From an archaeon (lineage in GTDB: Archaea; Thermoproteota; Nitrososphaeria; Nitrososphaerales; Gagatemarchaeaceae), in contig JAKAUC010000013.1 in assembly GCA_021827865.1 (NCBI GenBank), positions 248,001 to 312,000 on the forward strand: 64,000 bases of DNA, given 5' to 3'. This document shows, piece after piece, positions 1 to 64,000 of the stretch (positions are counted from its first letter, which is position 1; every line of letters begins with the position of its first letter). Made by a program: the position numbers and the translations under genes. Under the pieces are notes generated by a model, which did not search any database, was not told the DNA's origin, and saw nothing but the letters and a program-made list of their open reading frames with translations.

Positions 1-625
1 GGTCCTCGGACGCCTGCTGGTCCGCCTTCAGCTGGTTCGAAGAGAAAGTGTAGCCGCCAGCGGCCAGGGCCTGCTCAGCCCCGAATGGGAGCCTGATGTT
101 CCCCTTAGTCGTGGCTGTCACGTTCCCGGTGAAGCCTCCCCCTCCGTTTATCGCAAGGACCTGGCTCACATACGAGGAGATGCCGAGGTTCAGGATCATG
201 GTCCTGTAGAACGAGTACCAGATCGTGCTAGCGTTGAGCGGCGTCCCGTTGCTGAACGACTCGGACGGCCAGAGGTTGAAGGTGTAGTTCAACCCGTTCG
301 AAGATACCGACCAGTTCTCGGCGAGCACGCCTACGAAGCTCGAGCCGCTCCTGCCGTTGTAGAACACCAGTCCTTGGTACACGTTCTGCATTATCTCTCC
401 GCCAGGGACGTCATAGCTGGAAGCGGGGTCCACGCTCACAGGAGCGGGGATTTCGTCGACGGTGACGGAGGCCGGCGCCTGCACCGCGGACGTCGTGCTG
501 CTGGTGTGGCTCGGGGGCAAGACTACGAAGAAGTACGCGGCCCCTGCTACCACGAGGATGACAACGACGATGACTGCAACGACTACCCGGGCGATGCCTG
601 AGTGGCGATTACGCAACCAGTCCAC
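1..625 (-). CDS. ABC transporter substrate-binding protein, family 5 (peptide/nickel type), partial
   Basis: The reading frame runs leftward off the window, so only the N-terminal ~208 residues are present. A short basic segment (DWLRNRHSG) is followed by a strongly hydrophobic stretch (residues ~10-30) and a Ser/Thr-rich linker, as in membrane-anchored archaeal binding proteins. The following sequence (ASSYDVPGGEIMQNVYQGLV, then a region with FNLWPSESFSNGTPLNA) matches the start of the SBP_bac_5 fold used for oligopeptide or dipeptide uptake. The GTG start at 625 is chosen because a TATA-like box (642-652) lies at leaderless spacing; TTG at 616 is an alternative. The permease and ATPase partners would lie outside the window. 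The ligand cannot be inferred. Confidence 0.8.
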   Translation of the reverse strand, partial: MDWLRNRHSGIARVVVAVIVVVILVVAGAAYFFVVLPPSHTSSTTSAVQAPASVTVDEIPAPVSVDPASSYDVPGGEIMQNVYQGLVFYNGRSGSSFVGVLAENWSVSSNGLNYTFNLWPSESFSNGTPLNASTIWYSFYRTMILNLGISSYVSQVLAINGGGGFTGNVTATTKGNIRLPFGAEQALAAGGYTFSSNQLKADQQASED

Positions 626-641
626 CCCTACCGCGTCGGCA

Positions 642-677
642 ACATATAAGCAAGATTAGCGTGTACAGAAGTGTACA
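642..677 (-). promoter_or_regulatory. Promoter of the binding-protein gene with TGTACA repeat
   Basis: On the minus strand a TATA-like element (CTTATATG, 642-652) sits about 25 bases before the GTG start at 625. Just upstream of it are two TGTACA hexamers separated by four bases (662-667 and 672-677), each self-complementary, which together look like an operator. The regulator is unknown. Confidence 0.5.
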
Positions 678-720
678 TTCAGCTGGCGCTCGCGGGAGCT
701 GCCCTGCTCGACCCGGCCGG

Positions 721-1854
721 TCAGGCTGTCTGAGCCCGGAGCAACCCGGATATCCTCGACACCCCTTCCTTGATCCTGGGCCCCTCTTCGGCGCAGAAGA
801 CCAGCCGGATGTGCCCTTCGCCGCTGGGGCCGTACTTGGCCCCTGGCATGGTCTTGACCCCGGCCTTCTTCTCGAGGTCCGAGGAGAGATTGACCGAGTC
901 CCGGGAATAGGCAGAGAAGTTCGGGAACACCTCGAAACCCGCATTCGGGGTGTCGCAAGCTACATCCTTGATCTGGGCCAGCGCCTCCAGCATCACCCGA
1001 CGTCTCCCTTCCAGTTCCACCACCATGGCCCGAACCGACTCCGAGCACTGAGCCAGGGCTGCCGCGCCCGCGTACCGCACGGCGTAGCTGACTCCGCCGT
1101 TGTACTCCTCCGAAAGCCGCTTAATCCTTTCAGCGTTCTCCTTCCCCGTCACCACGTAGCCAAGCCGCCAGCCCGTCATGGCGTAGGTCTTGGAGAAGCT
1201 GCTCACGACGTACACCTGGCCGAGGAGAGCCCTGTCGTCGAGGATCGAGTGGTGAGAAGACCCGTCGAAGAGAACCCTGGAGTAGCACTCGTCGAGCAGT
1301 AGCGAGACCCCCCTGTTCTCCTTGAGCAGTTCGCCGAGGGCGTCCAGCTCGGCCCGGCTGCACACGGTGCCGGTCGGATTGTTCGGGTCGCAGAGGTAGA
1401 CCATCCTGGTCTTCTTGGTCAACGCAGACTTGACGGCGTCCACATCCAGCCGCCAGTGCTCCTCCTCGAGGAGGGGGACGAAGACCGGCCTCAGGCCGAA
1501 CACGCCAAGCTTCTCTATGAGGGCGCTGTAGGTCGGCTCTGGGACGACCATCTCATCACCGGGCCTGGCGCAGACCTGGATCGAGAGGGAGAGCGCTTCC
1601 TGGGCCCCGTGGGTCGGACAGACTTCGTTCATGGGGTCGACCTGGACGCCCTGCTCCTCCTGATAATATCGGGCCAGCGCCTTTTCGAGGACGTGTTCGT
1701 CAAACCCCGGGGCAGGAAAATAGTGAGTGCAACCATTGCTCACAGCGAAGTTGAAGGCGTCGACGATCTTTGGGTCGGTCCTGAAGCCCGGGTCGGCGAC
1801 CCACATGTTGATCGGCCCCCCTCGGTCGCTCTCGTGGTCTTCGGCGCCTGCCAT
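721..1854 (-). CDS. PLP-dependent aminotransferase, class I/II
   Basis: This 377-residue protein has the fold-type I aminotransferase signature: an N-terminal INMWVADPGF segment, the PNNPTG substrate-binding motif near residue 164, a conserved DECYSRV segment carrying the PLP-ring Asp, and SFSKTYAMTGWRLGY with the Schiff-base lysine. It probably transfers amino groups between an amino acid and a 2-oxoacid in the cytosol; the sequence does not tell aspartate from aromatic or alanine specificity. The ATG at 1854 is the first start after an in-frame stop. It is slightly short at the N-terminus compared with typical ~390-residue members. It lies downstream of two small genes on the same strand but 150 bases away, so it may have its own promoter. 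Confidence 0.85.
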   Translation of the reverse strand: MAGAEDHESDRGGPINMWVADPGFRTDPKIVDAFNFAVSNGCTHYFPAPGFDEHVLEKALARYYQEEQGVQVDPMNEVCPTHGAQEALSLSIQVCARPGDEMVVPEPTYSALIEKLGVFGLRPVFVPLLEEEHWRLDVDAVKSALTKKTRMVYLCDPNNPTGTVCSRAELDALGELLKENRGVSLLLDECYSRVLFDGSSHHSILDDRALLGQVYVVSSFSKTYAMTGWRLGYVVTGKENAERIKRLSEEYNGGVSYAVRYAGAAALAQCSESVRAMVVELEGRRRVMLEALAQIKDVACDTPNAGFEVFPNFSAYSRDSVNLSSDLEKKAGVKTMPGAKYGPSGEGHIRLVFCAEEGPRIKEGVSRISGLLRAQTA

Positions 1855-2005
1855 GGCGGGCCCCCGGAGCCGGGCGCTCTATTTCTTCCTTCGGCCCGTG
1901 CTGGTCATGGGGGAGGCCGCAGGCGCCCGGCAGGTCTAGCAGGCTGGCAGGACCGCGCGTTATGGCCGGCCTTCGCCCCCCCATCAGATGCTGCGCCTTG
2001 CCCAT

Positions 2006-2188
2006 TCAGGGCCACAGCCCAGACCTCGCCGCGCAGTTCCGGTGATAGAGCTTGAAATGGCGCCCGTCGCTCTTCGAGACGACGGCCCCCTCCTTGAGAG
2101 GGAGCCCGCACAGGCGGCAGACCGCCCTGCCTTCGCTCCTCAGCCTCTGGTATCGGCGCCCCACCAGCCGCCTGAGGATGGCTGTCAT
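2006..2188 (-). CDS. Small zinc-ribbon-like protein
   Basis: A 60-residue protein whose C-terminal half holds CRLCGLPL and later LYHRNCA, a CxxC...HxxC arrangement that could bind one zinc ion. The N-terminal part is basic (ILRRLVGRRYQRLRSEGR). I place the start at ATG 2188 because GGAG lies six bases upstream; a TTG at 2251 would add 21 residues of low-complexity sequence. The gene lies closely downstream of the membrane protein at 2268-2675 and could be cotranscribed. No function is recognised; nucleic-acid binding is a guess from the basic and zinc features. Confidence 0.55.
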   Translation of the reverse strand: MTAILRRLVGRRYQRLRSEGRAVCRLCGLPLKEGAVVSKSDGRHFKLYHRNCAARSGLWP

Positions 2189-2267
2189 CTCACTCTCCGC
2201 CAGGGCGCAGGCGACATCGGGCGCCCCCTCGGGCCCCCGCCCATGGCTCAAGCCCGGCGTCTTCCAT

Positions 2268-2675
2268 CTAGCCGAACCCCTTCATTATCGCCATGTTGAT
2301 GCCTGTGAACGTGGACACGATGAGGAGGAGCAGCCCCGCACCCAGGTAGAAGTTGACCATGCGGGGGCTGGCGGTCTGCCTCCCGCTGAGATAGACGAGG
2401 TAGATTCCCGCCCCTCCGAGGGCGATCACGAACGCGTTCACGAAGGCGTCAGGTAGGGTCTCGAAAGCCGCGCTCGGGTAAGGCGTCAGGCTCTGGACCG
2501 GGGCCGGATACAGCACGGCGAGGGAGAAGCCAGACATGTAGACTACGATGATTATCACGTACAGTGCCCGGATGATGCCTCCTCTCTCTGTCAATGAAGC
2601 GCCGAAGCGGGCGGTGGTGCCTCTCAGCTCCCCCAAGGTCCTCGTGTACGCAGACTCCAAAGCTTGCCTTAGCAT
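2268..2675 (-). CDS. Small integral membrane protein, unknown function
   Basis: The 135-residue product has a soluble ~33-residue N-terminus followed by three predicted membrane spans: IIRALYVIIIVVYMSGFSLAV, AFVNAFVIALGGAGIYLVYL and FYLGAGLLLLIVSTFTGIN. No catalytic motif is visible. A TATA-like TTTATA on the minus strand around 2714-2720 gives a short leader to the ATG at 2675. It heads a possible two-gene unit with the zinc-ribbon protein. I do not recognise the family. Confidence 0.7.
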   Translation of the reverse strand: MLRQALESAYTRTLGELRGTTARFGASLTERGGIIRALYVIIIVVYMSGFSLAVLYPAPVQSLTPYPSAAFETLPDAFVNAFVIALGGAGIYLVYLSGRQTASPRMVNFYLGAGLLLLIVSTFTGINMAIMKGFG

Positions 2676-2954
2676 CGAAACATCCCGTAGAACGAAGGAA
2701 TCCCAGGGCCCGCAGTATAAACCCGGGACAACTACAGCTCGTTACCTACAGCCGCGAGGTCGGGCGGTGGCTCTGAGTGGTCCGCTCGCATTTTTGGAAA
2801 CCGCTGGGTCGACCGACCCGGACCGCCCGGAGTCAGTCAATCGCAGTCCCGAGCCCGCGACCTGGAGAGCCGCTCCCCCTCCGTCTCCGGCCATCGCCGG
2901 CCGGCCCGCCTGATTCAACAGATATTAACGAGCAAGAAAATTGGTGCACTTCTG

Positions 2955-4226
2955 ATGAAGTTTCTTTTCGTGACCGAAGAAAGCCTCTCGGCGGACCTCG
3001 CTTGGCAGCTCAAGAAGGAGGGGCACGATGTCAAGATGTACTGCCACGGCCAGGGCGAGAAGGACGTAGGGCTGGGCTTCTTCGAGAAGGTCGACGAGTG
3101 GGACTCCCTGAAAGACTGGGCGGACGTGATCGTCTTCGACGACGTTGGGACAGGCGCCAAGGCGGAGCAGCTCCGCAGCGAAGGAAAGTTCGTCGTCGGG
3201 GGGAGCCCCTACAGCGACAGGCTCGAGCTGGACAGGGAGTTCGGACAGTCGGAGCTGAACATGGTCGGGGTAGACGTGCTGCCAAGCTGGAACTTCACCT
3301 CCTTTGACGACGCCGTAGATTTCGTGAAGAAGAACCCGGACAGGTACGTCTTGAAGCCGAGCGGCAAGGCGCAGAGCGAGAAGGAGCTCCTCTTCATCGG
3401 TCAGGAGGCCGACGGGAAGGACATCCTCCAGGTCCTGGAGCACTACAAGGCCAACTGGTCCAAGAAGATCAAGGAGTTCCAGATGCAGAAGTACGCCGAG
3501 GGGGTTGAGGTCGCGGTGGGGGCGTTCTTCAACGGGAAGGACTTCGTGATGCCCGTCTGCGTCAACTTCGAACACAAGCGGCTCTTCCCCGGCGAGCTCG
3601 GCCCGAGCACAGGCGAGATGGGCAACTTCTGCTACTGGACCAGGGACAGCCCGATATTCGAACGCACCCTGGGGAAGACCAAGGAGAAGCTGGCAGCCAG
3701 CAAGTTCGTAGGGTACATCGACATCAACTGCATCGTCAACGGCAAGGGCATCTGGCCCCTCGAATGGACCCCCAGATTCGGCTACCCGATGATAAGCATC
3801 CAGATGGAGGGGATCACCAGCGAGTGGGGCCAGTTCCTCTACGACATAGCCCATGGCAATGACACGCAGCTGAAGGCGAAGAAGGGATACCAGGTCGGGG
3901 TGGTTGTCGCGATACCCCCGTGGCCCTTCGAGGACGAGAAGGCGTTCAGGAAGTACTCCGAGGGGGCCGCGATCCTCTTCAGGCGCCAGGCCCTGGACGG
4001 CGTCCACATCGGAGAGGTGAAGCAGGAGGGGGGAGACTGGCACATAGCCGGGAACTCGGGCTACGCCCTGGTGGTGACAGGTTCGGGGGCGACCATGTCG
4101 GACGCCATTGAGAAGGCGTACCAGAACGTGAGGAACGTGATGATCCCTAACATGTTCTACCGGAGCGACATCGGCAAGCGCTGGACCCGTGAGAGCGACC
4201 TGCTGATCAGCTGGGGCTACGTCTAG
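2955..4226 (+). CDS. PurD-like ATP-grasp enzyme
   Basis: The 423-residue product has ATP-grasp architecture resembling phosphoribosylamine-glycine ligase: an N-terminal Rossmann-like preATP domain (MKFLFVTEESLSADLAWQL), an ATP-grasp core with YVLKPSGKAQSEKE and a YAEGVEVAVGAFF segment, and a C-terminal metal-binding region with GYIDINCIV and PLEWTPRFGYPM, whose Glu and Arg match the PurD-type NEFNARFGDPE motif only loosely. That divergence argues for a PurD paralogue acting on a different amine or amino acid rather than the purine enzyme itself. No other purine gene is adjacent. A TATA-like GATATTA at ~2921-2928 suggests a near-leaderless transcript starting by the ATG. Its 3' end overlaps the convergent membrane gene by 20 bases. 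Confidence 0.75.
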   Translation: MKFLFVTEESLSADLAWQLKKEGHDVKMYCHGQGEKDVGLGFFEKVDEWDSLKDWADVIVFDDVGTGAKAEQLRSEGKFVVGGSPYSDRLELDREFGQSELNMVGVDVLPSWNFTSFDDAVDFVKKNPDRYVLKPSGKAQSEKELLFIGQEADGKDILQVLEHYKANWSKKIKEFQMQKYAEGVEVAVGAFFNGKDFVMPVCVNFEHKRLFPGELGPSTGEMGNFCYWTRDSPIFERTLGKTKEKLAASKFVGYIDINCIVNGKGIWPLEWTPRFGYPMISIQMEGITSEWGQFLYDIAHGNDTQLKAKKGYQVGVVVAIPPWPFEDEKAFRKYSEGAAILFRRQALDGVHIGEVKQEGGDWHIAGNSGYALVVTGSGATMSDAIEKAYQNVRNVMIPNMFYRSDIGKRWTRESDLLISWGYV

Positions 4227-4581
4227 CGGCCCGACCGGAGACCGCATACCAGCCGACGAGGACGATGAGCAGCACCTCCGTCGCGAGGCCGACGAATATG
4301 GTCGCCGTCGCCGGGATGTCCCCGCTCGCCACCAGCTGATAGTGTTCTGGCTGGGAGACTGTGGCGGCGAAGGCTATCACCGCGAGGACCAGGCCGAGGT
4401 AGTAGGACGCCCTCGGCCGGACGAAGGTGAGGGCGCTGTCCACCACGAAGAGGGCCTCGCCGAAGGCGACGGAGTAGAAGACGGCGGGCGGGAGCACCGG
4501 ATGGACCTCATAGAGGAACGGGACGCCGAAGAGCGTAGCGAAGTAAATGGTGCCCTGTATTGCCTTCGGCAGAGAGCTCAA
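4207..4581 (-). CDS. Small membrane protein with about four spans
   Basis: This 124-residue protein is mostly hydrophobic, with spans around residues 8-25, 33-52, 60-78 and 90-113, and ends in a basic tail (SGRAARRSPS). The final 20 bases overlap the 3' end of the PurD-like gene on the other strand. A TAAATAT box at about 4604-4613 on the minus strand places transcription start at or just before the ATG. No family is recognised. Confidence 0.65.
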   Translation of the reverse strand: MSSLPKAIQGTIYFATLFGVPFLYEVHPVLPPAVFYSVAFGEALFVVDSALTFVRPRASYYLGLVLAVIAFAATVSQPEHYQLVASGDIPATATIFVGLATEVLLIVLVGWYAVSGRAARRSPS

Positions 4582-4887
4582 CAGCCCACCCAGGCGCGGA
4601 TTGATATTTACTATTTATGGCTCGTTAAGGAGGCGTCATTTCCGTTCAATAATAACAATCCCTAGTAGTTGCCGCCGTCGAGCGAGCGCACCCCGTTTGC
4701 TTGAATCTTTGGTTACCCCCGTTCACGTCGTCGCCCCTTATGTTTCTCGTACCTGATCGAATCAGCTTGTGATTTGGTCGCATTGGCGCGATATGGCGGA
4801 CAAGACAACTCATGAGTCGGAGGATGACTTCGTGTCGAAACGACTACTTGGGCATTATCCACCCCTGCCGTTAGAAGTCAGAATCTT
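4582..4887. other. AT-richer intergenic stretch at the left edge of an island
   Basis: About 300 bases with no convincing gene. Base composition shifts here from very GC-rich to clearly more AT-rich. It holds the minus-strand TATA box of the 124-residue membrane gene near 4604-4613. The only possible peptide is a 32-codon plus-strand frame at 4793-4891 (starting MADKTTHESEDDF) without a clear promoter; I do not call it a gene. No tRNA or direct repeat that could mark an attachment site was found by eye. Confidence 0.4.
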
Positions 4888-5688
4888 CTAGCGTGGAATA
4901 GCTTGTATCGAGTCTGTAGGAATCATCTTCCGAAAACGGTGAACAGAATACACCAGGACAACTGGCACAAGGAACACCATGATGAAACCGACTTCTATTC
5001 CGCCTTGGCTGCCTGTGAATGCGAACACTGGAACGATGGCATCGTAGAAGAAATGTTCCATGACACAGAGCGTGAGGTTCCCTTCCGAAACAACATAGGT
5101 AGCACTTAAGACCAATCCTCCGAAGATGATGGTATTCGCATACTGTTCGATCATTGGCAGCGTGTGTGCTTCTTCGGCGATGACAAAGACATGGAGCAGC
5201 AGGAAGACACCAGTTGATACCAACATTGCAAGAACGCTGAACCGGACGCTCTGCTTATTCCCCGAGTTGTGAAGAAACTCGGTGATGACGTAACCTCGCG
5301 AGAATGTTTCCTCCGCGGTCGCGACGATTGCCCACGAGGCGACCAATGCGACGTAACCTTGAAGAGTAGCAGGTTGTACAGTTCCGCCATTTCCTGACCC
5401 GATGCAAAGTTGCAGGACGTTGCAGTTCTTTGGGAGAAGGACTAGCAGCAGGACGTAGTAAAACGCCAAGACCGCCAACTCAGCGAGCGAGCGTTTAGAG
5501 ACTCTCTGTAACTTCCCTAGGCTACTTGAGTTCCACAATGCGAAGAGCGCGATGCCCAGCAAACCTCCTTCAGCGAAAACTACCCGTTCAAAGTAGGAAG
5601 CAAAGTAATTGGCCTGATTTCCGAAGTAGGCAAAGCCGAGACCAACGACTATGACAGTGACAAATCTCAGTGGTTGTTTCTTGTCCAT
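4888..5688 (-). CDS. CPBP-family intramembrane metalloprotease (CAAX protease-like)
   Basis: The 266-residue protein has about seven hydrophobic segments and the three CPBP/Abi motifs: AEETFSRGY (EExxxR) near residue 126, a LLLHV histidine segment, and VMEHFFYDA in the third motif. These residues form the glutamate/histidine metal site inside the membrane in the CAAX prenyl-protease 2 relatives. Family roles include prenyl-protein processing, peptide maturation and bacteriocin immunity; which applies here cannot be read from sequence. The gene is noticeably less GC-rich than its chromosomal neighbours and lies in the island at 4.6-8.5 kb. A GCATAAACATA box near 5725-5733 gives a leader of about 14 bases. 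Confidence 0.8.
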   Translation of the reverse strand: MDKKQPLRFVTVIVVGLGFAYFGNQANYFASYFERVVFAEGGLLGIALFALWNSSSLGKLQRVSKRSLAELAVLAFYYVLLLVLLPKNCNVLQLCIGSGNGGTVQPATLQGYVALVASWAIVATAEETFSRGYVITEFLHNSGNKQSVRFSVLAMLVSTGVFLLLHVFVIAEEAHTLPMIEQYANTIIFGGLVLSATYVVSEGNLTLCVMEHFFYDAIVPVFAFTGSQGGIEVGFIMVFLVPVVLVYSVHRFRKMIPTDSIQAIPR

Positions 5689-5727
5689 ACTTACAACACT
5701 GTGTATTCTTGCCAGGACGCCCTATGT

Positions 5728-5871
5728 TTATGCCTGGTCATCGCACCCTGTGCACCTGACTTGTGGTGGCTTCCCCTTTAGCGCCTTCAGAATGTGTGAG
5801 ACCCCGATTGAATCGTGGATGATATAATAGTCCCAATCTTCATTTCCTCCTGCTTCGTGTGTGGCCCTCAA
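5728..5871 (-). CDS. Putative 47-residue protein with CxxC
   Basis: A short frame starting TTG at 5871, which overlaps the stop of the preceding small ORF (TTGA). The product begins RATHEAGGNEDWDYYIIHDS and ends with a CTGCD motif that could bind metal. Amino-acid composition looks protein-like rather than random, and it lies between the HTH-like ORF and the CPBP gene on the same strand. Its stop codon touches the TATA box of the CPBP gene. It is too short to assign to a family; it could be a remnant of a longer gene. Confidence 0.35.
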   Translation of the reverse strand: MRATHEAGGNEDWDYYIIHDSIGVSHILKALKGKPPQVRCTGCDDQA

Positions 5872-5984
5872 TTCGAAACCTCCAGCATCTCTCGAAGCTC
5901 ACGGGCATACTTTCGCACTAGCTTGGGGTTCAATCCGAAGAAGTCGGCCAGACATTTGGCCGTGACATGATTCCGACTGTTCAT
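5868..5984 (-). CDS. Putative 38-residue helix-turn-helix-like protein
   Basis: From ATG 5984 the product contains HVTAKCLADFFGLNPKLVRK followed by YARELREMLE, a pattern typical of a small helix-turn-helix with a basic recognition helix. A TATA-like CCTTATACC at ~6009-6015 on the minus strand is 26-27 bases upstream, which fits a leaderless mRNA. The stop overlaps the TTG of the 47-residue ORF. The first codons lie antisense to the N-terminus of the methylase fragment at 5967-6647, so one of the two N-termini is probably not used. It could be a tiny regulator of the downstream CPBP gene or a broken piece of a larger regulator. Confidence 0.4.
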   Translation of the reverse strand: MNSRNHVTAKCLADFFGLNPKLVRKYARELREMLEVSN

Positions 5985-6647
5985 AACCAATTCAGGAAGC
6001 GATTCAGGTATAAGGCGTGGTGTCAGTCAAGTCTTTGGAAGGAGGAGAGAAGGGTGTTCGAGTCTATTCTTGGACCGAGGAAAGCTGTCAAAGCACTCCC
6101 CGATTTCCACTCGGAATGGCCCAATGTAATTCGAAATGGGTCTGCCAAAGTGATAATGCCCGGCAGAGTAAACTTAGCGGCTCCTGGAACTCGCCTTATG
6201 GCAATCAGAGCAAGTGACCCAATATTCATGTGTGGATTCATGTGGGGGTTCAGTGCTCACAACGCGGAGGATGAGAAGTTGCTCACACTATGGCTCAATA
6301 CGGCCGTCTTCTTCTTCCAACTCTTGTCGCTACAGACAGTCACTGAGGGTTCGTGGGTAAAATTGCACAGCAAACACTTCGCCAAGGCCCAAGTCTTGGA
6401 TATGGAAGCCCTAAGCAGAAGCGTGAAAGATAGGCTTTTGGAACTCTACGATGAAATGAAGCATGTTAAGTGGCCGTCCCTGCTTGACCAGTACTCTTCC
6501 CCGCCAAAGGAGAGACGCAGGCTGGATGCCGAAGTCTTGAAGGTCCTCGGGGTTAGCACGGCGCAAGTTGATGGGACACTTGATGCCATCTACGCAGCAA
6601 ACGCAAAGACGTTACGGACTATGAAGGCGACAATGACCTCAGAGTGA
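5967..6647 (+). pseudogene. C-terminal fragment of an N6-adenine DNA methylase (Eco57I-like)
   Basis: The frame encodes 226 residues resembling only the C-terminal target-recognition half of large class I N6 DNA methylases of restriction systems: VNLAAPGTRLMAI, EDEKLLTLWLNTAVFFFQLL, TEGSWVKLHSKH, then a helical tail with LDAIYAANAKTL. The SAM-binding FxGxG motif and catalytic (D/N/S)PP(Y/F) motif are absent because the upstream portion is missing. The first ~50 residues look non-homologous and lie antisense to another ORF, so the true coding remainder begins near 6080. I infer a truncated remnant of a restriction-modification gene; a standalone recognition domain is less likely. Confidence 0.6.
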
Positions 6648-6651
6648 GTAG

Positions 6652-6909
6652 CTACTCCCTCGACTCGGAGAGCGCTTTGAGCAGTTCGAAACCTTGAGGC
6701 CTGCCGAACGCCACAAACTCCGGCATCTCGCCAAAGACAATGTGCCTGAATTCTCCCAGCTTCTCATCAACCGCCCAGACCTTCTCTTGATACTTGAACG
6801 TCGGCAGTTTCCGAGGGTTTGCCAACCCATTGAGAATGGGCTTGTCGAGGCTTATCTCTTTAGAAGCGTTGCAGGACAGTATCCACTGCCTCAGCCTGCA
6901 ATTCTTGCT
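6652..6909 (-). pseudogene. Gene remnant, protein-like frame without a good start
   Basis: On the minus strand a frame open from a TAA at 6910-6912 to TAG at 6652-6654 encodes a protein-like sequence of about 85 residues, for example KPILNGLANPRKLPTFKYQE followed by an acidic VWAVDEKLGEF segment. It has no ATG or GTG start; only an internal TTG would give ~58 residues. The sequence looks like the end of a longer gene whose 5' part has been lost where the gene at 6939 now begins. Family not recognised. It sits in the AT-rich island beside another truncated gene. Confidence 0.4.
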
Positions 6910-6938
6910 TTAAATCACGCTAGTCAAAGTAACTTGGT

Positions 6939-7466
6939 GTGGAATCCCTCTTCGATTCCAGATGGGTAGGTCCGATATGGTTCTCGCGGTTCAGGGAGAG
7001 ACTCTGGAAACATTGGAGGGAGCAGTGGGGAAGCGGGGCTCAATATACGAAGGCTGTCTTGGACTTTTTAGAAGACATGGGGAAGGAGGAAGGTTGCAGC
7101 GTTGAGAGGGAGAAAAGCAAGAGAGACATGGTTTGGCTGAAGGGAGATAGGCTAGTAGCGCATATCGAACATGAAAACAACGGTGACGACTGGGACTACC
7201 TGCGGGAACACGAGATTGAGGATCTGCTCAGAACCGACGCTAGATTGAAGGTTTTGATTACTTATGTCAGAAAGAACAGGTATCCCGTGAAGGAGTATTC
7301 TGATGGGTTAGGGGACATTCTGAGGGAAAGAGAGGGGGACAGGTCAGAATACTTACTAGTGGTTGCACCTTGGCACGCGCTAGAAGCAGCGGACTTTGTG
7401 GCCCATTACTGGAGACCTTCTTACGAGCACGAACTTCTGGTGCGCCCATCGGGTGGGAACAGCTAG
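6939..7466 (+). CDS. Hypothetical protein, possible PD-(D/E)XK nuclease fold
   Basis: A 175-residue soluble protein. The central part has SKRDMVWLKGDRLVAHIEHE followed by a helix with REHEIEDLL and the strand LKVLITYV. An Asp followed ~12 residues later by an ExE in a beta strand is compatible with a divergent PD-(D/E)XK metal site, though the usual Lys is not seen. Start is GTG 6939: a TTTAAAT box at 6909-6915 puts the transcription start on this codon. A 7-bp inverted repeat (6940-6946/6954-6960) lies in the first codons. The next gene follows after three bases, suggesting an operon. Its island context beside a methylase fragment suggests a defence or restriction role; that is inference. 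Confidence 0.6.
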   Translation: MESLFDSRWVGPIWFSRFRERLWKHWREQWGSGAQYTKAVLDFLEDMGKEEGCSVEREKSKRDMVWLKGDRLVAHIEHENNGDDWDYLREHEIEDLLRTDARLKVLITYVRKNRYPVKEYSDGLGDILREREGDRSEYLLVVAPWHALEAADFVAHYWRPSYEHELLVRPSGGNS

Positions 7467-7469
7467 AGA

Positions 7470-7913
7470 ATGGTCTCGACCATTCTGACCCTCACTGACA
7501 TTCTTCTAGGTCTAACTGGCGCTGTACTGGGTTCCTTCCCCTCAACATTCGAAAAGTCCATTGGCAGGCTTGGGACTGATGCTCAAACCAGGCGCCTTTG
7601 GGGTCGCCTTACGAACGCTGGGGAACTAACAGACAACAAGGACGTGCAGAGGCTCATTTCCGGTCTAGGCATAGAAGACCCTCAAGTGTTCAGACTAAGG
7701 GTGGAAACAGGAATGAATTTCGCGCAGCCCAGGACCCTCACAAGGTGGGTGAGTCAGTGGGACTCAGGCGACAAAGCGCTTCCGAATATTCTTGACATGG
7801 ATGCCGTTGACACTGAGATTGAGCACGACGAGACAAGTCGCCGGAATAGGTGGGCGTTTGGAATGATAGCAATCGCTTATGCTATTCAAGTCTTGGCCCT
7901 GTTTGTACCGTAG
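7470..7913 (+). CDS. Hypothetical membrane-associated protein
   Basis: The 147-residue product has a hydrophobic N-terminal segment (ILTLTDILLGLTGAVLG), a hydrophilic middle with many Arg and Asp residues, and a C-terminal span (FGMIAIAYAIQVLALF). It is separated from the preceding gene by only three bases, so the two are probably cotranscribed and may work together. No family is recognised. Confidence 0.55.
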   Translation: MVSTILTLTDILLGLTGAVLGSFPSTFEKSIGRLGTDAQTRRLWGRLTNAGELTDNKDVQRLISGLGIEDPQVFRLRVETGMNFAQPRTLTRWVSQWDSGDKALPNILDMDAVDTEIEHDETSRRNRWAFGMIAIAYAIQVLALFVP

Positions 7914-7983
7914 ACGACGCCCGAATGCCGCCAAAGAGGAATTCGTTCCTAAGAGCTAAGTCTTGACGAAGCACGTCTAGCCA

Positions 7984-8416
7984 GTGAACAACGGGCAGAC
8001 AAAGTCATCCTCCGAGGTTGCAGATGAAGCCTTGAAGTCCCCGAAGAAAACCAAGCAGCCAGAACCCAAGCGCAAGGACCGCCAGCAGTTCATCCGGGAA
8101 GTCATCACCGTCAACGGTGGAAAGCTCCTCCCCTCCGAAGTCGAAGAATACGCCCAGAAGGTCAAACCTGCCACCAAGGGCTCCTATGCCCATGTCGCAG
8201 AGAAGGCATTTGTCGTCGGAAAGGATGGGAAAATGCTCCCAGAGCTGACTGACGACACTATGGCCGGACAGCTGCGGTACTGCAAGGAGCCTCTCTACCC
8301 CAACGTGGAGCATCCAGCACTTTCCGGAGCAAGCCGCAAAGGTGGCTGCGAAGTTCAAGCTGCCTGCCGAAGGCCGAGAAGGGGAGCAAGTACCCTCCCC
8401 TCTGCCTTTGTTTTAG
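7984..8416 (+). pseudogene. Hypothetical gene interrupted by a frameshift
   Basis: From GTG 7984 the frame encodes a lysine-rich N-terminus and a folded-looking domain (QQFIREVITVNGGKLLPSEV, then TKGSYAHVAEKAFVVGKDGK) up to about position 8300. There protein-like coding moves to the +1 frame, reading HFPEQAAKVAAKFKLPAEG and ending at TAG 8414-8416. Without the shift, the first frame runs on into non-protein-like sequence. One extra base near 8295-8315 explains this. Either the gene is decayed or the assembly has an error. Intact length would be about 143 residues. The N-terminal half resembles small HTH-type domains only vaguely; no function is assigned. Confidence 0.5.
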
Positions 8417-8464
8417 GTGAGACGAATGTCAGTTCGAAATTCTGCCGCTCGAAGCGTTCCGTGG

Positions 8465-8523
8465 CTGAAATTATCCCTCTGTATACAGGTCTATATTTCA
8501 GAATACCCGCCTGGTGCCAGGCG
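8465..8523. repeat. Nested inverted repeats at the right edge of the island
   Basis: CTGAAAT (8465-8471) pairs with ATTTCAG (8495-8501) around an inner perfect palindrome CTGTATACAG (8479-8488). Directly after it lies CGCCTGG-TG-CCAGGCG (8508-8523). The region lies beyond the stop codons of both flanking convergent genes and where base composition returns to GC-rich. It may be a bidirectional terminator, a protein-binding site or an integration scar. Confidence 0.4.
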
Positions 8524-8591
8524 AGACTGTCATCAGGACCAGACCCTGCGGGGCCGGCCGGACAGGCTAGGCTCGGCTTTCGTCGACGACC

Positions 8592-8882
8592 TCATCGGGG
8601 GGCAGCCCGGGCGTCGCCTGGGCTGGGCCTGTGGGAGTGCAGGACGATGTCGGTGACCGTGCTCCGGACCCCTTTGATCTTCATTATCTTGCTCACCAGG
8701 ATGTGTCTCAGCTCCTCGAGGTCGTCGGCGGAGAATGTGGACACGATGTCGAACTCCCCCGCCACCTCGTAGAGCTCCTCGAGGTTGGGCAGCCTTCGAA
8801 GCTCCTCTATCACGGCGGAGGTTGAACCTGACTCCACGAAGATGTTCACGAAGGCGAGGACGCGACCCATCTTGGCTCCCAC
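8592..8882 (-). CDS. Lrp/AsnC-type effector-binding (RAM) domain protein
   Basis: This 96-residue protein is a standalone RAM domain with no DNA-binding part: the N-terminal strand (GRVLAFVNIFVESG), a helix (SAVIEELRRLPNLEELYEVA), a GEFDIVSTFSADDLEELRHI segment typical of the Lrp C-terminal domain, and a final strand (TVTDIVLH). Such single-domain proteins bind amino acids or related ligands and can modulate Lrp regulators. It starts immediately after the stop of the upstream membrane gene, so both are in one operon. An internal ATG four codons later is an alternative start. Confidence 0.8.
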   Translation of the reverse strand: MGAKMGRVLAFVNIFVESGSTSAVIEELRRLPNLEELYEVAGEFDIVSTFSADDLEELRHILVSKIMKIKGVRSTVTDIVLHSHRPSPGDARAAPR

Positions 8883-9302
8883 TCATCCGCCAGAGAGTAA
8901 GCGTCCCTGCGGCCTCTGGAGCGCCACCATCAGCCCGGCCCCGGTGAGAGCGGCCGATATCAACCCAACCAGCATCACTACGACCGACGCGGGCTGAAGA
9001 GCGTAGAAGAGGGCGTCTCCGAGCACAAGGACGACGAAGCCCATCCAGAACAGGAGGGAGACGCCAACGTTTCCATCCGGTTGCCTCAGCTGGCCGATAA
9101 CGATGCCGACGAACGACCCCAGGCCAGCGACCGACAGGCCCGCAAGGCCGACCGCCCCCTCGGGTGAGGGCGAGGTGGCGACGACCCCCCTGAGAGTGAA
9201 AGCCAGCGCGGCTAGCCGCGGGGATTCGTAGAACAACCCGAAGAAGGCTGCCCCTGCGCTCAGAAGCTGGCCGAGCGACTCCCATGCTCCTACCCTGGGC
9301 AA
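8883..9302 (-). CDS. Small membrane protein, unknown function
   Basis: I start this protein at TTG 9302 (139 residues) rather than further upstream, because a TTTTTAT box near 9327-9335 on the minus strand places transcription start at 9302-9305 and because upstream in-frame sequence is low-complexity. It has about four spans, including the well-defined SLLFWMGFVVLVLGDALFYAL and SVVVMLVGLISAALTGAGLMV near the C-terminus. It is directly coupled to the Lrp-type effector-domain gene. No family assigned. Confidence 0.6.
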   Translation of the reverse strand: MPRVGAWESLGQLLSAGAAFFGLFYESPRLAALAFTLRGVVATSPSPEGAVGLAGLSVAGLGSFVGIVIGQLRQPDGNVGVSLLFWMGFVVLVLGDALFYALQPASVVVMLVGLISAALTGAGLMVALQRPQGRLLSGG

Positions 9303-9510
9303 CCCTGAGAAGACTCCTCCAGTCAGATAAAAAGATTGGAGCGGGTGCCGTCTCGTCAGCCCAGCAGTAGGGCCCCGGAGCCGCTCCGGCGGACCCCTCG
9401 AACGCGCGCTGGGAGCAGGCCCTGCCCCGAAACCTGTCCGCCTGGTGCTCCCCGACGCCGGGTGAGCCCCCTTCGAAAGTCTTTTGAAACGCAGAAGAGG
9501 CGGAACGTCC

Positions 9511-12003
9511 ATGGCAGAGTCGCACAGGTCCTTCCGGCTCCCGGAGTCGAGGCCCCACTACGCGCCGCCGCTGGAGTTCCATACCGCGCACACGAAGATC
9601 GAGCTGGCGGTCGACTTCCAGAGGAAGAGGATCTCGGGGTCGTGCACCCTGGAGATTGAGCCGATCAGAGAGGGACTGAAGGCGGCAAGGCTGGACGCCT
9701 GCGGCCTGGAGGTCTCCAAGGTCACCGTAGACGGGAAGGGGGTGGCCTTTGGGTACGACGGCTCCATCCTCGAGGTCCCGCTTGAGCCTGGAGGCGGGAG
9801 GAGGACGATAAGGGCGGAGTACGCCGCGTCCCCAAGAACTGGGGTCTACTTCACCGGGCCCGACCTGGAGCACCCGGAGAAGGAGATCCAGGCGTGGACG
9901 CACACCGAGACTGAGGAGTCGCGCTACTGGTTCCCTTGTCACGACCACCCGGGGGACAAGTCGAGCAGCGAGCTGGTGCTGACTGTCCCGAAGGAGTTCA
10001 GGGTGATATCGAACGGCAAACTCCTGTCGTCGAAGGTCGAAGGGGACATGGCTACGTTCCACTGGCTGGAGGAGACACCGCACTCATGCTACCTGACGTC
10101 CTTCGTCGCGGGGAAGCTGGGGGTCATCACCCAGGAGTCGCGCGGGGTCCCTTTGAACTACAACTTCCCGGAGTCCAAGAGAGAGGACGCCCTGAGGTAC
10201 TTCGGCGAGACTCCCAGGATGCTGGAGATATTCGAGGACCTCACCGGGGTCAAGTACCCCTACGCCAAGTACGACCAGACCGCGGTGGAGGACTTCGTGG
10301 CAGGGGGCGAGGAGAACCTCAACGCCACCACCCTGGCCAACAACTATTTCCCCGACGCGGCGTCGGAGGAGGACTTCTCGGTGAGCTACTCGAATGTAGT
10401 CCAGAGGCCGGTGGACCTGGTCTCCCACGAGCTCGCCCACCAGTGGTTCGGAGACTACGTCACCTGCGCCGACTGGCCCCATGCATGGCTGAACGAGGGG
10501 TTCGCGTCCTACTTTCAGGAGCTGTACCTTGAGAGGGCGCACGGGGCAGACGAGATGCTCTGGCATCTCGACACCAGGACAGAGGACTACTTCGAGGAGG
10601 ACGAGAAGGAGTACAGGAGGCCCATCGTGGAGAGGGACTACGTCTGGCCCGACGACCTCTTCGACAGCCACCTCTATCCCAAGGGGGCGTCCAGGCTCCA
10701 CGAGCTCAGGTATGTGGTGGGGGACGGGGCGTTCTTCCGGGGCATCTCGGACTATCTGAAGTCGCACGCGCTCTCCACGGCAGAGACCAACGACCTCAGG
10801 CGGGCCCTGGAGAAGGCGAGCGGGATGCAGCTCGAGGAGTACTTCGAGCAGTCGTTCTACAGGCCGGGCCACCCGGAGTTCGTCGTCTCCTATTCCTGGG
10901 ACGACGCCACCTCGGCGGCCATCCTCAGGGTGAAGCAGACGCAGAAGACAGGCGACGGGACCCCGGTGTTCAAGCTCCCCTGCGAGATCGTATTCTATGT
11001 CGGAGGGAAGAGGGAGAGCCACCGTGCTCTCCTGGACTCCGCCGACCAGACGCTCAGCTTCAGGCTCCCCTCGAAGCCGTCCGTCGTCGAGTTCGACCCG
11101 CGGAGGTGGCTCCTGAAGAGCGTGAAGTTCGACAAGAGCGTGGGGATGCTGCTCAACCAGCTGGAGCAGAGCCAGGACGCTCTGAGCAGGGCGAAGGCGG
11201 CAAGGCAGCTGGGGGACCTGAAAGACCCCACGGCGGTCGGGGGGCTGGCCGAGGCCGCGTCGAAGGAGCAGTTCTGGCACGTCAGGGCCTCCGCGCTCAA
11301 GGCCCTGGGGGACATCGGCACCGACGGGGCCCTCAAGGCTCTGCTCGGGATGGAAACCCCGAAGGAGAGGCGCGTGAGGAGAGGGATGGCAGCGGCCCTG
11401 GGGTGTTTCAAGGGCGAGAGGGCGACGGGGGTGCTCCTCAGGTTGCTGAAGGAGGACGAGAGCCCCTACGTCAGGTGCGAGGCGGCTCTCAGCCTGGCGA
11501 AGTCCTGGCCCGAAGGAGCGCTCCCGCACCTCAAGGAGGCCATGGCTGTCCACACGGTCAACGAGACCCTGGGGGAGGCCTGCGTCGCGGCCATGGGGAA
11601 GCTCGAGGACGAGGAGGCGAGGAGAATAGTGAAGGAATCTCTCGCCTATGGGAGGCCAACCAGGGTGAGGATAGGCGCCCTGAAGGCGATCAAAGAGAGG
11701 GGATCGGTCGCCGAGGAAGAGCTGGCGATTCTCAAGGAGATTCTCCTGCATGACAAAGAGTACAGGGTAAAGCTGCTCCTCCTCACCGTCGTGGTCAAGC
11801 ATACCCAGGACAGCAGGTTCCTCGACGCCGTGAGGACTGCCTCCAGGTCAGACATCCGCCCCGGGATCAGGAGGAAGGCTCTCGAGCTGCATCACGAGCT
11901 GGCAGCTTCCGCGGAGACCGCGGAGGAGCTTGAACGGCTCAGATCCGAGGTAGAGGACCTCCGAGAAGAGATCAAGCGGTCGGCCGCCAAGGCGGCCGCC
12001 TAG
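9511..12003 (+). CDS. M1-family zinc aminopeptidase with C-terminal HEAT-like repeats
   Basis: The 830-residue protein has the M1 gluzincin layout: N-terminal beta-domain to ~residue 200, catalytic domain with zinc motif HELAH at 306-310 and the third ligand Glu at 329 (NEGFASYF), and a substrate-anchoring segment GGEEN at 265-269. This last replaces the usual G(A/G)MEN, an unusual Met-to-Glu change. From about residue 540 the protein consists of alpha-helical HEAT-like repeats, ending in a short coiled coil. It trims N-terminal residues from peptides, probably downstream of the proteasome. ATG 9511 follows a TCTTTTGAA box at leaderless spacing. Its stop codon interlocks with that of the convergent gene (shared CTAG). 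Confidence 0.93.
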   Translation: MAESHRSFRLPESRPHYAPPLEFHTAHTKIELAVDFQRKRISGSCTLEIEPIREGLKAARLDACGLEVSKVTVDGKGVAFGYDGSILEVPLEPGGGRRTIRAEYAASPRTGVYFTGPDLEHPEKEIQAWTHTETEESRYWFPCHDHPGDKSSSELVLTVPKEFRVISNGKLLSSKVEGDMATFHWLEETPHSCYLTSFVAGKLGVITQESRGVPLNYNFPESKREDALRYFGETPRMLEIFEDLTGVKYPYAKYDQTAVEDFVAGGEENLNATTLANNYFPDAASEEDFSVSYSNVVQRPVDLVSHELAHQWFGDYVTCADWPHAWLNEGFASYFQELYLERAHGADEMLWHLDTRTEDYFEEDEKEYRRPIVERDYVWPDDLFDSHLYPKGASRLHELRYVVGDGAFFRGISDYLKSHALSTAETNDLRRALEKASGMQLEEYFEQSFYRPGHPEFVVSYSWDDATSAAILRVKQTQKTGDGTPVFKLPCEIVFYVGGKRESHRALLDSADQTLSFRLPSKPSVVEFDPRRWLLKSVKFDKSVGMLLNQLEQSQDALSRAKAARQLGDLKDPTAVGGLAEAASKEQFWHVRASALKALGDIGTDGALKALLGMETPKERRVRRGMAAALGCFKGERATGVLLRLLKEDESPYVRCEAALSLAKSWPEGALPHLKEAMAVHTVNETLGEACVAAMGKLEDEEARRIVKESLAYGRPTRVRIGALKAIKERGSVAEEELAILKEILLHDKEYRVKLLLLTVVVKHTQDSRFLDAVRTASRSDIRPGIRRKALELHHELAASAETAEELERLRSEVEDLREEIKRSAAKAAA

Positions 12004-12359
12004 GGGGAGCCCTTCCGTGGGCTGTCGCCGCCGGTCGCCGTGACCCTGGACCGCTTCGAAGACAGGAGCCGCTTCATCTTCGGGCCCATGGTCTCGAAGA
12101 CCTTGGCCAGGTTGTACCCCGTCTCGGTGAAGGAGTGGGTATCACGGGGCGTGTAGATCTCGACCGAGACCTCGTACCTGGCGTGAGTCCCAGACGGCTT
12201 CTTCGACTTCACCACCGCCCTAATCTCCTCGATGAACGGATAGACCTTGCAGAGGTCCACCGACAGCTTTTCGAACTTCGCCTTCGCCTCCGTTGCCTCC
12301 AGCGGCTCCTCGGGGAGGCCGACGATGTAGTACGGCGCGCTTGGTCTTTCGCGTGACAT
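12000..12359 (-). CDS. HPF/RaiA-like ribosome-hibernation protein (probable)
   Basis: A 119-residue protein with a beta-alpha-beta-beta-beta-alpha pattern: PYYIVGLP, then a helix to KVYPFIEE, the strands EIRAVVKSKK, ARYEVSVEIYTP, and a final helix (YNLAKVFETMGPKMKRLL) with basic residues. This resembles the sigma-54 modulation/S30EA (HPF/RaiA) fold that binds the ribosome decoding site in stationary phase. The start at ATG 12359 avoids an overlap with the upstream GMC gene, 15 bases away on the same strand. Similarity is by pattern only; a generic dodecin-like or unrelated alpha/beta fold is possible. Confidence 0.5.
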   Translation of the reverse strand: MSRERPSAPYYIVGLPEEPLEATEAKAKFEKLSVDLCKVYPFIEEIRAVVKSKKPSGTHARYEVSVEIYTPRDTHSFTETGYNLAKVFETMGPKMKRLLSSKRSRVTATGGDSPRKGSP

Positions 12360-12373
12360 CTCGGTTACCGGAG

Positions 12374-14383
12374 TTACGCCTCCAGGGCTCGCTTTATGGA
12401 TTCCGCAGACCGCTTCGCCATGGCCATGATGGAGATCATGGGGTTGACAGCGGGGGTCGTGGGGAAGACGCAGGCGTCCCCCACGAAGAGGTTCCTGACC
12501 GAGTGTAGCTCCCCGGTGGGGGAGGTCGGGCCCAGTGACGGATCGGCGCTCATCCTGCATGACCCCATTATGTGCGCGCTGTAGAGCATCATCCTGTTGT
12601 ACACGACCCCCTCCCTCCTGAGCCTGTCGGCGAAGCTGTCGAGCTCGGGCTCGCCGACCCTGACCTTCCCGTCCCCGGCGAAGACCTGGGAGTTGTGAGT
12701 CGTCCAGATCCCGACGGCTCCCGCTGCGGCCAGGATCTTCGCGGTCTCCTCCATCCCCTTTACCAGGGTGTCCCTGTCAGCCCTCTCAAGCTCATAGGTC
12801 ACCCGCGCGAAGCCGTCTTTGTCGATGGTGACGCGCCCCGAGCTCCGCTCCCTGAGGAGCACTATGGACGCAGACGAGCGGGCATAGTAGCTGGCCATGA
12901 AGTCCTTGTGGCCCCTCCCGCTCGCCCAGGGGATTGAGAGCGCGAAGAGCCCGGGGTGAGCTGGGGCGGCTTCGACCCAGAAGCCGTGGTACGTCCCGTC
13001 TAGGTCTATGTACTTCCAAACGGCTACCGTCTGTGGAGGCCCCTTCCAGGGCTGGACCGGATGCTCGAAGATCCCCCCGACCGCCACCGTCGGGTCGAGC
13101 CTGAGGTAGGCCCCGACGTTCCTGTCCTTCACCCCTGATCTGAGGAGGAGGGCCGGCGTCTCGATGCCCCCGGCCGCGACGACCACAGCCTTGGCCCTCA
13201 CCTCGAGGGTGTGAGTCTTCCCCCCTGAGGTGCATGCAGCCACGACCCCCTTCGCTTCGCCCCTTTCGATCACCACCCGCTCGGCCCTGGCGTTGAACAC
13301 GAACCTGGCCCCTCTGGCCTGGGCCCCCGGGAGGTAGGTGAGCGCCGTCGACTGCTTCGCGGCGTAGATGCAGCCGTAGGTGCAGAAGTCGCAGCGCTGG
13401 TTGCACCCGACGGCGTTGCGCTGGATCAGGTGGTAGTCGCTCCCCTCCTTGTACCCCAGCGCCCTGCATCCGTCCCAGAGCGCCCTGTTGTTACCGTTGA
13501 GCTGGCTTTCGGAGGCGTTCACGTTCAGCCCCGTCCAGACTTCGTCCAGGAGCGCGGCGAAACCAGCGCCGGCGACCCCGGTGATGCCGAACTCCGTCTC
13601 CCACTCCGTGAGGACCCGGTTCGGGGGCTTCAGGCAGGTGTTCCAGTTCACGGTGGTGCCACCCCCCGCCCCCCTCCCGGCGAGGAGGACGAAGGAGAGG
13701 TCGGCCGTAGCCGCCGTCCCGCTCTGCTGGAAGAGCTTCTGCATCATCCCCATCTCGTCCTGCCTGAAGGTGGTGGAGGTGTCGTAGGGGCCCTGCTCGA
13801 GCACGAGCACGTCGTGCCCCGCCCGGGCCAGTGATTCGGCTATCACCCCGCCTCCGGCCCCGGAGCCGACCACGACGACGTCGCAGCTCAGCTTTGCGTC
13901 TGCGTCTATGGACAGGGGCTTCAGGAGCAGCGGCTCGGGGGTGGGGACCGGGGGGTCGTGTGAAGGGCCGGGGTAACCCAGCGCCTCCCAGTTGGGGTTC
14001 CGGCCGCCGGGGCCGGGGGAAGCGTAGGCGATGAACAAAGCGAGCCGCTTGAGAGCCTGGAAGGCTGTCCGCTTCAGGGGGACGGGGCTGTCCCTCCATG
14101 CCTGGAGGTACCTCTCCCTCGCTTCGGGACCGAGGCCTGAGAACCTCGCCGGCCTCCCGGAGAGGAGGAGGTTGTAGCCAGGGCTTTCGACCACCCTCAG
14201 CATCCTTCGGAAGTCCCTGGCGCTCCCCGGCTGGAGGGAGCCCTCCACCGCCGCGGCGAGGGAGGAGTCGACGGCGAGGTCAGAGGCGCTCCGCCTGAGG
14301 AACTCCGAGCCTCCAGGGACTGAGGGGAACAGGGTGTCGCATAGAGCCCTCAGCGCGGCGCGCTCGGCTTCGGTGAGCTCCAT
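12374..14383 (-). CDS. GMC oxidoreductase, long-chain alcohol oxidase-like
   Basis: The 669-residue flavoenzyme has an extra N-terminal helical domain (ELTEAERAALRALCDTLFPS) characteristic of long-chain fatty alcohol oxidases. It is followed at ~170 by a Rossmann FAD motif (VVVGSGAGGGVIAESLARAG) and VLEQG. The C-terminal GMC part contains FVGDACVFPTTPAVNPM, including the conserved NP. A cysteine-rich stretch (GCNQRCDFCTYGC) lies mid-protein. It probably oxidises a long-chain or bulky alcohol to the aldehyde with FAD. It is the third gene of a minus-strand unit (47-residue membrane protein, HAD phosphatase, GMC, RaiA-like). With the acyl-CoA ligase and acyl-CoA dehydrogenase elsewhere in the window it fits a lipid-oxidising lifestyle. 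Confidence 0.82.
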   Translation of the reverse strand: MELTEAERAALRALCDTLFPSVPGGSEFLRRSASDLAVDSSLAAAVEGSLQPGSARDFRRMLRVVESPGYNLLLSGRPARFSGLGPEARERYLQAWRDSPVPLKRTAFQALKRLALFIAYASPGPGGRNPNWEALGYPGPSHDPPVPTPEPLLLKPLSIDADAKLSCDVVVVGSGAGGGVIAESLARAGHDVLVLEQGPYDTSTTFRQDEMGMMQKLFQQSGTAATADLSFVLLAGRGAGGGTTVNWNTCLKPPNRVLTEWETEFGITGVAGAGFAALLDEVWTGLNVNASESQLNGNNRALWDGCRALGYKEGSDYHLIQRNAVGCNQRCDFCTYGCIYAAKQSTALTYLPGAQARGARFVFNARAERVVIERGEAKGVVAACTSGGKTHTLEVRAKAVVVAAGGIETPALLLRSGVKDRNVGAYLRLDPTVAVGGIFEHPVQPWKGPPQTVAVWKYIDLDGTYHGFWVEAAPAHPGLFALSIPWASGRGHKDFMASYYARSSASIVLLRERSSGRVTIDKDGFARVTYELERADRDTLVKGMEETAKILAAAGAVGIWTTHNSQVFAGDGKVRVGEPELDSFADRLRREGVVYNRMMLYSAHIMGSCRMSADPSLGPTSPTGELHSVRNLFVGDACVFPTTPAVNPMISIMAMAKRSAESIKRALEA

Positions 14384-14405
14384 TCGCAGGCTCCCCGGCG
14401 GCCTC

Positions 14406-15074
14406 CTATTTCTCCAAACCCTCGAAGAGCGCCTTCAGCTCTGCGAGGGACGCGACGGCGAAGTCCGCGCCTTCGCTCCGCAGCCTCTCCGCGGAGTAGT
14501 CGCCTGTGGCCACCGCTATGACCCTCACCCCCGCCGCCTTGGCCGCCTGGATGTCGTAGGGGGTGTCTCCGACATAGTACGTCGATTCCCTGGCGAGTCC
14601 AAGCCTGGAGGCAGCCATGGCCACGCCCTCGGGGGCTGGCTTCATCAGGACCGTGTCGTCCCTGGTCAGGACGAACTCGAAGTAGCCGCCGATGCCTGCC
14701 CTCTCCAGCTCGGCCGAAGCGGCCTTCCTTCCGCTGTTGGTCAGGACGGCCATCCTGACCCCGCTCCGGAGGAGGTGGTCGAGGGCCTCCCGGGTCCCGG
14801 GGAAGAGCTCGGTCGAGTCTGCGTTCGCGACCTCGAACCCGTCCAAGACCTCGAAGGCTGCCCTGCGCGCGTCCTCGAAGCGGGACTCTTCCCCAGCCGG
14901 GGTCTGCGCCTCAGCTGCGTCGAGCAACCGCTGAGTCGGGGCCGCCGGGTCCAGGGCCGACGCGTCATATCCCCGGCGCCCCAGCTCCACGATGAGCGCC
15001 TTCCGCGCGCTTCGAAGGTCGAACCTGAAGGTGACGAGGGTGCCGTCGAGGTCGAAGATGGCTCCGACTGCCAT
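14406..15074 (-). CDS. HAD-family phosphatase, phosphoglycolate-phosphatase-like
   Basis: All HAD motifs are present in 222 residues: motif I FDLDGTL at 7-13 (nucleophile and acid/base Asp), motif II VLTNSG, motif III lysine in LMKPAPEG, motif IV VGDTPYDI. An alpha-helical cap lies between motifs I and II (subfamily IA). The enzyme should hydrolyse a phosphate monoester; substrate unknown. It lies 6 bases after the stop of a 47-residue membrane protein and 22 bases before the GMC oxidoreductase, so it belongs to the same transcription unit. Confidence 0.85.
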   Translation of the reverse strand: MAVGAIFDLDGTLVTFRFDLRSARKALIVELGRRGYDASALDPAAPTQRLLDAAEAQTPAGEESRFEDARRAAFEVLDGFEVANADSTELFPGTREALDHLLRSGVRMAVLTNSGRKAASAELERAGIGGYFEFVLTRDDTVLMKPAPEGVAMAASRLGLARESTYYVGDTPYDIQAAKAAGVRVIAVATGDYSAERLRSEGADFAVASLAELKALFEGLEK

Positions 15075-15079
15075 GGGCC

Positions 15080-15223
15080 CTAGAGCTTCTTCTTTGCGAA
15101 CAGGATGAGAATCGCCAGGCCGGCGATCCCGATGGCGACGACGAGGACCGCGATGGCTGTGAGAGTGTCCGCTCCCGTTGCCTGCAGAGCCGGCAGGAAT
15201 GGGGACAACCCGGTCGCGGACAT
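15080..15223 (-). CDS. 47-residue single-span membrane protein
   Basis: The product is a short polar N-terminus (SATGLSPFLPALQATGADTL), one hydrophobic span of ~22 residues (AIAVLVVAIGIAGLAILILF) and a basic stop-transfer tail KKKL, so the C-terminus should face the cytosol. A TATTTATT box at 15234-15241 supports transcription but sits close to the ATG. The mRNA may start inside the frame, with TTG at 15208 as the real leaderless start. It heads the operon with the HAD phosphatase and GMC oxidoreductase. Confidence 0.55.
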   Translation of the reverse strand: MSATGLSPFLPALQATGADTLTAIAVLVVAIGIAGLAILILFAKKKL

Positions 15224-15358
15224 AGCAGGTTCGTATTTATTCGTTCCCGGGGCTCGTCCTATCCGTGGGGCCCAGAGGGCCCGGCGCCCGCGTGGGCAAG
15301 CAGCCGTTCGGGCTAGGGCCTTGCAACGATTAATTAGTGTCTCGGCCTGTTCCAGGGC

Positions 15359-16726
15359 ATGCCCCCCCGGCTCACATGCTACGGAGGCGTCGGCGAGATC
15401 GGCGGGAACAAGTTCCTGCTGGAGGACAAGGGGGTCAAGGTAGTGCTCGACTTTGGGACAGGGTTCGCGGACGGCGCAGACTACTTCGACGGGAACATCT
15501 CACCGAGGACGGTCAACGGGGCCGGAGACCTGTTCGAGTTCGGGCTCCTCCCAGAGATCCCGGGCCTGTACTCCGAGAGGGCGCTCCAGAACACCCGCCT
15601 GCGATACGGCGAACCCGAGGTGGACGCCATAGTCCTCAGCCACTACCACTCGGACCACACTGGACGGATCGCCTACACCGACCCGAAGATACCTGTCTAC
15701 TGCGGAGAGACCACGTCTCTCATCCACGAGGCGTACAGCGACTCGAAGAGCTCCCCCCTCGACGGCCACGAGATCAGGAAGTTCAGGACCGGGGAGAGGT
15801 TCAGGGTCGGGCCCATGGAGTTCGTTCCCGTCCACGTCGACCACTCCATCCCCGGAGCCTACGGATTCGTAGTGCGCACGAGCGAAGGGACCCTGGCGTA
15901 CACGGGCGACTTTAGGTTTCACGGCCGCGCGGGCAAGATGACCTTGGACTTCATCGAAGCAGCCAGCAAGGAGAGGCCCGACGTCCTCCTGACCGAGGGG
16001 ACCAGGGTCGGCCAGGGGGACGGGAAGTCGGGGATGTCGGAGAGGGCGGTCCTCGAGGAGGCGCGAAGGCTTGTCGGCGGCGCCAAGGCCCTCGTGTTCT
16101 CGTCGTTCCGGGGGAACGACGTCGACCGGGTCAACACGTTCTTCGACGCTTGCCAGAGCACCGGGCGGAGGCTCGTCGTGTCGATGAAGATCGCGGTGAT
16201 CCTGGAGAAGTTGGCGGCGGACCGGAAGCTGAAGGTACCGAGGGTGGGGAAGGACGTAGACGTCTATGTGAAGAGGAAGAGGACCGGCGGAATCGAAGAC
16301 TCGGACTACTTCAAGTGGGAGAGGGAGTTTCTGAGTCGCGGGGTCACAGCGGCCGACGTGAGGAAGGGCCAGAAGGACTACTTCCTCCACCTCGAATCCT
16401 GGGACTTCCCGGAGCTCATAGACATCAAACCCGACAGCGGAGGGACGTACATACACTCGGCGACCGAGGCTTACAACGAGGAAGGCGAGAAGGAGGAGGG
16501 GGTGATCAAGAACTGGGTCCGCCACGTAGGCTTCAGGTACGCCCAGCTACACGCGTCCGGCCACGCGCCTGAGGAGGAGGTGTTCTCCCTGGTGGACAGG
16601 GTGGGCGCCGCCAGGGTCGTCCCCATCCACACCGAGCATCCGGACGCGTTCGCGCCGAAGGCCAGTCGGAGAGAGCGGAGGGTCGCGGTCCCCGCCAAGG
16701 GGAGACCCATAGTGATAGGCGCCTAG
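15359..16726 (+). CDS. Archaeal RNase J-like metallo-beta-lactamase nuclease
   Basis: The 455-residue protein has an MBL fold: GGVGEIGGNKFLLED at the N-terminus, the zinc motif HYHSDH at 95-100, further ligands in HVDHSIPGAYGF and AYTGDFRFHG, and the C-terminal metal-binding HASGHAP and PIHTEHP typical of the RNase J/CPSF beta-CASP group. A compact beta-CASP-like domain with VFSSFRGNDVDR lies between. It is expected to process or degrade RNA, probably as a 5'-3' exonuclease. A GATTAATTA box near 15328 gives leaderless spacing to the ATG. The HAD gene follows after 14 bases. Confidence 0.8.
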   Translation: MPPRLTCYGGVGEIGGNKFLLEDKGVKVVLDFGTGFADGADYFDGNISPRTVNGAGDLFEFGLLPEIPGLYSERALQNTRLRYGEPEVDAIVLSHYHSDHTGRIAYTDPKIPVYCGETTSLIHEAYSDSKSSPLDGHEIRKFRTGERFRVGPMEFVPVHVDHSIPGAYGFVVRTSEGTLAYTGDFRFHGRAGKMTLDFIEAASKERPDVLLTEGTRVGQGDGKSGMSERAVLEEARRLVGGAKALVFSSFRGNDVDRVNTFFDACQSTGRRLVVSMKIAVILEKLAADRKLKVPRVGKDVDVYVKRKRTGGIEDSDYFKWEREFLSRGVTAADVRKGQKDYFLHLESWDFPELIDIKPDSGGTYIHSATEAYNEEGEKEEGVIKNWVRHVGFRYAQLHASGHAPEEEVFSLVDRVGAARVVPIHTEHPDAFAPKASRRERRVAVPAKGRPIVIGA

Positions 16727-16740
16727 GCAGGGTCCGCGTC

Positions 16741-17337
16741 TTGCCAACCTTGCTCTGCGACGTCGGCGGAGTGCTGATCGAGAACCCGTGGGTGAAGATG
16801 TCCGAAGAGATCGGTCGAAAGCTCGGCGTGGACCCAGGGGAGGTACTCAGGCTGCTCATGGGGCTCAGCAGGAGGCTCGACAGCGGGGAGCTTGCCCTGA
16901 GGCAGTTCCATCATGCGCTGGTTGCCGCCCTCGGGGCCGACTACCCGTTTCCCCAGCTCGAGGAGCGCCTGGACGCCGCCCTGAAGAAGAACCGGGCGGT
17001 GTGGGACTCGGTCCAGGAACTGGGACGAACGGAGGGCTGGCAGGTAGTGGCCCTGAGCAACATGTCCAGGGAGGTGTGGGGCTCCCTCCAGAGGAAGTTC
17101 GGAATCGGCGCCCTCTTCGCCTCCGTCGTCCTGTCGTTCGAGCACGGGGTCCTCAAGCCTGACCCGGCGATCTACGCCCTGGCGCTGAAGCAGGCAAAGG
17201 CGCGCGCAGACGAGTGCATCTTCGTCGACGACGTGGAAGAGAACGTCGAGGCGGCCGCGTCCCTCGGGATAACGCCGTACCTGGCGAGGCGGCCGCGGGA
17301 GACTGCGGACTTCATCAGGTCCCTGGGGACCCGCTAG
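16741..17337 (+). CDS. HAD-like hydrolase with altered motif I
   Basis: A 198-residue HAD subfamily IA protein: LLCDVGGVLIENPW replaces the usual DxDGT, so the nucleophile Asp is kept but the second Asp is Gly. Motif II VALSNMS, Lys in GVLKPDPAIY, and motif IV FVDDVEENVEAA follow. The DxGGV form is common in the epoxide-hydrolase-like/YihX branch of HADs, some of which are still phosphatases. TTG start. It lies 14 bases after the RNase J-like gene on the same strand. Confidence 0.75.
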   Translation: MPTLLCDVGGVLIENPWVKMSEEIGRKLGVDPGEVLRLLMGLSRRLDSGELALRQFHHALVAALGADYPFPQLEERLDAALKKNRAVWDSVQELGRTEGWQVVALSNMSREVWGSLQRKFGIGALFASVVLSFEHGVLKPDPAIYALALKQAKARADECIFVDDVEENVEAAASLGITPYLARRPRETADFIRSLGTR

Positions 17338-17405
17338 GCGCCGGGCCCAGTCCCGACAGACGAGGAAAGTCAGGTTAAGAAGCACCCCGCGCGCGGGCCG
17401 AGGCC

Positions 17406-18845
17406 ATGGGAACCCAGGAAGCGAGGGACCTCGCCGAGGCGGCGGTCTCGAAGGCGCTGAAGGCGGGGGCGTCCTACGCCGAGGCCAGGGTGCAGGCGAC
17501 CTGGGAGAGGGAGTTCGGGCTCAAGAACGGGGAGCCGCAGCCGTCTATATTCGTGGAGGGGTACGGCATAGGCATCAGGGTGATCGCCGGGGGTGCGCTC
17601 GGTTTCGCCGCGACCAACGACATGCGGAGGCGGACGGTGGCCGAGGTGGCGGCCAAGGCGGTGAGGCTGGCGAAGGCGTCCGCCGTGGTGCTGCGGCGGC
17701 CAGTGGTCTTCGACCCCGCCAGGCCCGCCAAGAAGCGGTGGGCTGCCCCTGAGACCGAGAAGATCGAGAACGCGGACTCCGCCTGGCTGAGGGGGGTGCT
17801 GGTGGACATTGACGGCAGGATCTCTGAAGGGAGGGCCGGGGTGAGTCTGCCAGGGAGGCTCCTCTACCTTTCGGCCGAGCTGCAGGAGAGATACTTCGTC
17901 AACAGCGAAGGCGCCAGGGTGGTGGGCCGGGTCCCGCGAGTGAGCTTCGGCTGCTCCCTCACTGCCATGGAAGGGGGCGCAACCGCCCAGAGGTTCATCC
18001 AGCAGGGGGAGACCGGGGGGCTCGAGGTGGTCAAGAGGATCGGCCTCGCCGAGAAGGTGGTCGAGGAGGCGAGGGCCATGGGGAAGGTGCTGAAGGCCTC
18101 GGGGATGCCCCCGACAGACCCGGTGGACGTCGTGCTGAGCCCTGAGCTCTCGGGCATCGCCGCCCACGAGTCGGTTGGGCACCCGCAGGAGGCGGACAGG
18201 GTCCTTGGGAGGGAGGGCGCCCAGGCGGGAGAATCATACCTGAAGGCGGACAGCCTCGGCAGGAAGATAGGGAGCGAAGAGGCGAACGTGAGCGACGACC
18301 CCACCCTGCTGCACTCCAATGGATACGTCCCGGTGGACGACGAGGGGGTGGCGGCGAAGAAGCGCCTTCTGATCAAGGGAGGGGTGATCAACGAGTTCCT
18401 GCAGAACAGGGCGACGGCCGAGCAGTTCGGGGTGAGGAGCAACGGGGCGGCGAGGGCCGTCTCCTTCGACAGGGAGCCGATCATCAGGATGTCGAACACA
18501 TTCGTGGAGCCGGGGGACTACTCCACCGATGAGATATTCAAGGAGGTGAAGCATGGCGTCTTCTTCAAGACGTTCACCGAGTGGAACATAGACGACAAGA
18601 GGCTGAACCAGAGGTACGTGGCGCTGGAGGCCTACCTCATTGAGCACGGCGAGCTGAAGGGGCTGGTCAAGGCACCGGTCTTGGAGATCACCACGCCCAG
18701 GCTCTGGGGGAGCGTGAAGGCCAGGAGCAGGCACATGGAGTTCGAGGCCGCCACCTGCGGGAAGGGGGACCCGATGCAGGGCGCGCCGGTGTGGACCGGC
18801 GGGCCGGAGACGCTGCTGACCGGGATAAGGCTGGGGGCGAGGTAG
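17406..18845 (+). CDS. tldD: TldD metalloprotease subunit
   Basis: The 479-residue protein carries the TldD zinc motif HESVGH at 254-259 and DDEGVAAKK, then AVSFDREPIIRMSNT near the C-terminus. With TldE it forms a heterodimeric metalloprotease that in bacteria cleaves unfolded peptides and modified peptide precursors. The tldE gene starts two bases after its stop, so they are cotranscribed. A GGTTAAGAAG box at ~17371-17379 gives leaderless spacing to the ATG. Confidence 0.93.
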   Translation: MGTQEARDLAEAAVSKALKAGASYAEARVQATWEREFGLKNGEPQPSIFVEGYGIGIRVIAGGALGFAATNDMRRRTVAEVAAKAVRLAKASAVVLRRPVVFDPARPAKKRWAAPETEKIENADSAWLRGVLVDIDGRISEGRAGVSLPGRLLYLSAELQERYFVNSEGARVVGRVPRVSFGCSLTAMEGGATAQRFIQQGETGGLEVVKRIGLAEKVVEEARAMGKVLKASGMPPTDPVDVVLSPELSGIAAHESVGHPQEADRVLGREGAQAGESYLKADSLGRKIGSEEANVSDDPTLLHSNGYVPVDDEGVAAKKRLLIKGGVINEFLQNRATAEQFGVRSNGAARAVSFDREPIIRMSNTFVEPGDYSTDEIFKEVKHGVFFKTFTEWNIDDKRLNQRYVALEAYLIEHGELKGLVKAPVLEITTPRLWGSVKARSRHMEFEAATCGKGDPMQGAPVWTGGPETLLTGIRLGAR

Positions 18846-18847
18846 CC

Positions 18848-20176
18848 ATGGACCTTGAAGAGCTGAACCGCCTGGCGGTCCGCACGGCCGAGGCGCTGAA
18901 GGTCGACGACGCGGTGGCGCTCAGCGCCCGAGGGGCAGACAGCATGATACGGTTCGCCGACAACTCGGCGACCGTCGTCAACAGGGTCGAGGAAGCGGAG
19001 CTGACGGTGTATCTGGCGAAGGACAGGAGGAGGGCGATCGCGGCTACATCGAACCTCTCCTCGGCGGCGGTGAAGAAGTTCGTGAAGGACCTATTCGCGT
19101 CCATGAAGGGGCTCCCCCAGGGGGAGTACGTCCCTCTCCCCGAAAGAGCGGTGAAGTACGGCCAGAGGGGCGGCTTCGACAGGAGCCTGGGCGACTCGGA
19201 GGAGAGGCTCCCCGAGCTGGCCAGGGCGGCCATAGACTCCTCCCTTGACGCGGGGGGGAAGAGGTCGGCGGGGGTAATCAGCGCGGGGAGGGTGACGGTC
19301 GCCATACTGACCTCGTCCGGCACCAGCGGCTCCGACTCGAGGACTGCCATCACGCTGAACATCAGGTCCTTCGGCGAGGGCGAAGCGAGCGGCCACGGGC
19401 TCTCGTGCTCGGCAGACCTGCGGGGGTTCGACCCGGCAGAGGCTGGGAGGAGGGCCGGTGAGGGCGCCAAGAGGATGCGGCAGGCTGCGGAACCGGAGGC
19501 TGGGAAGTACGAGGTCCTGCTGAGCCCGACCGTGGCCTCGAACCTCATCGAGACCGTCGCCGGGGCTGCGTCTGCGTTCTCGGTCGACGCGGGGACTTCG
19601 TATCTCGCTGAGAAGCTCGGGAAGGAGGTCGCCGCGCCGTCCTTCAGCCTGACCGACCACGGGGTGACGAAGGGAGGCCTCGGAGGGCGGGCGTTCGACG
19701 ACGAAGGGTCCCCCACGAGGACCAACAAGATCATAGAAGCCGGGGTCCTGCGAGGATACCTGCACAACCTCACCACGGCCAAGAAGTGGGGGTCGGAGAC
19801 GACGGGGAACGCCGGGCTCATCGCCCCTCACCCGTGGAACTTGGAGGTGGGCGAGGGTGACTCGAGCTACGACGAGATGGTCAAGGAGATGAAGAAGGGG
19901 ATCGTGCTCACGAGCAACTGGTATACCAGGTTCAAGAACTACAGGACCGGGGAGTTCTCCACGGTGCCCAGGGATGGGGCGTACCTCGTGGAGAACGGGG
20001 AGATCACGAAGTCGCTGAAGGGGATGCGCGCCGGGGACGACCAGCAGAGGCTGCTCACCGCGGTCAGGCTCCTGTCGAAGGAGCGCGAATGGATCCAGTG
20101 GTGGGAGGTCGACACCCCCACCCTTTGCCCCTGGGTCCTCGTCGACGGCGTCAGCATCACCCGGGCCTACGGCTAG
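18848..20176 (+). CDS. tldE: TldE/PmbA subunit of the TldD-TldE protease
   Basis: This 442-residue partner lacks the HExxxH zinc motif but has the TldE hallmarks: VEVLLSPTVASNLIE-like sequence near 220, FSLTDHGVTKGGLGGRAFDDEG, and the C-terminal region EWIQWWEVDTPTLCPWVLVD. ATG 18848 is used, two bases after tldD, because upstream in-frame sequence overlaps the tldD 3' end. It convergently faces trpB, 12 bases away. Confidence 0.92.
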   Translation: MDLEELNRLAVRTAEALKVDDAVALSARGADSMIRFADNSATVVNRVEEAELTVYLAKDRRRAIAATSNLSSAAVKKFVKDLFASMKGLPQGEYVPLPERAVKYGQRGGFDRSLGDSEERLPELARAAIDSSLDAGGKRSAGVISAGRVTVAILTSSGTSGSDSRTAITLNIRSFGEGEASGHGLSCSADLRGFDPAEAGRRAGEGAKRMRQAAEPEAGKYEVLLSPTVASNLIETVAGAASAFSVDAGTSYLAEKLGKEVAAPSFSLTDHGVTKGGLGGRAFDDEGSPTRTNKIIEAGVLRGYLHNLTTAKKWGSETTGNAGLIAPHPWNLEVGEGDSSYDEMVKEMKKGIVLTSNWYTRFKNYRTGEFSTVPRDGAYLVENGEITKSLKGMRAGDDQQRLLTAVRLLSKEREWIQWWEVDTPTLCPWVLVDGVSITRAYG

Positions 20177-20188
20177 GCCTCCGGCGAC

Positions 20189-21556
20189 TCAGGGGACTGC
20201 CGGGAGGGCCTGGAGCGCCTGGGCCAGGGCGCCCTCGTCCGGCTCGTAGTCCACCAGCCTGTTGGCGAGTTTGTCCTCGTAGGCCTTCAGGTCGAGGAGG
20301 CCGTGGCCGCTGAGGTTGAACAGGATGGTCTTCGCCTCGTTCTTCCGCTTGCACTCGAGCGCGAGGTCGATGGCCGCCTTCACCGCGTGGTTGGACTCGG
20401 GGGCCGGGACTATGCCCTCCGTCTGGGCCATGAGGATGCCCGCCTCCATCACCTCGTTCTGGGAGTAGGCGACGCTCCGCATGTAGCCTTTGTCGATGAG
20501 CATGCACATGGAGGGCGCCTTGCCGTGGTACCTCAGCCCACCCGCGTGGATCGGGGGGCACTGGTAGGTGTGCCCGACGGTATGCATCTTGAGTAGCGGC
20601 GTCATCTCGCCGGCGTCCGCGAAGTCATACCTGTAGGCTCCGCGGGTGGTCGAAGGGACAGCCTTCGGCTCGGACGCCACGAACTCCGCTTCGCTCTTCC
20701 CCCGGAGCTTGTCCCTCATGAAGGGATAGGCCAGACCGGCGTAGTTGCTCCCTCCGCCGATGCACCCGACGATGTAGTCTGGGTCTTCGCCGAACTCCTC
20801 CATCTGGAGCTTCGCCTCCTGCCCTATCACCGACTGGTGGGTGAGGACGTGGTTGAGGACGCTCCCCAGGGCGTACTTCGTGTTGTCGTGGGTCACGCAG
20901 TCCTCCACCGCCTCGCTGATGGCGATGCCCAGGCTCCCGGGGTGATGCGGATCCTTCTCGAGGAACTTCTTCCCGGCGTTGGTCCTGGGGCTCGGCGAGG
21001 AGTGGACCTCCGCTCCATACACCTCCATGAGCGTCCGGCGATACGGCTTCTGCTCGAAGCTGCTCCTCGTCATGTACACCGTCAGGTCGATGTCGAAGAG
21101 GGCGGTCGCCAGGGCCAGGGCGCTCCCCCACTGTCCGGCTCCCGTCTCGGTGGTCAGGCGCTCCGTCCCTTCCTTCCTGTGGTAGTACGCCTGGGCTATG
21201 GCCGTGTTCGGCTTGTGGCTCCCGGCCGGGTTGAGGTCTTCGCGCTTGAAGAATATCTTGGCCGGCGTCTTCAGCTTCGCCTCCAGGCGGGTGGCCCTGT
21301 AGAGAGGGGTCGGCCTTCCGAGCCTGAGGTACGCTTCCCTGACCTCGTCGGGTATCGGGATGAACTCCTGGGTGGAGACCTCCTGCATCACGCACTCCTT
21401 TGCGAAGAGTCTGAGGAGGGGCTCCGGGGACATGGGCTGCATCGTCCGCGGGTCCAGGGGCGGAGGGAGGGGCTCAGGGAGGTCGTGTTGTATGTTGTAG
21501 TATGCCGCCGGGAGCTTATCGGACGAAAGGACAGCCTTCAGCTGCGTTGCGCTCAT
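20189..21556 (-). CDS. trpB: Tryptophan synthase beta chain, TrpB2 type
   Basis: The 455-residue protein is the longer TrpB2 form: an extended N-terminal LPEPLPPPLDP segment, GRPTPLYRATRLE, the PLP lysine in AGSHKPNTA, ETGAGQWG, the phosphate-binding CIGGGSNYAGL and a C-terminal FNLSGHGLLDL. TrpB2 enzymes make tryptophan from indole (or phosphoserine and indole) and often act without a TrpA partner; no trpA is seen nearby. A GATTTAACC box at ~21580-21588 on the minus strand gives leaderless spacing. It is divergent from an HTH-ACT regulator, a plausible tryptophan sensor. Confidence 0.95.
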   Translation of the reverse strand: MSATQLKAVLSSDKLPAAYYNIQHDLPEPLPPPLDPRTMQPMSPEPLLRLFAKECVMQEVSTQEFIPIPDEVREAYLRLGRPTPLYRATRLEAKLKTPAKIFFKREDLNPAGSHKPNTAIAQAYYHRKEGTERLTTETGAGQWGSALALATALFDIDLTVYMTRSSFEQKPYRRTLMEVYGAEVHSSPSPRTNAGKKFLEKDPHHPGSLGIAISEAVEDCVTHDNTKYALGSVLNHVLTHQSVIGQEAKLQMEEFGEDPDYIVGCIGGGSNYAGLAYPFMRDKLRGKSEAEFVASEPKAVPSTTRGAYRYDFADAGEMTPLLKMHTVGHTYQCPPIHAGGLRYHGKAPSMCMLIDKGYMRSVAYSQNEVMEAGILMAQTEGIVPAPESNHAVKAAIDLALECKRKNEAKTILFNLSGHGLLDLKAYEDKLANRLVDYEPDEGALAQALQALPAVP

Positions 21557-21669
21557 GGTCCGAGACCCCTTCCGGGGGGTTAAATCGAATCGTGCCCGAA
21601 ACTGTGCATCGGGTTCCGCGTTCGGGCCAGGCGGAAACGCTCAATAGCGCACAATTCAGGACATGGCTC
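21557..21669. promoter_or_regulatory. Divergent promoter region trpB / ACT regulator with inverted repeat
   Basis: Contains a minus-strand TATA-like box at 21580-21588 for trpB and a weaker TCAATAG at ~21640-21646 for the rightward gene. Between them GCCCGAA (21594-21600) and TTCGGGC (21621-21627) form a 7-bp inverted repeat spaced about 27 bases centre to centre. It may be an operator for the adjacent HTH-ACT regulator. Confidence 0.4.
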
Positions 21670-22176
21670 GTGTGGCCTAGCATCAGGAAGCAGTTCGAGA
21701 GGCAGGTGGTCAGGCCAGACATCGTGAGGAAGATGATAGAGTGCGGGATGAAGGTATCCGAGGACGAGAAGATCTACGTCGGCGACGTGGAGGTCGGATT
21801 CACGGCCGTCGCCAGGGCCGTCAACGTGGACAGGAGGGTGGTGAAGCAGACGGTGCAGCAGATACGGCAGAACCGCTACCTCTACTCCCTCTTCTCCAAG
21901 ACCGCCCCCCTGGGGACCAGCCTCGTCGACGTCGTGAACCTTCTCGGCTACACGGCGCTGGTGATTCAGGCCGACCCCAAGTCCCCGGGGATCATGGCCG
22001 CGGTCGCCGAAATTTTGTCGCGCCACGGCACGGTCGTGAGGCAGGCGGTCGCCGAGGACCCAGAGATGGTGCAAGACGCGAAGATGACCCTGGTGATCGA
22101 GGGGCAGCTCAACGGGCAGGTCATAGAGGAGCTTCATGGCCTGAAGGACGTGCGGAGCATAAAGATCCTGAAGTAG
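21670..22176 (+). CDS. HTH-ACT predicted regulator of amino acid metabolism (COG2150 type)
   Basis: The 168-residue protein has an N-terminal HTH region (VEVGFTAVARAVNVDRRVVK) and a C-terminal ACT domain (DVVNLLGYTALVIQADPKSPGIMA, then AVAEILSRHGTVVRQAV). ACT domains bind amino acids, so it should act as an amino-acid-responsive regulator. GTG 21670 is chosen because upstream in-frame codons lack family-like sequence. It lies divergently opposite trpB and one base before a PfkB kinase, suggesting it regulates trpB and is cotranscribed with the kinase. Confidence 0.78.
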   Translation: MWPSIRKQFERQVVRPDIVRKMIECGMKVSEDEKIYVGDVEVGFTAVARAVNVDRRVVKQTVQQIRQNRYLYSLFSKTAPLGTSLVDVVNLLGYTALVIQADPKSPGIMAAVAEILSRHGTVVRQAVAEDPEMVQDAKMTLVIEGQLNGQVIEELHGLKDVRSIKILK

Positions 22177-22177
22177 G

Positions 22178-23134
22178 ATGCCCCGCAGGTTCGACGTCGC
22201 CGTGATGCACGACTACTTCGTGGACAGGCTGGTCCACGTCAGCGGGCTCGGGAAGACCATGGCTGGGGTCGCGGAGAAGGCCGCGTCCGGAGGGGGCGGC
22301 ATCCATGGGACCGGGCAGGAGGAGATCAGAGGGGGGAACGCCGTCAACCTCGCTCACGCCCTCGCCATGCTGGGCCTGAGGACGCTGCTGATCACGCACT
22401 GCGAGCCAGCCCACGAGCACCTCCTCAGGAGCGCGTTCAAGGGGCTGAAGGCCGACCTGAGGGTGAAGCCGCTCCCCGCGGGGCTGACCGTCGCCTTCGA
22501 AGAGAGCGTGAACGTGATGCTGTCTGACGGGAGGGGGGCTTCGGATTTCGGCCCCGCGGCCCTCGATGAGGAGGACTGGGGGCGCCTCGAGGACGCGAGG
22601 GTGGTCTGCTCGGTCAACTGGGCGGCGAACCGACGCGGGACCGAGCTGCTGCAGGGACTGAGGAGGCGCCTGGGGCCCGAGAAAACTATCTACATAGACC
22701 CCGCCGACTTCAGGGACAGGCTGGACAAGTTCAGGGAGCTCGCCAGGCTCATCTCGAAGGGGGGGCTCGTAGACTGGATCAGCATGAACGAGTTCGAGAG
22801 TCAAGCGGCTGCCACGGCGCTTGGGATAGAGTCCGCGGACAGGGCATCGAGGTGCGTCTCACTCGCGAGGGCCCTCGGGGTGGTGTTCGACATGCACTGC
22901 GTCGACGGCGCATATACCAGCGAGGGGACGAGGGTGACAGGGTGCCCCACCAGGGTGATCCGGACGCGCCGCCTCACGGGGGCGGGGGACGTCTGGGATG
23001 CGGCGTCGATCTATGGGAGGCTGAAGGAGATGGACGAGCCAGGGCGCCTTAGGTTCGCCAACAGGGCGGCGAAGCTCTATCTGGAAGCGAAGGAGCCCCT
23101 ACCCCCTACGCTGTCGCAGCTGAAGGTTTCCTAG
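22178..23134 (+). CDS. PfkB-family carbohydrate kinase
   Basis: The 318-residue product has the ribokinase-fold: a glycine-rich RGGNAVNLAHALAMLG near residue 50, DWISMNEFES (kinase signature), and LTGAGDVWDAAS with the catalytic Asp near 271. It should phosphorylate a sugar, sugar-nucleoside or related alcohol with ATP or ADP. Its start follows the stop of the ACT regulator by one base, so it is in the same operon, but substrate and link to amino-acid metabolism are unclear. Confidence 0.82.
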   Translation: MPRRFDVAVMHDYFVDRLVHVSGLGKTMAGVAEKAASGGGGIHGTGQEEIRGGNAVNLAHALAMLGLRTLLITHCEPAHEHLLRSAFKGLKADLRVKPLPAGLTVAFEESVNVMLSDGRGASDFGPAALDEEDWGRLEDARVVCSVNWAANRRGTELLQGLRRRLGPEKTIYIDPADFRDRLDKFRELARLISKGGLVDWISMNEFESQAAATALGIESADRASRCVSLARALGVVFDMHCVDGAYTSEGTRVTGCPTRVIRTRRLTGAGDVWDAASIYGRLKEMDEPGRLRFANRAAKLYLEAKEPLPPTLSQLKVS

Positions 23135-23136
23135 CT

Positions 23137-23664
23137 CTACTTCTCCAGCATCCTCGAGAAGGTCCATGAGACGGTGTTGAGGATTTCGTTGAGCCTCGCC
23201 TTGTCTCTGTAGTTCTCTATTATCAGCTTCCCGACGGACCCGTTGACCTCCTCCACGTCGAACTTCAGCCCTCCCCCCTTTGCGAGCTTCCCTCCCCGCT
23301 CGAGCTCCTCGTCCTTGGCCTTCATCCCCTCCAGGATCTTGCCGAGGAGGAAGGACTTGAACGGCGGGGTGGTCGCCTTCAGGACGACCCCCGAGGGCTC
23401 CACGGCCACTGCGTCCGAGGTTATCGTCGCGACGGCGATGACGTCGCCCCCCTTGTCACGCTTCAGCTCTCGCACCTCGGGGACCTCCTTGGACTCGGCG
23501 AGCAACTCGATGGCGGGCTTGAAGGTGGTGGCCCTGAGAGTGGCGTCGACGTAGCCCAGGGTCTCGTTGAGCCTCCCGATCTCTTCCTGTAGCTGGGCTA
23601 TCCTCCCCTCGAGCCACAGCTTGAGCTCGGCGGCTTTCTTCACGTCCGTGTCGGCGGAGGACAT
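23137..23664 (-). CDS. Conserved hypothetical protein with N-terminal coiled coil
   Basis: The 175-residue protein opens with a charged helix (AAELKLWLEGRIAQLQEEIGRL) likely to form a coiled coil, followed by a beta-rich middle (VIAVATITSDAVAVEPSGVV) and a C-terminal alpha/beta part with VGKLIIENYRDKARLNEILN. It is soluble and has no signal peptide or catalytic motif. It converges on the PfkB gene with two bases between stop codons. It looks like a real archaeal gene, but I do not recognise its family. Confidence 0.65.
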   Translation of the reverse strand: MSSADTDVKKAAELKLWLEGRIAQLQEEIGRLNETLGYVDATLRATTFKPAIELLAESKEVPEVRELKRDKGGDVIAVATITSDAVAVEPSGVVLKATTPPFKSFLLGKILEGMKAKDEELERGGKLAKGGGLKFDVEEVNGSVGKLIIENYRDKARLNEILNTVSWTFSRMLEK

Positions 23665-23769
23665 CCATCAGAGTCCTGGGGTGTCGCGCTAAAAACGTTA
23701 GGCGGCGGCCGGGGCGGAGGGAGCCGGAGGGATGAAAGTGTTAAGACTCCGGGGGCGAGGGCCGCCCCG

Positions 23770-24498
23770 TTGCTGAGGCTGAAACGAAGGGCGTCGGTCG
23801 TCGCTTCAGCCGCAGTCTTCGCCGCGGTCTACGCGGTGCTGGGGACCATCCCGGTCTCGAGGCTGGTCCTCGGCGCGGGCAACTTCCTCACCGCGAGCAA
23901 CTTCATCACCCCCCTCGCGGGGATGATGTTCGGCCCCTATGTCGGTGGGTTCGCGGCCATCGTGGGGGACCTCCTCGACGTCTATGCGGGTGTCATCGCC
24001 TTCAACGGCACCGGCCTCTCCATCATGGCGGCCGACCTGGCCACGGTCGTGGTGGCCGGCCTCGCCTTCGGAGGGAGGAGGAAAGCTGCCCTGGCGGTCC
24101 CCCTCGCGGTCATCGTCCTGTACTGGGCCGACCCGATTTCGGTCCTCTTCGTCGGGCCCGTCCCGTTCACCTGGCTTCACATGGTCTCCGTGGTCCCCCT
24201 GGCCGTGGCCCTGGCTCTGGAGGGGTCGGGCAGGATGTCGAAGCTGAACCCCGCGTTCGTGGTCAGCGTCACATTCGCGGCCCTGCTCTGCGGGCAGCTG
24301 ACCGGGACCCTGGTCGGCCAGGAGCTCGCCGTCAGGGTGTTCGGGACGCTGTCGCTGGCGGCCTGGCAGGGGACGGTCAAGCTCTTCTTCCCCCTATACC
24401 CGGTGGAGCGCACGTTCTTCACGGCCGTGGGGTCTGCAGTGTCCCTCCCTGTCCTGCGCGCGCTGAAGCGGAGGCAGGTCGCGCAGCGGCCGCAGTGA
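23770..24498 (+). CDS. ECF-transporter S-component-like membrane protein
   Basis: The 242-residue protein has six hydrophobic segments with short loops. Its N-terminal half (VVASAAVFAAVYAVLGTIPV, then NFITPLAGMMFGPYVGG and AIVGDLLDVYAG) resembles substrate-binding S components of energy-coupling factor transporters for vitamins or queuosine precursors. The ATPase and T subunits are not in the window, so it would use shared energising modules. TTG start. The next gene is an isocitrate-dehydrogenase-family enzyme 31-58 bases downstream. Confidence 0.6.
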   Translation: MLRLKRRASVVASAAVFAAVYAVLGTIPVSRLVLGAGNFLTASNFITPLAGMMFGPYVGGFAAIVGDLLDVYAGVIAFNGTGLSIMAADLATVVVAGLAFGGRRKAALAVPLAVIVLYWADPISVLFVGPVPFTWLHMVSVVPLAVALALEGSGRMSKLNPAFVVSVTFAALLCGQLTGTLVGQELAVRVFGTLSLAAWQGTVKLFFPLYPVERTFFTAVGSAVSLPVLRALKRRQVAQRPQ

Positions 24499-24556
24499 GC
24501 GCCGCGGAGGATTTCGGGAGCACCCTTTAATGGACTTCAGGCCGGGGAGGAAATCC

Positions 24557-25762
24557 ATGCCTGGAAAGGACGAACCCTTCGCGGAGGCGGCCGAGAGGTT
24601 CCGAAGGCTGCTCCAAGAGCAGGCCGAGAGGGCGAAGAGTATAGGCGGGCCGGTCGAGTGGCTGGACTACACCAAGCTCGACAGGCTGGTTATTGGCGTC
24701 ATAGGCGGGGACGGCATAGGTCCGATCATCGCGAAGGAGGCGAAGAGGGCGTTGGAAAGCCTCCTGCGGGACGAGCTGCGGTCCGGGAGGGTGGAGATCA
24801 GAGAGATAGGCGGGTTGACCATAGAAAACAGGATCAGCCAGATGAAGCCGCTGCCGGATGAGGTCCTAGCCGAGATAAGGAAATGCCACGTGCTGCTCAA
24901 GGGCCCGACGACGACCCCGGAGGAGGGGAGCGGGATGCCGAACATCGAGAGCGCGAACATCGCCATCAGGAAGGCTTTCGACCTTTTCGCCAACGTGAGG
25001 CCCGTGAAGATGCCGTCTCAGGGGATCGACTGGGTCTTCTTCAGAGAGAACACCGAGGGAGAGTACGTCCTCGGGAGCAAGGGATTCATGGCGACCCCCG
25101 ACCTCGCGGTCGACTTCAAGGTGATCACCCGCCCTGGCTCGGAGAGGATAATCAGGCTCGCCTTCGAGCACGCGAAGAAGACAGGGAGGAAGCGGGTGAC
25201 GGTGGTGACGAAGGCCAACGTGATCAAGACAACCGACGGCCTCTTCCTGGAGGCGGCGAAGAAGGTCGCCGGAGGGTTCCCTGAGATCAAGTGGGACGGC
25301 TGGTACGTCGACGTCTTCACCGCCAAGCTCATAGACGAGAAGAGGAGGCGCGGCTTCGAGGTGGTTGTCCTCCCGAACCTCTACGGGGACATCGTCACAG
25401 ACGAGGCGGCGGAGCTGCAAGGGGGGGTCGGCACCGCAGGGAGCGCCAACATCGGGGCGAGATTCGCGATGTTCGAGGCGATCCACGGCTCGGCGCCGAG
25501 GATGATCACCGAGGGGAGGGGAGAGTTCGCGGACCCGCTCAGCCTGATGAGGGCCGCGGTGATGCTCCTCGAGCACGTCGGCCTGCTGGAGAAGAGCAGG
25601 AAGCTCGCGAAGGCCCTGGACCTCTGCGCGCTGTACGAGCAGAAGGCGAAGATCACGGGGAGGGCCGACGGGGCGACAGCCGTCCAGTTCGGCGACTGCG
25701 TGGTCGCTGCCCTCTCTGACCCGCGCCTGGACGAGAAGTGGCTGTCGTATCAGGCGGGCTGA
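24557..25762 (+). CDS. Isocitrate/isopropylmalate dehydrogenase family enzyme, probable isocitrate dehydrogenase
   Basis: The ~401-residue protein has the beta-decarboxylating dehydrogenase features: VIGVIGGDGIGPIIAKEAKR at the N-terminus, the substrate loop TTTPEEGSGMPNIESANIAI, FFRENTEGEYVLGS, KANVIKTTDGLF with the catalytic Lys, the metal-binding Asp residues in LPNLYGDIVTDEAAELQGG, and IHGSAPRM. It oxidatively decarboxylates a 2-hydroxy-diacid; the SANIAIRK loop favours isocitrate, but isopropylmalate or homoisocitrate is possible. ATG 24557 is chosen over 24530 because GGGGAGG precedes it by six bases and a CTTTAAT box is at leaderless distance. Confidence 0.85.
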   Translation: MPGKDEPFAEAAERFRRLLQEQAERAKSIGGPVEWLDYTKLDRLVIGVIGGDGIGPIIAKEAKRALESLLRDELRSGRVEIREIGGLTIENRISQMKPLPDEVLAEIRKCHVLLKGPTTTPEEGSGMPNIESANIAIRKAFDLFANVRPVKMPSQGIDWVFFRENTEGEYVLGSKGFMATPDLAVDFKVITRPGSERIIRLAFEHAKKTGRKRVTVVTKANVIKTTDGLFLEAAKKVAGGFPEIKWDGWYVDVFTAKLIDEKRRRGFEVVVLPNLYGDIVTDEAAELQGGVGTAGSANIGARFAMFEAIHGSAPRMITEGRGEFADPLSLMRAAVMLLEHVGLLEKSRKLAKALDLCALYEQKAKITGRADGATAVQFGDCVVAALSDPRLDEKWLSYQAG

Positions 25763-25770
25763 AGCCACCC

Positions 25771-26049
25771 TCAGCCGCGGATGCGGAAGTCGCGGTGGTT
25801 CCTGGAGGAGGCAACTTCGACGACGACCCGGTCCACCCTGGCCCGGGGTGGGCCGACCCTCGCCCAGTCTACCACCCTCTGCACCTTCCGCTCGTCCCCC
25901 TCCAGGAAGGCCTCCACTGAGCCGTCGGGGAGGTTGCGGACCCAGCCGCGGACCCCGGCGTCCGACGCCAGCCTGGCCATGCTCACCCTGAAGGAGACCC
26001 CGTGGACGAGGCCAGTTATCCTGACATGGACAGCCTTCGCCATGGGCAT
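25771..26049 (-). CDS. Acylphosphatase
   Basis: A 92-residue single-domain enzyme with the acylphosphatase signature: HVRITGLVHGVSFRVSM (conserved phosphate-binding loop and Arg), GVRGWVRNLPDGSVEAFLEG (with catalytic Asn). It hydrolyses acyl phosphates such as carbamoyl or acetyl phosphate. Starts two bases downstream of the marC stop, so the two are cotranscribed. Confidence 0.9.
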   Translation of the reverse strand: MPMAKAVHVRITGLVHGVSFRVSMARLASDAGVRGWVRNLPDGSVEAFLEGDERKVQRVVDWARVGPPRARVDRVVVEVASSRNHRDFRIRG

Positions 26050-26051
26050 CA

Positions 26052-26669
26052 CTACAGCAGGGGGAACAGGCCCTTCAGGCCCTCCGCCACGAATGCGACC
26101 GCGAGGGCGGCTATCAGCAGCGCCGTTATCCTGGAGAGGGCGATGGTCCCGTTCTGCCCCATGTACTTCCTTACCCACTCGGAGCTCGAGAGGACGAAGT
26201 AGGCCACCGCGGCGTTGCACCCCACGACGAGGAGGGCCAGGAGCGGGCTGTATGGAGGGGCGGATATGATGATCACGGTCGAGATGGCCCCCGGCCCGGC
26301 CAGGAGCGGGGTGGCCAGAGGGAATGCGGCGATGTCAGACGGCTGGAGCCCCCGGGACCTGTCCTCATCCCCCCTCAGATGGTCGACTGCCACTATGAAC
26401 AGTATGATCCCCCCTGCGACGCGGAAGTCGTTGATGTTTATGCCGAATATGTCGAAGATGAACCACCCGAAGAGGGCGAACAGGACGAGGATCGCCGTCG
26501 AGATCACGATCGCGTGCTTCACGATCCTCTTCCTGGACCCCGCGACCCCCTCGGTGAGCCCGATGAAGATCGGAACGGTCCCCACGGAGTCGACCACGGC
26601 GAAGAGGAGGACGAAGGCCTCCACGAAGAGCGCGATGTCGAAGGCGAAGAATGACGCGAGGTCCGGCAT
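26052..26669 (-). CDS. marC: MarC-family integral membrane protein
   Basis: The ~205-residue protein has six membrane spans and MarC/UPF0056 landmarks: FAVVDSVGTVPIFIGLTEG after the first span, FRVAGGIILFIVAVDHL, and FPLATPLLAGPGAISTVI. MarC family members are membrane proteins of uncertain transport function. ATG 26669 is preferred over 26693 because a bidirectional TATA box (26697-26707) puts transcription start near 26675. Confidence 0.88.
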   Translation of the reverse strand: MPDLASFFAFDIALFVEAFVLLFAVVDSVGTVPIFIGLTEGVAGSRKRIVKHAIVISTAILVLFALFGWFIFDIFGININDFRVAGGIILFIVAVDHLRGDEDRSRGLQPSDIAAFPLATPLLAGPGAISTVIIISAPPYSPLLALLVVGCNAAVAYFVLSSSEWVRKYMGQNGTIALSRITALLIAALAVAFVAEGLKGLFPLL

Positions 26670-26696
26670 CGCTTCACAGGCCCCGGCGTCCAAACG

Positions 26697-26707
26697 GATA
26701 AATAATC
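26697..26707. promoter_or_regulatory. Bidirectional TATA box between marC and the MIP18-family gene
   Basis: A nearly symmetric GATAAATAATC element lies ~26 bases from the expected start of the leftward marC mRNA and ~26 bases from the rightward TTG at 26731, so one A/T core can serve both leaderless or near-leaderless genes. Confidence 0.5.
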
Positions 26708-26730
26708 AGGTGAGCACATTCTAGGATGAT

Positions 26731-27042
26731 TTGGCCCAGGTGGATCAGTCTGCCGTCGACGCCGCGATGGCAAAGATCATGGACCCCGAGCTGGGGAGGC
26801 CAATCACGGACCTCAAGCTCATCGACAAGATGACCGTCAGCGGGGGGTCAGTGGAGCTGGAGTTCCACCTCACGGCACCGTTCTGCCCTCCCATGTTCGC
26901 CCTGAAGATCGCAAGCGACATCAAGCTAGGGCTACTGTCAGTCCCCGGCGTCACCGAGGCCAGGGTCACCCTGCGGGGGCACTACCTCGCGGACGCGGTC
27001 AACAAGCAGGTGAACAAGGCCGCCCCGCCCCCGGCGCAGTAG
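26731..27042 (+). CDS. MIP18/DUF59-family protein, Fe-S cluster assembly factor
   Basis: The 103-residue protein follows the DUF59 pattern: AMAKIMDPELGRPITDLKLI, a strand region VELEFHLTAPFCPPMFALKI with a conserved Cys in a TxPxCP-like loop (TAPFCPP), and VPGVTEARVTL. Members (SufT, MIP18, PaaD) help deliver Fe-S clusters. Leaderless TTG start behind the shared TATA box. Confidence 0.85.
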   Translation: MAQVDQSAVDAAMAKIMDPELGRPITDLKLIDKMTVSGGSVELEFHLTAPFCPPMFALKIASDIKLGLLSVPGVTEARVTLRGHYLADAVNKQVNKAAPPPAQ

Positions 27043-27097
27043 GCGCGGCGCAGGCGCTCCGAATAGCGTATAGAGAGCGAACGCCAGGCATAGAGAC

Positions 27098-28087
27098 GTG
27101 CCTGCACGGAAGGCGATAGAGATGGGGAGGGGGACCATACTGGTGTCGCTCCCCAAGGACTGGGTCAGGAAGAACGGGATCAGGAAGGGCGCCGACCTTT
27201 CGGTGGAGGAGCTCTCCCCCGGGAAGCTGATGGTCAGACCATACGATGGGGGGGAAGAGGAGCAGAAGCAGGTGGTCATCGAGCACTCTGGAGAGGACTT
27301 CGCCAGGGTGGTCAACGACGTCACGGGGGCGTATCTCCTGGGCTACGACCTGATCAAAGTCGCGGGGGCGAAGGTGATCACCCGGGAGGAGAGGCAGGAC
27401 ATCAAGGACGCCCTGAAGAGGCTCGTCGGACTCGAGATCCTCGACGAGGACTCCAAGCGGATCACGTTGCAGTTCCTCCTCGAGCCGACGGCCATCACCC
27501 CGGAGAAGATCGTCAGGAGGATGTCGGGGCTCTTGGACGGGATGCTCAAGGACACAGCCGACGCCCTGTCGAAGGGGGATCCGAGGCTCCTCTCCCTGGT
27601 GAGCGAGCGGGACGATGAGGTGGACAGGCTCTACTTCCTCCTGGTCAGGGCGACGAGGGCGGCCGTGGTCAGGGCCGAGGTCGCGGAAAGGTACGGCCTT
27701 TCGCCGGTCGACCTCCTCGACTACAGGGTCCTGGCGACATTCCTCGAGAGCGCAGGGGACGCTGTCAGCGAGCTCTCGGAGAAGCTCCACGCGGTGAGGG
27801 TCCCGAGGCAGCTCGCCAGGGAGTACTCGAAGTGCGTGGCCATGCTGAAGGCGATGAACGAGCTGGCCACCCAGGGGTTCCTGTCCCGGCGGGCCGGGAA
27901 GACTAGGACGGTCAACAGCCAGATGGACGCCATGGCCCGCGAGATCACGTCGAACCTCGCGGCGATATCGAAGTCGGCCCCAGGGGACAGCGCCAGCGCG
28001 GCGGAGATCCTGGCGTCGCTCGAGAGGGTGAGCAAGCTGCTGGTCGACGTCTCAGACCTGGCTGTGATCACCCAGCAGGTCTCCTAG
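27098..28087 (+). CDS. AbrB-PhoU phosphate-uptake regulator
   Basis: The 329-residue protein starts with a SpoVT/AbrB swapped-hairpin DNA-binding domain (KAIEMGRGTILVSLPKDWVRKNGIRKG) and continues with an alpha-helical PhoU-like region in two repeats (e.g. DEVDRLYFLLVRATRAAVV). Archaeal proteins of this layout regulate phosphate transport. No pst genes lie nearby. Leaderless GTG start behind CGTATAGAG at 27066-27073. Confidence 0.85.
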   Translation: MPARKAIEMGRGTILVSLPKDWVRKNGIRKGADLSVEELSPGKLMVRPYDGGEEEQKQVVIEHSGEDFARVVNDVTGAYLLGYDLIKVAGAKVITREERQDIKDALKRLVGLEILDEDSKRITLQFLLEPTAITPEKIVRRMSGLLDGMLKDTADALSKGDPRLLSLVSERDDEVDRLYFLLVRATRAAVVRAEVAERYGLSPVDLLDYRVLATFLESAGDAVSELSEKLHAVRVPRQLAREYSKCVAMLKAMNELATQGFLSRRAGKTRTVNSQMDAMAREITSNLAAISKSAPGDSASAAEILASLERVSKLLVDVSDLAVITQQVS

Positions 28088-28135
28088 GAGATGCGCCGCA
28101 TAACGCTTAATTAACGTGGGCCGTCCCTCGCCGAC

Positions 28136-29776
28136 TTGCCGAAGTATCTTTTCGTCACCGGCGGGGTGATGTCGGGGCTCGGGAAGGGTATCATCACATC
28201 TTCAGTGGCGAAACTCCTCCAGCTTTCAGGGGCCAGGGTGACCTGCCTGAAGATAGACCCTTACCTCAACTTCGACGCCGGGACCATGAACCCGTACACC
28301 CACGGCGAGGTGTTCGTCACAGACGACGGGGGCGAGACCGACATGGACATCGGCAACTACGAGCGTTTCCTGAACATGGACATGTCGAAGTCCAACAACA
28401 TAACGACCGGTCAGATCTACAAGAAGGTCATCGACGACGAGCGGAAAGGCCTGTTCCTGGGGAAGTCCGTGCAGATCATCCCGCACGTCACCGACGAGAT
28501 CAAGAGGAGGATAAGGGACCTGGCGGAGAGGGAGAAGGTCGACGTCCTGGTGGTGGAGTGCGGGGGGACCGTGGGGGACATAGAGAGCCTCCCGTTCCTG
28601 GAGGCGTTCAGGCAGATGAGGATGGAAGACGGGCCCTCGAAGACCCTCTTCCTCCACGTCAGCCTAGCGCCTGAGCTGTCGGTCGTGGGGGAGATGAAGA
28701 CGAAGCCGACCCAGCACAGCGTCCAGGAGATGAGGAGGATAGGGATTCAGCCCGACGTCATGGTGATACGCGGTTCTCGGCCGCTCCCTGCAGACGCCAA
28801 GGAGAAGATAGCCCTCTTCACCAGCGTCCCGACGGAGAGCGTGGTCTCCGACCCCGACGTGGAGTCTATCTACCTTGTCCCCCGGCTGCTCGAGAAGGAA
28901 GGCGCCCTCCCCCCGGTCAGGAGGCAGCTCGGGCTGAAGGCCAAGGGCTCGATGCGCGCCTGGAACGACGTCGCCGACAGGTTCGTCGGCCATGAGTCGG
29001 CCGTCAGGATCGCCATGGTAGGGAAGTACGCCAACCTGGCAGACAGCTACGTCAGCGTGAACCAGGCGCTCGCCCACGCGGGGGCGGTGAACGGCGCGGA
29101 GGTCAGGATCTCGTGGATAGAGTCGGAGGAGATAGAGAAGGACGAGTCGAAGCTTCGCCAGATAGACGCCTATGACGGGGTCGTCCTCCCCCAGGGCTTC
29201 GGCGGGAGGGGCGTAGAGGGAAAGATCGCCGCGGCGAACAGGGCCAGGGTGGCGAAGGTCCCGTTCCTGGGGCTGTGCTATGGGTTCCAGCTGGCCAGCG
29301 TGTCCTTCGCCCGGCACGTCCTGGGGCTGAAGGGGGCGAACAGCACCGAGGTCGACCCGAAGACGCCGCACCCCGTGATCGACCTCCTCCCCGAGCAGCG
29401 CGGGGTGTCCGACCTGGGCGGGACCATGAGGCTCGGGGGCCACGACGTGTTCATCGAAAGGCCGAGCAGGGCGTTTGACATCTACAAGGCGGAGAAGGTG
29501 AGGGAGAGGCACAGGCACAGGTACGAGCTCAACCAGACCTACCTCAAGAGGTTCGAAGAGAAGGGGATGAGGTTCACCGCCTTCAGCGACAGCAGGAGGA
29601 GGGCTGAGATCATGGAGCTCGAAGGGCACCCGTTCTACATGGGGACCCAGTACCACCCCGAATACGTCAGCAGGCCCGAGAGGCCCGAGCCCGTCTACGT
29701 CGCCTTCGTCGAGGCCTGCGCCAAGAGGGCCCGAGAGTCGAAGGCGCCCGAGAGGCGCCGACGGCTAGCCCGCTGA
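28136..29776 (+). CDS. pyrG: CTP synthase (glutamine hydrolysing)
   Basis: The 546-residue enzyme has an N-terminal synthetase domain ([21 protein letters not shown]-loop, [19 protein letters not shown]) and a C-terminal class I glutamine amidotransferase domain with [10 protein letters not shown] (nucleophile Cys) and QYHPEY (His/Glu). It converts UTP to CTP. A CTTAATTA box at ~28106-28113 gives leaderless spacing to TTG 28136. Its last 12 bases overlap the convergent thiR gene. Confidence 0.97.
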
Positions 29777-30712
29777 GCGGGCCGCGGCCAGCTTCACAGC
29801 CAGCGCGGCGACCTCCTGCGCCCCGGCGGCGAAGAGATACAGGTTGGGCTCTATGCCGCTCCCCCCCTCGTCCACCACGGCGTCGAACCGCCCCGGCGAA
29901 GACTCCAGCCTCCTCCGCAGAGCGTCCACCGTGGAGTCATCGGACGCCGGGCGGGGGCGCGCGCCGACGGAGAGGACGCGCAGGCCCATCTTCTTCAGCT
30001 CCGCCGCGATCTTGCCGTCGTACCTCAGGTTGATGCATGCCCTGAACTCCGGGCGGACCTCCCTGGCGAGGAGCAGGACCCTGGCCATGTGAACCGAGGC
30101 CCCGGCCTCGGGCGTGAGCATCGCCTTCGCCCTCCCCCGGACCTTGACGATCCTTCCGGGGATCGCCACGACGTCGGAGGGGCTGGCCGCGTCCCCGGCC
30201 GCGCAGGCGATGTTGACAGAGACCTGGGGCATCACGCTGACGAAGCTGGGGGAGGCTTCCAGCAGACGGACGGCTTCGGAGACATCGGACACAGCCTGCG
30301 CCTTGGCGCCTGCCTGGCCGCCGTAGGCCCTGATGCAGACGTCGCAGTCGGCGAGGGAGGGGTACAGCGCCCTGTGGGCGCCGCAGGCCGCGCCGCCCCC
30401 GAGGATGCCGGTCCAGACCGCGCTGAGGGCTCCGACCCCTTCTTTCGCCCCCCTGGAGACGGCTGAAGCGAGCCGGGCCGAGTAGAGGTCCGCGTCGGCC
30501 CTGGAGACGGAGAGCCGGGAGAGTGCGGAGTAGGCCTTGGCGGGGGCCGACGAGAGATACACGCTGACCGAGGCCTGGGTCGTGCCCAGGAGCTGGGCGA
30601 TCCTGCTCTGAGAGAGCCCCTGAGAGCGCAGCCGGAGCGCGACCAGCTGCCGCATCGCCGGGAGGAAGAGGTCGGACATCAGCTCGTCGGGGGGCTGCAA
30701 GGTATAAGCCAC
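29765..30712 (-). CDS. thiR: ThiR-type regulator: HTH plus ThiN domain
   Basis: The 315-residue protein has an N-terminal helix-turn-helix (ALRLRSQGLSQSRIAQLLGT) and a C-terminal ThiN-like thiamine-phosphate-synthase domain (from ~residue 135: SVMPQVSVNIACAAGDAASP, VAIPGRIVKVRGRAKAMLTP, RACINLRYDGKI). Archaeal HTH-ThiN proteins (ThiR) repress thiamine synthesis and transport genes, sensing thiamine phosphate. It is divergent from an ECF S-component-like gene. GTG 30712 is used; TTG 30700 is possible because the TATA box at 30723-30731 is close. Confidence 0.8.
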   Translation of the reverse strand: MAYTLQPPDELMSDLFLPAMRQLVALRLRSQGLSQSRIAQLLGTTQASVSVYLSSAPAKAYSALSRLSVSRADADLYSARLASAVSRGAKEGVGALSAVWTGILGGGAACGAHRALYPSLADCDVCIRAYGGQAGAKAQAVSDVSEAVRLLEASPSFVSVMPQVSVNIACAAGDAASPSDVVAIPGRIVKVRGRAKAMLTPEAGASVHMARVLLLAREVRPEFRACINLRYDGKIAAELKKMGLRVLSVGARPRPASDDSTVDALRRRLESSPGRFDAVVDEGGSGIEPNLYLFAAGAQEVAALAVKLAAARSAG

Positions 30713-30750
30713 TTATTAGGCAGCTTATAAACAGGCACCCGGGCGGTGCC
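30703..30750. promoter_or_regulatory. Divergent thiR/ECF promoter with two inverted repeats
   Basis: TATAAGC (30703-30709) and GCTTATA (30723-30729) form a 7-bp inverted repeat; the right arm is also a TATA box in both directions. Downstream, between that box and the GTG at 30754, lies GGCACC-N5-GGTGCC (30734-30750). Both are candidate operators for ThiR. Confidence 0.5.
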
Positions 30751-30753
30751 AGT

Positions 30754-31362
30754 GTGGAAGGGACAGCTCCGAAGCGCGGCGGGGGCCCAGGGGTCCGGGC
30801 GAGCATCAAGCTGTCCGTGGTGATAGTGTTCTCCGCGCTCATAACGGCCAGCGTGATGTTCTCGATCCCGCTGCCGCCCCCCGTCTACGAGATCACCTGG
30901 TCCCCGGCGATCATAATGGCGCTGAGCGTCCTGATCGACGTCCCCACGGCTGCGGCTGCCACTGGGATAGGCGGGTTCATCGGCGAGGCGTACAACGTGG
31001 CGTTCAAGGGGGGCGGGTCCCCCATCTACCCCTTCGGGATGGTCTGGGCCCGGGTCCCGGAGGTCCTCATCATCGCGTGGGCGAGGAACCGCGGGACGAA
31101 GACCCTGGTGGCGGCGATGGTCGGCGCCACCGTCTTTGAGACCCTGGCCTTCTTCTTCTCCGACTGGTTCTTCTACGCCTACGGGCTCTTCTCCTACGCC
31201 GTCCCGGCTGGGCAGACGCCGCTGGGGTTGGCCTCGTTCGACTTTGCGACCATGGTGGACCTCGTCTATATCCCGGTCGCCTTCGCGATAATCAGGGCGG
31301 GGGCCCCCGCCTTCCGCAGGCTGGGGTTCACGCAGTACCACGGGTCCGGCCCCAAGAAATGA
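30754..31362 (+). CDS. ECF S-component-like membrane protein, candidate thiamine-pathway transporter
   Basis: The 202-residue membrane protein has about six spans, starting with SIKLSVVIVFSALITASVMF and including GFIGEAYNVAFKGGGSPIYPFGMVWARVPEVLIIA, a pattern like ECF S components. Its position next to thiR suggests uptake of thiamine or a thiamine precursor; this is inference from context only. Leaderless GTG start behind CTTATAAAC. Its stop overlaps the ATG of the AIR-synthase-like gene (ATGA), so they are translated together. Confidence 0.6.
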   Translation: MEGTAPKRGGGPGVRASIKLSVVIVFSALITASVMFSIPLPPPVYEITWSPAIIMALSVLIDVPTAAAATGIGGFIGEAYNVAFKGGGSPIYPFGMVWARVPEVLIIAWARNRGTKTLVAAMVGATVFETLAFFFSDWFFYAYGLFSYAVPAGQTPLGLASFDFATMVDLVYIPVAFAIIRAGAPAFRRLGFTQYHGSGPKK

Positions 31363-32402
31363 GCTTCAGCGGGAAGCTCCCGTCGGGCTCGATGGACGTC
31401 GTCTACAGGCACCTCGGGGCGCGTTCGAAGAGGGTCGTCCAGGGCCCGGGGAAGGGGCTCGACAACGCCGTCCTGGGCATAGGCAAGGGGATGGTTTTGA
31501 TAGTCACGGCCGACCCGGTCTCGGTCATCCCTGCGGTCGGAGTTCCCCGCTCAGCCTGGATGAGCGCCCACCTGATCGCCTCTGATTTCACTTCCGCCGG
31601 GGTCGACCCCGAGTTCGCGGCGTTCACCTACAACTTTCCTCCGGAGATGAACGCCGGGGACAGGGAGGGGTACATCGCCGCCCTCGGAGACGAGTGCGAG
31701 AAGCTGGGGGTCGCGATAGCGGCCGGCCACACCGGGAGCTACCCGGGGGCCGGCTACACCGTGATCGGGGGCGGGGTGATGTTCGGGGTTGCGCCCGAGG
31801 GCGGCTACGTCACCCCCGCCATGGCCCGGGCGGGGGATGTCGTCCTGATGACCAAACACGCGGGCATCGAGGCGACGGCTTCGCTGGCGACCTCCTTCCC
31901 AGAGTTCTCGGAGGGGGCGGTGGGGGCAAAGGCGGCGAGGAGGGCGCGGTCTCTGCTTTCGAAGTGCTCTACGGTCGCCGACGCCAGGGTCGCCCGGGGG
32001 GCCGGGCTCAGGAAGGCCGTAACGTCCATGCACGATGCGACCGAGGGCGGAGTGCTCGGAGCCCTGGACGAGATGTCCGCGGCCTCCGGGAGGGCCTTCT
32101 TTGTGGACGCCGAGAGCATCCCGGTGCCCATGGAGGTGGCAGGAATCTGTTCTGCCTTCGGCGTCGACCCCCTCCGCACCATGGGAGAGGGCGCGCTCCT
32201 CATCACCTGCAGGCCAGGACTGGCGAAGAGGCTCGACGAGGTCCTTCGCGGCTCGGGGGTCGAATCGACCGTCATAGGCCGGGTCGCCCCCGGAAGGGGC
32301 CTCTGGGTCAGCAAGGGGGGCGGGAAGGCGGCGCGGTACAGGGAGGGTCCCGACGCCTACTGGGCTGCCTACGACAGGGCCACCGCCCAGGGGCTCCGCT
32401 GA
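31359..32402 (+). CDS. AIR-synthase-related protein (PurM/HypE/ThiL superfamily)
   Basis: The 347-residue product has the PurM-fold layout: NAVLGIGKGMVLIVTADPVS, NAGDREGYIAALGDECEKLG, GGGVMFGVAPEGGYV, and a C-terminal half with TSMHDATEGGVLGALDEMSA and a glycine-rich TMGEGALLIT. The family includes AIR synthase, hydrogenase factor HypE and thiamine-phosphate kinase ThiL. The link to ThiR makes a ThiL-like or other thiamine-related step attractive, but AIR itself is the precursor of the thiamine pyrimidine, so several roles are possible. Coupled to the ECF gene. Confidence 0.78.
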   Translation: MSFSGKLPSGSMDVVYRHLGARSKRVVQGPGKGLDNAVLGIGKGMVLIVTADPVSVIPAVGVPRSAWMSAHLIASDFTSAGVDPEFAAFTYNFPPEMNAGDREGYIAALGDECEKLGVAIAAGHTGSYPGAGYTVIGGGVMFGVAPEGGYVTPAMARAGDVVLMTKHAGIEATASLATSFPEFSEGAVGAKAARRARSLLSKCSTVADARVARGAGLRKAVTSMHDATEGGVLGALDEMSAASGRAFFVDAESIPVPMEVAGICSAFGVDPLRTMGEGALLITCRPGLAKRLDEVLRGSGVESTVIGRVAPGRGLWVSKGGGKAARYREGPDAYWAAYDRATAQGLR

Positions 32403-32445
32403 GCCGGGAAAGCTCAATTACGGTGCCATCGCGAGGGAGCAACCA

Positions 32446-33132
32446 ATGGACCCGAAGCTCCCTGACCCCGACGCGTTCGCGAAGAGGATACACGACACTC
32501 TGGTCGCCCCCGAGGCAACGGCGTCGGAACTGGCGGCGTTCTGCGCCACGGCGAAGAAGTACAGGTTCGGCGCGGTGGTGGTGCAGGGGTGCTGGGTCAA
32601 GGAGGCCAAGGGCCTGGTCGGGGACGACGTGAAGGTCTCCGCGGGGGTCGGGTTCCCCATGGGAGGGGTGACGGCCAAGTCGAAGGTGGCGGAGATCAGG
32701 GAGACGGCAGAGCTCGGCGCTGACATGTTCGACGTCATGCCCAACATCGGATTCCTCAGGTCCGGGATGGAAGCAGAGTTCAGGGACGAGATAGCCGCCA
32801 TGGTCGACGGAGCTGGAGGGAGGCCGGTGAGGGTGATGCTGGAGTTCACGATACTAGACAGGGAGCAGAAGGTGAGGGCGGCGAAGCTGAGCGAGCAGGC
32901 CGGGGTCGCAGGGGTGAAGAACTCCAGCGGCTGGGGGAGGGGCGGCCCCGCAACGGTTGACGACATCAGGCTCCTGCGGGAGTCGGTGAGCCCCCGGGTG
33001 CACGTCAAGGCCTCCGGCGGGATCCGGGACCTCGACAACGCCCTCAGCCTTGTGGACGCCGGAGCGGACTTCCTCGGGACGAGGGCGGGGGTGGCAATCA
33101 TCGACGAGCTGAGGGAGCGGCTCGGCCGGTGA
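32446..33132 (+). CDS. deoC: Deoxyribose-phosphate aldolase (DeoC-like)
   Basis: The 228-residue TIM-barrel protein has VSAGVGFPMGGVTAKSK, GADMFDVMPNIGFLRSG (with the catalytic Asp), the Schiff-base lysine in GVKNSSGW and HVKASGGIRDL. It cleaves deoxyribose 5-phosphate to glyceraldehyde 3-phosphate and acetaldehyde. The TSTGF loop is replaced by NSSGWGRGG, so a different substrate is possible. It overlaps the next PfkB gene, and a nucleoside hydrolase lies beyond. Confidence 0.85.
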   Translation: MDPKLPDPDAFAKRIHDTLVAPEATASELAAFCATAKKYRFGAVVVQGCWVKEAKGLVGDDVKVSAGVGFPMGGVTAKSKVAEIRETAELGADMFDVMPNIGFLRSGMEAEFRDEIAAMVDGAGGRPVRVMLEFTILDREQKVRAAKLSEQAGVAGVKNSSGWGRGGPATVDDIRLLRESVSPRVHVKASGGIRDLDNALSLVDAGADFLGTRAGVAIIDELRERLGR

Positions 33133-34034
33133 AGCCGATAGTAGTCGTAGGGAGCTACCTCACCGGGGTGACGATGCAGGTCGGCCGCCTCCCGAAGACC
33201 GGCGAGACCGTGGTCGGTTCGGGGTGCCTGCGAGTCCCCGGGGGGAAGGGGTCGAACCAGGCGGTGGCGGTAAGGAGGCTGGGAGGCAGAGCCAGCATCG
33301 TCGCGTGCATCGGGTCGGACGAGGACGGAGACCAGGCCTTGACGATGTGGCAGAGGGAAGGGGTGGAGGCGGGGCTTGTCAGGCGGACGTCGAAGCATAC
33401 CGGGATAGGCTTCGTAGTGGTCGACAGTGGAGGGGCGAACGCCATAGCCATCGACCCCGGCGCCAGCTGGGACCTCGCCCCCTCGGACATCGACCGGGCG
33501 GGGGAGGCCATCGGAAGGGCCGGTGCGATGCTGATCCAGCTCGAGGTCCCTGGCGAGACCGTCGCAGCTGCCAAGCGCAAGGCGAAGGAGGAGGGGCTCA
33601 CCGTCGTCCTGAACCCCGCTCCGTCCGCGCTAGGAGGCCTGGACCTCTCGGGCGTGGACGTCCTCACCCCGAACGAGGAGGAGTTCAGAGAGCTCACCGG
33701 AGGGGCCGAGTTCGAGCAGGGGGCGAAGGGGCTCCTTGCCAGGGGGGCGAAGGCCGTCGTCGTCACCCTCGGAGAGCGCGGAGCCAGGGTGATGACTGAC
33801 GGTGACTCATACTCGGTCCCAGCCCCGTCGGTCAGGGCGGTCGACTCCACGGGCGCGGGGGACGCCTTCAACGGGGCGCTGGCTGTGGCGCTCTCCGAGG
33901 GGGAGCCGCTGAGGCACGCCGTGAGGTTCGCGAACTATGCGGGGGCGCTCTGCGTCACGAAGCCCGAGGTCGTGGCGGCCCTCCCCAGGCGCGGGGAGGT
34001 CGACGGGTTCCTTAGGTCCGACGCGCTGGAGTAG
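33129..34034 (+). CDS. Ribokinase-like PfkB kinase
   Basis: The 301-residue protein has GGKGSNQAVAVRRLGG (sugar binding), VLTPNEEEFRELTGG and STGAGDAFNGALAVAL with the catalytic Asp, matching ribokinase closely. GTG 33129 overlaps the deoC stop (GTGA), so the two are cotranslated. With deoC and the nucleoside hydrolase this suggests salvage or catabolism of ribose and deoxyribose from nucleosides. Confidence 0.85.
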   Translation: MKPIVVVGSYLTGVTMQVGRLPKTGETVVGSGCLRVPGGKGSNQAVAVRRLGGRASIVACIGSDEDGDQALTMWQREGVEAGLVRRTSKHTGIGFVVVDSGGANAIAIDPGASWDLAPSDIDRAGEAIGRAGAMLIQLEVPGETVAAAKRKAKEEGLTVVLNPAPSALGGLDLSGVDVLTPNEEEFRELTGGAEFEQGAKGLLARGAKAVVVTLGERGARVMTDGDSYSVPAPSVRAVDSTGAGDAFNGALAVALSEGEPLRHAVRFANYAGALCVTKPEVVAALPRRGEVDGFLRSDALE

Positions 34035-34037
34035 CGG

Positions 34038-34982
34038 TCATACCCTGCCCCCCCTCAGCATAGTGTAGAGCATGTCGCGGAAGACCCGCTGGGAGGCCTC
34101 ATAGACCACCCTCACGTTGGGCTTCCTCTTCAGATACCCCAACTCGTCCACCCAGGTCACCCCCCTGGAGACGCCGTCGGCCGCGTCCACCTCGACGAAG
34201 CGGTCCCTGGTCTCGGTGGCCACCTTCGGGTTCAGGACGATGGCCATGGTGATGCTGTCGGGGCAGCTGGTCCCGTCCACCCCCCTCTCTATCTCCATGT
34301 ACTTGCGCACCTGCCTGTTCACGGCGAGGTAGAACTCCGACTCCTTGGTCTTCATCCCCCCGATCTCCTGGAGCTCGGGGACGCCGATGAGCCCGTGCCT
34401 CATGACGATCTCCCAGCCGACCATGGTCACCGGCATGCCCGAGTTGAGGACGATGCTGGCGGCGTCTGGGTCCACCCAGATGTTGAACTCGGCGGCCGGG
34501 GTCACGTTCCCCAGGTACTGATTGGATCCTCCCATGAAGTAGAACTCCTTCACCTTCTTTGCTATCCCCGGGTCCTTCCTCAGGGCGAGGGCGACGTTGG
34601 TCATGGGCGCTATCTCGACCAGGGTGATCTCCCCCGGGCTCTCGTTGATGGAGTCGATGATGGCGTCCACGGCGTGCTTCCTCTCCGGCCTCTGTCTGGC
34701 CCTGGGGAACCGCGAGTCCCCCATCCCGTCTGCCCCGTGGATGTCCTCCACCGTCCTCCACTCCTTGAGCAGCGGGTGCCTCGCGCCCGGGTAGACCGGG
34801 ACCTTCCCCGACTCCCCTGAGAGCTCGACGGTGTAGAGGGCATTCTCGACCTCCTGGTCGAAGTTGATGTTGCCGCAGTTGATCGTGATCCCTTCGAGCC
34901 TCGCGTCCTTGGCCCTCAGGGCCATCATGATGGCGATGGTGTCGTCCCCGGCGGTGTCCGTATCCAATATGATCCTCTTCAT
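34038..34982 (-). CDS. Inosine/uridine-preferring nucleoside hydrolase
   Basis: The 314-residue enzyme has the N-terminal calcium motif DTDTAGDDTIAIMMAL (DTDxGxDD family) and later EIAPMTNVAL, FYFMGGSNQYLGNVTPAAEFN with Asn and Asp metal ligands, FVEVDAADG near the C-terminus. It hydrolyses the N-glycosidic bond of nucleosides to free ribose. It is convergent with the ribokinase-like gene, three bases between stops, and has a TATA-like element at ~35009-35016. Confidence 0.9.
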   Translation of the reverse strand: MKRIILDTDTAGDDTIAIMMALRAKDARLEGITINCGNINFDQEVENALYTVELSGESGKVPVYPGARHPLLKEWRTVEDIHGADGMGDSRFPRARQRPERKHAVDAIIDSINESPGEITLVEIAPMTNVALALRKDPGIAKKVKEFYFMGGSNQYLGNVTPAAEFNIWVDPDAASIVLNSGMPVTMVGWEIVMRHGLIGVPELQEIGGMKTKESEFYLAVNRQVRKYMEIERGVDGTSCPDSITMAIVLNPKVATETRDRFVEVDAADGVSRGVTWVDELGYLKRKPNVRVVYEASQRVFRDMLYTMLRGGRV

Positions 34983-35072
34983 GGCGGTCTGGCCCTTGCA
35001 TCCGTGCGATAAGAATGATGCCCGAGGCTCCGTGGCAATCTCAATAGAGGGGCGCTCCGGCCCGTGGGGCGG

Positions 35073-35960
35073 ATGTCTACAACGGAGAACGCGGCGAGGG
35101 TCCTGAAGTCCCTGAAGGACGAGGAGTGGAGGACGCTCGCGGGGGTCGAGCGCGCCTCGACGGGGTACGGGACCCCCGACGCCGGGAGGCTTTCGCGCAT
35201 GAGCCGCCTCCCCCCGGAGAGGGTGCGCTTCGCGACGACGGACCTCGGGAGGAAGGGGCTCCTGATGAGGAAGGGCCAGGGGTTCGCCCTCACTAGGACG
35301 GGGGTGGAGGCGATGGCGCTCAAGGACTACGTGAAGAAGGACCTCATCTTCGCCCTGGGCGCCATCATAGCGAAGGGGAAGGAGTCGGACGTGTACGAGG
35401 CGCTGACGGAGGAGGGGTCGGTCTACGCCCTCAAGCTCTACAAGATAGGGAGGACCTCATTCACCAGCGTCAGGAAGAAGAGGGCCAGGGAGGATGCAGC
35501 GTTCAGGAGCTGGATGACGGCGAACTACGACGCGGCGAAGCGCGAATACCACGCGCTGAGGAAGCTGGAGGGGTTCTCGGCGTCGTTCCCCCGGGCCGTG
35601 GCCTACAGCAGGAGCACGGTCCTCCTCGAGGAGGTCTCCGGGGTGAGGCTGTCCCAGCGGCCTATACTGGAGGACCCCGAGGCCGCCCTCGGCACCATCC
35701 TCGCCCTCATGCGCACGGCCTATACGAAGGCCGGCCTGGTGAACGCCGACCTCAGCGAGTACAACATACTCACCGACGGCGCATCCGTCTGGCTTATCGA
35801 CTGGCCGCAGGCCGTCGACGAGGCCCACCCGAACGCCTCCGAGCTGCTAATGCACGACGTCAGGGCCGTCACCACCTTCTTCAAGAGAGCCTATGGGGTC
35901 GCCGCGGACCCTCAGAGGTGCTTTGACTACGTCGCGGGCAGGGCGCAGGCCCCGGGGTGA
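35073..35960 (+). CDS. rio2: RIO2-type atypical protein kinase
   Basis: The ~295-residue protein has the RIO2 winged-helix N-terminus (residues ~1-90) and the RIO kinase core: IIAKGKESDVYEA P-loop, YALKLYKIGRTSFTSVRKKR with the ATP lysine, catalytic NADLSEYNIL and metal-binding LIDWPQ. RIO2 acts in late maturation of the small ribosomal subunit. ATG 35073 follows a TCAATAG box at leaderless spacing. Confidence 0.95.
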   Translation: MSTTENAARVLKSLKDEEWRTLAGVERASTGYGTPDAGRLSRMSRLPPERVRFATTDLGRKGLLMRKGQGFALTRTGVEAMALKDYVKKDLIFALGAIIAKGKESDVYEALTEEGSVYALKLYKIGRTSFTSVRKKRAREDAAFRSWMTANYDAAKREYHALRKLEGFSASFPRAVAYSRSTVLLEEVSGVRLSQRPILEDPEAALGTILALMRTAYTKAGLVNADLSEYNILTDGASVWLIDWPQAVDEAHPNASELLMHDVRAVTTFFKRAYGVAADPQRCFDYVAGRAQAPG

Positions 35961-35991
35961 ATGGCGCGTCGTCGGGGGGCCGGTTTGGGCT

Positions 35992-36252
35992 CTACAGCCG
36001 GTCTTCTATCTTCACGTAGAGGACGTTGTTGCCTCTAATCACGACCTTCCCATAGTTCGCGATCTTCTTACCGTTCTCCGACTCCTCGGCGTCGACAAGT
36101 ATGACGTTCATGTAGGGGTCGACGTTGGACATCTTCCCCTTGTACTCTATCTCGTTCTTGAGCCGCACCGACACCTGCTTGGCCATGGACTTCTGCAGGA
36201 TGCTCAGGGGGCGCCTTGTCTGCTGAGGAGGCTGGAACGGCTGTGGGCTCAC
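35992..36252 (-). CDS. Sm-like archaeal protein (Lsm)
   Basis: An 86-residue Lsm-fold protein with Sm1 (VSVRLKNEIEYKGKMSNVDPYMNVIL) and Sm2 (VVIRGNNVLYVKI, RGNN close to the RG(N/D) motif). It forms heptameric rings binding U-rich RNA. A TTTTTAAC box at ~36281-36290 on the minus strand supports its promoter. Confidence 0.93.
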   Translation of the reverse strand: MSPQPFQPPQQTRRPLSILQKSMAKQVSVRLKNEIEYKGKMSNVDPYMNVILVDAEESENGKKIANYGKVVIRGNNVLYVKIEDRL

Positions 36253-36375
36253 TGCTAACTTTTCGCGTGGCCCCGCTCACAGTTAAAAAGACATCGGTGA
36301 TGAAACAGCCAGGACGGGGTCGAGAGAACGGCCGGTAACGAGACTGCGACGGAAGCCAGGATTCGGGTCGCCTCC

Positions 36376-37032
36376 TTGCCACGCTACACGTCGGGGTCGG
36401 AGGGCCTGGACGCCCTGCTCTCAGGGGGATACAGGGCAGGCACCCTGACCGAGGTCTTCGGGAGGAGCAACAGCGGCAAGTCGCAGCTCGGGATGCAGGC
36501 GGCCCTCTGCGCTGCATGGAAGGGGGAGAGCGTGCTCTACATCGACACCGAGGGGGCCTTCAGGCCTGAGAGGCTCGAGCAGATCGCCGGGGCCAGGGGG
36601 TGGGGAACCGAGGGTGTACTCGAGAGGATACTGTTCATGCGGTCCGACTCGGCCCCGGAGCAGATGGAGACGATCAGGAGGATGCAGGGGCGGAAGGCGA
36701 CCTCCAGATGCAGGCTGGTGGTGGTGGACACGCTCACGCGCAATTTCTCGGTCGAGCTGCCCGGGAGGTCGAACCTCCCGAGCAGGCAGGGGGCCCTGGA
36801 CGTCCACCTGAGCGAGATGGCGAGGGACGCGTACATCAACGCCCGGGCGTACCTGCTGACGAACAGGGTGACCTTCGGCGCCGCGGGGGATGTGGGGATA
36901 GGGGGGAGGACCGTGGAGCAGCTGGTCCACAGGTCGGTGAGGCTCGAGCGCCAGGGGACGGCGGTGACTGCGACGTTGCTCCCTTCCGGCGAGAGGGTGA
37001 CCCTCGAGACAGGGCTGGCCGGGGTCATATGA
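36376..37032 (+). CDS. radB: RadB-like RecA/Rad51-family protein
   Basis: The 218-residue protein is a short RecA core lacking the N-terminal DNA-binding domain of RadA: Walker A EVFGRSNSGKSQ at ~28-39, ESVLYIDTEGAFRPERL, and Walker B RLVVVDTL. This size and layout match RadB, which assists RadA in recombination. TTG start. Promoter not clear; a TTAAAAAG box at 36281-36290 would give a ~65-base leader with a short upstream ORF, or a nearer GGTAACGAG could serve. Confidence 0.82.
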   Translation: MPRYTSGSEGLDALLSGGYRAGTLTEVFGRSNSGKSQLGMQAALCAAWKGESVLYIDTEGAFRPERLEQIAGARGWGTEGVLERILFMRSDSAPEQMETIRRMQGRKATSRCRLVVVDTLTRNFSVELPGRSNLPSRQGALDVHLSEMARDAYINARAYLLTNRVTFGAAGDVGIGGRTVEQLVHRSVRLERQGTAVTATLLPSGERVTLETGLAGVI

Positions 37033-37152
37033 ATGGAGGCTGACGGCGGGCTCCCGGTTAGCACCGCGGCAGTCCGGGACCCCTGCGAAACGGCGCCCGG
37101 GAGCTGGGAGGGTTAAATATCTCAGAAACAGGTCGGGGAGACGGACAAGGTC

Positions 37153-37470
37153 GTGCAGGACAACATCGCGTCGATACTCGACTCTCTGGTGAAGTCAGAC
37201 CTTGACGAAGCGAAGCGCAAGATACAGGCGCTCCTCCCCACGGTGAGGTCCGAGAAGGAGAGAGGGAGCCTGATGGCCGCGGCGGGGATACTCGCGAGCA
37301 TGGCGAAGGGGAAGGACGGCGCCCTGCAGACCTGGGACAGCGCCAAGGTGGAGAGGGCTGCGAAGTCGATAACGTCGAACCAGATGGCGGACGACTTCGA
37401 CCATGGCTACGCGGACACGCTGGTGAGCTACTCGAAGCTCAGAGTGGATAGCCAGAGATCTGCAGAGTGA
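37153..37470 (+). CDS. Small helical protein, unknown function
   Basis: The 105-residue product is almost entirely alpha-helical and charged (SLVKSDLDEAKRKIQALLP, a central MAAAGILASMAKGKDGALQT, then KSITSNQMADDFDHGYADTL). It has no membrane span. A TTAAATAT box at 37113-37121 supports a GTG start at 37153. The 3' end overlaps the convergent membrane gene by 32 bases. Not recognised. Confidence 0.6.
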   Translation: MQDNIASILDSLVKSDLDEAKRKIQALLPTVRSEKERGSLMAAAGILASMAKGKDGALQTWDSAKVERAAKSITSNQMADDFDHGYADTLVSYSKLRVDSQRSAE

Positions 37471-37783
37471 AGCAGAGCATCCAGGCGAACAGGAAGACCA
37501 TCACGAAGCCACCGACCCCGGTCGTGTATATCTTCCCCTGCTGCTCCCTCGGCATCCCGCGGTACCACCCGTAGAACGCAAGGTAGTAGGAGATGAGGTA
37601 GACACCTATCCCTATGCTGATCCCGAAGGACCAGCCGAAGTCGTAGGACTGGTTGAGGAGCTGGGTGCCGACGCCGGCGACGGCCGCCAGCCCAATCCTC
37701 GTCCAGTATAGCTTATCAAACGCCGCGGAGGGCTGAGGCTTCGTGGCCGAACTATCCGGCTTCGAAGTCTTGGTGCTCGCCAA
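37439..37783 (-). CDS. Three-span membrane protein, EMC6/Rab5ip-like (possible)
   Basis: The 114-residue protein has a polar N-terminus and three spans: RIGLAAVAGVGTQLLNQSYD, FGISIGIGVYLISYYLAFYG and FVMVFLFAWMLCFTLQISGY. The spacing and the arginine/glycine pattern before and in the first span recall EMC6, a subunit of the ER membrane insertase with archaeal relatives; similarity is weak and inferred by eye. Start TTG 37783 is the only reasonable one, so its first 14 codons overlap the start of the divergent NFACT gene at 37743. A TTATTAAC box at ~37815-37822, within the NFACT frame, would support it. Confidence 0.55.
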   Translation of the reverse strand: MASTKTSKPDSSATKPQPSAAFDKLYWTRIGLAAVAGVGTQLLNQSYDFGWSFGISIGIGVYLISYYLAFYGWYRGMPREQQGKIYTTGVGGFVMVFLFAWMLCFTLQISGYPL

Positions 37784-39527
37784 AGAAATCGATTTGGCGC
37801 TGCGCGGAACCTACGTTAATAACATTTACAGAAGAGGAGGCGCCCAGCTCTTCCGTTTCAGGAGGCCCGGGGGCGAGGATGTCTGGCTGGTGGCGTCCCC
37901 CCAGAAGGGCGCCTGGATATCGAACAGCGTCGAGGAGAGGGACGAAACCACCGAGTTCACTTCCAGGCTAAGGGGTGAGCTTGAGAGGGCGAGGTTCTCG
38001 GGCGCTTCGCAGCTCGACCTCGACAGGGTCTTCCAGATCGACCTGGAGGGCAAGGAGCGCCGGAGGGTGCTGATCGAGCTCATGCCCCCGGGGAACGTGA
38101 TAGTCCTCGACCCCGAGGGGGTGGTCCGGCTCGCTCAGAACGAGGTGCGGGCCGAGGCCCGGCGCGTCGTCAGGGGGGAGCGGTACCGCCCCCCAGGCCA
38201 GAGCAGGCTCAGCCCCCTCGAGGTCGGGGCCGAGGCCGTCGAAGGGATGCTCATGGAAGAGGCCACCCTGGGGAAGGCGGTCGGCAGACACATCGCGCTC
38301 CCCAGGAAGTACGTCGCAGAGGCCCTGAAGAGGGTAGGCGCTTCCGAGAGCACGCCGTCATCGGGCTTCCTTGGCAGAGGGGGGGAGATAGCGAAGGCCA
38401 TCGGAGACATGGTCGCCGAGGCGAGGGAGAAGCCTAGGCCATGCGTCTGCGAGACCTCCGCGGGGGTCGAGGTCTTCTCGTTCCCCCCCAGCGGGCTCGA
38501 GGTGAAGGAGGAGGCCGGGACCGTCTCCGAGCTCTGCGACCGCCTCTTCCTTGGAGAGACTATGTCGGAGCCTGAGCGGCCGGGGCCCGAGGAGGTGAAG
38601 CGGAGGGAGCTTGAGGCGACGGCCGCGAAGCTCAGAGAGGAGGCGAAGTCTATGGTCGCCGAGGCGGCGAAGGCGAGGGCGGCGGCCGGGGAGGCCGGGG
38701 CGGCCGCACTGGAGCCGGCGTTGAAGCTGCTGAGGGACGCGGGGGTCCGGTCTCAGAGGGACCCCGTCTCTCCGGCTGCGGTGGCGTCGGCCCTCTACGA
38801 CCGCGCCAAGGAGCTGGAGTCGAAGTCCTCGCAGAGCATCGAAGCCGCTGCGAAGCTGGAGAAGAGGGCATCCAGGGTTCCCCCCAGTGCAGCGCCGCGC
38901 GCTCGGGCTCTGGCCAGGAGGAGGGGGGAGTGGTACGAGAAGTTCAGGTGGTTCTTCACGGTCGAGGGGAAGCTGGCGGTAGGCGGGAGGGACGCTCAGA
39001 CCAACTCCGTCCTCCTCGGCAGGCACCTGGACTCCAACGATGTGGTCTACCACGCCGACCTCTTCGGCTCTCCTTTCTTCATACTGAAGGGGGGCGCCGC
39101 GCAGACCGAGGAAGAGTCCAGGCAGGTAGCCCAGGCGACGGTCGCCTTCAGCAGCGCCTGGAAGACGGGCCTGGGCTCCGCCGACGCCTACTGGGTAGCG
39201 CCAGACCAGGTCGGTTCGGCAGCTCCCAGCGGCGAGTACCTCCCCCGGGGGAGCTTCGTCATCAAAGGGAAGAAGAACTTCGTCTCGAAGATGATAGTGG
39301 AGGTGGCGGTGGGCCTGGACCTAGAAGGCCGGGTGATGGCCGGACCCGAGGACGCCGTCAAGAGGAGGTGCGCCCACTACGTCATCCTTCGGCCCCACAA
39401 CGAGAAGGGGTCGGAGACAGCCAAGCGCGTCCTCAGGGACCTCGGGTCAGAGCCCCGAGAGCCGACCCTCGACGAGGTGCAGAGGGCCCTCCCCGCCGGG
39501 GGCGGGAAGGTAACCAGGCGCGGCTGA
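37743..39527 (+). CDS. NFACT-family protein (archaeal Rqc2/NEMF homologue)
   Basis: The 594-residue protein has an N-terminal NFACT-N domain (ELSGFEVLVLAKEIDLALRG, NNIYRRGGAQLFRF), long coiled coil (~residues 270-390, e.g. KRRELEATAAKLREEAKSMV), and a C-terminal NFACT-R region (YEKFRWFFTVEGKLAVGGRD, DVVYHADLFGSPFFILKGG). Homologues bind 60S/50S subunits with peptidyl-tRNA and direct C-terminal tailing in ribosome-associated quality control. Leaderless GTG start behind CTTATC at ~37710-37717. Confidence 0.9.
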   Translation: MAELSGFEVLVLAKEIDLALRGTYVNNIYRRGGAQLFRFRRPGGEDVWLVASPQKGAWISNSVEERDETTEFTSRLRGELERARFSGASQLDLDRVFQIDLEGKERRRVLIELMPPGNVIVLDPEGVVRLAQNEVRAEARRVVRGERYRPPGQSRLSPLEVGAEAVEGMLMEEATLGKAVGRHIALPRKYVAEALKRVGASESTPSSGFLGRGGEIAKAIGDMVAEAREKPRPCVCETSAGVEVFSFPPSGLEVKEEAGTVSELCDRLFLGETMSEPERPGPEEVKRRELEATAAKLREEAKSMVAEAAKARAAAGEAGAAALEPALKLLRDAGVRSQRDPVSPAAVASALYDRAKELESKSSQSIEAAAKLEKRASRVPPSAAPRARALARRRGEWYEKFRWFFTVEGKLAVGGRDAQTNSVLLGRHLDSNDVVYHADLFGSPFFILKGGAAQTEEESRQVAQATVAFSSAWKTGLGSADAYWVAPDQVGSAAPSGEYLPRGSFVIKGKKNFVSKMIVEVAVGLDLEGRVMAGPEDAVKRRCAHYVILRPHNEKGSETAKRVLRDLGSEPREPTLDEVQRALPAGGGKVTRRG

Positions 39528-39538
39528 CCGACCGCTCG

Positions 39539-41353
39539 CTAGATGCAATCGGCGACGATCTCGGCCACGTCGCGGACGTCCATCCCTGAGTTCGTCACCT
39601 TGGTGGTGTCGTCGAACATGGAGAGGCAGAACGGGCACTCTGTGGCTATGGTCTTGGCCCCGGTCTTCGCGGCCTCTTCTGTCCTGATCCCCGCTATCGA
39701 CCTCTGCTGGGGGACCTTGAACCAGTAGTTCGAGCCTCCGGCGCCGCAGCAGAAGGTCTTCTCCTTCCTCCGCCCCATCTCCCGCAGGTCTTCGACGGAG
39801 GCCCCGAGTATCTCCCTTGGCTGGTCGAACACGCTGTTGTACCTGGAGGCGTAGCAGGCGTCGTGTAGGGTCACGGATATCTTCTGCACCTTCTCTCTGG
39901 GGACAGTCACCCTCCCCTCCCTGATGAGGTCTGAGATCAGCTGGGTGTGGTACACCACGTCGAACTTCCCCCCGAACTGCGGGTACTCGTTCTTCAGGGC
40001 GTTGAAGCAGTGGGGGCAGGTGGCGATGACCTTCTTCACGCCGTAGGAGTTGAGCTTCTCTATGTTCTGGAGGGCCAGCTCCTGGTACCGCCCCTCCTCC
40101 CCCAGCCTGCGGGCGGGGTCGCCGACGCACATCTCCTCGCTCCCGAGGATCGCGAAGGAGACGCCGGCGTGCTTCAGTATCTTCGCGAGGGCCTTCGCTA
40201 TGCGCTGGGCCCGCTGGTCGAAGGAGGAGACGCAACCCACCCAGTAGAGGTACTCCGCCTTCGGGTTCGTCGCCAGGGTGTCGATGCCCAGCCCCTCGGC
40301 CCAGGCGGCCCTGGTCGAGTTCTTGAAGCCGTAGGGGTTCTGGGCCCCGGCGAGGTTCGACAGCATTCCGGACTTCTCCTTGTCCAGCTTCCCCTTCGAG
40401 ACCAGCTCCCTCCGGAGGTCGTAGATGACGTCCAGGTGCTTCACCCCCACGGGGCAGCTGGCGACGCATGCCCCGCAGGAGGTGCAGGACCAGAGCTCGT
40501 CCTCGGCGACTGAGGAGAACGGGTCAGATCCGCCGCCCGCGTGGGAGAGGAGGCTGACCTTCCTGACAAGGACCCGGGGAGACAGAGGGCGCCCGGCCGC
40601 GGTCGCTGGGCAGGAGGCTTCGCAGGCGCCTATCTCCACGCAGGATGCGAAGGACAGGGACTGGTCTGGGGTGAAATCAGAGACCTTGCCGACCCCCACG
40701 CGTATCGCCTCAGGGTCGGTCTTCCCCGCCATGACGTCGGCCAGGTTGAACGGGGTCCTGAGAGCCGCGAGTGGCCTGTCGAACTTGGCGATGAGGTTGA
40801 CGCTCGGCCTGGCGTAGTAGGCCGCGACCAGGGAGTTCCTCAGCGCGTCGATGAGGAAGTCCGCCCAGCCAAGCGCCGGGAACCAGAGGAGGACCAGCTC
40901 GGAGGCGGTGAGGGCAATGGCGGCCATGAGCACCAGCTGAAGGGCCGTAGAGGCTGACGCGAACCCCTCGGCGACGTGCACCTCCCTCCCCACCCTCCTG
41001 CTCTGGAAGTACCTCTGGACCCGCCATACGAAGGCGACGGCCAGCCCAGCAAACAGCGGGACGGAGGCGACCCGGAAGACGGCGAGGAGCAGCGGCGCCG
41101 CGCCCAGGGCCGGCGCGAGGACCGCGTCCGCCATGGTGAGCCCGACCCCCAGCGCTATGGACAGGTGCATCAAGAAGACGGGGTCCCCGGTCCTCAGCCG
41201 GCTCGCCTCGTCTCTTCCCAGCCCCGCGATGCGCGAGGGGTGGAGGCTGACCGACCACCTGCGGGCCAGGGAGGCGGCCGCAAGGCCCACGGCGGCCACG
41301 CTGGCGAAGGAGATCGCGTAGGCGGCCAGGTACCCGACGTCGAGCCCAGCCAT
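39539..41353 (-). CDS. ETF:quinone oxidoreductase-like membrane Fe-S protein (EMO/HdrD-type)
   Basis: The 604-residue protein has an N-terminal six-span membrane domain (~1-185) resembling cytochrome b subunits, a ferredoxin-like segment with CVEIGACEASCP and CTSCGACVASCPVG, and two CCG domains (WVGCVSSFDQ...CPHCFNAL and HDACYASRYNSV...TFCCGAGGSNYW...ECPFCLSMFDD) as in heterodisulfide reductase HdrD and glycolate-oxidase GlcF. Membrane proteins of this layout next to etfBA transfer electrons from ETF to menaquinone. The first cluster lacks one of four expected Cys (Ile instead). It lies downstream of etfA, with its own CCTATAAACC box near 41378-41384. Confidence 0.85.
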   Translation of the reverse strand: MAGLDVGYLAAYAISFASVAAVGLAAASLARRWSVSLHPSRIAGLGRDEASRLRTGDPVFLMHLSIALGVGLTMADAVLAPALGAAPLLLAVFRVASVPLFAGLAVAFVWRVQRYFQSRRVGREVHVAEGFASASTALQLVLMAAIALTASELVLLWFPALGWADFLIDALRNSLVAAYYARPSVNLIAKFDRPLAALRTPFNLADVMAGKTDPEAIRVGVGKVSDFTPDQSLSFASCVEIGACEASCPATAAGRPLSPRVLVRKVSLLSHAGGGSDPFSSVAEDELWSCTSCGACVASCPVGVKHLDVIYDLRRELVSKGKLDKEKSGMLSNLAGAQNPYGFKNSTRAAWAEGLGIDTLATNPKAEYLYWVGCVSSFDQRAQRIAKALAKILKHAGVSFAILGSEEMCVGDPARRLGEEGRYQELALQNIEKLNSYGVKKVIATCPHCFNALKNEYPQFGGKFDVVYHTQLISDLIREGRVTVPREKVQKISVTLHDACYASRYNSVFDQPREILGASVEDLREMGRRKEKTFCCGAGGSNYWFKVPQQRSIAGIRTEEAAKTGAKTIATECPFCLSMFDDTTKVTNSGMDVRDVAEIVADCI

Positions 41354-41411
41354 GTTCCGCGCCGACGCTCCTCGGTTTATAGGCTGTTCGAGGCCCCGGC
41401 CGCCTGGCCTG

Positions 41412-42344
41412 TCAACGCCGGGCAGACAGTGCGCGCCTGAGGGCGGGTACCACCTGGTAGAGGTCCCCCACTATGCCGTAATCCGACGCCTGGAAGATTG
41501 GCGCTTCCTTGTCCGTGTTTATCGAGGCGACTATCTTCGAGTCCTTTATCCCGGCGACGTGCTGCAGCTGGCCGGAGATCCCCACGGCGAGATAGAGGTC
41601 AGGCTTGACCGTGACCCCGGTCAGCCCGATGTGGTGCTCTTCGGGGAGCCAGCCGAGGTCGGCGGACAGGGGGCGCGAGCACCCCAGGGCCCCGTGCATC
41701 GTCGCCGCGAGGTCCTCCAGCATGGAGAGGTCCTCCTTCTTCTTCACCCCTCTCCCGGCCGATACGATCACCTTCGCCGACCTCAGGTCGACCGCGTCCG
41801 CTGCCTTCTTCTCGCGCCCGACGACCTTCGACTGGTCGGAGACCGGACCCACGTCCTTCTCCTGGGTCTCCCCCGGCTGAGCCTCGGCCCTGGGATAGGC
41901 GCCGGTCTTCACCGTGGCGACCGCCGGGAACTCGCACCTAGTCTTCGCCACCACCTTCCCTGCGAAGACGTTCCTCTCCCCTGTCATCCCCCGGCCGTCG
42001 GAAGCGAGCCTCGCAACCTCCGCCATGCATCCGACCCCGAGCTTGGCCGCAAGCCTCGACGCCGCCTCCCTCCCGCTCCTCGTCGCCCCCAGGAGGACCG
42101 CGATCGGGTGAGAGTCCTTCGCTGCCCTGGCGAGGGCTTCGGCGGCGACGGCCGGGGTGACATCGGGGCCGACTGGGCCCTTCAGCAGGAGCCTTCCGCC
42201 CGGGCCCCTGATCCCCTGGCGGACCGACCCGATGTCCACGATGCGGACCTCCGCCGAGGCGCCCTTCGCTACCTCCTGGGCAGCCGTCGCCACTTCGCCG
42301 GACACCTGCTCCGACTCGGAGTACACCCAGACCTCCCCGCTCAC
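41412..42344 (-). CDS. etfA: Electron transfer flavoprotein, alpha subunit
   Basis: The 310-residue protein has an ETF alpha N-terminal alpha/beta domain and the C-terminal FAD-binding domain with GALGCSRPLSADLGWLPEE, HHIGLTGVTVKPDLYLAVGISGQLQHVAGI and SINTDKEAPIFQASDYGIVGD, all diagnostic. GTG start overlaps the etfB stop (GTGA). It passes electrons from acyl-CoA dehydrogenase to the membrane Fe-S oxidoreductase. Confidence 0.96.
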   Translation of the reverse strand: MSGEVWVYSESEQVSGEVATAAQEVAKGASAEVRIVDIGSVRQGIRGPGGRLLLKGPVGPDVTPAVAAEALARAAKDSHPIAVLLGATRSGREAASRLAAKLGVGCMAEVARLASDGRGMTGERNVFAGKVVAKTRCEFPAVATVKTGAYPRAEAQPGETQEKDVGPVSDQSKVVGREKKAADAVDLRSAKVIVSAGRGVKKKEDLSMLEDLAATMHGALGCSRPLSADLGWLPEEHHIGLTGVTVKPDLYLAVGISGQLQHVAGIKDSKIVASINTDKEAPIFQASDYGIVGDLYQVVPALRRALSARR

Positions 42345-43105
42345 TTCAGGACCCCCTCCTTCGAGAGCGCCTCCACGAGCTTCGCGGCCGCCTCGTCAGG
42401 GCTCCCCTCGATCATGACGTGCTTCCTGGTCGACGGCTGCGACAGCATCGAGACCACCTCGACCCTGCCGGAGCTCCCCCATGGGGCGATTTCCTCGCCG
42501 TCGAGCTCCTCGATTGGCTTCTTGGACGCCTGCATGATCTGGATGAGCGTCGGGTAGCGCGGCTCGTTGATCTCGCTCACCACGGACGCGGCGAAGGGGA
42601 CGGGCGCTTCTATCACCTCGACGCTGTCCTCGAGTGACCGCTCCACCCTCGCTGACTGGCCGGTCACCTCTATCTTCCGGGCGTAGCCGACGTAGGCGAC
42701 ACCGAGAAGCTCCCCGAGCATCGGAGGCACCTGGCCGGTGTAGGTGTCAGACGCCCCCTCAGAGCATAGGACCACGTCGTAGGGCCCAGACCTCTTGATG
42801 GCCGCTGCGAGGATCCTCGCGGTGCGCAGCGCGTCGATGGCCATCGGGTCCGCGGCCACAATCACCCCCCTGTCTGCGCCCATGGCGAGGGCCTCCTTCA
42901 GCGTCTTCTTCGACTCGGCGGCTCCCACCACGAAGACCACGACCTCTCCCTGGTGGGCGGACTTCAGCCTGAGCCCCTCCTCGACCGCATTCTTGTCGAA
43001 GGTGCTCATCTTCCCGGCTGCGCCGGCGAGGACCGGCCTCCCCCCTGGGTCGAGCCTGAGCTCTGTCTCGTCGACCGCGTGCTTCACGCATACTGCGATC
43101 TTCAT
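42341..43105 (-). CDS. etfB: Electron transfer flavoprotein, beta subunit
   Basis: The 254-residue protein starts with KIAVCVKHAVDETELRLDPG and has FDKNAVEEGLRLK, ALAMGADRGVIV, LCSEGASDTYTGQVPPMLGE and PRYPTLIQIMQASKKP, matching EtfB. ATG 43105 overlaps the TGA of the acyl-CoA dehydrogenase (ATGA). The ETF heterodimer is thus encoded in one operon with the dehydrogenase. Confidence 0.96.
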   Translation of the reverse strand: MKIAVCVKHAVDETELRLDPGGRPVLAGAAGKMSTFDKNAVEEGLRLKSAHQGEVVVFVVGAAESKKTLKEALAMGADRGVIVAADPMAIDALRTARILAAAIKRSGPYDVVLCSEGASDTYTGQVPPMLGELLGVAYVGYARKIEVTGQSARVERSLEDSVEVIEAPVPFAASVVSEINEPRYPTLIQIMQASKKPIEELDGEEIAPWGSSGRVEVVSMLSQPSTRKHVMIEGSPDEAAAKLVEALSKEGVLK

Positions 43106-44271
43106 TGTGACCTCGCCAGCTCCCGCCTGGATATCAGCATGCGGAGGACCTCCGACGTCCCTTCGCCGATGGTGAGGAGCCGGGCGTCCCTCCAGTGCCT
43201 GTGCAGGTCGTCGGTGGTGTAGCCGTACCCCCCATGGATCTGGATGGCGTCGTCGCACGCCTTTAGGGACATCTCTGTGGCGTACACCTTGGCCTGAGAC
43301 GCCTCCGAGGCGTAATCGCCCCCCATCTCCTTGATCCTCGAGGCGTACAGGTAGAGGAGCCTGCCGGCGTTGATCCCGATCTTGGTGTCGGCCAGCTTCT
43401 CCCTCACGAGCTGGAAGTCGGCTATGGGCCTGCCGAAGGCGCGCCTCTGCCGAGCGTAGGCCAACGCCTTCCCGTAGGCGAGCTGGGAGATGCCGACGTT
43501 GAGGGCCGCGACCACTATCCTCGCCCCGTGGAGGATCTCCTTCGCGTAGTCCGCCCCCCTCCCTTCCTCCCCGACCAGGTTCCCCTCGGGGACCCTGCAG
43601 TCAGAGAAAATCACTTCGCGGGTCTTCGAGCCCCTCATCCCAAGCTTCTTCAGCTCCGCGCCGAACTTCAGCCCTGGGCTGGAGGACTCTAGCAGGAAGC
43701 AGGAGGGGCCCTTCGAGGTCTTCGCGAAGACGAGGTAGATGTCCGCCTCCCCGGCGTTGGTAATGAACATCTTCGAGCCGTTGATCGAGTACTCCCCTGC
43801 CCGCTTCTCCGCCGAAGTGGCCATGGTCCCCGCGTCGGAGCCGGACGCAGGCTCCGTCAGCGCGAACGACGCCAGCTTCCTCCCCGAGATTATCGGCGCC
43901 AGATGGCGCTCCCGCTGGGCCTCGGTCCCGAACTTGAGAAGGCCCTCGGCCACGGCGTTGTGTATCTCAACGCTGAGGGCCATGGAGGCGTCGGCCGTGC
44001 CGAGGAGCTCCACGGCAGTGGCATAGACAGAGAAGGGGAGCCCCAGCCCGCCGTACTTGGTCGGGAACGGGATCAGGCTCATCCCCTGGCCGAAGAGGGC
44101 GCTCCGGGGTCCCGCCAACGACGCCTCTCCGGCGTCCAGCTTCGGGGAGAGCGGGAGTATCTCTTTCTCCATGAAAGAGCCCAGGGAAGAGAGGACTTCC
44201 GAGTACTCCTGGTGCTTGGTCGGATGGAACATCTGCATGAGCTGCTTGTGTTCGGCGGTGTAGATCGCCAA
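43102..44271 (-). CDS. Acyl-CoA dehydrogenase
   Basis: The 389-residue flavoprotein has SFALTEPASGSDAGTM, FVITNAGEADIYLVFAKT-like substrate-domain sequence, RRAFGRPIADFQLV, and the C-terminal IQIHGGYGYTTDDLHRHWRD followed by TIGEGTSEV, whose Glu is in the catalytic-base position. It introduces a trans-2 double bond into an acyl-CoA and passes electrons to ETF. First gene of the dehydrogenase-etfB-etfA unit, behind ATTAAATC (44305-44312). Confidence 0.95.
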   Translation of the reverse strand: MAIYTAEHKQLMQMFHPTKHQEYSEVLSSLGSFMEKEILPLSPKLDAGEASLAGPRSALFGQGMSLIPFPTKYGGLGLPFSVYATAVELLGTADASMALSVEIHNAVAEGLLKFGTEAQRERHLAPIISGRKLASFALTEPASGSDAGTMATSAEKRAGEYSINGSKMFITNAGEADIYLVFAKTSKGPSCFLLESSSPGLKFGAELKKLGMRGSKTREVIFSDCRVPEGNLVGEEGRGADYAKEILHGARIVVAALNVGISQLAYGKALAYARQRRAFGRPIADFQLVREKLADTKIGINAGRLLYLYASRIKEMGGDYASEASQAKVYATEMSLKACDDAIQIHGGYGYTTDDLHRHWRDARLLTIGEGTSEVLRMLISRRELARSQ

Positions 44272-44302
44272 GGTGAGACGCTGAGGTTTCCCGGCGCCCG
44301 GA

Positions 44303-44362
44303 GAGATTTAATCGTTCTCACTAACGAGAATTCCTAAAAGAGCTTGGCCCGGGCCGCGGGTC
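44303..44362. promoter_or_regulatory. Divergent promoters acyl-CoA dehydrogenase / MmgE-PrpD with shared inverted repeat
   Basis: ATTAAATC (44305-44312, minus strand) serves the dehydrogenase operon; a CCTAAAAG box (44333-44340) lies ~26 bases before GTG 44363. Between them TTCTC-N6-GAGAA (44315-44330) forms an inverted repeat next to both boxes, a likely operator controlling both directions. Confidence 0.5.
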
Positions 44363-45733
44363 GTGGACCTAGCGGGCCGCCTGGCAGACTACGTGACCTC
44401 GACGAAGTTCAGGAGCATCGACGCAGTGACGGTCAAGGAGATGAAAGCAAGGGTGGTCGACGCGGTCGGGTGCGCCATAGGGGCGTTCGGCGAGAAGCCC
44501 ATAGCGATGGCGAGGAAGGCTGTCCTGGGCCTGAGGAGCGGCGGCCCGTCCAGCGTCATCGGGACAGGCAGGCGGACATCCCCGGACCTCGCCGCCTTCG
44601 TGAACGGGTTCATGCTGCGGTACTTCGACTACAACGATACCTACCTCTCCAGGGAGCCCGCGCACCCGAGCGACAACATCGCTCCGTGCTTCGCGGTGGC
44701 GGAGGCGGAGGGGTCGACAGGGAAGGAGTTCATCTCGGCGGCGGTGGCCGCCTACGAGGTCCAGTGCAGGCTCTGCGACGCGGCCGACCTGAGGCACCGG
44801 GGCTGGGACCACGTCAACTACGGCCTGGTGTCGTCTTCGCTCGCTGCGGCGAAGCTGATGGGTCTGGATGCGAAGCGGGCGGAGCAGGCGGTGAACATCG
44901 CGGTGAACGGCCACATAGCCATGCGCCAGGTCAGGGCCGGCGAGCTGTCCATGTGGAAGGGCGCCTCCTTCGCCAACGCCGCGAGGAACGGGGTCTTCGC
45001 TGCGGCCCTGGCCAGGGACGGGGTGACGGGGCCTTCCCCCGTCTTCGAGGGTGAGATGGGCTTCTTCAGGCAGGTGTCAGGTCCCTTCGACCTCGACGTC
45101 AACGGGTTCGGCGGGCGCGGAGGGGGGTACAAGGTGGCCGAGACCTACGTGAAGTACTGGCCCGCCGAGTATCACGCCCAGTCGGCGGTGTGGGCCGCGC
45201 TGGCCGTGAGGGAGGGGCTGAAGGGCCCCGGGGAAGTGAAGTCGGTCCTGGTCGAGACCCACGAGGCGGGGTACACGATCCTGGGCAAAGACCCCGAGAA
45301 GTGGCGCCCGGCGACCAAGGAGACGGCGGACCACAGCCTGCCATACATCGTTGGCATGGCGCTCCTGGAGGGGAAGATAGACAACGAGACCTACTCTGAG
45401 CGGAACATCAGGTCGAGCCGGAACCTCCGCTTCCTGCAGAGGGTAGAGGTGAAGGAAGACCCCGGCCTGACGGCGCTCTACCCCGCGAAAGGGATGGCCA
45501 ACAGGGTGACCGTGGTCACGAGGTCGGGAGCGGTCGTCTCTAAGGAGGTGGACGTCCCCAGAGGGCACCCCCTGGACCCCATGGGGAGGGAGGAGCTGGA
45601 GCGGAAGTTCAAGGCGCTGACGGCTGGGAAGCTCGCCCCACAAAGGGCGAAAGAGCTCCTCGCCCTGCTGTGGAACCTGGAGCAGGTCCGGGACCTCAGG
45701 GAAGTGTTCAGCCTGACGAAGGTCTCGACATAG
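44363..45733 (+). CDS. MmgE/PrpD-family protein (2-methylcitrate dehydratase-like)
   Basis: The 456-residue product has the PrpD/MmgE pattern: VDAVGCAIGAFG, FVNGFMLRYFDYNDTYLSRE, AHPSDNIAPCFAVAEAEG, and a long C-terminal domain with KYWPAEYHAQSAVWAAL and RWRPATKETADHSLPYIV-like sequence. Members dehydrate 2-methylcitrate or related hydroxy tricarboxylic acids (propionate metabolism), or isomerise itaconate-type acids. No methylcitrate synthase gene is in the window, so substrate is uncertain. Leaderless GTG. Confidence 0.85.
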   Translation: MDLAGRLADYVTSTKFRSIDAVTVKEMKARVVDAVGCAIGAFGEKPIAMARKAVLGLRSGGPSSVIGTGRRTSPDLAAFVNGFMLRYFDYNDTYLSREPAHPSDNIAPCFAVAEAEGSTGKEFISAAVAAYEVQCRLCDAADLRHRGWDHVNYGLVSSSLAAAKLMGLDAKRAEQAVNIAVNGHIAMRQVRAGELSMWKGASFANAARNGVFAAALARDGVTGPSPVFEGEMGFFRQVSGPFDLDVNGFGGRGGGYKVAETYVKYWPAEYHAQSAVWAALAVREGLKGPGEVKSVLVETHEAGYTILGKDPEKWRPATKETADHSLPYIVGMALLEGKIDNETYSERNIRSSRNLRFLQRVEVKEDPGLTALYPAKGMANRVTVVTRSGAVVSKEVDVPRGHPLDPMGREELERKFKALTAGKLAPQRAKELLALLWNLEQVRDLREVFSLTKVST

Positions 45734-45779
45734 CTCAAGGCTGTCTCACCTATATCATCGACCGGGGCGCCCCCTGGTC

Positions 45780-46553
45780 ATGGAGTCCGAGGAGCTCCTC
45801 AGGGAGGCGTTCGGGCTGAACTCCTACGAGTCGAAGCTCTACATCGCCCTCCTCGGCCGGGGGATGAAGGCGGGGGAGGCGGCCCAGGCGTCGGGGGTCC
45901 CACAGTCGAGGACCTACGACACCCTGCGCTCCCTGGAGCAGAAGGGGTTCGTGGTGGAGTCGGACGGCGTCTACGAGTCAGCGACCCCCTCGGCTGCCCT
46001 CGGGTCGAGGGTTGCGAAGTTCGTCTCAGACTTTGAGGCGGGGCTCGCAGGGAAGCAGTCCGCGATGCGGAAGATAGTCGGGGAGTTGGAGCCGCTCTCG
46101 CGGCCGGAGGCAGGGGAGCAGGAGCCTGTGATGCTGAAGGGGCTCGATGGCATCGCAGCCGCGTTCCTCGAGGTCCTGCGCAGCTCGGATGACGCCTTCC
46201 TCCTTGTCAGGAAGGGGCTGGCGGCCAAGGCCGCGTTCCTGGGGGTCCTGAAGCAGGCGGGCAGGAGGCCGAAGAGGGTGAAACTCCTGATCCCGGCGAA
46301 CCAGAGGCTCTCCAAGGTCGAGCTGCTGGAGGCTGAGAGCCAGGGGTTGGAGGTCCGCCGCTCCGACGGCGTCCTCCTCGACATGATGGCCGGGGACCGG
46401 GGCGGGGTCATCATCGGGGTGCCGGCGAGGGGGAGGGACGAGTCCTTCGCAGCCGTCGCCATCTGGGTGAGGAGCCCGTCCTTCGCCCTGTCCGTGATGG
46501 AGTCCCTAGGCCAGCAGTGGAGGGCCGCCAGGCCCCTTCGGGGCAACCCCTAA
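45780..46553 (+). CDS. TrmB-family transcriptional regulator
   Basis: The 257-residue protein has a winged helix of TrmB type (GLNSYESKLYIALLGRG, AAQASGVPQSRTYDTLRSLE, GFVV) at residues ~12-75, a coiled linker, and a C-terminal effector part with VMLKGLDGIAAAFLEVLRSS. TrmB proteins repress or activate sugar and central-metabolism genes in archaea. It has a CCTATATCAT box at ~45750-45757 before ATG 45780. A palindromic operator and the LLM oxidoreductase gene follow directly. Confidence 0.88.
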   Translation: MESEELLREAFGLNSYESKLYIALLGRGMKAGEAAQASGVPQSRTYDTLRSLEQKGFVVESDGVYESATPSAALGSRVAKFVSDFEAGLAGKQSAMRKIVGELEPLSRPEAGEQEPVMLKGLDGIAAAFLEVLRSSDDAFLLVRKGLAAKAAFLGVLKQAGRRPKRVKLLIPANQRLSKVELLEAESQGLEVRRSDGVLLDMMAGDRGGVIIGVPARGRDESFAAVAIWVRSPSFALSVMESLGQQWRAARPLRGNP

Positions 46554-46577
46554 TTACCACTCGCCAGTGGTAATCGT
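46549..46577 (+). promoter_or_regulatory. Promoter and palindromic operator of the LLM oxidoreductase gene
   Basis: CTAATTA (46549-46555) at TATA position is followed by a perfect palindrome with 9-bp arms and four central bases, core TACCACT-N4-AGTGGTA (46553-46574), ending three bases before ATG 46578. The layout suggests a repressor site covering the region between TATA box and transcription start. A near copy lies at 48500-48524. Confidence 0.6.
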
Positions 46578-47567
46578 ATGAGGCTCGCCCTGGGTTACAA
46601 CCCGGTGCTCAGCGTACAGGACGCGGTGGCTCAGGCGTCGCGCGCGGAATCCCTCGGCTACGACTCGGTCTGGATGCACGAGAGCCTGTACCAGAGGGAC
46701 GTGGTCACCTACATCTCGGCGATGGCGTCCGGGACCAAGAGGATCGGGCTCGGCTCCGGAGTGATCAATACCTTCACCCGCCACCCGGTGACCGCGGCGA
46801 CCACCTTCGCCACGCTCTCCGAGCTGTCAGGGGGGAGGGTGACCCTGGGGCTCGGTCTCGGGAGCTTCCCCACCATCCCGCTCATAGGGCAGAAGATATT
46901 CCCGGTCGCCGAGACCAAGCCGATCCGCAGGATAAAGGAGTACGTCGAGGTGGTCAAGTCTGTCTGGGAGGGGGGGAAGGTCGACTTCGACGGCGACTTC
47001 TTCCAGGTGCACGGACTGACCCTGGGCTTCAGGGTCGACCGCAGGGTGCCGATCTTCGTGGCGTCCCTTTCGCCCAAGACCCAGGAGTTCGCGGCCACGG
47101 TCGCCGACGGAGTGATACTCGCCCCCGCGCTGGGCACCGCGCTGGCGACGCAGAAGATGGTGGAGAACGTCAGGCGCGGGGAAGCGAAGAGGGGCCGCGG
47201 CGTGGAGAGGGCGTCCTACCTTCTGACTTCGGTAGACAGGGACCCCGCGAAGGCGGCCAAGGCCGTGAGGGACTACTACTTCTTCGCCTATCAGCTGGCC
47301 GAAGTCGTCAAGCCCGAGTCGCTCTCGCCCTACGGGGTGGAGGAGGAGGACCTGAGGCCGATGAAGGAGGCGTGGCGGAGTGGGGACGAAGCGGAGGCGA
47401 GGAGGCTGATCCCCGAAGCGGCGGTCGAAGCCCTCACGGTCACGGGGACCCCCGACCACGCGCTAGGCAGGGTGGACGAGTACAGGAAGGCAGGCATCAC
47501 CCTCCCAATCCTCATGCCGATAGGCGACGTTGACTACGCCGTGAACGAGCTCGCGCCGGGCGGCTAG
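46578..47567 (+). CDS. LLM-class flavin/F420-dependent oxidoreductase (MER-like)
   Basis: The 329-residue TIM-barrel protein has RLALGYNPVLSVQDAVAQAS, VWMHESLYQRDVVTYISAMA, LGSGVINTFTRHPVTAATTF and GRVTLGLGLGSFP, typical of F420-dependent luciferase-like enzymes such as methylene-tetrahydromethanopterin reductase. It reduces or oxidises a substrate with a deazaflavin or FMN; substrate unknown. Its stop interlocks with menA (CTAG). Confidence 0.85.
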   Translation: MRLALGYNPVLSVQDAVAQASRAESLGYDSVWMHESLYQRDVVTYISAMASGTKRIGLGSGVINTFTRHPVTAATTFATLSELSGGRVTLGLGLGSFPTIPLIGQKIFPVAETKPIRRIKEYVEVVKSVWEGGKVDFDGDFFQVHGLTLGFRVDRRVPIFVASLSPKTQEFAATVADGVILAPALGTALATQKMVENVRRGEAKRGRGVERASYLLTSVDRDPAKAAKAVRDYYFFAYQLAEVVKPESLSPYGVEEEDLRPMKEAWRSGDEAEARRLIPEAAVEALTVTGTPDHALGRVDEYRKAGITLPILMPIGDVDYAVNELAPGG

Positions 47568-48493
47568 ACCACGGGCAGGTAGATGGAGAGGACCAGGGAC
47601 GCCATGTACAGCAAGGCGAACTGCAGTGCCAGGGCCGCGGTCTTCGGGTCGGCGTTGTCCGGTATCGGCCCCCTGAACATCCTCCAGAGCTGGATGGCCC
47701 CCGGGAGCGTGAGCAGGACGAGGAGCGACCAGGCGCTGACGAAGCGCGACAGCACCTCCCCCAGGACGAAGGCATAGGCCAGCGCGAGCAGCCATCCGTA
47801 GACCCTGGAGGCCGCCTTCTCCCCCAGCCGGACCGCGACCGTCCTAGTGTCGACCGAGCCGTCGTAGCCGATGTCCCTGATGTTGTTCGCGAGGAGGACC
47901 AGGGCGACGAAGAGGCCGATGGGGACGGCCCCCGCCATCGGAACCCAGGAGAACCCCCGGGCCTGCACCATGTAGGCGCCCAGGGGGATGAGGAGCCCCC
48001 ACATCACGAACACCGTCGCTTCCCCCGCCCCCCTCGCCTTCAGGACGATCGGGTCGGCGGTGTAGAGGACGCTCCCCAGCACCCCCGCGCCCGTGATCAG
48101 CAGGATCGCCGGCCCGGAGACCGTCGACAGGTAGGCGGCAGCCGCCAGGGTGACGGCGTAGAGGCCCAGAGAGAAGCCGAGTATCGTCGAGAGAGGGACG
48201 TCCCCTGCGGCGCCCGGGTGCAGCCTGTACTTCGTCGTAGGCGCCCCCTCCTTGTCCACGCCGTGCTTCACGTCATAGTAGTCGTTGAGGATGTTGGTCG
48301 CCGCATGGAAGGCGACCATCCCCCCCAGGGTCACGAAGTAGAGCGGGAGGTCGACCTTCCCCGCGAGGGCGGCGAGGAGGGCGCCCATGGTGACCGAGGA
48401 GAAGGTCATTGTGAACGACCAGGGCCTGGCCGAGAGGAAAGCGGTCCTGACTCCGAGGCGGCGGCCGCCTCCCCCGGTTCTTCTGGTGAGCAT
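47564..48493 (-). CDS. menA: 1,4-dihydroxy-2-naphthoate polyprenyltransferase (MenA)
   Basis: The 309-residue membrane enzyme has the two prenyl-diphosphate motifs NILNDYYDVKHGVD and NNIRDIGYDGSVDTR, plus about nine spans, as in UbiA-family MenA. It attaches the prenyl tail in menaquinone synthesis; other UbiA acceptors are possible but the NDYYD motif and size favour MenA. Menaquinone is the likely acceptor for the EMO-like oxidoreductase at 39539-41353. The ATG at 48493 lies behind a CTTATTA box at ~48521-48528 with a palindrome between. Confidence 0.88.
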   Translation of the reverse strand: MLTRRTGGGGRRLGVRTAFLSARPWSFTMTFSSVTMGALLAALAGKVDLPLYFVTLGGMVAFHAATNILNDYYDVKHGVDKEGAPTTKYRLHPGAAGDVPLSTILGFSLGLYAVTLAAAAYLSTVSGPAILLITGAGVLGSVLYTADPIVLKARGAGEATVFVMWGLLIPLGAYMVQARGFSWVPMAGAVPIGLFVALVLLANNIRDIGYDGSVDTRTVAVRLGEKAASRVYGWLLALAYAFVLGEVLSRFVSAWSLLVLLTLPGAIQLWRMFRGPIPDNADPKTAALALQFALLYMASLVLSIYLPVV

Positions 48494-48499
48494 GCCTCG

Positions 48500-48528
48500 A
48501 TTACCACTCGCCGGTGGTAGTAATAAGA
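48500..48528 (-). promoter_or_regulatory. menA promoter with TACCAC palindrome
   Basis: On the minus strand a CTTATTA box (~48520-48527) is followed by TACCAC-N6-GTGGTA (48502-48519), located between the box and the ATG at 48493. It differs from the site at 46553-46574 at a few positions only. Position suggests repression. Confidence 0.6.
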
Positions 48529-48614
48529 TTGGCAGGGCGCTTCGCGGGGAGAGTTCCTGGCCCGGCGGCGGGCTTGCGATGGGGATTTAACGCCGGCGGC
48601 CCCGGCGGCGCGAG

Positions 48615-49232
48615 TTGAGCAAGAGGCAAAGGGCCGCGCTGGGGCTGGCGGTAGTGGCGGCAGGGATGGCCCCGCTCTTCGTCCTCCCCAAGGGAGACTT
48701 CGCGCTGTCGACGTTCATAGCCACAGGGTGCATGGCCGCTGTGGCCGTGGCCTCAGGCGGGTACCGCAGGCTGTTCGCCCCCCGCGCCTGGACCCTGGCC
48801 CTGGGGCTGGTCGCGGCCGCAGGGCTCTACGCGCTCTTCTATGCCGGGAACATGGCCATAGCAGCGTTCCACCCCCTCGGCGTCGGGACTCAGGCTGAGA
48901 CGTCCATCTACGCCCTGATCGCGTCTTCGGGGAACCCGCTCCCTCTCCAGGTCCTCGTCCTGGCCTGCGACTCCCTCGGCTTCGAGTCGTACTTCAGAGG
49001 GACGCTGCAGGCGCTCGCCACGCCCAGGCTCGGGGGTGCGGCCCCCTTCGCGGTGGCAGCCGTGGACGCGCTGATCCACGCCGCGAGCTTCAACCTCCTC
49101 TGGGTGGTGGCGACATTCATGGCTGACTCGGTCTGGGGGCTCACCTACTACCGGACGGGGGACCTGAGCTCGAGCGTGCTCAGCCACTTCGTGTGGGACG
49201 TCGCGATATTCATGGTCGCTCCGATAGGGTGA
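48615..49232 (+). CDS. CPBP-family membrane protein with altered motif
   Basis: The 205-residue protein has about six spans and CPBP-like motifs: SLGFESYFRGTLQALA (one of the two motif-1 glutamates is Phe), DALIHAASF (motif-2 His) and LSHFVWD (motif-3 His). The changed first Glu may abolish protease activity. Leaderless TTG start behind GATTTAACG at 48584-48591. Confidence 0.7.
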   Translation: MSKRQRAALGLAVVAAGMAPLFVLPKGDFALSTFIATGCMAAVAVASGGYRRLFAPRAWTLALGLVAAAGLYALFYAGNMAIAAFHPLGVGTQAETSIYALIASSGNPLPLQVLVLACDSLGFESYFRGTLQALATPRLGGAAPFAVAAVDALIHAASFNLLWVVATFMADSVWGLTYYRTGDLSSSVLSHFVWDVAIFMVAPIG

Positions 49233-49294
49233 GCGCCGCAGGGGCGGTCCGATCCGCCTCGGCTCGCTTATAACGGCCGGAAAGCCGCGGGGGC

Positions 49295-51259
49295 GTGAAG
49301 CCAATGCCTGAAGGAAGGTTGCTCTGGGAGCCCGACCCGAGCTTCGTCAGGAAGACAGCCATGACGGCCTACACGAATTGGCTGGGGAAGAGGGGCTTCA
49401 GCTTCGAAGGGTACGACGAGCTCTGGCGGTGGTCGGTGGACGATCTGGAAGGGTTCTGGGGATCCATCTGGAAGTACTTCGACGTGGCCGGCGCCGACTA
49501 TCCGGTGCTGGCGGAGAGGAAGATGCCCGGCGCGAAGTGGTTCGAGGGGGCCGAGCTCAACTTCACTGAGCGCGTCTTCGCCAAGGAGAGGGAGGGGGCG
49601 GCCCTCGTGTGCAGAGGAGAGCGGGGCTCGGAGAAGGAGGTCTCCTGGCAGGAGCTCGAGAGGAAGACGGCCGCCCTGGCAAGGAGGCTGAGGGATCTCG
49701 GAGTGGTACGAGGGGACAGGGTGGCCGGATTCCTTTCGAACGGGCCCGAGGCGGTGGTGGGGCTCCTGGCCGCCGCGAGCGTCGGCGCCATCTGGTCCGG
49801 CTGTCCCCCCGAGTTCGGGGCCCAGGCGGTCGTGGACAGGTTCGGCCAGATAGAGCCGAAGGTGCTGATCGCCGCCGACGGCTACGGCTACGGCGGGAAG
49901 TGGACCGACAGGGCGGACGAGGTCGCATCCATAGTGAAGGCGGTCCCAAGCGTAGAGAAGGTCATCGCCGTGTCTGGAGGGAGCAAGGGGCGCGGGATAT
50001 CAGGCGCGGAGGCCTGGGAGGACGCAGCCGGAGCCAGGGCTGAGTTCGACCACGAGTTCGTCCCCTTCGAGCAGCCGCTCTGGGTCCTGTACTCGTCCGG
50101 GACCACGGGGCTCCCGAAGCCGATAGTGCACTCGCAGGGAGGGATCCTTGTCGAGCTCCTGAAGGCCTTGGCCCTCCACAACGACATAAGGGCGGGGGAC
50201 CGCTTCTTCTGGTACACCACCACCGGGTGGATGATGTGGAACTACCTCGTGGGGGGCCTGCTGCACGGCGCCACCCTCGTCCTCTACAACGGCCACCCCG
50301 CCTGGCCCCACCCAGACTCCCTGTGGTCCGTGATGGAGGAGACCAAGACGACGTACATGGGCACCAGCGCAGCCTACATCTCCGCCTGCATGAAGGCGGG
50401 GGTCGAGCCTCGGAGCGCCTTCAGGCTGGGCTCGCTGAGGGGGATAGGCTCGACCGGGTCCCCCCTCTCGACGGACGGGTTCGAGTGGGTGTACGCCAAG
50501 GTGAAGGACGATGTGTGGCTCGAGTCGCTGAGCGGGGGGACGGACGTCTGCACCGCTTTCGTCACAGGGTCCCCGACCCTCCCGGTGCACTCCGGGGAGC
50601 TGCAGTGCAGGGCGCTTGGCGCCAGCATCCAGGCCTTCGACGAGAACGGGACCGCGGTCGTCGGCAAGGTCGGGGAGCTTGTCGTCACCGAGCCCATGCC
50701 GAGCATGCCCGTCTTCTTCTGGGGGGACGACGACGGGAGCAGGTACAGGGAGAGCTACTTCGACGCGTACCCGGGGGTCTGGAGGCATGGGGACTGGATA
50801 AAGGTGACCAGCCGAGGGACGTGCATAATCTACGGCCGCTCAGACGCCACGATCAAGAGGCAGGGGGTGAGGATAGGCACCAGCGAAATCTACAAGGCGG
50901 TCGAGAAGATCCCTGAGGTTTCCGACTCCATGGCTGTCGACGTGACGAAGGGAGGGGCCGAGGAGATGGTCCTGTTCGTGTCCCTCAAGGAGGGAGAGCC
51001 CCTGGACGATGAGCTGGTAGCCAAGATCAGGGCGCAGATCAGGGCCGACCTCTCGCCGCGCTACCTCCCAGACAGGGTGGTCGCGGTGCCAGCGATTCCC
51101 CGGACCCTCAACGGGAAGAAGCTCGAAGTGCCGGTGAAGAGGATCCTCGCGGGGGCGGACCCGGAGAAGGTCCTGAACATCGGTTCCCTTGCCGACCCTG
51201 CGTCCATGGAATATTTCGTGAAGCTCGCCAGGGGGCCCCCGGCCGGCGCCGGCGGCTAG
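49295..51259 (+). CDS. Acetoacetyl-CoA synthetase
   Basis: The 654-residue adenylate-forming enzyme has the N-terminal LLWEPDPSFVRKTAMTAYTN extension characteristic of acetoacetyl-CoA synthetase, ATP motif LYSSGTTGLPKPIVHSQGG, and a C-terminal domain with GRSDATIKRQGVRIGTSEIY and LNGKKLEVPVKRIL (catalytic Lys). It activates acetoacetate (or a related acid) to its CoA ester. Leaderless GTG behind CTTATAA at 49265-49271. Confidence 0.92.
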   Translation: MKPMPEGRLLWEPDPSFVRKTAMTAYTNWLGKRGFSFEGYDELWRWSVDDLEGFWGSIWKYFDVAGADYPVLAERKMPGAKWFEGAELNFTERVFAKEREGAALVCRGERGSEKEVSWQELERKTAALARRLRDLGVVRGDRVAGFLSNGPEAVVGLLAAASVGAIWSGCPPEFGAQAVVDRFGQIEPKVLIAADGYGYGGKWTDRADEVASIVKAVPSVEKVIAVSGGSKGRGISGAEAWEDAAGARAEFDHEFVPFEQPLWVLYSSGTTGLPKPIVHSQGGILVELLKALALHNDIRAGDRFFWYTTTGWMMWNYLVGGLLHGATLVLYNGHPAWPHPDSLWSVMEETKTTYMGTSAAYISACMKAGVEPRSAFRLGSLRGIGSTGSPLSTDGFEWVYAKVKDDVWLESLSGGTDVCTAFVTGSPTLPVHSGELQCRALGASIQAFDENGTAVVGKVGELVVTEPMPSMPVFFWGDDDGSRYRESYFDAYPGVWRHGDWIKVTSRGTCIIYGRSDATIKRQGVRIGTSEIYKAVEKIPEVSDSMAVDVTKGGAEEMVLFVSLKEGEPLDDELVAKIRAQIRADLSPRYLPDRVVAVPAIPRTLNGKKLEVPVKRILAGADPEKVLNIGSLADPASMEYFVKLARGPPAGAGG

Positions 51260-51305
51260 CGAGATTCGGAAGCAGATTAATACCCGCATTTTCAGCGAAA
51301 AGACC

Positions 51306-52658
51306 GTGCCGGAACAGAGGAAGGTCTACATGGTCTCCGGCGGGGTGACCAAGTTCGCGAAGGCCCACCCGGATATGGACTTCCGGCTTATGGTGAAGCG
51401 AGCCTTCGACTACGCCATGAAGGACGTCCCCGACCTGCGGACTTCCGACATCGAAAGCAGTAGGATATCGTACTTCTCAGACCACTTCGCCCGGCAGCTG
51501 AAGGCGGCTTCCATGGTCCAAGACTACCTGGGGCTTAACCCGAGGGACTCGAGGAGGATCGAGTGGGGAGGGGCGACGGGAGGTCAGGCCATCCAGGCGG
51601 GCTGGGAGGCGGTGGCCAGCGGAAGGAACGAGGTGTGCCTGGTCGCCGGGTTCGAGACGATGTCGCACGTCGAGACGTGGAAGGGGAACGAGTTCATCGC
51701 CCTCGCCTCGGACACCAACTTCGACTATCCGGTGGGAGGGTTCTACACCGGGTATTACGCGCTGATGGTCCAGCGGCACATCTACGAGTACCTGAGGAAG
51801 ACGAAGTTCGCTCACATCAAGGACGAGAAGAAGGCGCAGAGGGCGGCCACCGAGGAGGCGAAGAGGATCATGGCCATGGTGTCTGTGAAGAACCACGTCA
51901 ACGCGCAGCACAACCCCTACTCGCAGTACCCTGAGAAGCTGACGATGAAGGAGGCCCTCGGGAGGGAGATGGTCGCCTACCCGCTGAACAGGCCCATGAT
52001 CTGCACCATGAGCGACGGGGCCGCTGTCGCGATACTCGCCTCCGAAGACGTCGCTTTCAAGTACACGGACCACCCGGTGCTGATCAAGGGGGTCGGGTGC
52101 GGCACCGACACCATGAGGCTGGCGGACAGGCCCCACGGGAGCGTGCCGCTGTTCGCTTGGGAGAAGGCGGAGCACTACTCCGACCTGAAGTACCCGGGGG
52201 TCCACTCGTTCCGCGCGGGGAGGGCCGCCGCCCTCGAAGCGTACAAGAACGCCGGCGTGAAGGATCCGAAGAAGGAGCTGGACTTCGTCGAGCTCCACGA
52301 CGCCTACGCGAGCTCCGAGATACAGACCTACGAGGACATCGGGCTCTGCGAGTACGGCGAAGGATACGACTTTGTCGACCAGGGGCACCCGTTCCTCGAA
52401 GGGATGGACTACGGGCTCGACCTCCCCCACAGAGGGACGGTCCCGGTCAACCCGTCTGGGGGGCTGATCGCCTGCGGCCATCCGGTGGGTGCGACCGGGA
52501 TAATGCAGGGGGTCTTCGCGTTCTGGCAGCTGCAGGGTAGCATCGGGAGGCACTTCGGGAACGAAAGGCTGCAGATCAGGAACGCGAAGCGCGGGCTCAT
52601 CCACTCCCACGCCGGGACCGGGAGCTCGGTGACCGTCACGATAATGGAGAGGGCGTAG
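51306..52658 (+). CDS. Thiolase-fold protein (SCP-x type) lacking the canonical Cys
   Basis: The 450-residue protein has the thiolase fold (YMVSGGVTKFAKAHPDMDFR, VELHDAYASSEIQTYEDIGL, VNPSGGLIACGHPVGATG with conserved His). At the nucleophile position, where thiolases have CASG, it reads WGGATGGQAI, with Gly instead of Cys; the C-terminal CGGG is HAGTGSS. It overlaps in operon with a DUF35 protein one base downstream. Such Cys-less thiolase-like proteins paired with DUF35 act as retro-aldolases in steroid side-chain degradation (Ltp2/ChsH2), or may be non-canonical acyltransferases. Leaderless GTG behind GATTAATA. Confidence 0.8.
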   Translation: MPEQRKVYMVSGGVTKFAKAHPDMDFRLMVKRAFDYAMKDVPDLRTSDIESSRISYFSDHFARQLKAASMVQDYLGLNPRDSRRIEWGGATGGQAIQAGWEAVASGRNEVCLVAGFETMSHVETWKGNEFIALASDTNFDYPVGGFYTGYYALMVQRHIYEYLRKTKFAHIKDEKKAQRAATEEAKRIMAMVSVKNHVNAQHNPYSQYPEKLTMKEALGREMVAYPLNRPMICTMSDGAAVAILASEDVAFKYTDHPVLIKGVGCGTDTMRLADRPHGSVPLFAWEKAEHYSDLKYPGVHSFRAGRAAALEAYKNAGVKDPKKELDFVELHDAYASSEIQTYEDIGLCEYGEGYDFVDQGHPFLEGMDYGLDLPHRGTVPVNPSGGLIACGHPVGATGIMQGVFAFWQLQGSIGRHFGNERLQIRNAKRGLIHSHAGTGSSVTVTIMERA

Positions 52659-52659
52659 A

Positions 52660-53193
52660 TTGGCCGCGCCGAAGAAGTTCTCGAAGTTCAGGGACGTGAT
52701 GAAGGAGGTCAACGCCAAGGGCGCCGCCATCTACAGGAACCCGGTGGGGACGGAGGACCTGGTCATACTTTCCCCGTACACCGTCAAGTACATCCACAGC
52801 TACGCCGAGGACTCGCCTTTCTTCCTGGGGCTGGCCGAGGGGAAGCTGATGGGGAGCGAGTGCAAGACCTGCCGCTACCGGTACGCCACGCCGCGTAGCC
52901 ACTGCATGAACTGCGGCGGCGAGACCAAGTGGTTCACGCTCCCGAAGGAAGGGCACGTCCACTCTTGGACCACCTGCTACTACGGGGGCGAGGAGTTCCT
53001 CAAGGAGACGCCGTTCAACCTGGCGCTCGTGGAGTTCGACGGCGTGGACACCCTCTTGTTGACGAGGCTGAAGGGAGCCAAGGAGGCGGACATCTTCATC
53101 GGGATGAAGGTAAAGGCTGTGTTCCGCGACTCACCCAGGTACCTCATCTCTGACGTGCACTTCGTGCCTTCGGAGAAGACAAGGAAGAAGTGA
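52660..53193 (+). CDS. DUF35 (zinc-ribbon and OB-fold) acyl-CoA-binding partner protein
   Basis: The 177-residue product has a rubredoxin-like zinc ribbon CKTCRYRYATPRSHCMNCG at ~68-86 and an OB-fold (VHSWTTCYYGG, NLALVEFDGVDTLLLTRLKG). DUF35 proteins form complexes with thiolase-fold enzymes and channel acyl-CoA intermediates. It starts one base after the stop of the thiolase-fold gene and so should be its partner. Confidence 0.87.
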   Translation: MAAPKKFSKFRDVMKEVNAKGAAIYRNPVGTEDLVILSPYTVKYIHSYAEDSPFFLGLAEGKLMGSECKTCRYRYATPRSHCMNCGGETKWFTLPKEGHVHSWTTCYYGGEEFLKETPFNLALVEFDGVDTLLLTRLKGAKEADIFIGMKVKAVFRDSPRYLISDVHFVPSEKTRKK

Positions 53194-53201
53194 GCCGGGC
53201 C

Positions 53202-54116
53202 CTAGGGCTTGGCCGGAGTCAGCCACTTTGAGTAGCGCTCGACCTTCCCGTGGATGGTCTGGTCGTAGAGCTTCGCGAGCCTGTCGGTGACCGGGGCGCC
53301 GTCGTCCCCGATCTTCCTCCCGTCGATTTCGCTCACCCTGGCGATTCCGGCCGCGGTGCCGCTGAAGAACACCTCGTCCGAGGTGTAAAGCTCCTCCTTG
53401 GTGGCGTCGTTCCTGTAGAAGGTGATATTCTCGTCCCGGGCGAACTGGATCACGGTATCCCGGGTTATCCCCCTGAGTATCCCAGAGCTTGCTGGGGGGG
53501 TGCTGAGGATCCCGTCCTTGACCCTGAATATGTTCTCCCCCGGCCCCTCGGCCACCATGCCGTTGGAGTTCAGGAGTATGGCCTCGTCGTACCCAGCCGC
53601 GACGGCCTGCATCTTGGCCAGGGCCGAGTTGGCGTAGTTTGCCGCGCACTTCGCCTGGACCGGCATCGCCCTCGAGTCGATCCTGACCCAGTTGGTTATC
53701 GTTGCCCTGACCCCCTTCTTGGCTGTGTCGCCGAGGTAAGCCCCCCACTCCCAGGAGGCGATGGCCATGGATATCTTGCTGGTCAGGGGGTTGAGCCCCA
53801 TCTCGCCGTACCCTGTGAACGCTATCGGTCTGATGTAGCACTCCTTCGCCGGGTTGTTCTTCACGACGTCTACGCACGCCTGGATTATCTCCTTCGCCGA
53901 GTAGCCCAGGTTCATCCTGTAGATCTTCGCGCTGTTCATGAAGCGCTCGATGTGCTCGGGGAGCCTGAATATCGCTGTCCCCTTTGGGGTTTCGAAGGCC
54001 CTGATCCCTTCGAATATCGCCATGCCATAATGGAGCCCGTGTGTGAGGACGTGTATCTTCGCGTCGTCCCAGGGGACGAGCTTCCCGTCCATCCAGATCT
54101 TCTTCTGCGGATTCAT
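53202..54116 (-). CDS. ilvE: Branched-chain amino acid aminotransferase
   Basis: The 304-residue fold-type IV PLP enzyme has KIHVLTHGLHYGMAIFEGIRAF, AKCAANYANSALAKMQAVAA with the active-site Lys, GMVAEGPGENIF and DEVFFSGTAAGI. It converts branched-chain amino acids to 2-oxoacids and back. A CTAAATACC box lies at ~54147-54153. Its neighbours (thiolase, acyl-CoA ligase) suggest it could feed branched-chain acids to CoA-dependent oxidation, though biosynthesis is equally possible. Confidence 0.95.
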   Translation of the reverse strand: MNPQKKIWMDGKLVPWDDAKIHVLTHGLHYGMAIFEGIRAFETPKGTAIFRLPEHIERFMNSAKIYRMNLGYSAKEIIQACVDVVKNNPAKECYIRPIAFTGYGEMGLNPLTSKISMAIASWEWGAYLGDTAKKGVRATITNWVRIDSRAMPVQAKCAANYANSALAKMQAVAAGYDEAILLNSNGMVAEGPGENIFRVKDGILSTPPASSGILRGITRDTVIQFARDENITFYRNDATKEELYTSDEVFFSGTAAGIARVSEIDGRKIGDDGAPVTDRLAKLYDQTIHGKVERYSKWLTPAKP

Positions 54117-54146
54117 GGCTGAACTCGGGCCAGAGAGGACGGTATT

Positions 54147-54183
54147 TAGGGACAGCGCTCTTCTTTAACCGGTTCCGTTTAAA
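54147..54183. promoter_or_regulatory. Divergent promoters ilvE / thiolase with palindromes
   Basis: Minus-strand TAAATAC (~54147-54153) serves ilvE and plus-strand GTTTAAAC (54176-54183) serves the thiolase. AACCGGTT (54166-54173) and CGTTTAAACG (54174-54183) are adjacent perfect palindromes; the second includes the TATA box. Confidence 0.4.
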
Positions 54184-54208
54184 CGAAGCAGCGTTGAAGC
54201 CCAGCGGC

Positions 54209-55387
54209 ATGGCCGACCCAGTGATACTGTCAGCCTGCAGGACGCCCATCGGGAAGTTCGGCAAGAGCCTGGTCGGCGTTGCGGCTACGGAGCTCGGAGC
54301 TCTGGTTATCGAGGAGGCGATGAAGAGGGCCAGGGTCGACCCGGGGGAGGTCGACGAGGCGGTCATGGGGAACGTCGTGTCTGCCGGCCTCGGCCAGAAC
54401 CCGGCGAGGCAGGCGGCGGTGCACGCCGGCGTCCCCTTCGGCGTGGGCTCATTTACGGTCAACAAGGTCTGCGGGTCAGGGCTCAAGGCCGTGATGCTGG
54501 CAGCGCAGTCAGTCAAGGCCGGGGACAACGAAATCGTGGTCGCAGGCGGGATGGAGAGCATGAGCAACGTCCCCTATCTCGCCAAGGGGGTCAGGTGGGG
54601 GACCAAGTTCGGGGACGCGAGGCTCCTGGACGGGATGATCACGGACGGCCTTTGGGACGCCTATCACGACTACCACATGGGGGTGACCGGGGAGAACGTG
54701 GCGAAGAGGTTCCGCATCTCTAGGGAGGAGGCGGACGAGTTCGCCTACCTGAGCCACATGAAGGCGGCCAAGGCGTCCGAGGACGGGACCTTCGAGCGGG
54801 AGAAGGTGAAGGTGAAGATCAAGCGGGAGGGGGGCGAGATCGCCGAGTTCTCGACCGACGAGTGCGTGAGGGGGGACACCACCCGCGAGAAGCTGGCCAG
54901 GCTCAAGCCGGTCTTCAAGCCCGACGGCGTGCTGACTGCCGGCAACTCGTCGCAGCTGAGCGACGGCGCCTCGGCCCTCGTCGTCGCGTCGCAGGAGGCG
55001 GCGGACAGGCTCGGCGTCAAGCCGCTGGCGAGGATCAGAGGCTACGGGACGGGGGGCCTCGAGCCTGCGCGGGTCATGGAAGCTCCGATCCCCACCACCA
55101 GGGCCCTGCTCAGGAAGCTGAAGATGGAGGTGGGCGACGTCGACATCTTCGAGCACAACGAAGCGTACTCGACCGCGTCCATAGCCGTGAGAAGGGCACT
55201 GGGGGTCGACGAGTCCAGGTTCAACGTCTGGGGCGGGGCCGTGGCCCTTGGCCACCCCATCGGATGCAGCGGGGCGCGGGTGCTGACCACCCTCATCCAT
55301 GGGATGAAGAGGGAGGGGAAGAGGACAGGCCTTGCGACCCTCTGCCTTGGGGGCGGGAACGCGGTCTCTATGGTGTTGGAGGCTTGA
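54209..55387 (+). CDS. Acetyl-CoA acetyltransferase (thiolase)
   Basis: The 392-residue enzyme has all thiolase residues: NKVCGSGLKAVMLAAQ with nucleophile Cys, VWGGAVALGHPIGCSGARV with His, and LCLGGGNAVSM with the second Cys. It cleaves 3-oxoacyl-CoA or forms acetoacetyl-CoA. ATG 54209 fits the family N-terminus (ADPVILSACRTPIGKFGKSL) and is 26 bases after the GTTTAAAC box. Its 3' end overlaps the acyl-CoA ligase gene by 20 bases. Confidence 0.95.
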   Translation: MADPVILSACRTPIGKFGKSLVGVAATELGALVIEEAMKRARVDPGEVDEAVMGNVVSAGLGQNPARQAAVHAGVPFGVGSFTVNKVCGSGLKAVMLAAQSVKAGDNEIVVAGGMESMSNVPYLAKGVRWGTKFGDARLLDGMITDGLWDAYHDYHMGVTGENVAKRFRISREEADEFAYLSHMKAAKASEDGTFEREKVKVKIKREGGEIAEFSTDECVRGDTTREKLARLKPVFKPDGVLTAGNSSQLSDGASALVVASQEAADRLGVKPLARIRGYGTGGLEPARVMEAPIPTTRALLRKLKMEVGDVDIFEHNEAYSTASIAVRRALGVDESRFNVWGGAVALGHPIGCSGARVLTTLIHGMKREGKRTGLATLCLGGGNAVSMVLEA

Positions 55388-57050
55388 ACTCCCTGAGCTT
55401 CCGCCGGAGGACCTTCCCTATCAGGGTCTTCGGGAGCTCCTGGACGAATTCCACCTCCTTCGGGACCTTGAACTTCGCGAGCCGCTTCTGACAGTACTCG
55501 ATCAGCTCCTGGGCGCTGACTTTCTTGGCCGGGTCCTTCAGGACCACGAACGCCTTCACAGCTTCCCCGCTGAATTCGTCCGGGACCCCGATCACCCCGG
55601 CCTCCTTCACGTCAGGGTGCTCGAAGAGGACGTCCTCCACCTCCCTCGGGTAGACCTTGAGGCCCCCGACGTTGACCATGTCCTTCTTCCTGTCCACGAT
55701 GTAGAAGTAGCCTTCGGGGTCCATCTTGGCTATGTCCCCCGTGAGGAACCAGCCGTCCTTCAGCACCGCGTCGGTCTCCTCCTTCTGGTTCCAGTATCCC
55801 CTCATGACCTGGGGGCCCTTCACCGCGAGCTCGCCGACCTCCCCCACCTTCAGGGCCTTCTCCCTGTCGGACAGGTCCACTATCTTGGCGTCCGTCTCGC
55901 TGAAGGGGGGCCCTATGGACCCGTCCTTGACCACCCCCCCGCTCACGGGGTTGCAGTGGGTCACGGGGCTCGTCTCCGACAGCCCGTACCCCTCGACGAG
56001 GTTCCCCCCGGTCAGTTCGATGAACTTCTTCCTGACAGCCGGAGGGAGCGCGGAACCCCCCGAGAGGCAGGCCCGGACGGAGCGGAGGTTGTACTTCCCC
56101 GCTTCCGGCTTGCTGTTGATGGCGATGTACATGGCGGGGGCCCCGGAGAAGATGCTCACCTTCTGGCTCTGTATTGTCTTCATCACCTCCTCCACGTGGA
56201 AGCTAGGAAGGAGGACCATCGCCGCACCGGCAGCGAGGGGAGCGTTCATGGTCACCGTGAGCCCGTAGATGTGGTAGAGCGGGAGGACGCAGAGGGAGAT
56301 GTCTCGCTCTGTGATGGGGAAGAGGCTGACGCCGTACTCGGCGTTGGACACGAGGTTGTAGTGGGTGAGCATCGCCCCCTTCGACACCCCGGTGGTCCCC
56401 CCCGTGTACTGCAGGACGGCCACGTCGTTGACCGGGTCGACGGCGGCGAAGGCGGCCGCGGGGGCGCTGGACTCGACCAGGGTCGCGAAGTCTAATGTGT
56501 TGCTGCGGGGGACGTCCTTGATCCCGGCGAGGCCGGCAAGGCGCCGCTTCAGCCCCGGCAGGTAGTCGCCGAGGCCCGTCGCTATGACGTGCCTGAGGTT
56601 GAGCCTCCCCCGGCAACCTTCCAGGCTGCTGAACAGGTCCATCCCCCTGGCGACCGTACGGCTCGCTATGACGACCTCCGCACCAGAGTCCCTGAGCTGA
56701 TGCTCCAGCTCCCTCTCCTTGTACACCGGGTTGCACATGACGACCATCCCGCCGACCTTCAGGATGCCGAAGTAGGCGATGACGAGCTGCGGGATGTTGG
56801 GGAGGAATACCGCGACCCTGTCCCCCTTCTTGACCCCGAGCCCCGCCAGGGCGGATGCGAACCTCGAAGAAAGGTCGTCCACCTCGGCGTAGGTGAAGTC
56901 ACGGCCCTGGTAATGGAGGCAGCGGTTCTCCGGGTGGAGCTTAGCCGAGTCGGTCAGCAGGGCATAGAGCGGCCTCACCCGGGGCCGGGGGACTGCGTAT
57001 CTCTCCCCGACCTTCGCCTTCAGCCACGGACGCTCGAGGGTCTCCTGCAT
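55368..57050 (-). CDS. Long-chain acyl-CoA synthetase (FadD-like)
   Basis: The 560-residue AMP-forming ligase has LQYTGGTTGVSKGAMLTHYN (ATP motif), ACLSGGSALPPAVRKKFIE, GYGLSETSPVTHC, GDIAKMDPEGYFYIVDRKKD (fatty-acyl CoA ligase signature) and a C-terminal KTLIGKVLRRKLRE with the catalytic Lys. It activates fatty acids for oxidation. Leaderless ATG behind CCTTAAGG near 57073-57083. Confidence 0.93.
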   Translation of the reverse strand: MQETLERPWLKAKVGERYAVPRPRVRPLYALLTDSAKLHPENRCLHYQGRDFTYAEVDDLSSRFASALAGLGVKKGDRVAVFLPNIPQLVIAYFGILKVGGMVVMCNPVYKERELEHQLRDSGAEVVIASRTVARGMDLFSSLEGCRGRLNLRHVIATGLGDYLPGLKRRLAGLAGIKDVPRSNTLDFATLVESSAPAAAFAAVDPVNDVAVLQYTGGTTGVSKGAMLTHYNLVSNAEYGVSLFPITERDISLCVLPLYHIYGLTVTMNAPLAAGAAMVLLPSFHVEEVMKTIQSQKVSIFSGAPAMYIAINSKPEAGKYNLRSVRACLSGGSALPPAVRKKFIELTGGNLVEGYGLSETSPVTHCNPVSGGVVKDGSIGPPFSETDAKIVDLSDREKALKVGEVGELAVKGPQVMRGYWNQKEETDAVLKDGWFLTGDIAKMDPEGYFYIVDRKKDMVNVGGLKVYPREVEDVLFEHPDVKEAGVIGVPDEFSGEAVKAFVVLKDPAKKVSAQELIEYCQKRLAKFKVPKEVEFVQELPKTLIGKVLRRKLREFKPPTP

Positions 57051-57155
57051 GGGCCACGGATGCCCCCAAACTTGCCTTAAGGATATCCCCCCGGGCGCCG
57101 GAGCGGCGCTCTAGGCTTAAGTATGGACGGCCACGGTGTTGAATCGGACCCGAAT

Positions 57156-58277
57156 ATGTCTCAGGCCGGGGAGAAGTTTCTCATCCTCTGCGTCGACAGG
57201 GACGACGACCTCAGGTCCAAGGCTAGGGTTGAGTCCCCTGTGGTCGGGAGAGGAGCGGCCATCGAGGCGGCGACGAAGCTAGCGCTGGCTGACCCGGAGG
57301 AGGCGGACGCCAACGCCATCTTCGCGGCGATCAAGAAGTACGACGAGCTCGTCCTGTCGAAGACGCCCTGTGAGATCGCGGTGGTGTGCGGCGACCCCGA
57401 CAGGGGGTTCCAGGCCGATAGGAAGGTCGGGAGGCAGGTCGCAGCCGTGCTCCAGGGAGGGAGCTACGCCGGGGTGGTCCTCGTATCCGACGGAGGGGAA
57501 GACGAGCAGGTGATCCCCATCATCCAGAGCCAAAAGCCGATCGTCTCCGTGCAGAGGGTGACGGTGAAGCACAGCCAGACCGTGGAGGAGACCTACGAGG
57601 TCCTCGGCAGGTACCTGAGGATGCTTGTGTTCGACCCGCACTACTCGAAGTACGCGCTGGGCGTCCCCGGCCTGATCCTCGTCCTCGCCGGCATCCTGAT
57701 AGTCTCCAACAGGGCCTTCGAGGCCGGGATCGCCTCCCTCCTGATCATAGGCGGAGCGTTCCTGGTCAGGGGGTTCAGCATCGACAGGAACGTGACCGGC
57801 CTGCTCCACAGGGGCCCCACGGGTTTCCTCAGGTTCTTCTCGCTGGTGGCCGGGCTGATCGTGGGCATCGTCGGCATCCTAACCGGCTACGGATCCATGG
57901 TAGGCAACACCGCGGCGGTCAACGCCGTGGTCGCCAACCCGGCGGCCATCCTCGTCTACGGAGGGATCCTCGCGGGGGACTTCATAGGCGGGAGCCTGGA
58001 CTTCGTGTGGGGTGGCATAGCCATCTACGCCGCCGGGGCCCTGCTTTCCCACCTGGCGAGGGGGAGCCCCCGCTGGAACAGGGACATCTTCGTGCTGGTG
58101 ATGCTGGCCATACTCTATCTCCCGTTCCAGACGTTCTCGCTCTACCTCGTGAGCGGGAACGCCCAGTCGACCTTCCTGCTGATCTCCGCGGTCCTCATCG
58201 GCCTGGCTGCGATCTTCGCGCTCACCACAGTGATTTATCCGCGGGTGCGCAGCAGGGGCCCCACAGAAAACGAGTAG
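57156..58277 (+). CDS. DUF373 membrane protein
   Basis: The ~373-residue protein belongs to DUF373, found mainly in archaea: an N-terminal soluble domain (GEKFLILCVDRDDDLRSKAR, EIAVVCGDPDRGFQADRKVG, YAGVVLVSDGGEDEQVIPII) and a C-terminal half with about eight spans. Function unknown. ATG 57156 starts the conserved sequence; an ATG at 57123 overlaps the TATA region. It is four bases before the cis-prenyltransferase and likely cotranscribed. Confidence 0.88.
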   Translation: MSQAGEKFLILCVDRDDDLRSKARVESPVVGRGAAIEAATKLALADPEEADANAIFAAIKKYDELVLSKTPCEIAVVCGDPDRGFQADRKVGRQVAAVLQGGSYAGVVLVSDGGEDEQVIPIIQSQKPIVSVQRVTVKHSQTVEETYEVLGRYLRMLVFDPHYSKYALGVPGLILVLAGILIVSNRAFEAGIASLLIIGGAFLVRGFSIDRNVTGLLHRGPTGFLRFFSLVAGLIVGIVGILTGYGSMVGNTAAVNAVVANPAAILVYGGILAGDFIGGSLDFVWGGIAIYAAGALLSHLARGSPRWNRDIFVLVMLAILYLPFQTFSLYLVSGNAQSTFLLISAVLIGLAAIFALTTVIYPRVRSRGPTENE

Positions 58278-58280
58278 CAC

Positions 58281-59063
58281 ATGCTAGAGTCAGCGCTGAG
58301 GTATCTGGGCGCCTACAGAATCTACGAGGGGAGGCTGAAGGCGCAGGTCCAGGGCGAGGAGATACCCGGCCACATCGGGATCATACTCGACGGGAACAGG
58401 CGCTGGGCGCAGAACCAGGGGGTCTCCGACGGTCTCGGCCACGCGGAGGGGGCGAACAGGGCTGAGGAGCTCCTTGACTGGTGCCACGACCTGGGGATCA
58501 AGACGGTGACCCTCTACGTGCTGTCTACCGAGAACCTCGACAGGACCCCCGAAGAGCTGGCGGCCCTCTTCGGCCTCATCGAGGCGAGGCTCAACAGGCT
58601 GCTCAGCGACGTCAGGATAGCAAAGCATAGGGTCAACGTCAGGGCCATCGGCCATCTAGACCTCCTCCCGAAGTCGATCGTCGGGCTCCTGACGGCCATC
58701 GAAGAGAAGACGTCGGGATACAGCGACCACTACCTCAACATCGCCGTCGCCTACGGGGGGCGCGCGGAGATCACGGACGTGGTGAGGTCCATCGCCCAGG
58801 ACGTGAAGAGCGGCAAGCTCAGCCCCCAGGCCATAACCGAGGACACGGTGTCGAAGAGGCTCTACACTGCCTACCTCCCCAACCAGGAGCCGGACCTGAT
58901 AATCAGGACGTCAGGGGAGGAGAGGATGAGCGGGTTCCTCCTCTGGCAGGGCGCCTACTCTGAGCTGGTGTTCGTGGACGTCTTCTGGCCGGCCTTCCGG
59001 TACATCGACCTGCTCAGGGCCATCAGGACATACCAGAAGCGCAGGCGAAGGTATGGACGATGA
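58281..59063 (+). CDS. uppS: Cis-prenyltransferase (undecaprenyl diphosphate synthase family)
   Basis: The 260-residue enzyme has GIILDGNRRWAQNQGV near 34-50 with the catalytic Asp, VTLYVLSTENLDRTPEE, NIAVAYGGRAEITD, LIIRTSGEERMSGFLLWQ and YSELVFVDVFWP. It makes long-chain polyprenyl diphosphate for archaeal glycan carrier lipids. In operon with the DUF373 gene. Confidence 0.95.
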   Translation: MLESALRYLGAYRIYEGRLKAQVQGEEIPGHIGIILDGNRRWAQNQGVSDGLGHAEGANRAEELLDWCHDLGIKTVTLYVLSTENLDRTPEELAALFGLIEARLNRLLSDVRIAKHRVNVRAIGHLDLLPKSIVGLLTAIEEKTSGYSDHYLNIAVAYGGRAEITDVVRSIAQDVKSGKLSPQAITEDTVSKRLYTAYLPNQEPDLIIRTSGEERMSGFLLWQGAYSELVFVDVFWPAFRYIDLLRAIRTYQKRRRRYGR

Positions 59064-59101
59064 GAAAACATATAGCATGACCCGGTGAGAGGGAGCGCAA
59101 G

Positions 59102-59563
59102 TTGAAGGTAACCCTCGGGACGCTTAAGGACAAGGGGGACGAGCTGGCGGCCTTCCTGGAGCCGCGGGTCGGCTCAAAGCCTTCGGTCTCAGGCGACTCC
59201 ATGGAGTTCGAGGACGAGAGCGTCAGGGAGGGGGTGAAGCCAAGGCAGGTGAAGACCTACATCAAGCGCTTCCTTTTCATGAACGGGGTCAGGAAGAAGT
59301 ACAGGGTCTTCGTCGCCGGGAAGGAGCTCACGATTCAGGAGATAGTGACAGGAGAGGAGGCCGAGGAGGAGAAGGAGAAGGCGCCGGCGAAGAAGCCCGA
59401 AGCCGAGGCTGAGGAGCCTGCGGAGCAGGAAGAGCCGGAGGAAGAAGAGGAGGCGGCCAGGGCCCCCGAGCCAAAGAAGGCCAAAGAGCAGGGAGAGAAG
59501 CCGAAGAAGGCAGCCCCCAAGAAGCCCCGCGCGAGCAAGAAGAAGGCAGACGGGTCCTCCTAG
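59102..59563 (+). CDS. eL22-like ribosomal protein (probable) with charged tail
   Basis: The 153-residue protein has an N-terminal ~80-residue domain (LKDKGDELAAFLEPRVGSKP, then VKPRQVKTYIKRFLFMNGVR followed by KKYRVFVAGKEL) resembling eL22 by strand-helix order and basic motif, followed by a long tail rich in Glu, Lys, Ala and Pro. It likely binds RNA. A CATATAG box at ~59068 gives leaderless spacing to TTG 59102. The eL22 call is by pattern only. Its stop interlocks with that of the convergent gene. Confidence 0.55.
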   Translation: MKVTLGTLKDKGDELAAFLEPRVGSKPSVSGDSMEFEDESVREGVKPRQVKTYIKRFLFMNGVRKKYRVFVAGKELTIQEIVTGEEAEEEKEKAPAKKPEAEAEEPAEQEEPEEEEEAARAPEPKKAKEQGEKPKKAAPKKPRASKKKADGSS

Positions 59564-59984
59564 ACGGCCCTGGTCCCACGAGCCCGCCTCAGCCTTTTAG
59601 CTCTCAGCAGAGCCCGCAGGTAGTTCCTCGACTCGCGCAGCCACTTCAGGGACTGGCTAAGGTCGCCGAGGGCGAAGCAGTCGGCCCCCTTCCTGAGTTT
59701 GTCCAGGGCGAACTTGAGCGACTGCCTCTCGTCTGGGACGGCGTACTGCTTCAGCTTCACGAAGCGGCCGGGGTTCTCCTCGTCCAGGTCGAGGCGGATG
59801 AAGGCGACACTCTTCTCCAGCTTCAGGTAGGCCATCCATATGGACCGGAGCTCCCCTTCGGTGGGCTCCCCCGAGACTGAGGCCAGGGCGGATTCTAGCC
59901 TCGCTGCCGCGTCCGCCAGGTCCCCGGCGGTCTCGTCCCTCCAGCCGCTCAGGCCCGCGACCCGCCCCCACTGAAGAGACGCAT
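59560..59984 (-). pseudogene. Conserved-looking helical protein split by a one-base frameshift near its start
   Basis: From 59835 the minus-strand frame encodes AYLKLEKSVAFIRLDLDEEN and a helical tail KWLRESRNYLRALLR. Protein-like sequence in the same frame continues upstream (LSGWRDETAGDLADAAARLE) to about 59960 without a start codon. The ATG at 59984, exactly leaderless behind the TATA box at 60005-60015, is in another frame. One missing base in the C run 59965-59969 would join them into a ~141-residue protein. This may be a sequencing deletion or a recent mutation. Family not recognised; helical hairpins suggest a small HEPN-like or ribosome-associated protein, uncertain. Confidence 0.55.
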
Positions 59985-60004
59985 TGGGCCGGTTTCCTCC
60001 TCCG

Positions 60005-60015
60005 ATTATTTATAA
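60005..60015. promoter_or_regulatory. Bidirectional TATA box at 60.0 kb
   Basis: ATTATTTATAA is near symmetric. It is ~26 bases from ATG 59984 leftward and ~30 bases from TTG 60041 rightward, so it probably drives both divergent leaderless genes. Confidence 0.5.
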
Positions 60016-60040
60016 CCAAGACAGGAGCGGCCGGCATCGG

Positions 60041-60718
60041 TTGCCGAAGAAGGAAGACCAGAGGATCGGGGGGGCGTGCTACATCGGCCTGGGCTCCCTG
60101 CTCGACCTGGGCAGGCTGTCCTGCGCCCTCGAGAGGGCGCCGTTCCCGCTCTTCGCGTTCAAGCAGGGGAAGTCGACGCGGATCGCGGCACAGGCGGACC
60201 TATTCATGGGGACGCCGATATTCTACTACTTCGACAACGGGACGGTCGACGAGTTCCTCGCCTACAGGATCACCGGGGAAGGGGAGGAGGTCCAGTTCGT
60301 GAGCTCGGCGAGCAACGCGTCGTACCTCTACGCGCCCGTGATAAGGGTCATGAAGATGCCGAAGCCCCTGGAGGAGAAGGACGGGTTCCAGGACAAGTTC
60401 ATGTCGGTCGAGGTGGAGAACGTTCCGAGCCTGGTGAAGGTGGGGGCTTACAAGACCCTCTTCGAGGAGCCGCCGCTCCCCCTCTTCGCGTTCGTGCACG
60501 GGGGCGGGTGGGTCCTGGGGACCTTCGCCCGCATCGACGACTACGAGGAGGCGTCCATATTCTTCTATGCGAGGGTGAAGGAAGAACCGTCGGGGTTCCT
60601 GAAGTACACCTACGACAGGATCGCGGAGACCACCTACGTCAAGCGGACGGACGAGCCGGGGTTCCACTACATCAAAGTGGTGAAGCTCACCGGGACTCAC
60701 CCGCTGGTTGAATTCTAA
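60041..60718 (+). CDS. Hypothetical protein with internal tandem duplication
   Basis: The 225-residue product contains two similar halves: residues ~22-40 (LDLGRLSCALERAPFPLFAF) and ~132-151 (VKVGAYKTLFEEPPLPLFAF), each followed by FYYF/FFYA and a YLYAPVIRVMKM/FHYIKVVKL strand. It is beta-rich and soluble without membrane spans. TTG 60041 is chosen from the TATA spacing. The Nudix gene's stop interlocks with its stop. Function unknown. Confidence 0.6.
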   Translation: MPKKEDQRIGGACYIGLGSLLDLGRLSCALERAPFPLFAFKQGKSTRIAAQADLFMGTPIFYYFDNGTVDEFLAYRITGEGEEVQFVSSASNASYLYAPVIRVMKMPKPLEEKDGFQDKFMSVEVENVPSLVKVGAYKTLFEEPPLPLFAFVHGGGWVLGTFARIDDYEEASIFFYARVKEEPSGFLKYTYDRIAETTYVKRTDEPGFHYIKVVKLTGTHPLVEF

Positions 60719-61128
60719 GCCGGCCCCTTCACGAACTTCTCGGCGTCGGTAAGCGTGAACTTCGAGTTGTCGTAGGACGCCCTCTGCACCGCTTCGTCGT
60801 ATCTGAACCAGCCGAAGCCCTGGTGCTCGAAGGATATCTTCACCTTCTCCGAGTCGGTGGACGCGAGCATGTACACGACCTGCTTGTGCACGTTCTTGCC
60901 GCCTCTGCGGTAGTGGTACTCTATCACCTTCCTGAACCCTGGGATTATGTTGATGCCTTTCAGCCCGGTCTCCTCTTCCACCTCCCTCAGGACGGTCTGG
61001 AGCTCGCTCTCCCCCTCCTCGACCCCCCCTTTGGGGAAGTCCCAGCGGCCGGCGTTGAGCAGGAGTAGGTACATCCTCCCCCCCGACGTATCCCTGAAGA
61101 CCACTGCCCCGGCGGACTTCTCTTCCAT
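60715..61128 (-). CDS. Nudix hydrolase
   Basis: The 137-residue enzyme has the full Nudix box GGVEEGESELQTVLREVEEE with TGL (GX5EX7REUXEEXGU) at ~34-56 and WDFPKGG, as in Ap4A hydrolases. It removes nucleoside-diphosphate-linked groups. A TATTAAT box at ~61152-61160 gives leaderless spacing. Confidence 0.93.
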   Translation of the reverse strand: MEEKSAGAVVFRDTSGGRMYLLLLNAGRWDFPKGGVEEGESELQTVLREVEEETGLKGINIIPGFRKVIEYHYRRGGKNVHKQVVYMLASTDSEKVKISFEHQGFGWFRYDEAVQRASYDNSKFTLTDAEKFVKGPA

Positions 61129-61184
61129 GGCCGCAGCGACCTCGGCGACGGATTAATATGATTCGCCGGTCGTCGGGGACGCTG

Positions 61185-61244
61185 ATGCCTCCGGTGGACG
61201 ATGCCTGCCGTCGCGCCCGGGGGAGCGAAACGGGGGCGGCCTGA
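61185..61244 (+). other. Possible 19-codon leader ORF before padR
   Basis: ATG 61185 lies 26-30 bases downstream of the ATTAATAT box (61152-61159), the right place for a leaderless start. The frame encodes PPVDDACRRARGSETGAA and ends TGA directly abutting the GTG of padR (TGAGTG). It may couple translation or simply be a chance ORF in a ~60-base leader. Confidence 0.3.
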
Positions 61245-61541
61245 GTGCGTTTCGCGGAGAGGCTGAAGGGGAAGGTGCAGAAGGAGAACCTCTGGTTCTT
61301 CGTCCTGATCCTCCTGTCGACCGAGGAGAGGTATGGCTTCGAGCTCAGGGGGCTCATAAACGAGAAGTTCGGCTTCTGGAGCGGGAACGTCACCGCCTAC
61401 CGCGTGCTCTACGACCTCGAGAGGTCAGGCATGGTGAAGGCCGAGGCGAGGGACAGGCGGAAGTACTACCGGATCACTGAGCTCGGCCGCCAGGAGGTGC
61501 GCGAAGCGAAGGCCTTCCTGCAGGCGCTTCTGAGGGAGTAG
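61245..61541 (+). CDS. PadR-family transcriptional regulator
   Basis: The 98-residue protein is a PadR winged helix: VQKENLWFFVLILLSTEERY, GFELRGLINEKFGF, NVTAYRVLYDLERSGMVKAE and RKYYRITELGRQEV. It is a single-domain ligand-responsive repressor. The GTG directly follows a leader ORF. A palindrome and the inositol-phosphate synthase gene lie downstream, the likely target. Confidence 0.85.
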   Translation: MRFAERLKGKVQKENLWFFVLILLSTEERYGFELRGLINEKFGFWSGNVTAYRVLYDLERSGMVKAEARDRRKYYRITELGRQEVREAKAFLQALLRE

Positions 61542-61558
61542 GGGCCGCCCCGAGGACA

Positions 61559-61574
61559 TTTTACAACGGTAAAA
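61559..61574 (+). promoter_or_regulatory. Perfect palindrome upstream of the inositol-phosphate synthase gene
   Basis: TTTTAC-AACG-GTAAAA lies in the gap between padR and the synthase gene and overlaps AT-rich promoter elements. It is a good candidate PadR operator. Confidence 0.5.
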
Positions 61575-61612
61575 TAGTGGCTGATATACCCTCGGCCCAA
61601 GGGGAAGAGAGG

Positions 61613-62674
61613 TTGGCGAAGATTAAGGTAGCCGTGGCGGGGGTGGGGAACTGCGCTTCGGCGCTGATCCAGGGGCTCCACTACTACTCGAAGAAGGGCC
61701 CGGACGAGGGCCTCACCTACTGGAGCGTCGGAGGGTACACCCCCAAGGACATAGAGTTCGTCGCCGCCTTCGACGTCAACGCCAAGAAGGTGGGGAAGGA
61801 CCTCTCTCAGGCCATCTTCCAGCCCCCGAACAACACGGTGAAGATCTCAGATGTCCCCAGCATGGGGGTCAAGGTGAAGAAGGGCCCGGTGCTGGACGGC
61901 ATCGGGAAGTACCTCAAGGACGTCGTGCAGCTCTCCCCCCAGCCCCCGCAGGACGTGGTGCAGGAGCTGAAGGACAGCGGCGCGGACGTCCTGGTGAACT
62001 ACCTCCCTGTTGGGAGCACGGCCGCGACCCAGGCCTACGCCGAGGCAGCGCTGAAGGCGGAGGTCGCGTTCGTGAACGCCATCCCGGTCTTCATCGCCTC
62101 GGATAAGAGGTGGGCGGACAGGTTCGCGGCAGCGGGACTCCCCGTCGCCGGGGACGACGTGATGAGCCAGGTGGGGGCGACGGTCCTCCACAAGACCCTG
62201 GTCAAGATGGCCGTCGACAGGGGGGTGAAGGTGGACGAGACCTACCAGTTGAACATAGGGGGCGACACCGACTTCCTGAACATGCTTGAGGAGAGCAGGC
62301 TGAAGGACAAGAGGGAGAGCAAGACGAGCGCCGTTCGGGCCATGTCCCCCTACGAGGTGCCCACGAGGATCGGGCCCAGCGACTACGTCCCCTTCCTCGA
62401 GAACGACAAGGTGTGCTACATCTGGCTGAAGGGGAGGTACTTCGGCGGGAGCGTGGTGAAAGTTGACGTGAAGCTGCACGTGGTCGACGCCTACGACAGC
62501 GGAGGGGTCATGGTCGACGCCGTCCGCGGGGCCAAGCTCGCGCTGGACCGCGGGGTCTCGGGGCAGCTGGAGAGTCTGTCGGCCTTCTGCTTCAAGCACC
62601 CCCCGATTCAGATGCCCTACCCGGCCGCGAAGGCGGCGTTCGAAGAGTTCACTTCCGGGAAGAGGGAACGCTAG
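61613..62674 (+). CDS. ino1: Inositol-1-phosphate synthase
   Basis: The ~353-residue protein has KIKVAVAGVGNCASALIQGL (NAD-binding), VLVNYLPVGSTAATQAYAEA, FVNAIPVFIAS, GDDVMSQVGATVLHKTLVKM, LNIGGDTDFLNML and a catalytic-lysine region with DYVPFLENDK. It converts glucose 6-phosphate to inositol 1-phosphate, used for archaeal phosphoinositol lipids. TTG 61613 is preferred; a GTG at 61577 would add 12 residues but overlaps the promoter palindrome. Confidence 0.9.
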   Translation: MAKIKVAVAGVGNCASALIQGLHYYSKKGPDEGLTYWSVGGYTPKDIEFVAAFDVNAKKVGKDLSQAIFQPPNNTVKISDVPSMGVKVKKGPVLDGIGKYLKDVVQLSPQPPQDVVQELKDSGADVLVNYLPVGSTAATQAYAEAALKAEVAFVNAIPVFIASDKRWADRFAAAGLPVAGDDVMSQVGATVLHKTLVKMAVDRGVKVDETYQLNIGGDTDFLNMLEESRLKDKRESKTSAVRAMSPYEVPTRIGPSDYVPFLENDKVCYIWLKGRYFGGSVVKVDVKLHVVDAYDSGGVMVDAVRGAKLALDRGVSGQLESLSAFCFKHPPIQMPYPAAKAAFEEFTSGKRER

Positions 62675-64000
62675 CCGCCATCCTTCTGATGTAGAAGGAT
62701 ACGCCCAGCGCGACGACCAGGACGAGCGCCGTCGGGATCTCGTAACGAATCAGTATGTTCGCTGCGATAGTGATAGAGGCGGAGGTCGGCACGACACCGC
62801 TGATGGTGTCCCCGGCGTAGACGAATGTCAGCCCGGCCTTGCTCATGGAGAAGGTCTGGCCCGAGCCCGCCACGACGCTGGCGTTGGCCACGGCTGTCCC
62901 CCGCGCCCCCAGGCTCGAGAAGAAGACAGTGACTTGCTTGGAGGTGGCCTGCATGTTCTGCAGGTTGGAGAACGAGAGCCCCGGGGGTATGGGGAGGGTG
63001 AAGGTGACGTCGGTGACCGGGACGCCCGACGGGTTGGTCACCTGCACGGAGAGCGTGAAGGTCTTCCCCTCCTCCGGGGTCAGGGGCGCCGAGGTTACGG
63101 TGACGGAGAGGGGCTGATAGATCTGGACCGTGGGGCGCCCGCCTTTGAGGTTGAAGGGGGTCCCGCCGAAGTAGAACGAAGCCGAGACAGGGACGGCGGA
63201 CAGGTTACCGTAGATTTGCGCCATCGACGCTTGGTAGGAGAATGTGGCGTTCCCCCCTCTGCCGATGGAGCCGACGGCCCGGTGCAGCAGGCTGGAGTTT
63301 GCGGAGTCGAAGGCGTCATTGGTGGTGCTCACGGTCGCGTTGTAGACCGGGGTGGGCCCGAGGTTCTCGGCCAGGACCGTGACCGTGGAGGTCATGCCGC
63401 CGAAGAGCTCCTGGGGGGAGTACTGCTTGGACAGGACCAGGCCGGCGGGGACCGGTGTCGATCCCGACGACCCGGATACTGTGGCCCCGGCCGCCTCGCC
63501 GGTGAAGGTGAAGGGCTGGAGTATGTAGTTGGAGCCGCCGGTCAGGTTGTAGCTCATCGAGGTCCTGACCGTGGTCGAAGCGTTGAGGGACTTGTAGGAC
63601 AGGGTGACTGTCCCCGACGAACAGCTGATCCCCAGGCCGTGGACACGGCCGCAGCCCAGTCCGGCGGGCAGGGCGCCCGTCGCGACGAAGTTGGTCACGC
63701 CAAGCGGGGCTATGTCCGAGGCTGCGAAGTTGAGGGTCAGGTTGGTCTCGCTCGTCGAGAGGGCTGCGAACGAGGGCGCCACCCTTAGTACTGGGAAGGC
63801 GACTTCCATGCCGCTCTGGGAGAAGACGTCGGCGATGGTGTTCGTGGTGGCGTTGAGCGCGACCCCCGCTGGGTCCTGGTACGTCACGCTGTAGGACCTC
63901 GTGACGTTGATGGCGGTTATGCTCGGCGCAGACTGCGACACCGTCACGGTCGCCGTCCCCCCGCCGGCCGCCAGGCCGGGCACCGACTTGCCTGCGACGA
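62649..64000 (-). CDS. Cell-surface protein with C-terminal membrane anchor, partial
   Basis: The frame is open off the right end of the window, so the N-terminus is missing; about 450 residues are seen. It is rich in Ser, Thr, Val and Gly with beta-sandwich repeats such as LAENLGPTPVYNATVSTTN and VQVTNPSGVPVTDVTFTLPI, resembling DUF11/CARDB-type surface domains. It ends in one membrane span (ALVLVVALGVSFYI) and a basic tail. It is probably an anchored, exported surface or S-layer-associated protein. It overlaps the inositol synthase 3' end by 26 bases. Confidence 0.75.
   Translation of the reverse strand, partial: VAGKSVPGLAAGGGTATVTVSQSAPSITAINVTRSYSVTYQDPAGVALNATTNTIADVFSQSGMEVAFPVLRVAPSFAALSTSETNLTLNFAASDIAPLGVTNFVATGALPAGLGCGRVHGLGISCSSGTVTLSYKSLNASTTVRTSMSYNLTGGSNYILQPFTFTGEAAGATVSGSSGSTPVPAGLVLSKQYSPQELFGGMTSTVTVLAENLGPTPVYNATVSTTNDAFDSANSSLLHRAVGSIGRGGNATFSYQASMAQIYGNLSAVPVSASFYFGGTPFNLKGGRPTVQIYQPLSVTVTSAPLTPEEGKTFTLSVQVTNPSGVPVTDVTFTLPIPPGLSFSNLQNMQATSKQVTVFFSSLGARGTAVANASVVAGSGQTFSMSKAGLTFVYAGDTISGVVPTSASITIAANILIRYEIPTALVLVVALGVSFYIRRMAASVPSSRK

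Follow-up and report, generated by a model that had tools for sequence, protein, structure and literature searches.

This locus raises the question of what a PurM-fold protein contributes, beside a thiamine regulator and a small membrane protein, to a soil archaeon that is unable to make vitamin B1. Below, the window is the whole 64 kb stretch of DNA that was analysed, G000 is the genome that contains it, and other G and L numbers denote the genomes and loci compared. The sequence-only reading had described a ThiN-domain regulator (ThiR) divergent from an ATGA-coupled pair, an S-component-like membrane protein (MEM) and a PurM-fold protein (PURM), and had proposed a possible uncharacterised thiamine module. 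The three-gene anatomy was confirmed; the overlap that couples MEM to PURM lies at 31359-31362 (Table 1). The module, in which ThiR controls an ECF-type permease together with a PurM-fold protein that is uncharacterised, is likewise well supported, and we hold it with high confidence.

Table 1. Features of the candidate thiamine module, in window coordinates
Feature	Position	Strand	Basis or remark
ThiR-like regulator	29765..30700	-	N-terminal HTH and C-terminal ThiN domain
Probable ThiR operator ATAAGCCACTTAT	30704..30716		Palindrome conserved in relatives
Near-palindromic TATA box TTATAAA	30725..30731		Invariant TTATA columns in 10 promoters
GGCACC-N5-GGTGCC inverted repeat	30734..30750		Probably non-functional
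MEM, ECF-type S-component, probable thiamine importer subunit	30754..31362	+	Fold and context
PURM, clade A PurM-fold ATP-utilising protein, candidate thiamine kinase	31359..32402	+	AIRS/AIRS_C domains; own clade

The named relatives of the locus are metagenome-assembled genomes (MAGs) of Thaumarchaeota and Candidatus Gagatemarchaeum. The order to which G000 belongs also includes ThiC-bearing genomes without EcfT that were read as ammonia oxidisers; the window organism appears to be a Nitrososphaeria archaeon outside this presumed ammonia-oxidising group. The layout of ThiR facing MEM and the PURM homolog (MEM-A, where A stands for clade A, defined below) was found again in G199, G146, G169, G096 and L102-L104, and in G163 with a methyltransferase gene inserted. 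Genes for DeoC, a ribokinase-like protein and a nucleoside hydrolase adjoin the module at 32446-34982. These genes lie beside A in G199, G163, L102 and L103 and not in G146, G169, G175 or G096; they were rejected as part of the module and are probably a separate nucleoside-degradation cluster.

Two inverted repeats had been pointed out in the shared promoter. Both exist, and only the ATAAG-NNN-CTTAT palindrome is conserved. This perfect palindrome has a single match in the 64 kb at up to one mismatch, compared to 0.20 expected, and it is conserved in ten aligned promoters that share 14 invariant columns, namely ATAA, followed by an ACTTATT-like block, followed by TTATA. One of the ten is that of G026, in which the palindrome precedes MEM-A though ThiR sits elsewhere, so that the operator is in trans. 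The motif is also present at the ThiR/ThiW-like loci L192/L193, and it is perfect or nearly so in G151 and G192, where ThiR faces a 174-aa ThiW-like protein with a CytX-like gene downstream of it (the names ThiW and CytX come from sequence reading). It is degenerate in G199 and L102 and absent from L039 of G175, a genome that has MEM-A and no ThiN-domain protein; ThiR and its operator have been lost there and MEM-A kept, possibly as an unregulated pair. The palindrome is likely to be the ThiR operator, as predicted from this pattern of conservation. The second repeat lies between the TATA box and the start codon, was not conserved in any of the nine relatives in the promoter alignment, and was ruled out as an operator for this reason; it is probably a chance occurrence in GC-rich DNA. 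Measured from the TTATAAA box, the GTG start of MEM is 26 nt away and the proposed TTG start of ThiR 28 nt; given these distances, one box may serve both divergent genes, with both mRNAs leaderless. The Rfam search of the window revealed no TPP riboswitch.

ThiR is the sole ThiN-domain protein in G000. The domain (PF10120, E 2.4e-44, 151 bits, cut-off 25) occupies residues 144-306 of the 315-aa open reading frame and matches the ThiN-domain structures 2php and 2pb9 by sequence, HTH matches fall at approximately residues 20-55, and profile searches found no ThiD domain. The annotated GTG start, at 30712, falls within the operator. Because ThiR homologs start with M(H/Q)PPDELM, the TTG at 30698-30700 is the probable true start. 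Archaeal ThiR regulons have reportedly been described for Crenarchaeota, Halobacteria and Thermococci. The present system resembles them in having an HTH and ThiN-domain regulator beside thiamine genes and a palindromic operator, but differs in its host, a Gagatemarchaeaceae-like member of Nitrososphaeria, in the operator motif, and in its targets, MEM and clade A. Members of the published ThiR family act as repressors, and we assume the same direction of effect here.

The description of MEM as an S-component-like membrane protein was borne out by its predicted fold. In the Foldseek comparison of the AlphaFold2 model (pLDDT 86) with the PDB, the top match was ThiT (4tkr, E 7.9e-4, probability 1.0), and nearly all of the best 17 matches were S-components; on this model, the S-component fold is secure. 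The fold does not fix the ligand because RibU scores similarly to ThiT. Like ThiT and other ECF S-components, MEM combines this fold with a thiamine-gene partner and with an EcfT (CbiQ family) scoring above the cut-off in the genome; unlike ThiT/YuaJ, it has no sequence match to that family (TIGR02357/PF09515) or to any Pfam family, S-component families included. In L108 and L121, the gene of a MEM-like protein separates a TPP riboswitch from clade A; in L134 the order is TPP riboswitch, ThiT (TIGR02357, 146 bits), clade A. We infer from this context that MEM is probably a subunit of a thiamine importer. The riboswitches that precede the transporter and clade A at these three loci (L108:3850-3964, L121:3770-3882, L134:7197-7312) score over the Rfam cut-off; the source MAGs are labelled Bathyarchaeota and Thermoproteota, and MAG contamination is possible. 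To our knowledge, archaeal TPP riboswitches had been regarded as confined to Thermoplasmatales. A second small membrane protein in the window (23770-24498) weakly matches a folate-family ECF S-component model (18 bits, E 0.0016).

For PURM, composed of the Pfam domains AIRS and AIRS_C, the profile scores were 70 bits for thiL (cut-off 184), 60 for hypE and 44 for selD, with nothing against purM at E up to 1; the best profile match in the PDB was HypE, with 88 bits. The AlphaFold2 model (pLDDT 92.5) matches the folds of ThiL, HypE and SelD about equally, and its top Foldseek match is AaThiL with TMP. In two maximum-likelihood trees, PURM belongs to a clade of its own, designated clade A, apart from canonical ThiL, HypE, SelD and a further clade B. 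The support for clade A is 99/99 in the first tree; in the second tree, the full set receives 95/62, and a group of 45 of the 47 rows receives 100/98. Clade A retains D35, D52, D76 and D226, acidic residues common to ThiL, HypE and SelD, and has its own invariant residues E112, C113, Y128, K166 and F267; of these, C113 has a Cys counterpart in E. coli SelD, and K166 is common to clade B and SelD.

The trees did not place PURM firmly with HypE or with the PurM of purine synthesis, the outcome that had been named as evidence against a thiamine role. HypE and SelD, as well as PurM-like1, which we take to be the CDD subgroup of PurM-like proteins of unknown function, have the same fold as clade A. 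The identification of PURM as HypE was rejected on the tree and on the C-terminal PRIC Cys, present in 3/3 HypE rows and absent in clade A; as SelD, on the tree and on the lack of Cys in the N-terminal region, compared to the catalytic Cys/Sec and Lys near the N-terminus of SelD; as PurM (AIR synthetase), on the missing purM profile match and on E. coli PurM, which was placed, in the first tree only, far outside clade A. Furthermore, the context of clade A is thiamine genes, as opposed to hydrogenase or selenium genes. The suggestion that PURM might be a ThiL-like kinase also failed. Clade A shares with ThiL the fold, the acidic residues and the thiamine context; however, it forms a separate clade, scores below the thiL cut-off, has GGH in place of GGD and lacks the GGEEY block (both ThiL motifs are invariant or nearly so), and coexists in G000 with a canonical ThiL (C13:695890-696834, 234 bits).

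One alternative, which we consider improbable, makes clade A a divergent TMP kinase that exists in addition to ThiL, as its analogue. Such an enzyme would agree with the common fold, with the AaThiL-TMP match and with the frequent coupling of the TMP synthases ThiN and ThiE to clade A, but 39/40 clade A genomes already encode canonical ThiL, GGD is replaced and GGEEY missing in clade A, and an enzyme of this kind would provide no TMP where a TMP synthase is lacking.

The paralog of PURM in G000 that represents clade B (C20:507191-508198, L032:7192-8199; also given as C20:507209-508183) is approximately 34% identical to it and shares the MHD(A/C)TEGG motif. Clade B has different neighbours from clade A, and a TPP riboswitch was found by Rfam in 0/5 clade B loci. 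Elsewhere, clade B adjoins ECF S-components (L044, L042, L056) or EcfA/EcfT-like genes (L066, L059), and in L064 it overlaps a NadC-like gene. No description of clade A was found in the literature searched.

The link of clade A to thiamine is strong. The survey covered 76 clade A loci drawn from many phyla: a recognised thiamine gene lay no more than three genes away in 55, a riboswitch-like motif lay upstream in 52, and 66 showed one or the other. Rfam placed a TPP riboswitch in 27/30 clade A loci, often directly before A; these 30 were picked mostly for a suggestive motif or context, so that 27/30 tells how often a riboswitch was confirmed at such loci and does not estimate its frequency in the population. 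Riboswitches were counted as confirmed on Rfam results only, and the motifs found by regular expression at L103 and L154 failed Rfam. Clade A adjoins ThiN, ThiD-ThiN, ThiE, TenA, ThiT or ThiR in many lineages, which for ThiN, ThiD-ThiN, ThiE and TenA are unrelated ones. In Nitrososphaeria, the neighbours are stand-alone ThiN (G013, G017, G018), ThiD-ThiN (G008), ThiE (G041) and ThiE-ThiD-TenA (G038), as named by sequence reading, partly backed by family searches for ThiN, ThiD and ThiE.

A different arrangement, in which clade A is flanked by a methyltransferase and a ThiE-like protein, with or without a Trm112-like protein, was found in about 32 loci of Bacteroidota and a few other phyla, mostly under TPP riboswitches. 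The Bacteroidota examples lie among L126-L181, e.g., L163:7060-9945, and the trio also occurs in Bipolaricaulota and in Kryptonia, with no riboswitch found in the latter. At 85 bits (thiE cut-off 145), the ThiE-like protein is a divergent one, and the operon possibly represents an unrecognised thiamine route. Clade A could then activate a thiamine breakdown product or precursor, the window locus being a remnant of this fuller route joined to a precursor transporter. Besides the operon itself, two loci are in line with this: in L156, the operon comes after a transporter with an NMT1/THI5-like binding protein, and in G163, which belongs to the family of the window, the transporter, methyltransferase, A and ThiE-like genes are consecutive. 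We nevertheless regard it as improbable, as the methyltransferase and the ThiE-like protein are absent beside A in the window and its sister loci, not a single TMP-TENI match was obtained in G000, and riboswitches commonly precede clade A by itself. In G163, which has no clear ThiD, the ThiE-like gene (L041:8055-8684) comes immediately after clade A.

The biosynthesis genes were checked by family search. In the six genomes of the window genus (88-100% complete), no ThiC, ThiD, ThiE, ThiN synthase or TPK was detected, whereas canonical ThiL is present in 6/6. The TMP on which ThiL acts must therefore come from outside or from thiamine. The gene absences also make imported thiamine a likelier substrate for PURM than the thiamine precursor that the sequence-only reading had suggested. 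Of 40 further clade A genomes, 39 encode ThiL and 36 lack TPK; the co-occurrence of ThiL with clade A is partly trivial. TPK is present in 6/10 bacterial controls and 4/29 bacterial clade A genomes (Fisher p 0.009), and ThiM in 8/14 controls and, as a convincing match, 0/56 clade A genomes (p 3e-7), with controls that are not phylogeny-matched in both comparisons. The best ThiM-profile score in clade A genomes was 42 bits, and scores up to this value were read as ribokinase-superfamily cross-matches.

The absence of ThiM bears on a third alternative, namely that clade A is a hydroxyethylthiazole kinase that replaces ThiM in precursor salvage and has at most a side activity on thiamine. It accounts for the Bacillota loci L139 and L147, where A heads an A-ThiD-ThiE-TenA array at the position where ThiM might be expected. 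This alternative is unlikely, if somewhat less so than the two preceding ones: thiazole phosphate would be useless in the window genus and in the f13 genomes, which have no ThiD, ThiE or ThiN synthase, and in L134 clade A is paired with ThiT, of the thiamine transporter family.

The combination of a transporter, clade A and ThiL, and of these alone, is sensible if clade A produces TMP from thiamine. We propose that, when thiamine phosphates are plentiful, ThiR would bind ATAAG-NNN-CTTAT by the TATA box and repress MEM-A as well as its own gene; a shortage of these phosphates would allow both to be expressed. MEM would borrow the EcfT/EcfA of the genome and import thiamine, clade A would transfer a phosphate from ATP to the hydroxyethyl group of the thiazole ring, yielding thiamine monophosphate, and canonical ThiL, encoded elsewhere, would convert TMP to TPP. 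Taken in full, as a ThiR-repressed operon for thiamine uptake and salvage in a thiamine auxotroph, this reading is about evenly balanced between right and wrong. We infer the phosphorylation of thiamine by clade A from the same evidence, and hold it a little short of even. It should be noted that we know of no PurM-fold enzyme that phosphorylates an alcohol, which counts against a kinase, that simple phosphorylation of thiamine leaves the Bacteroidota methyltransferase operon unaccounted for, and that the comparison of predicted folds favours ThiL no more than HypE or SelD. ThiK-like (APH-fold) kinases are a different possible source of TMP.

Many apparent non-makers of vitamin B1 have ThiL and no thiamine pyrophosphokinase, and the source of their TMP is unclear. 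Clade A, with relatives across archaea and bacteria under vitamin B1 control, is a good candidate for the enzyme that supplies the missing phosphorylation of thiamine. In general terms, it may be, with just under even confidence, an undescribed family of PurM-fold kinases of thiamine (or of its thiazole moiety), found in archaea and bacteria under TPP riboswitches or ThiR, that fills the gap where ThiL is present but neither TPK nor a TMP synthase is. If so, a riboswitch-controlled kinase family common to archaea and Bacteroidota would close the TMP gap, predictions of auxotrophy would change, and the PurM fold would gain an activity.
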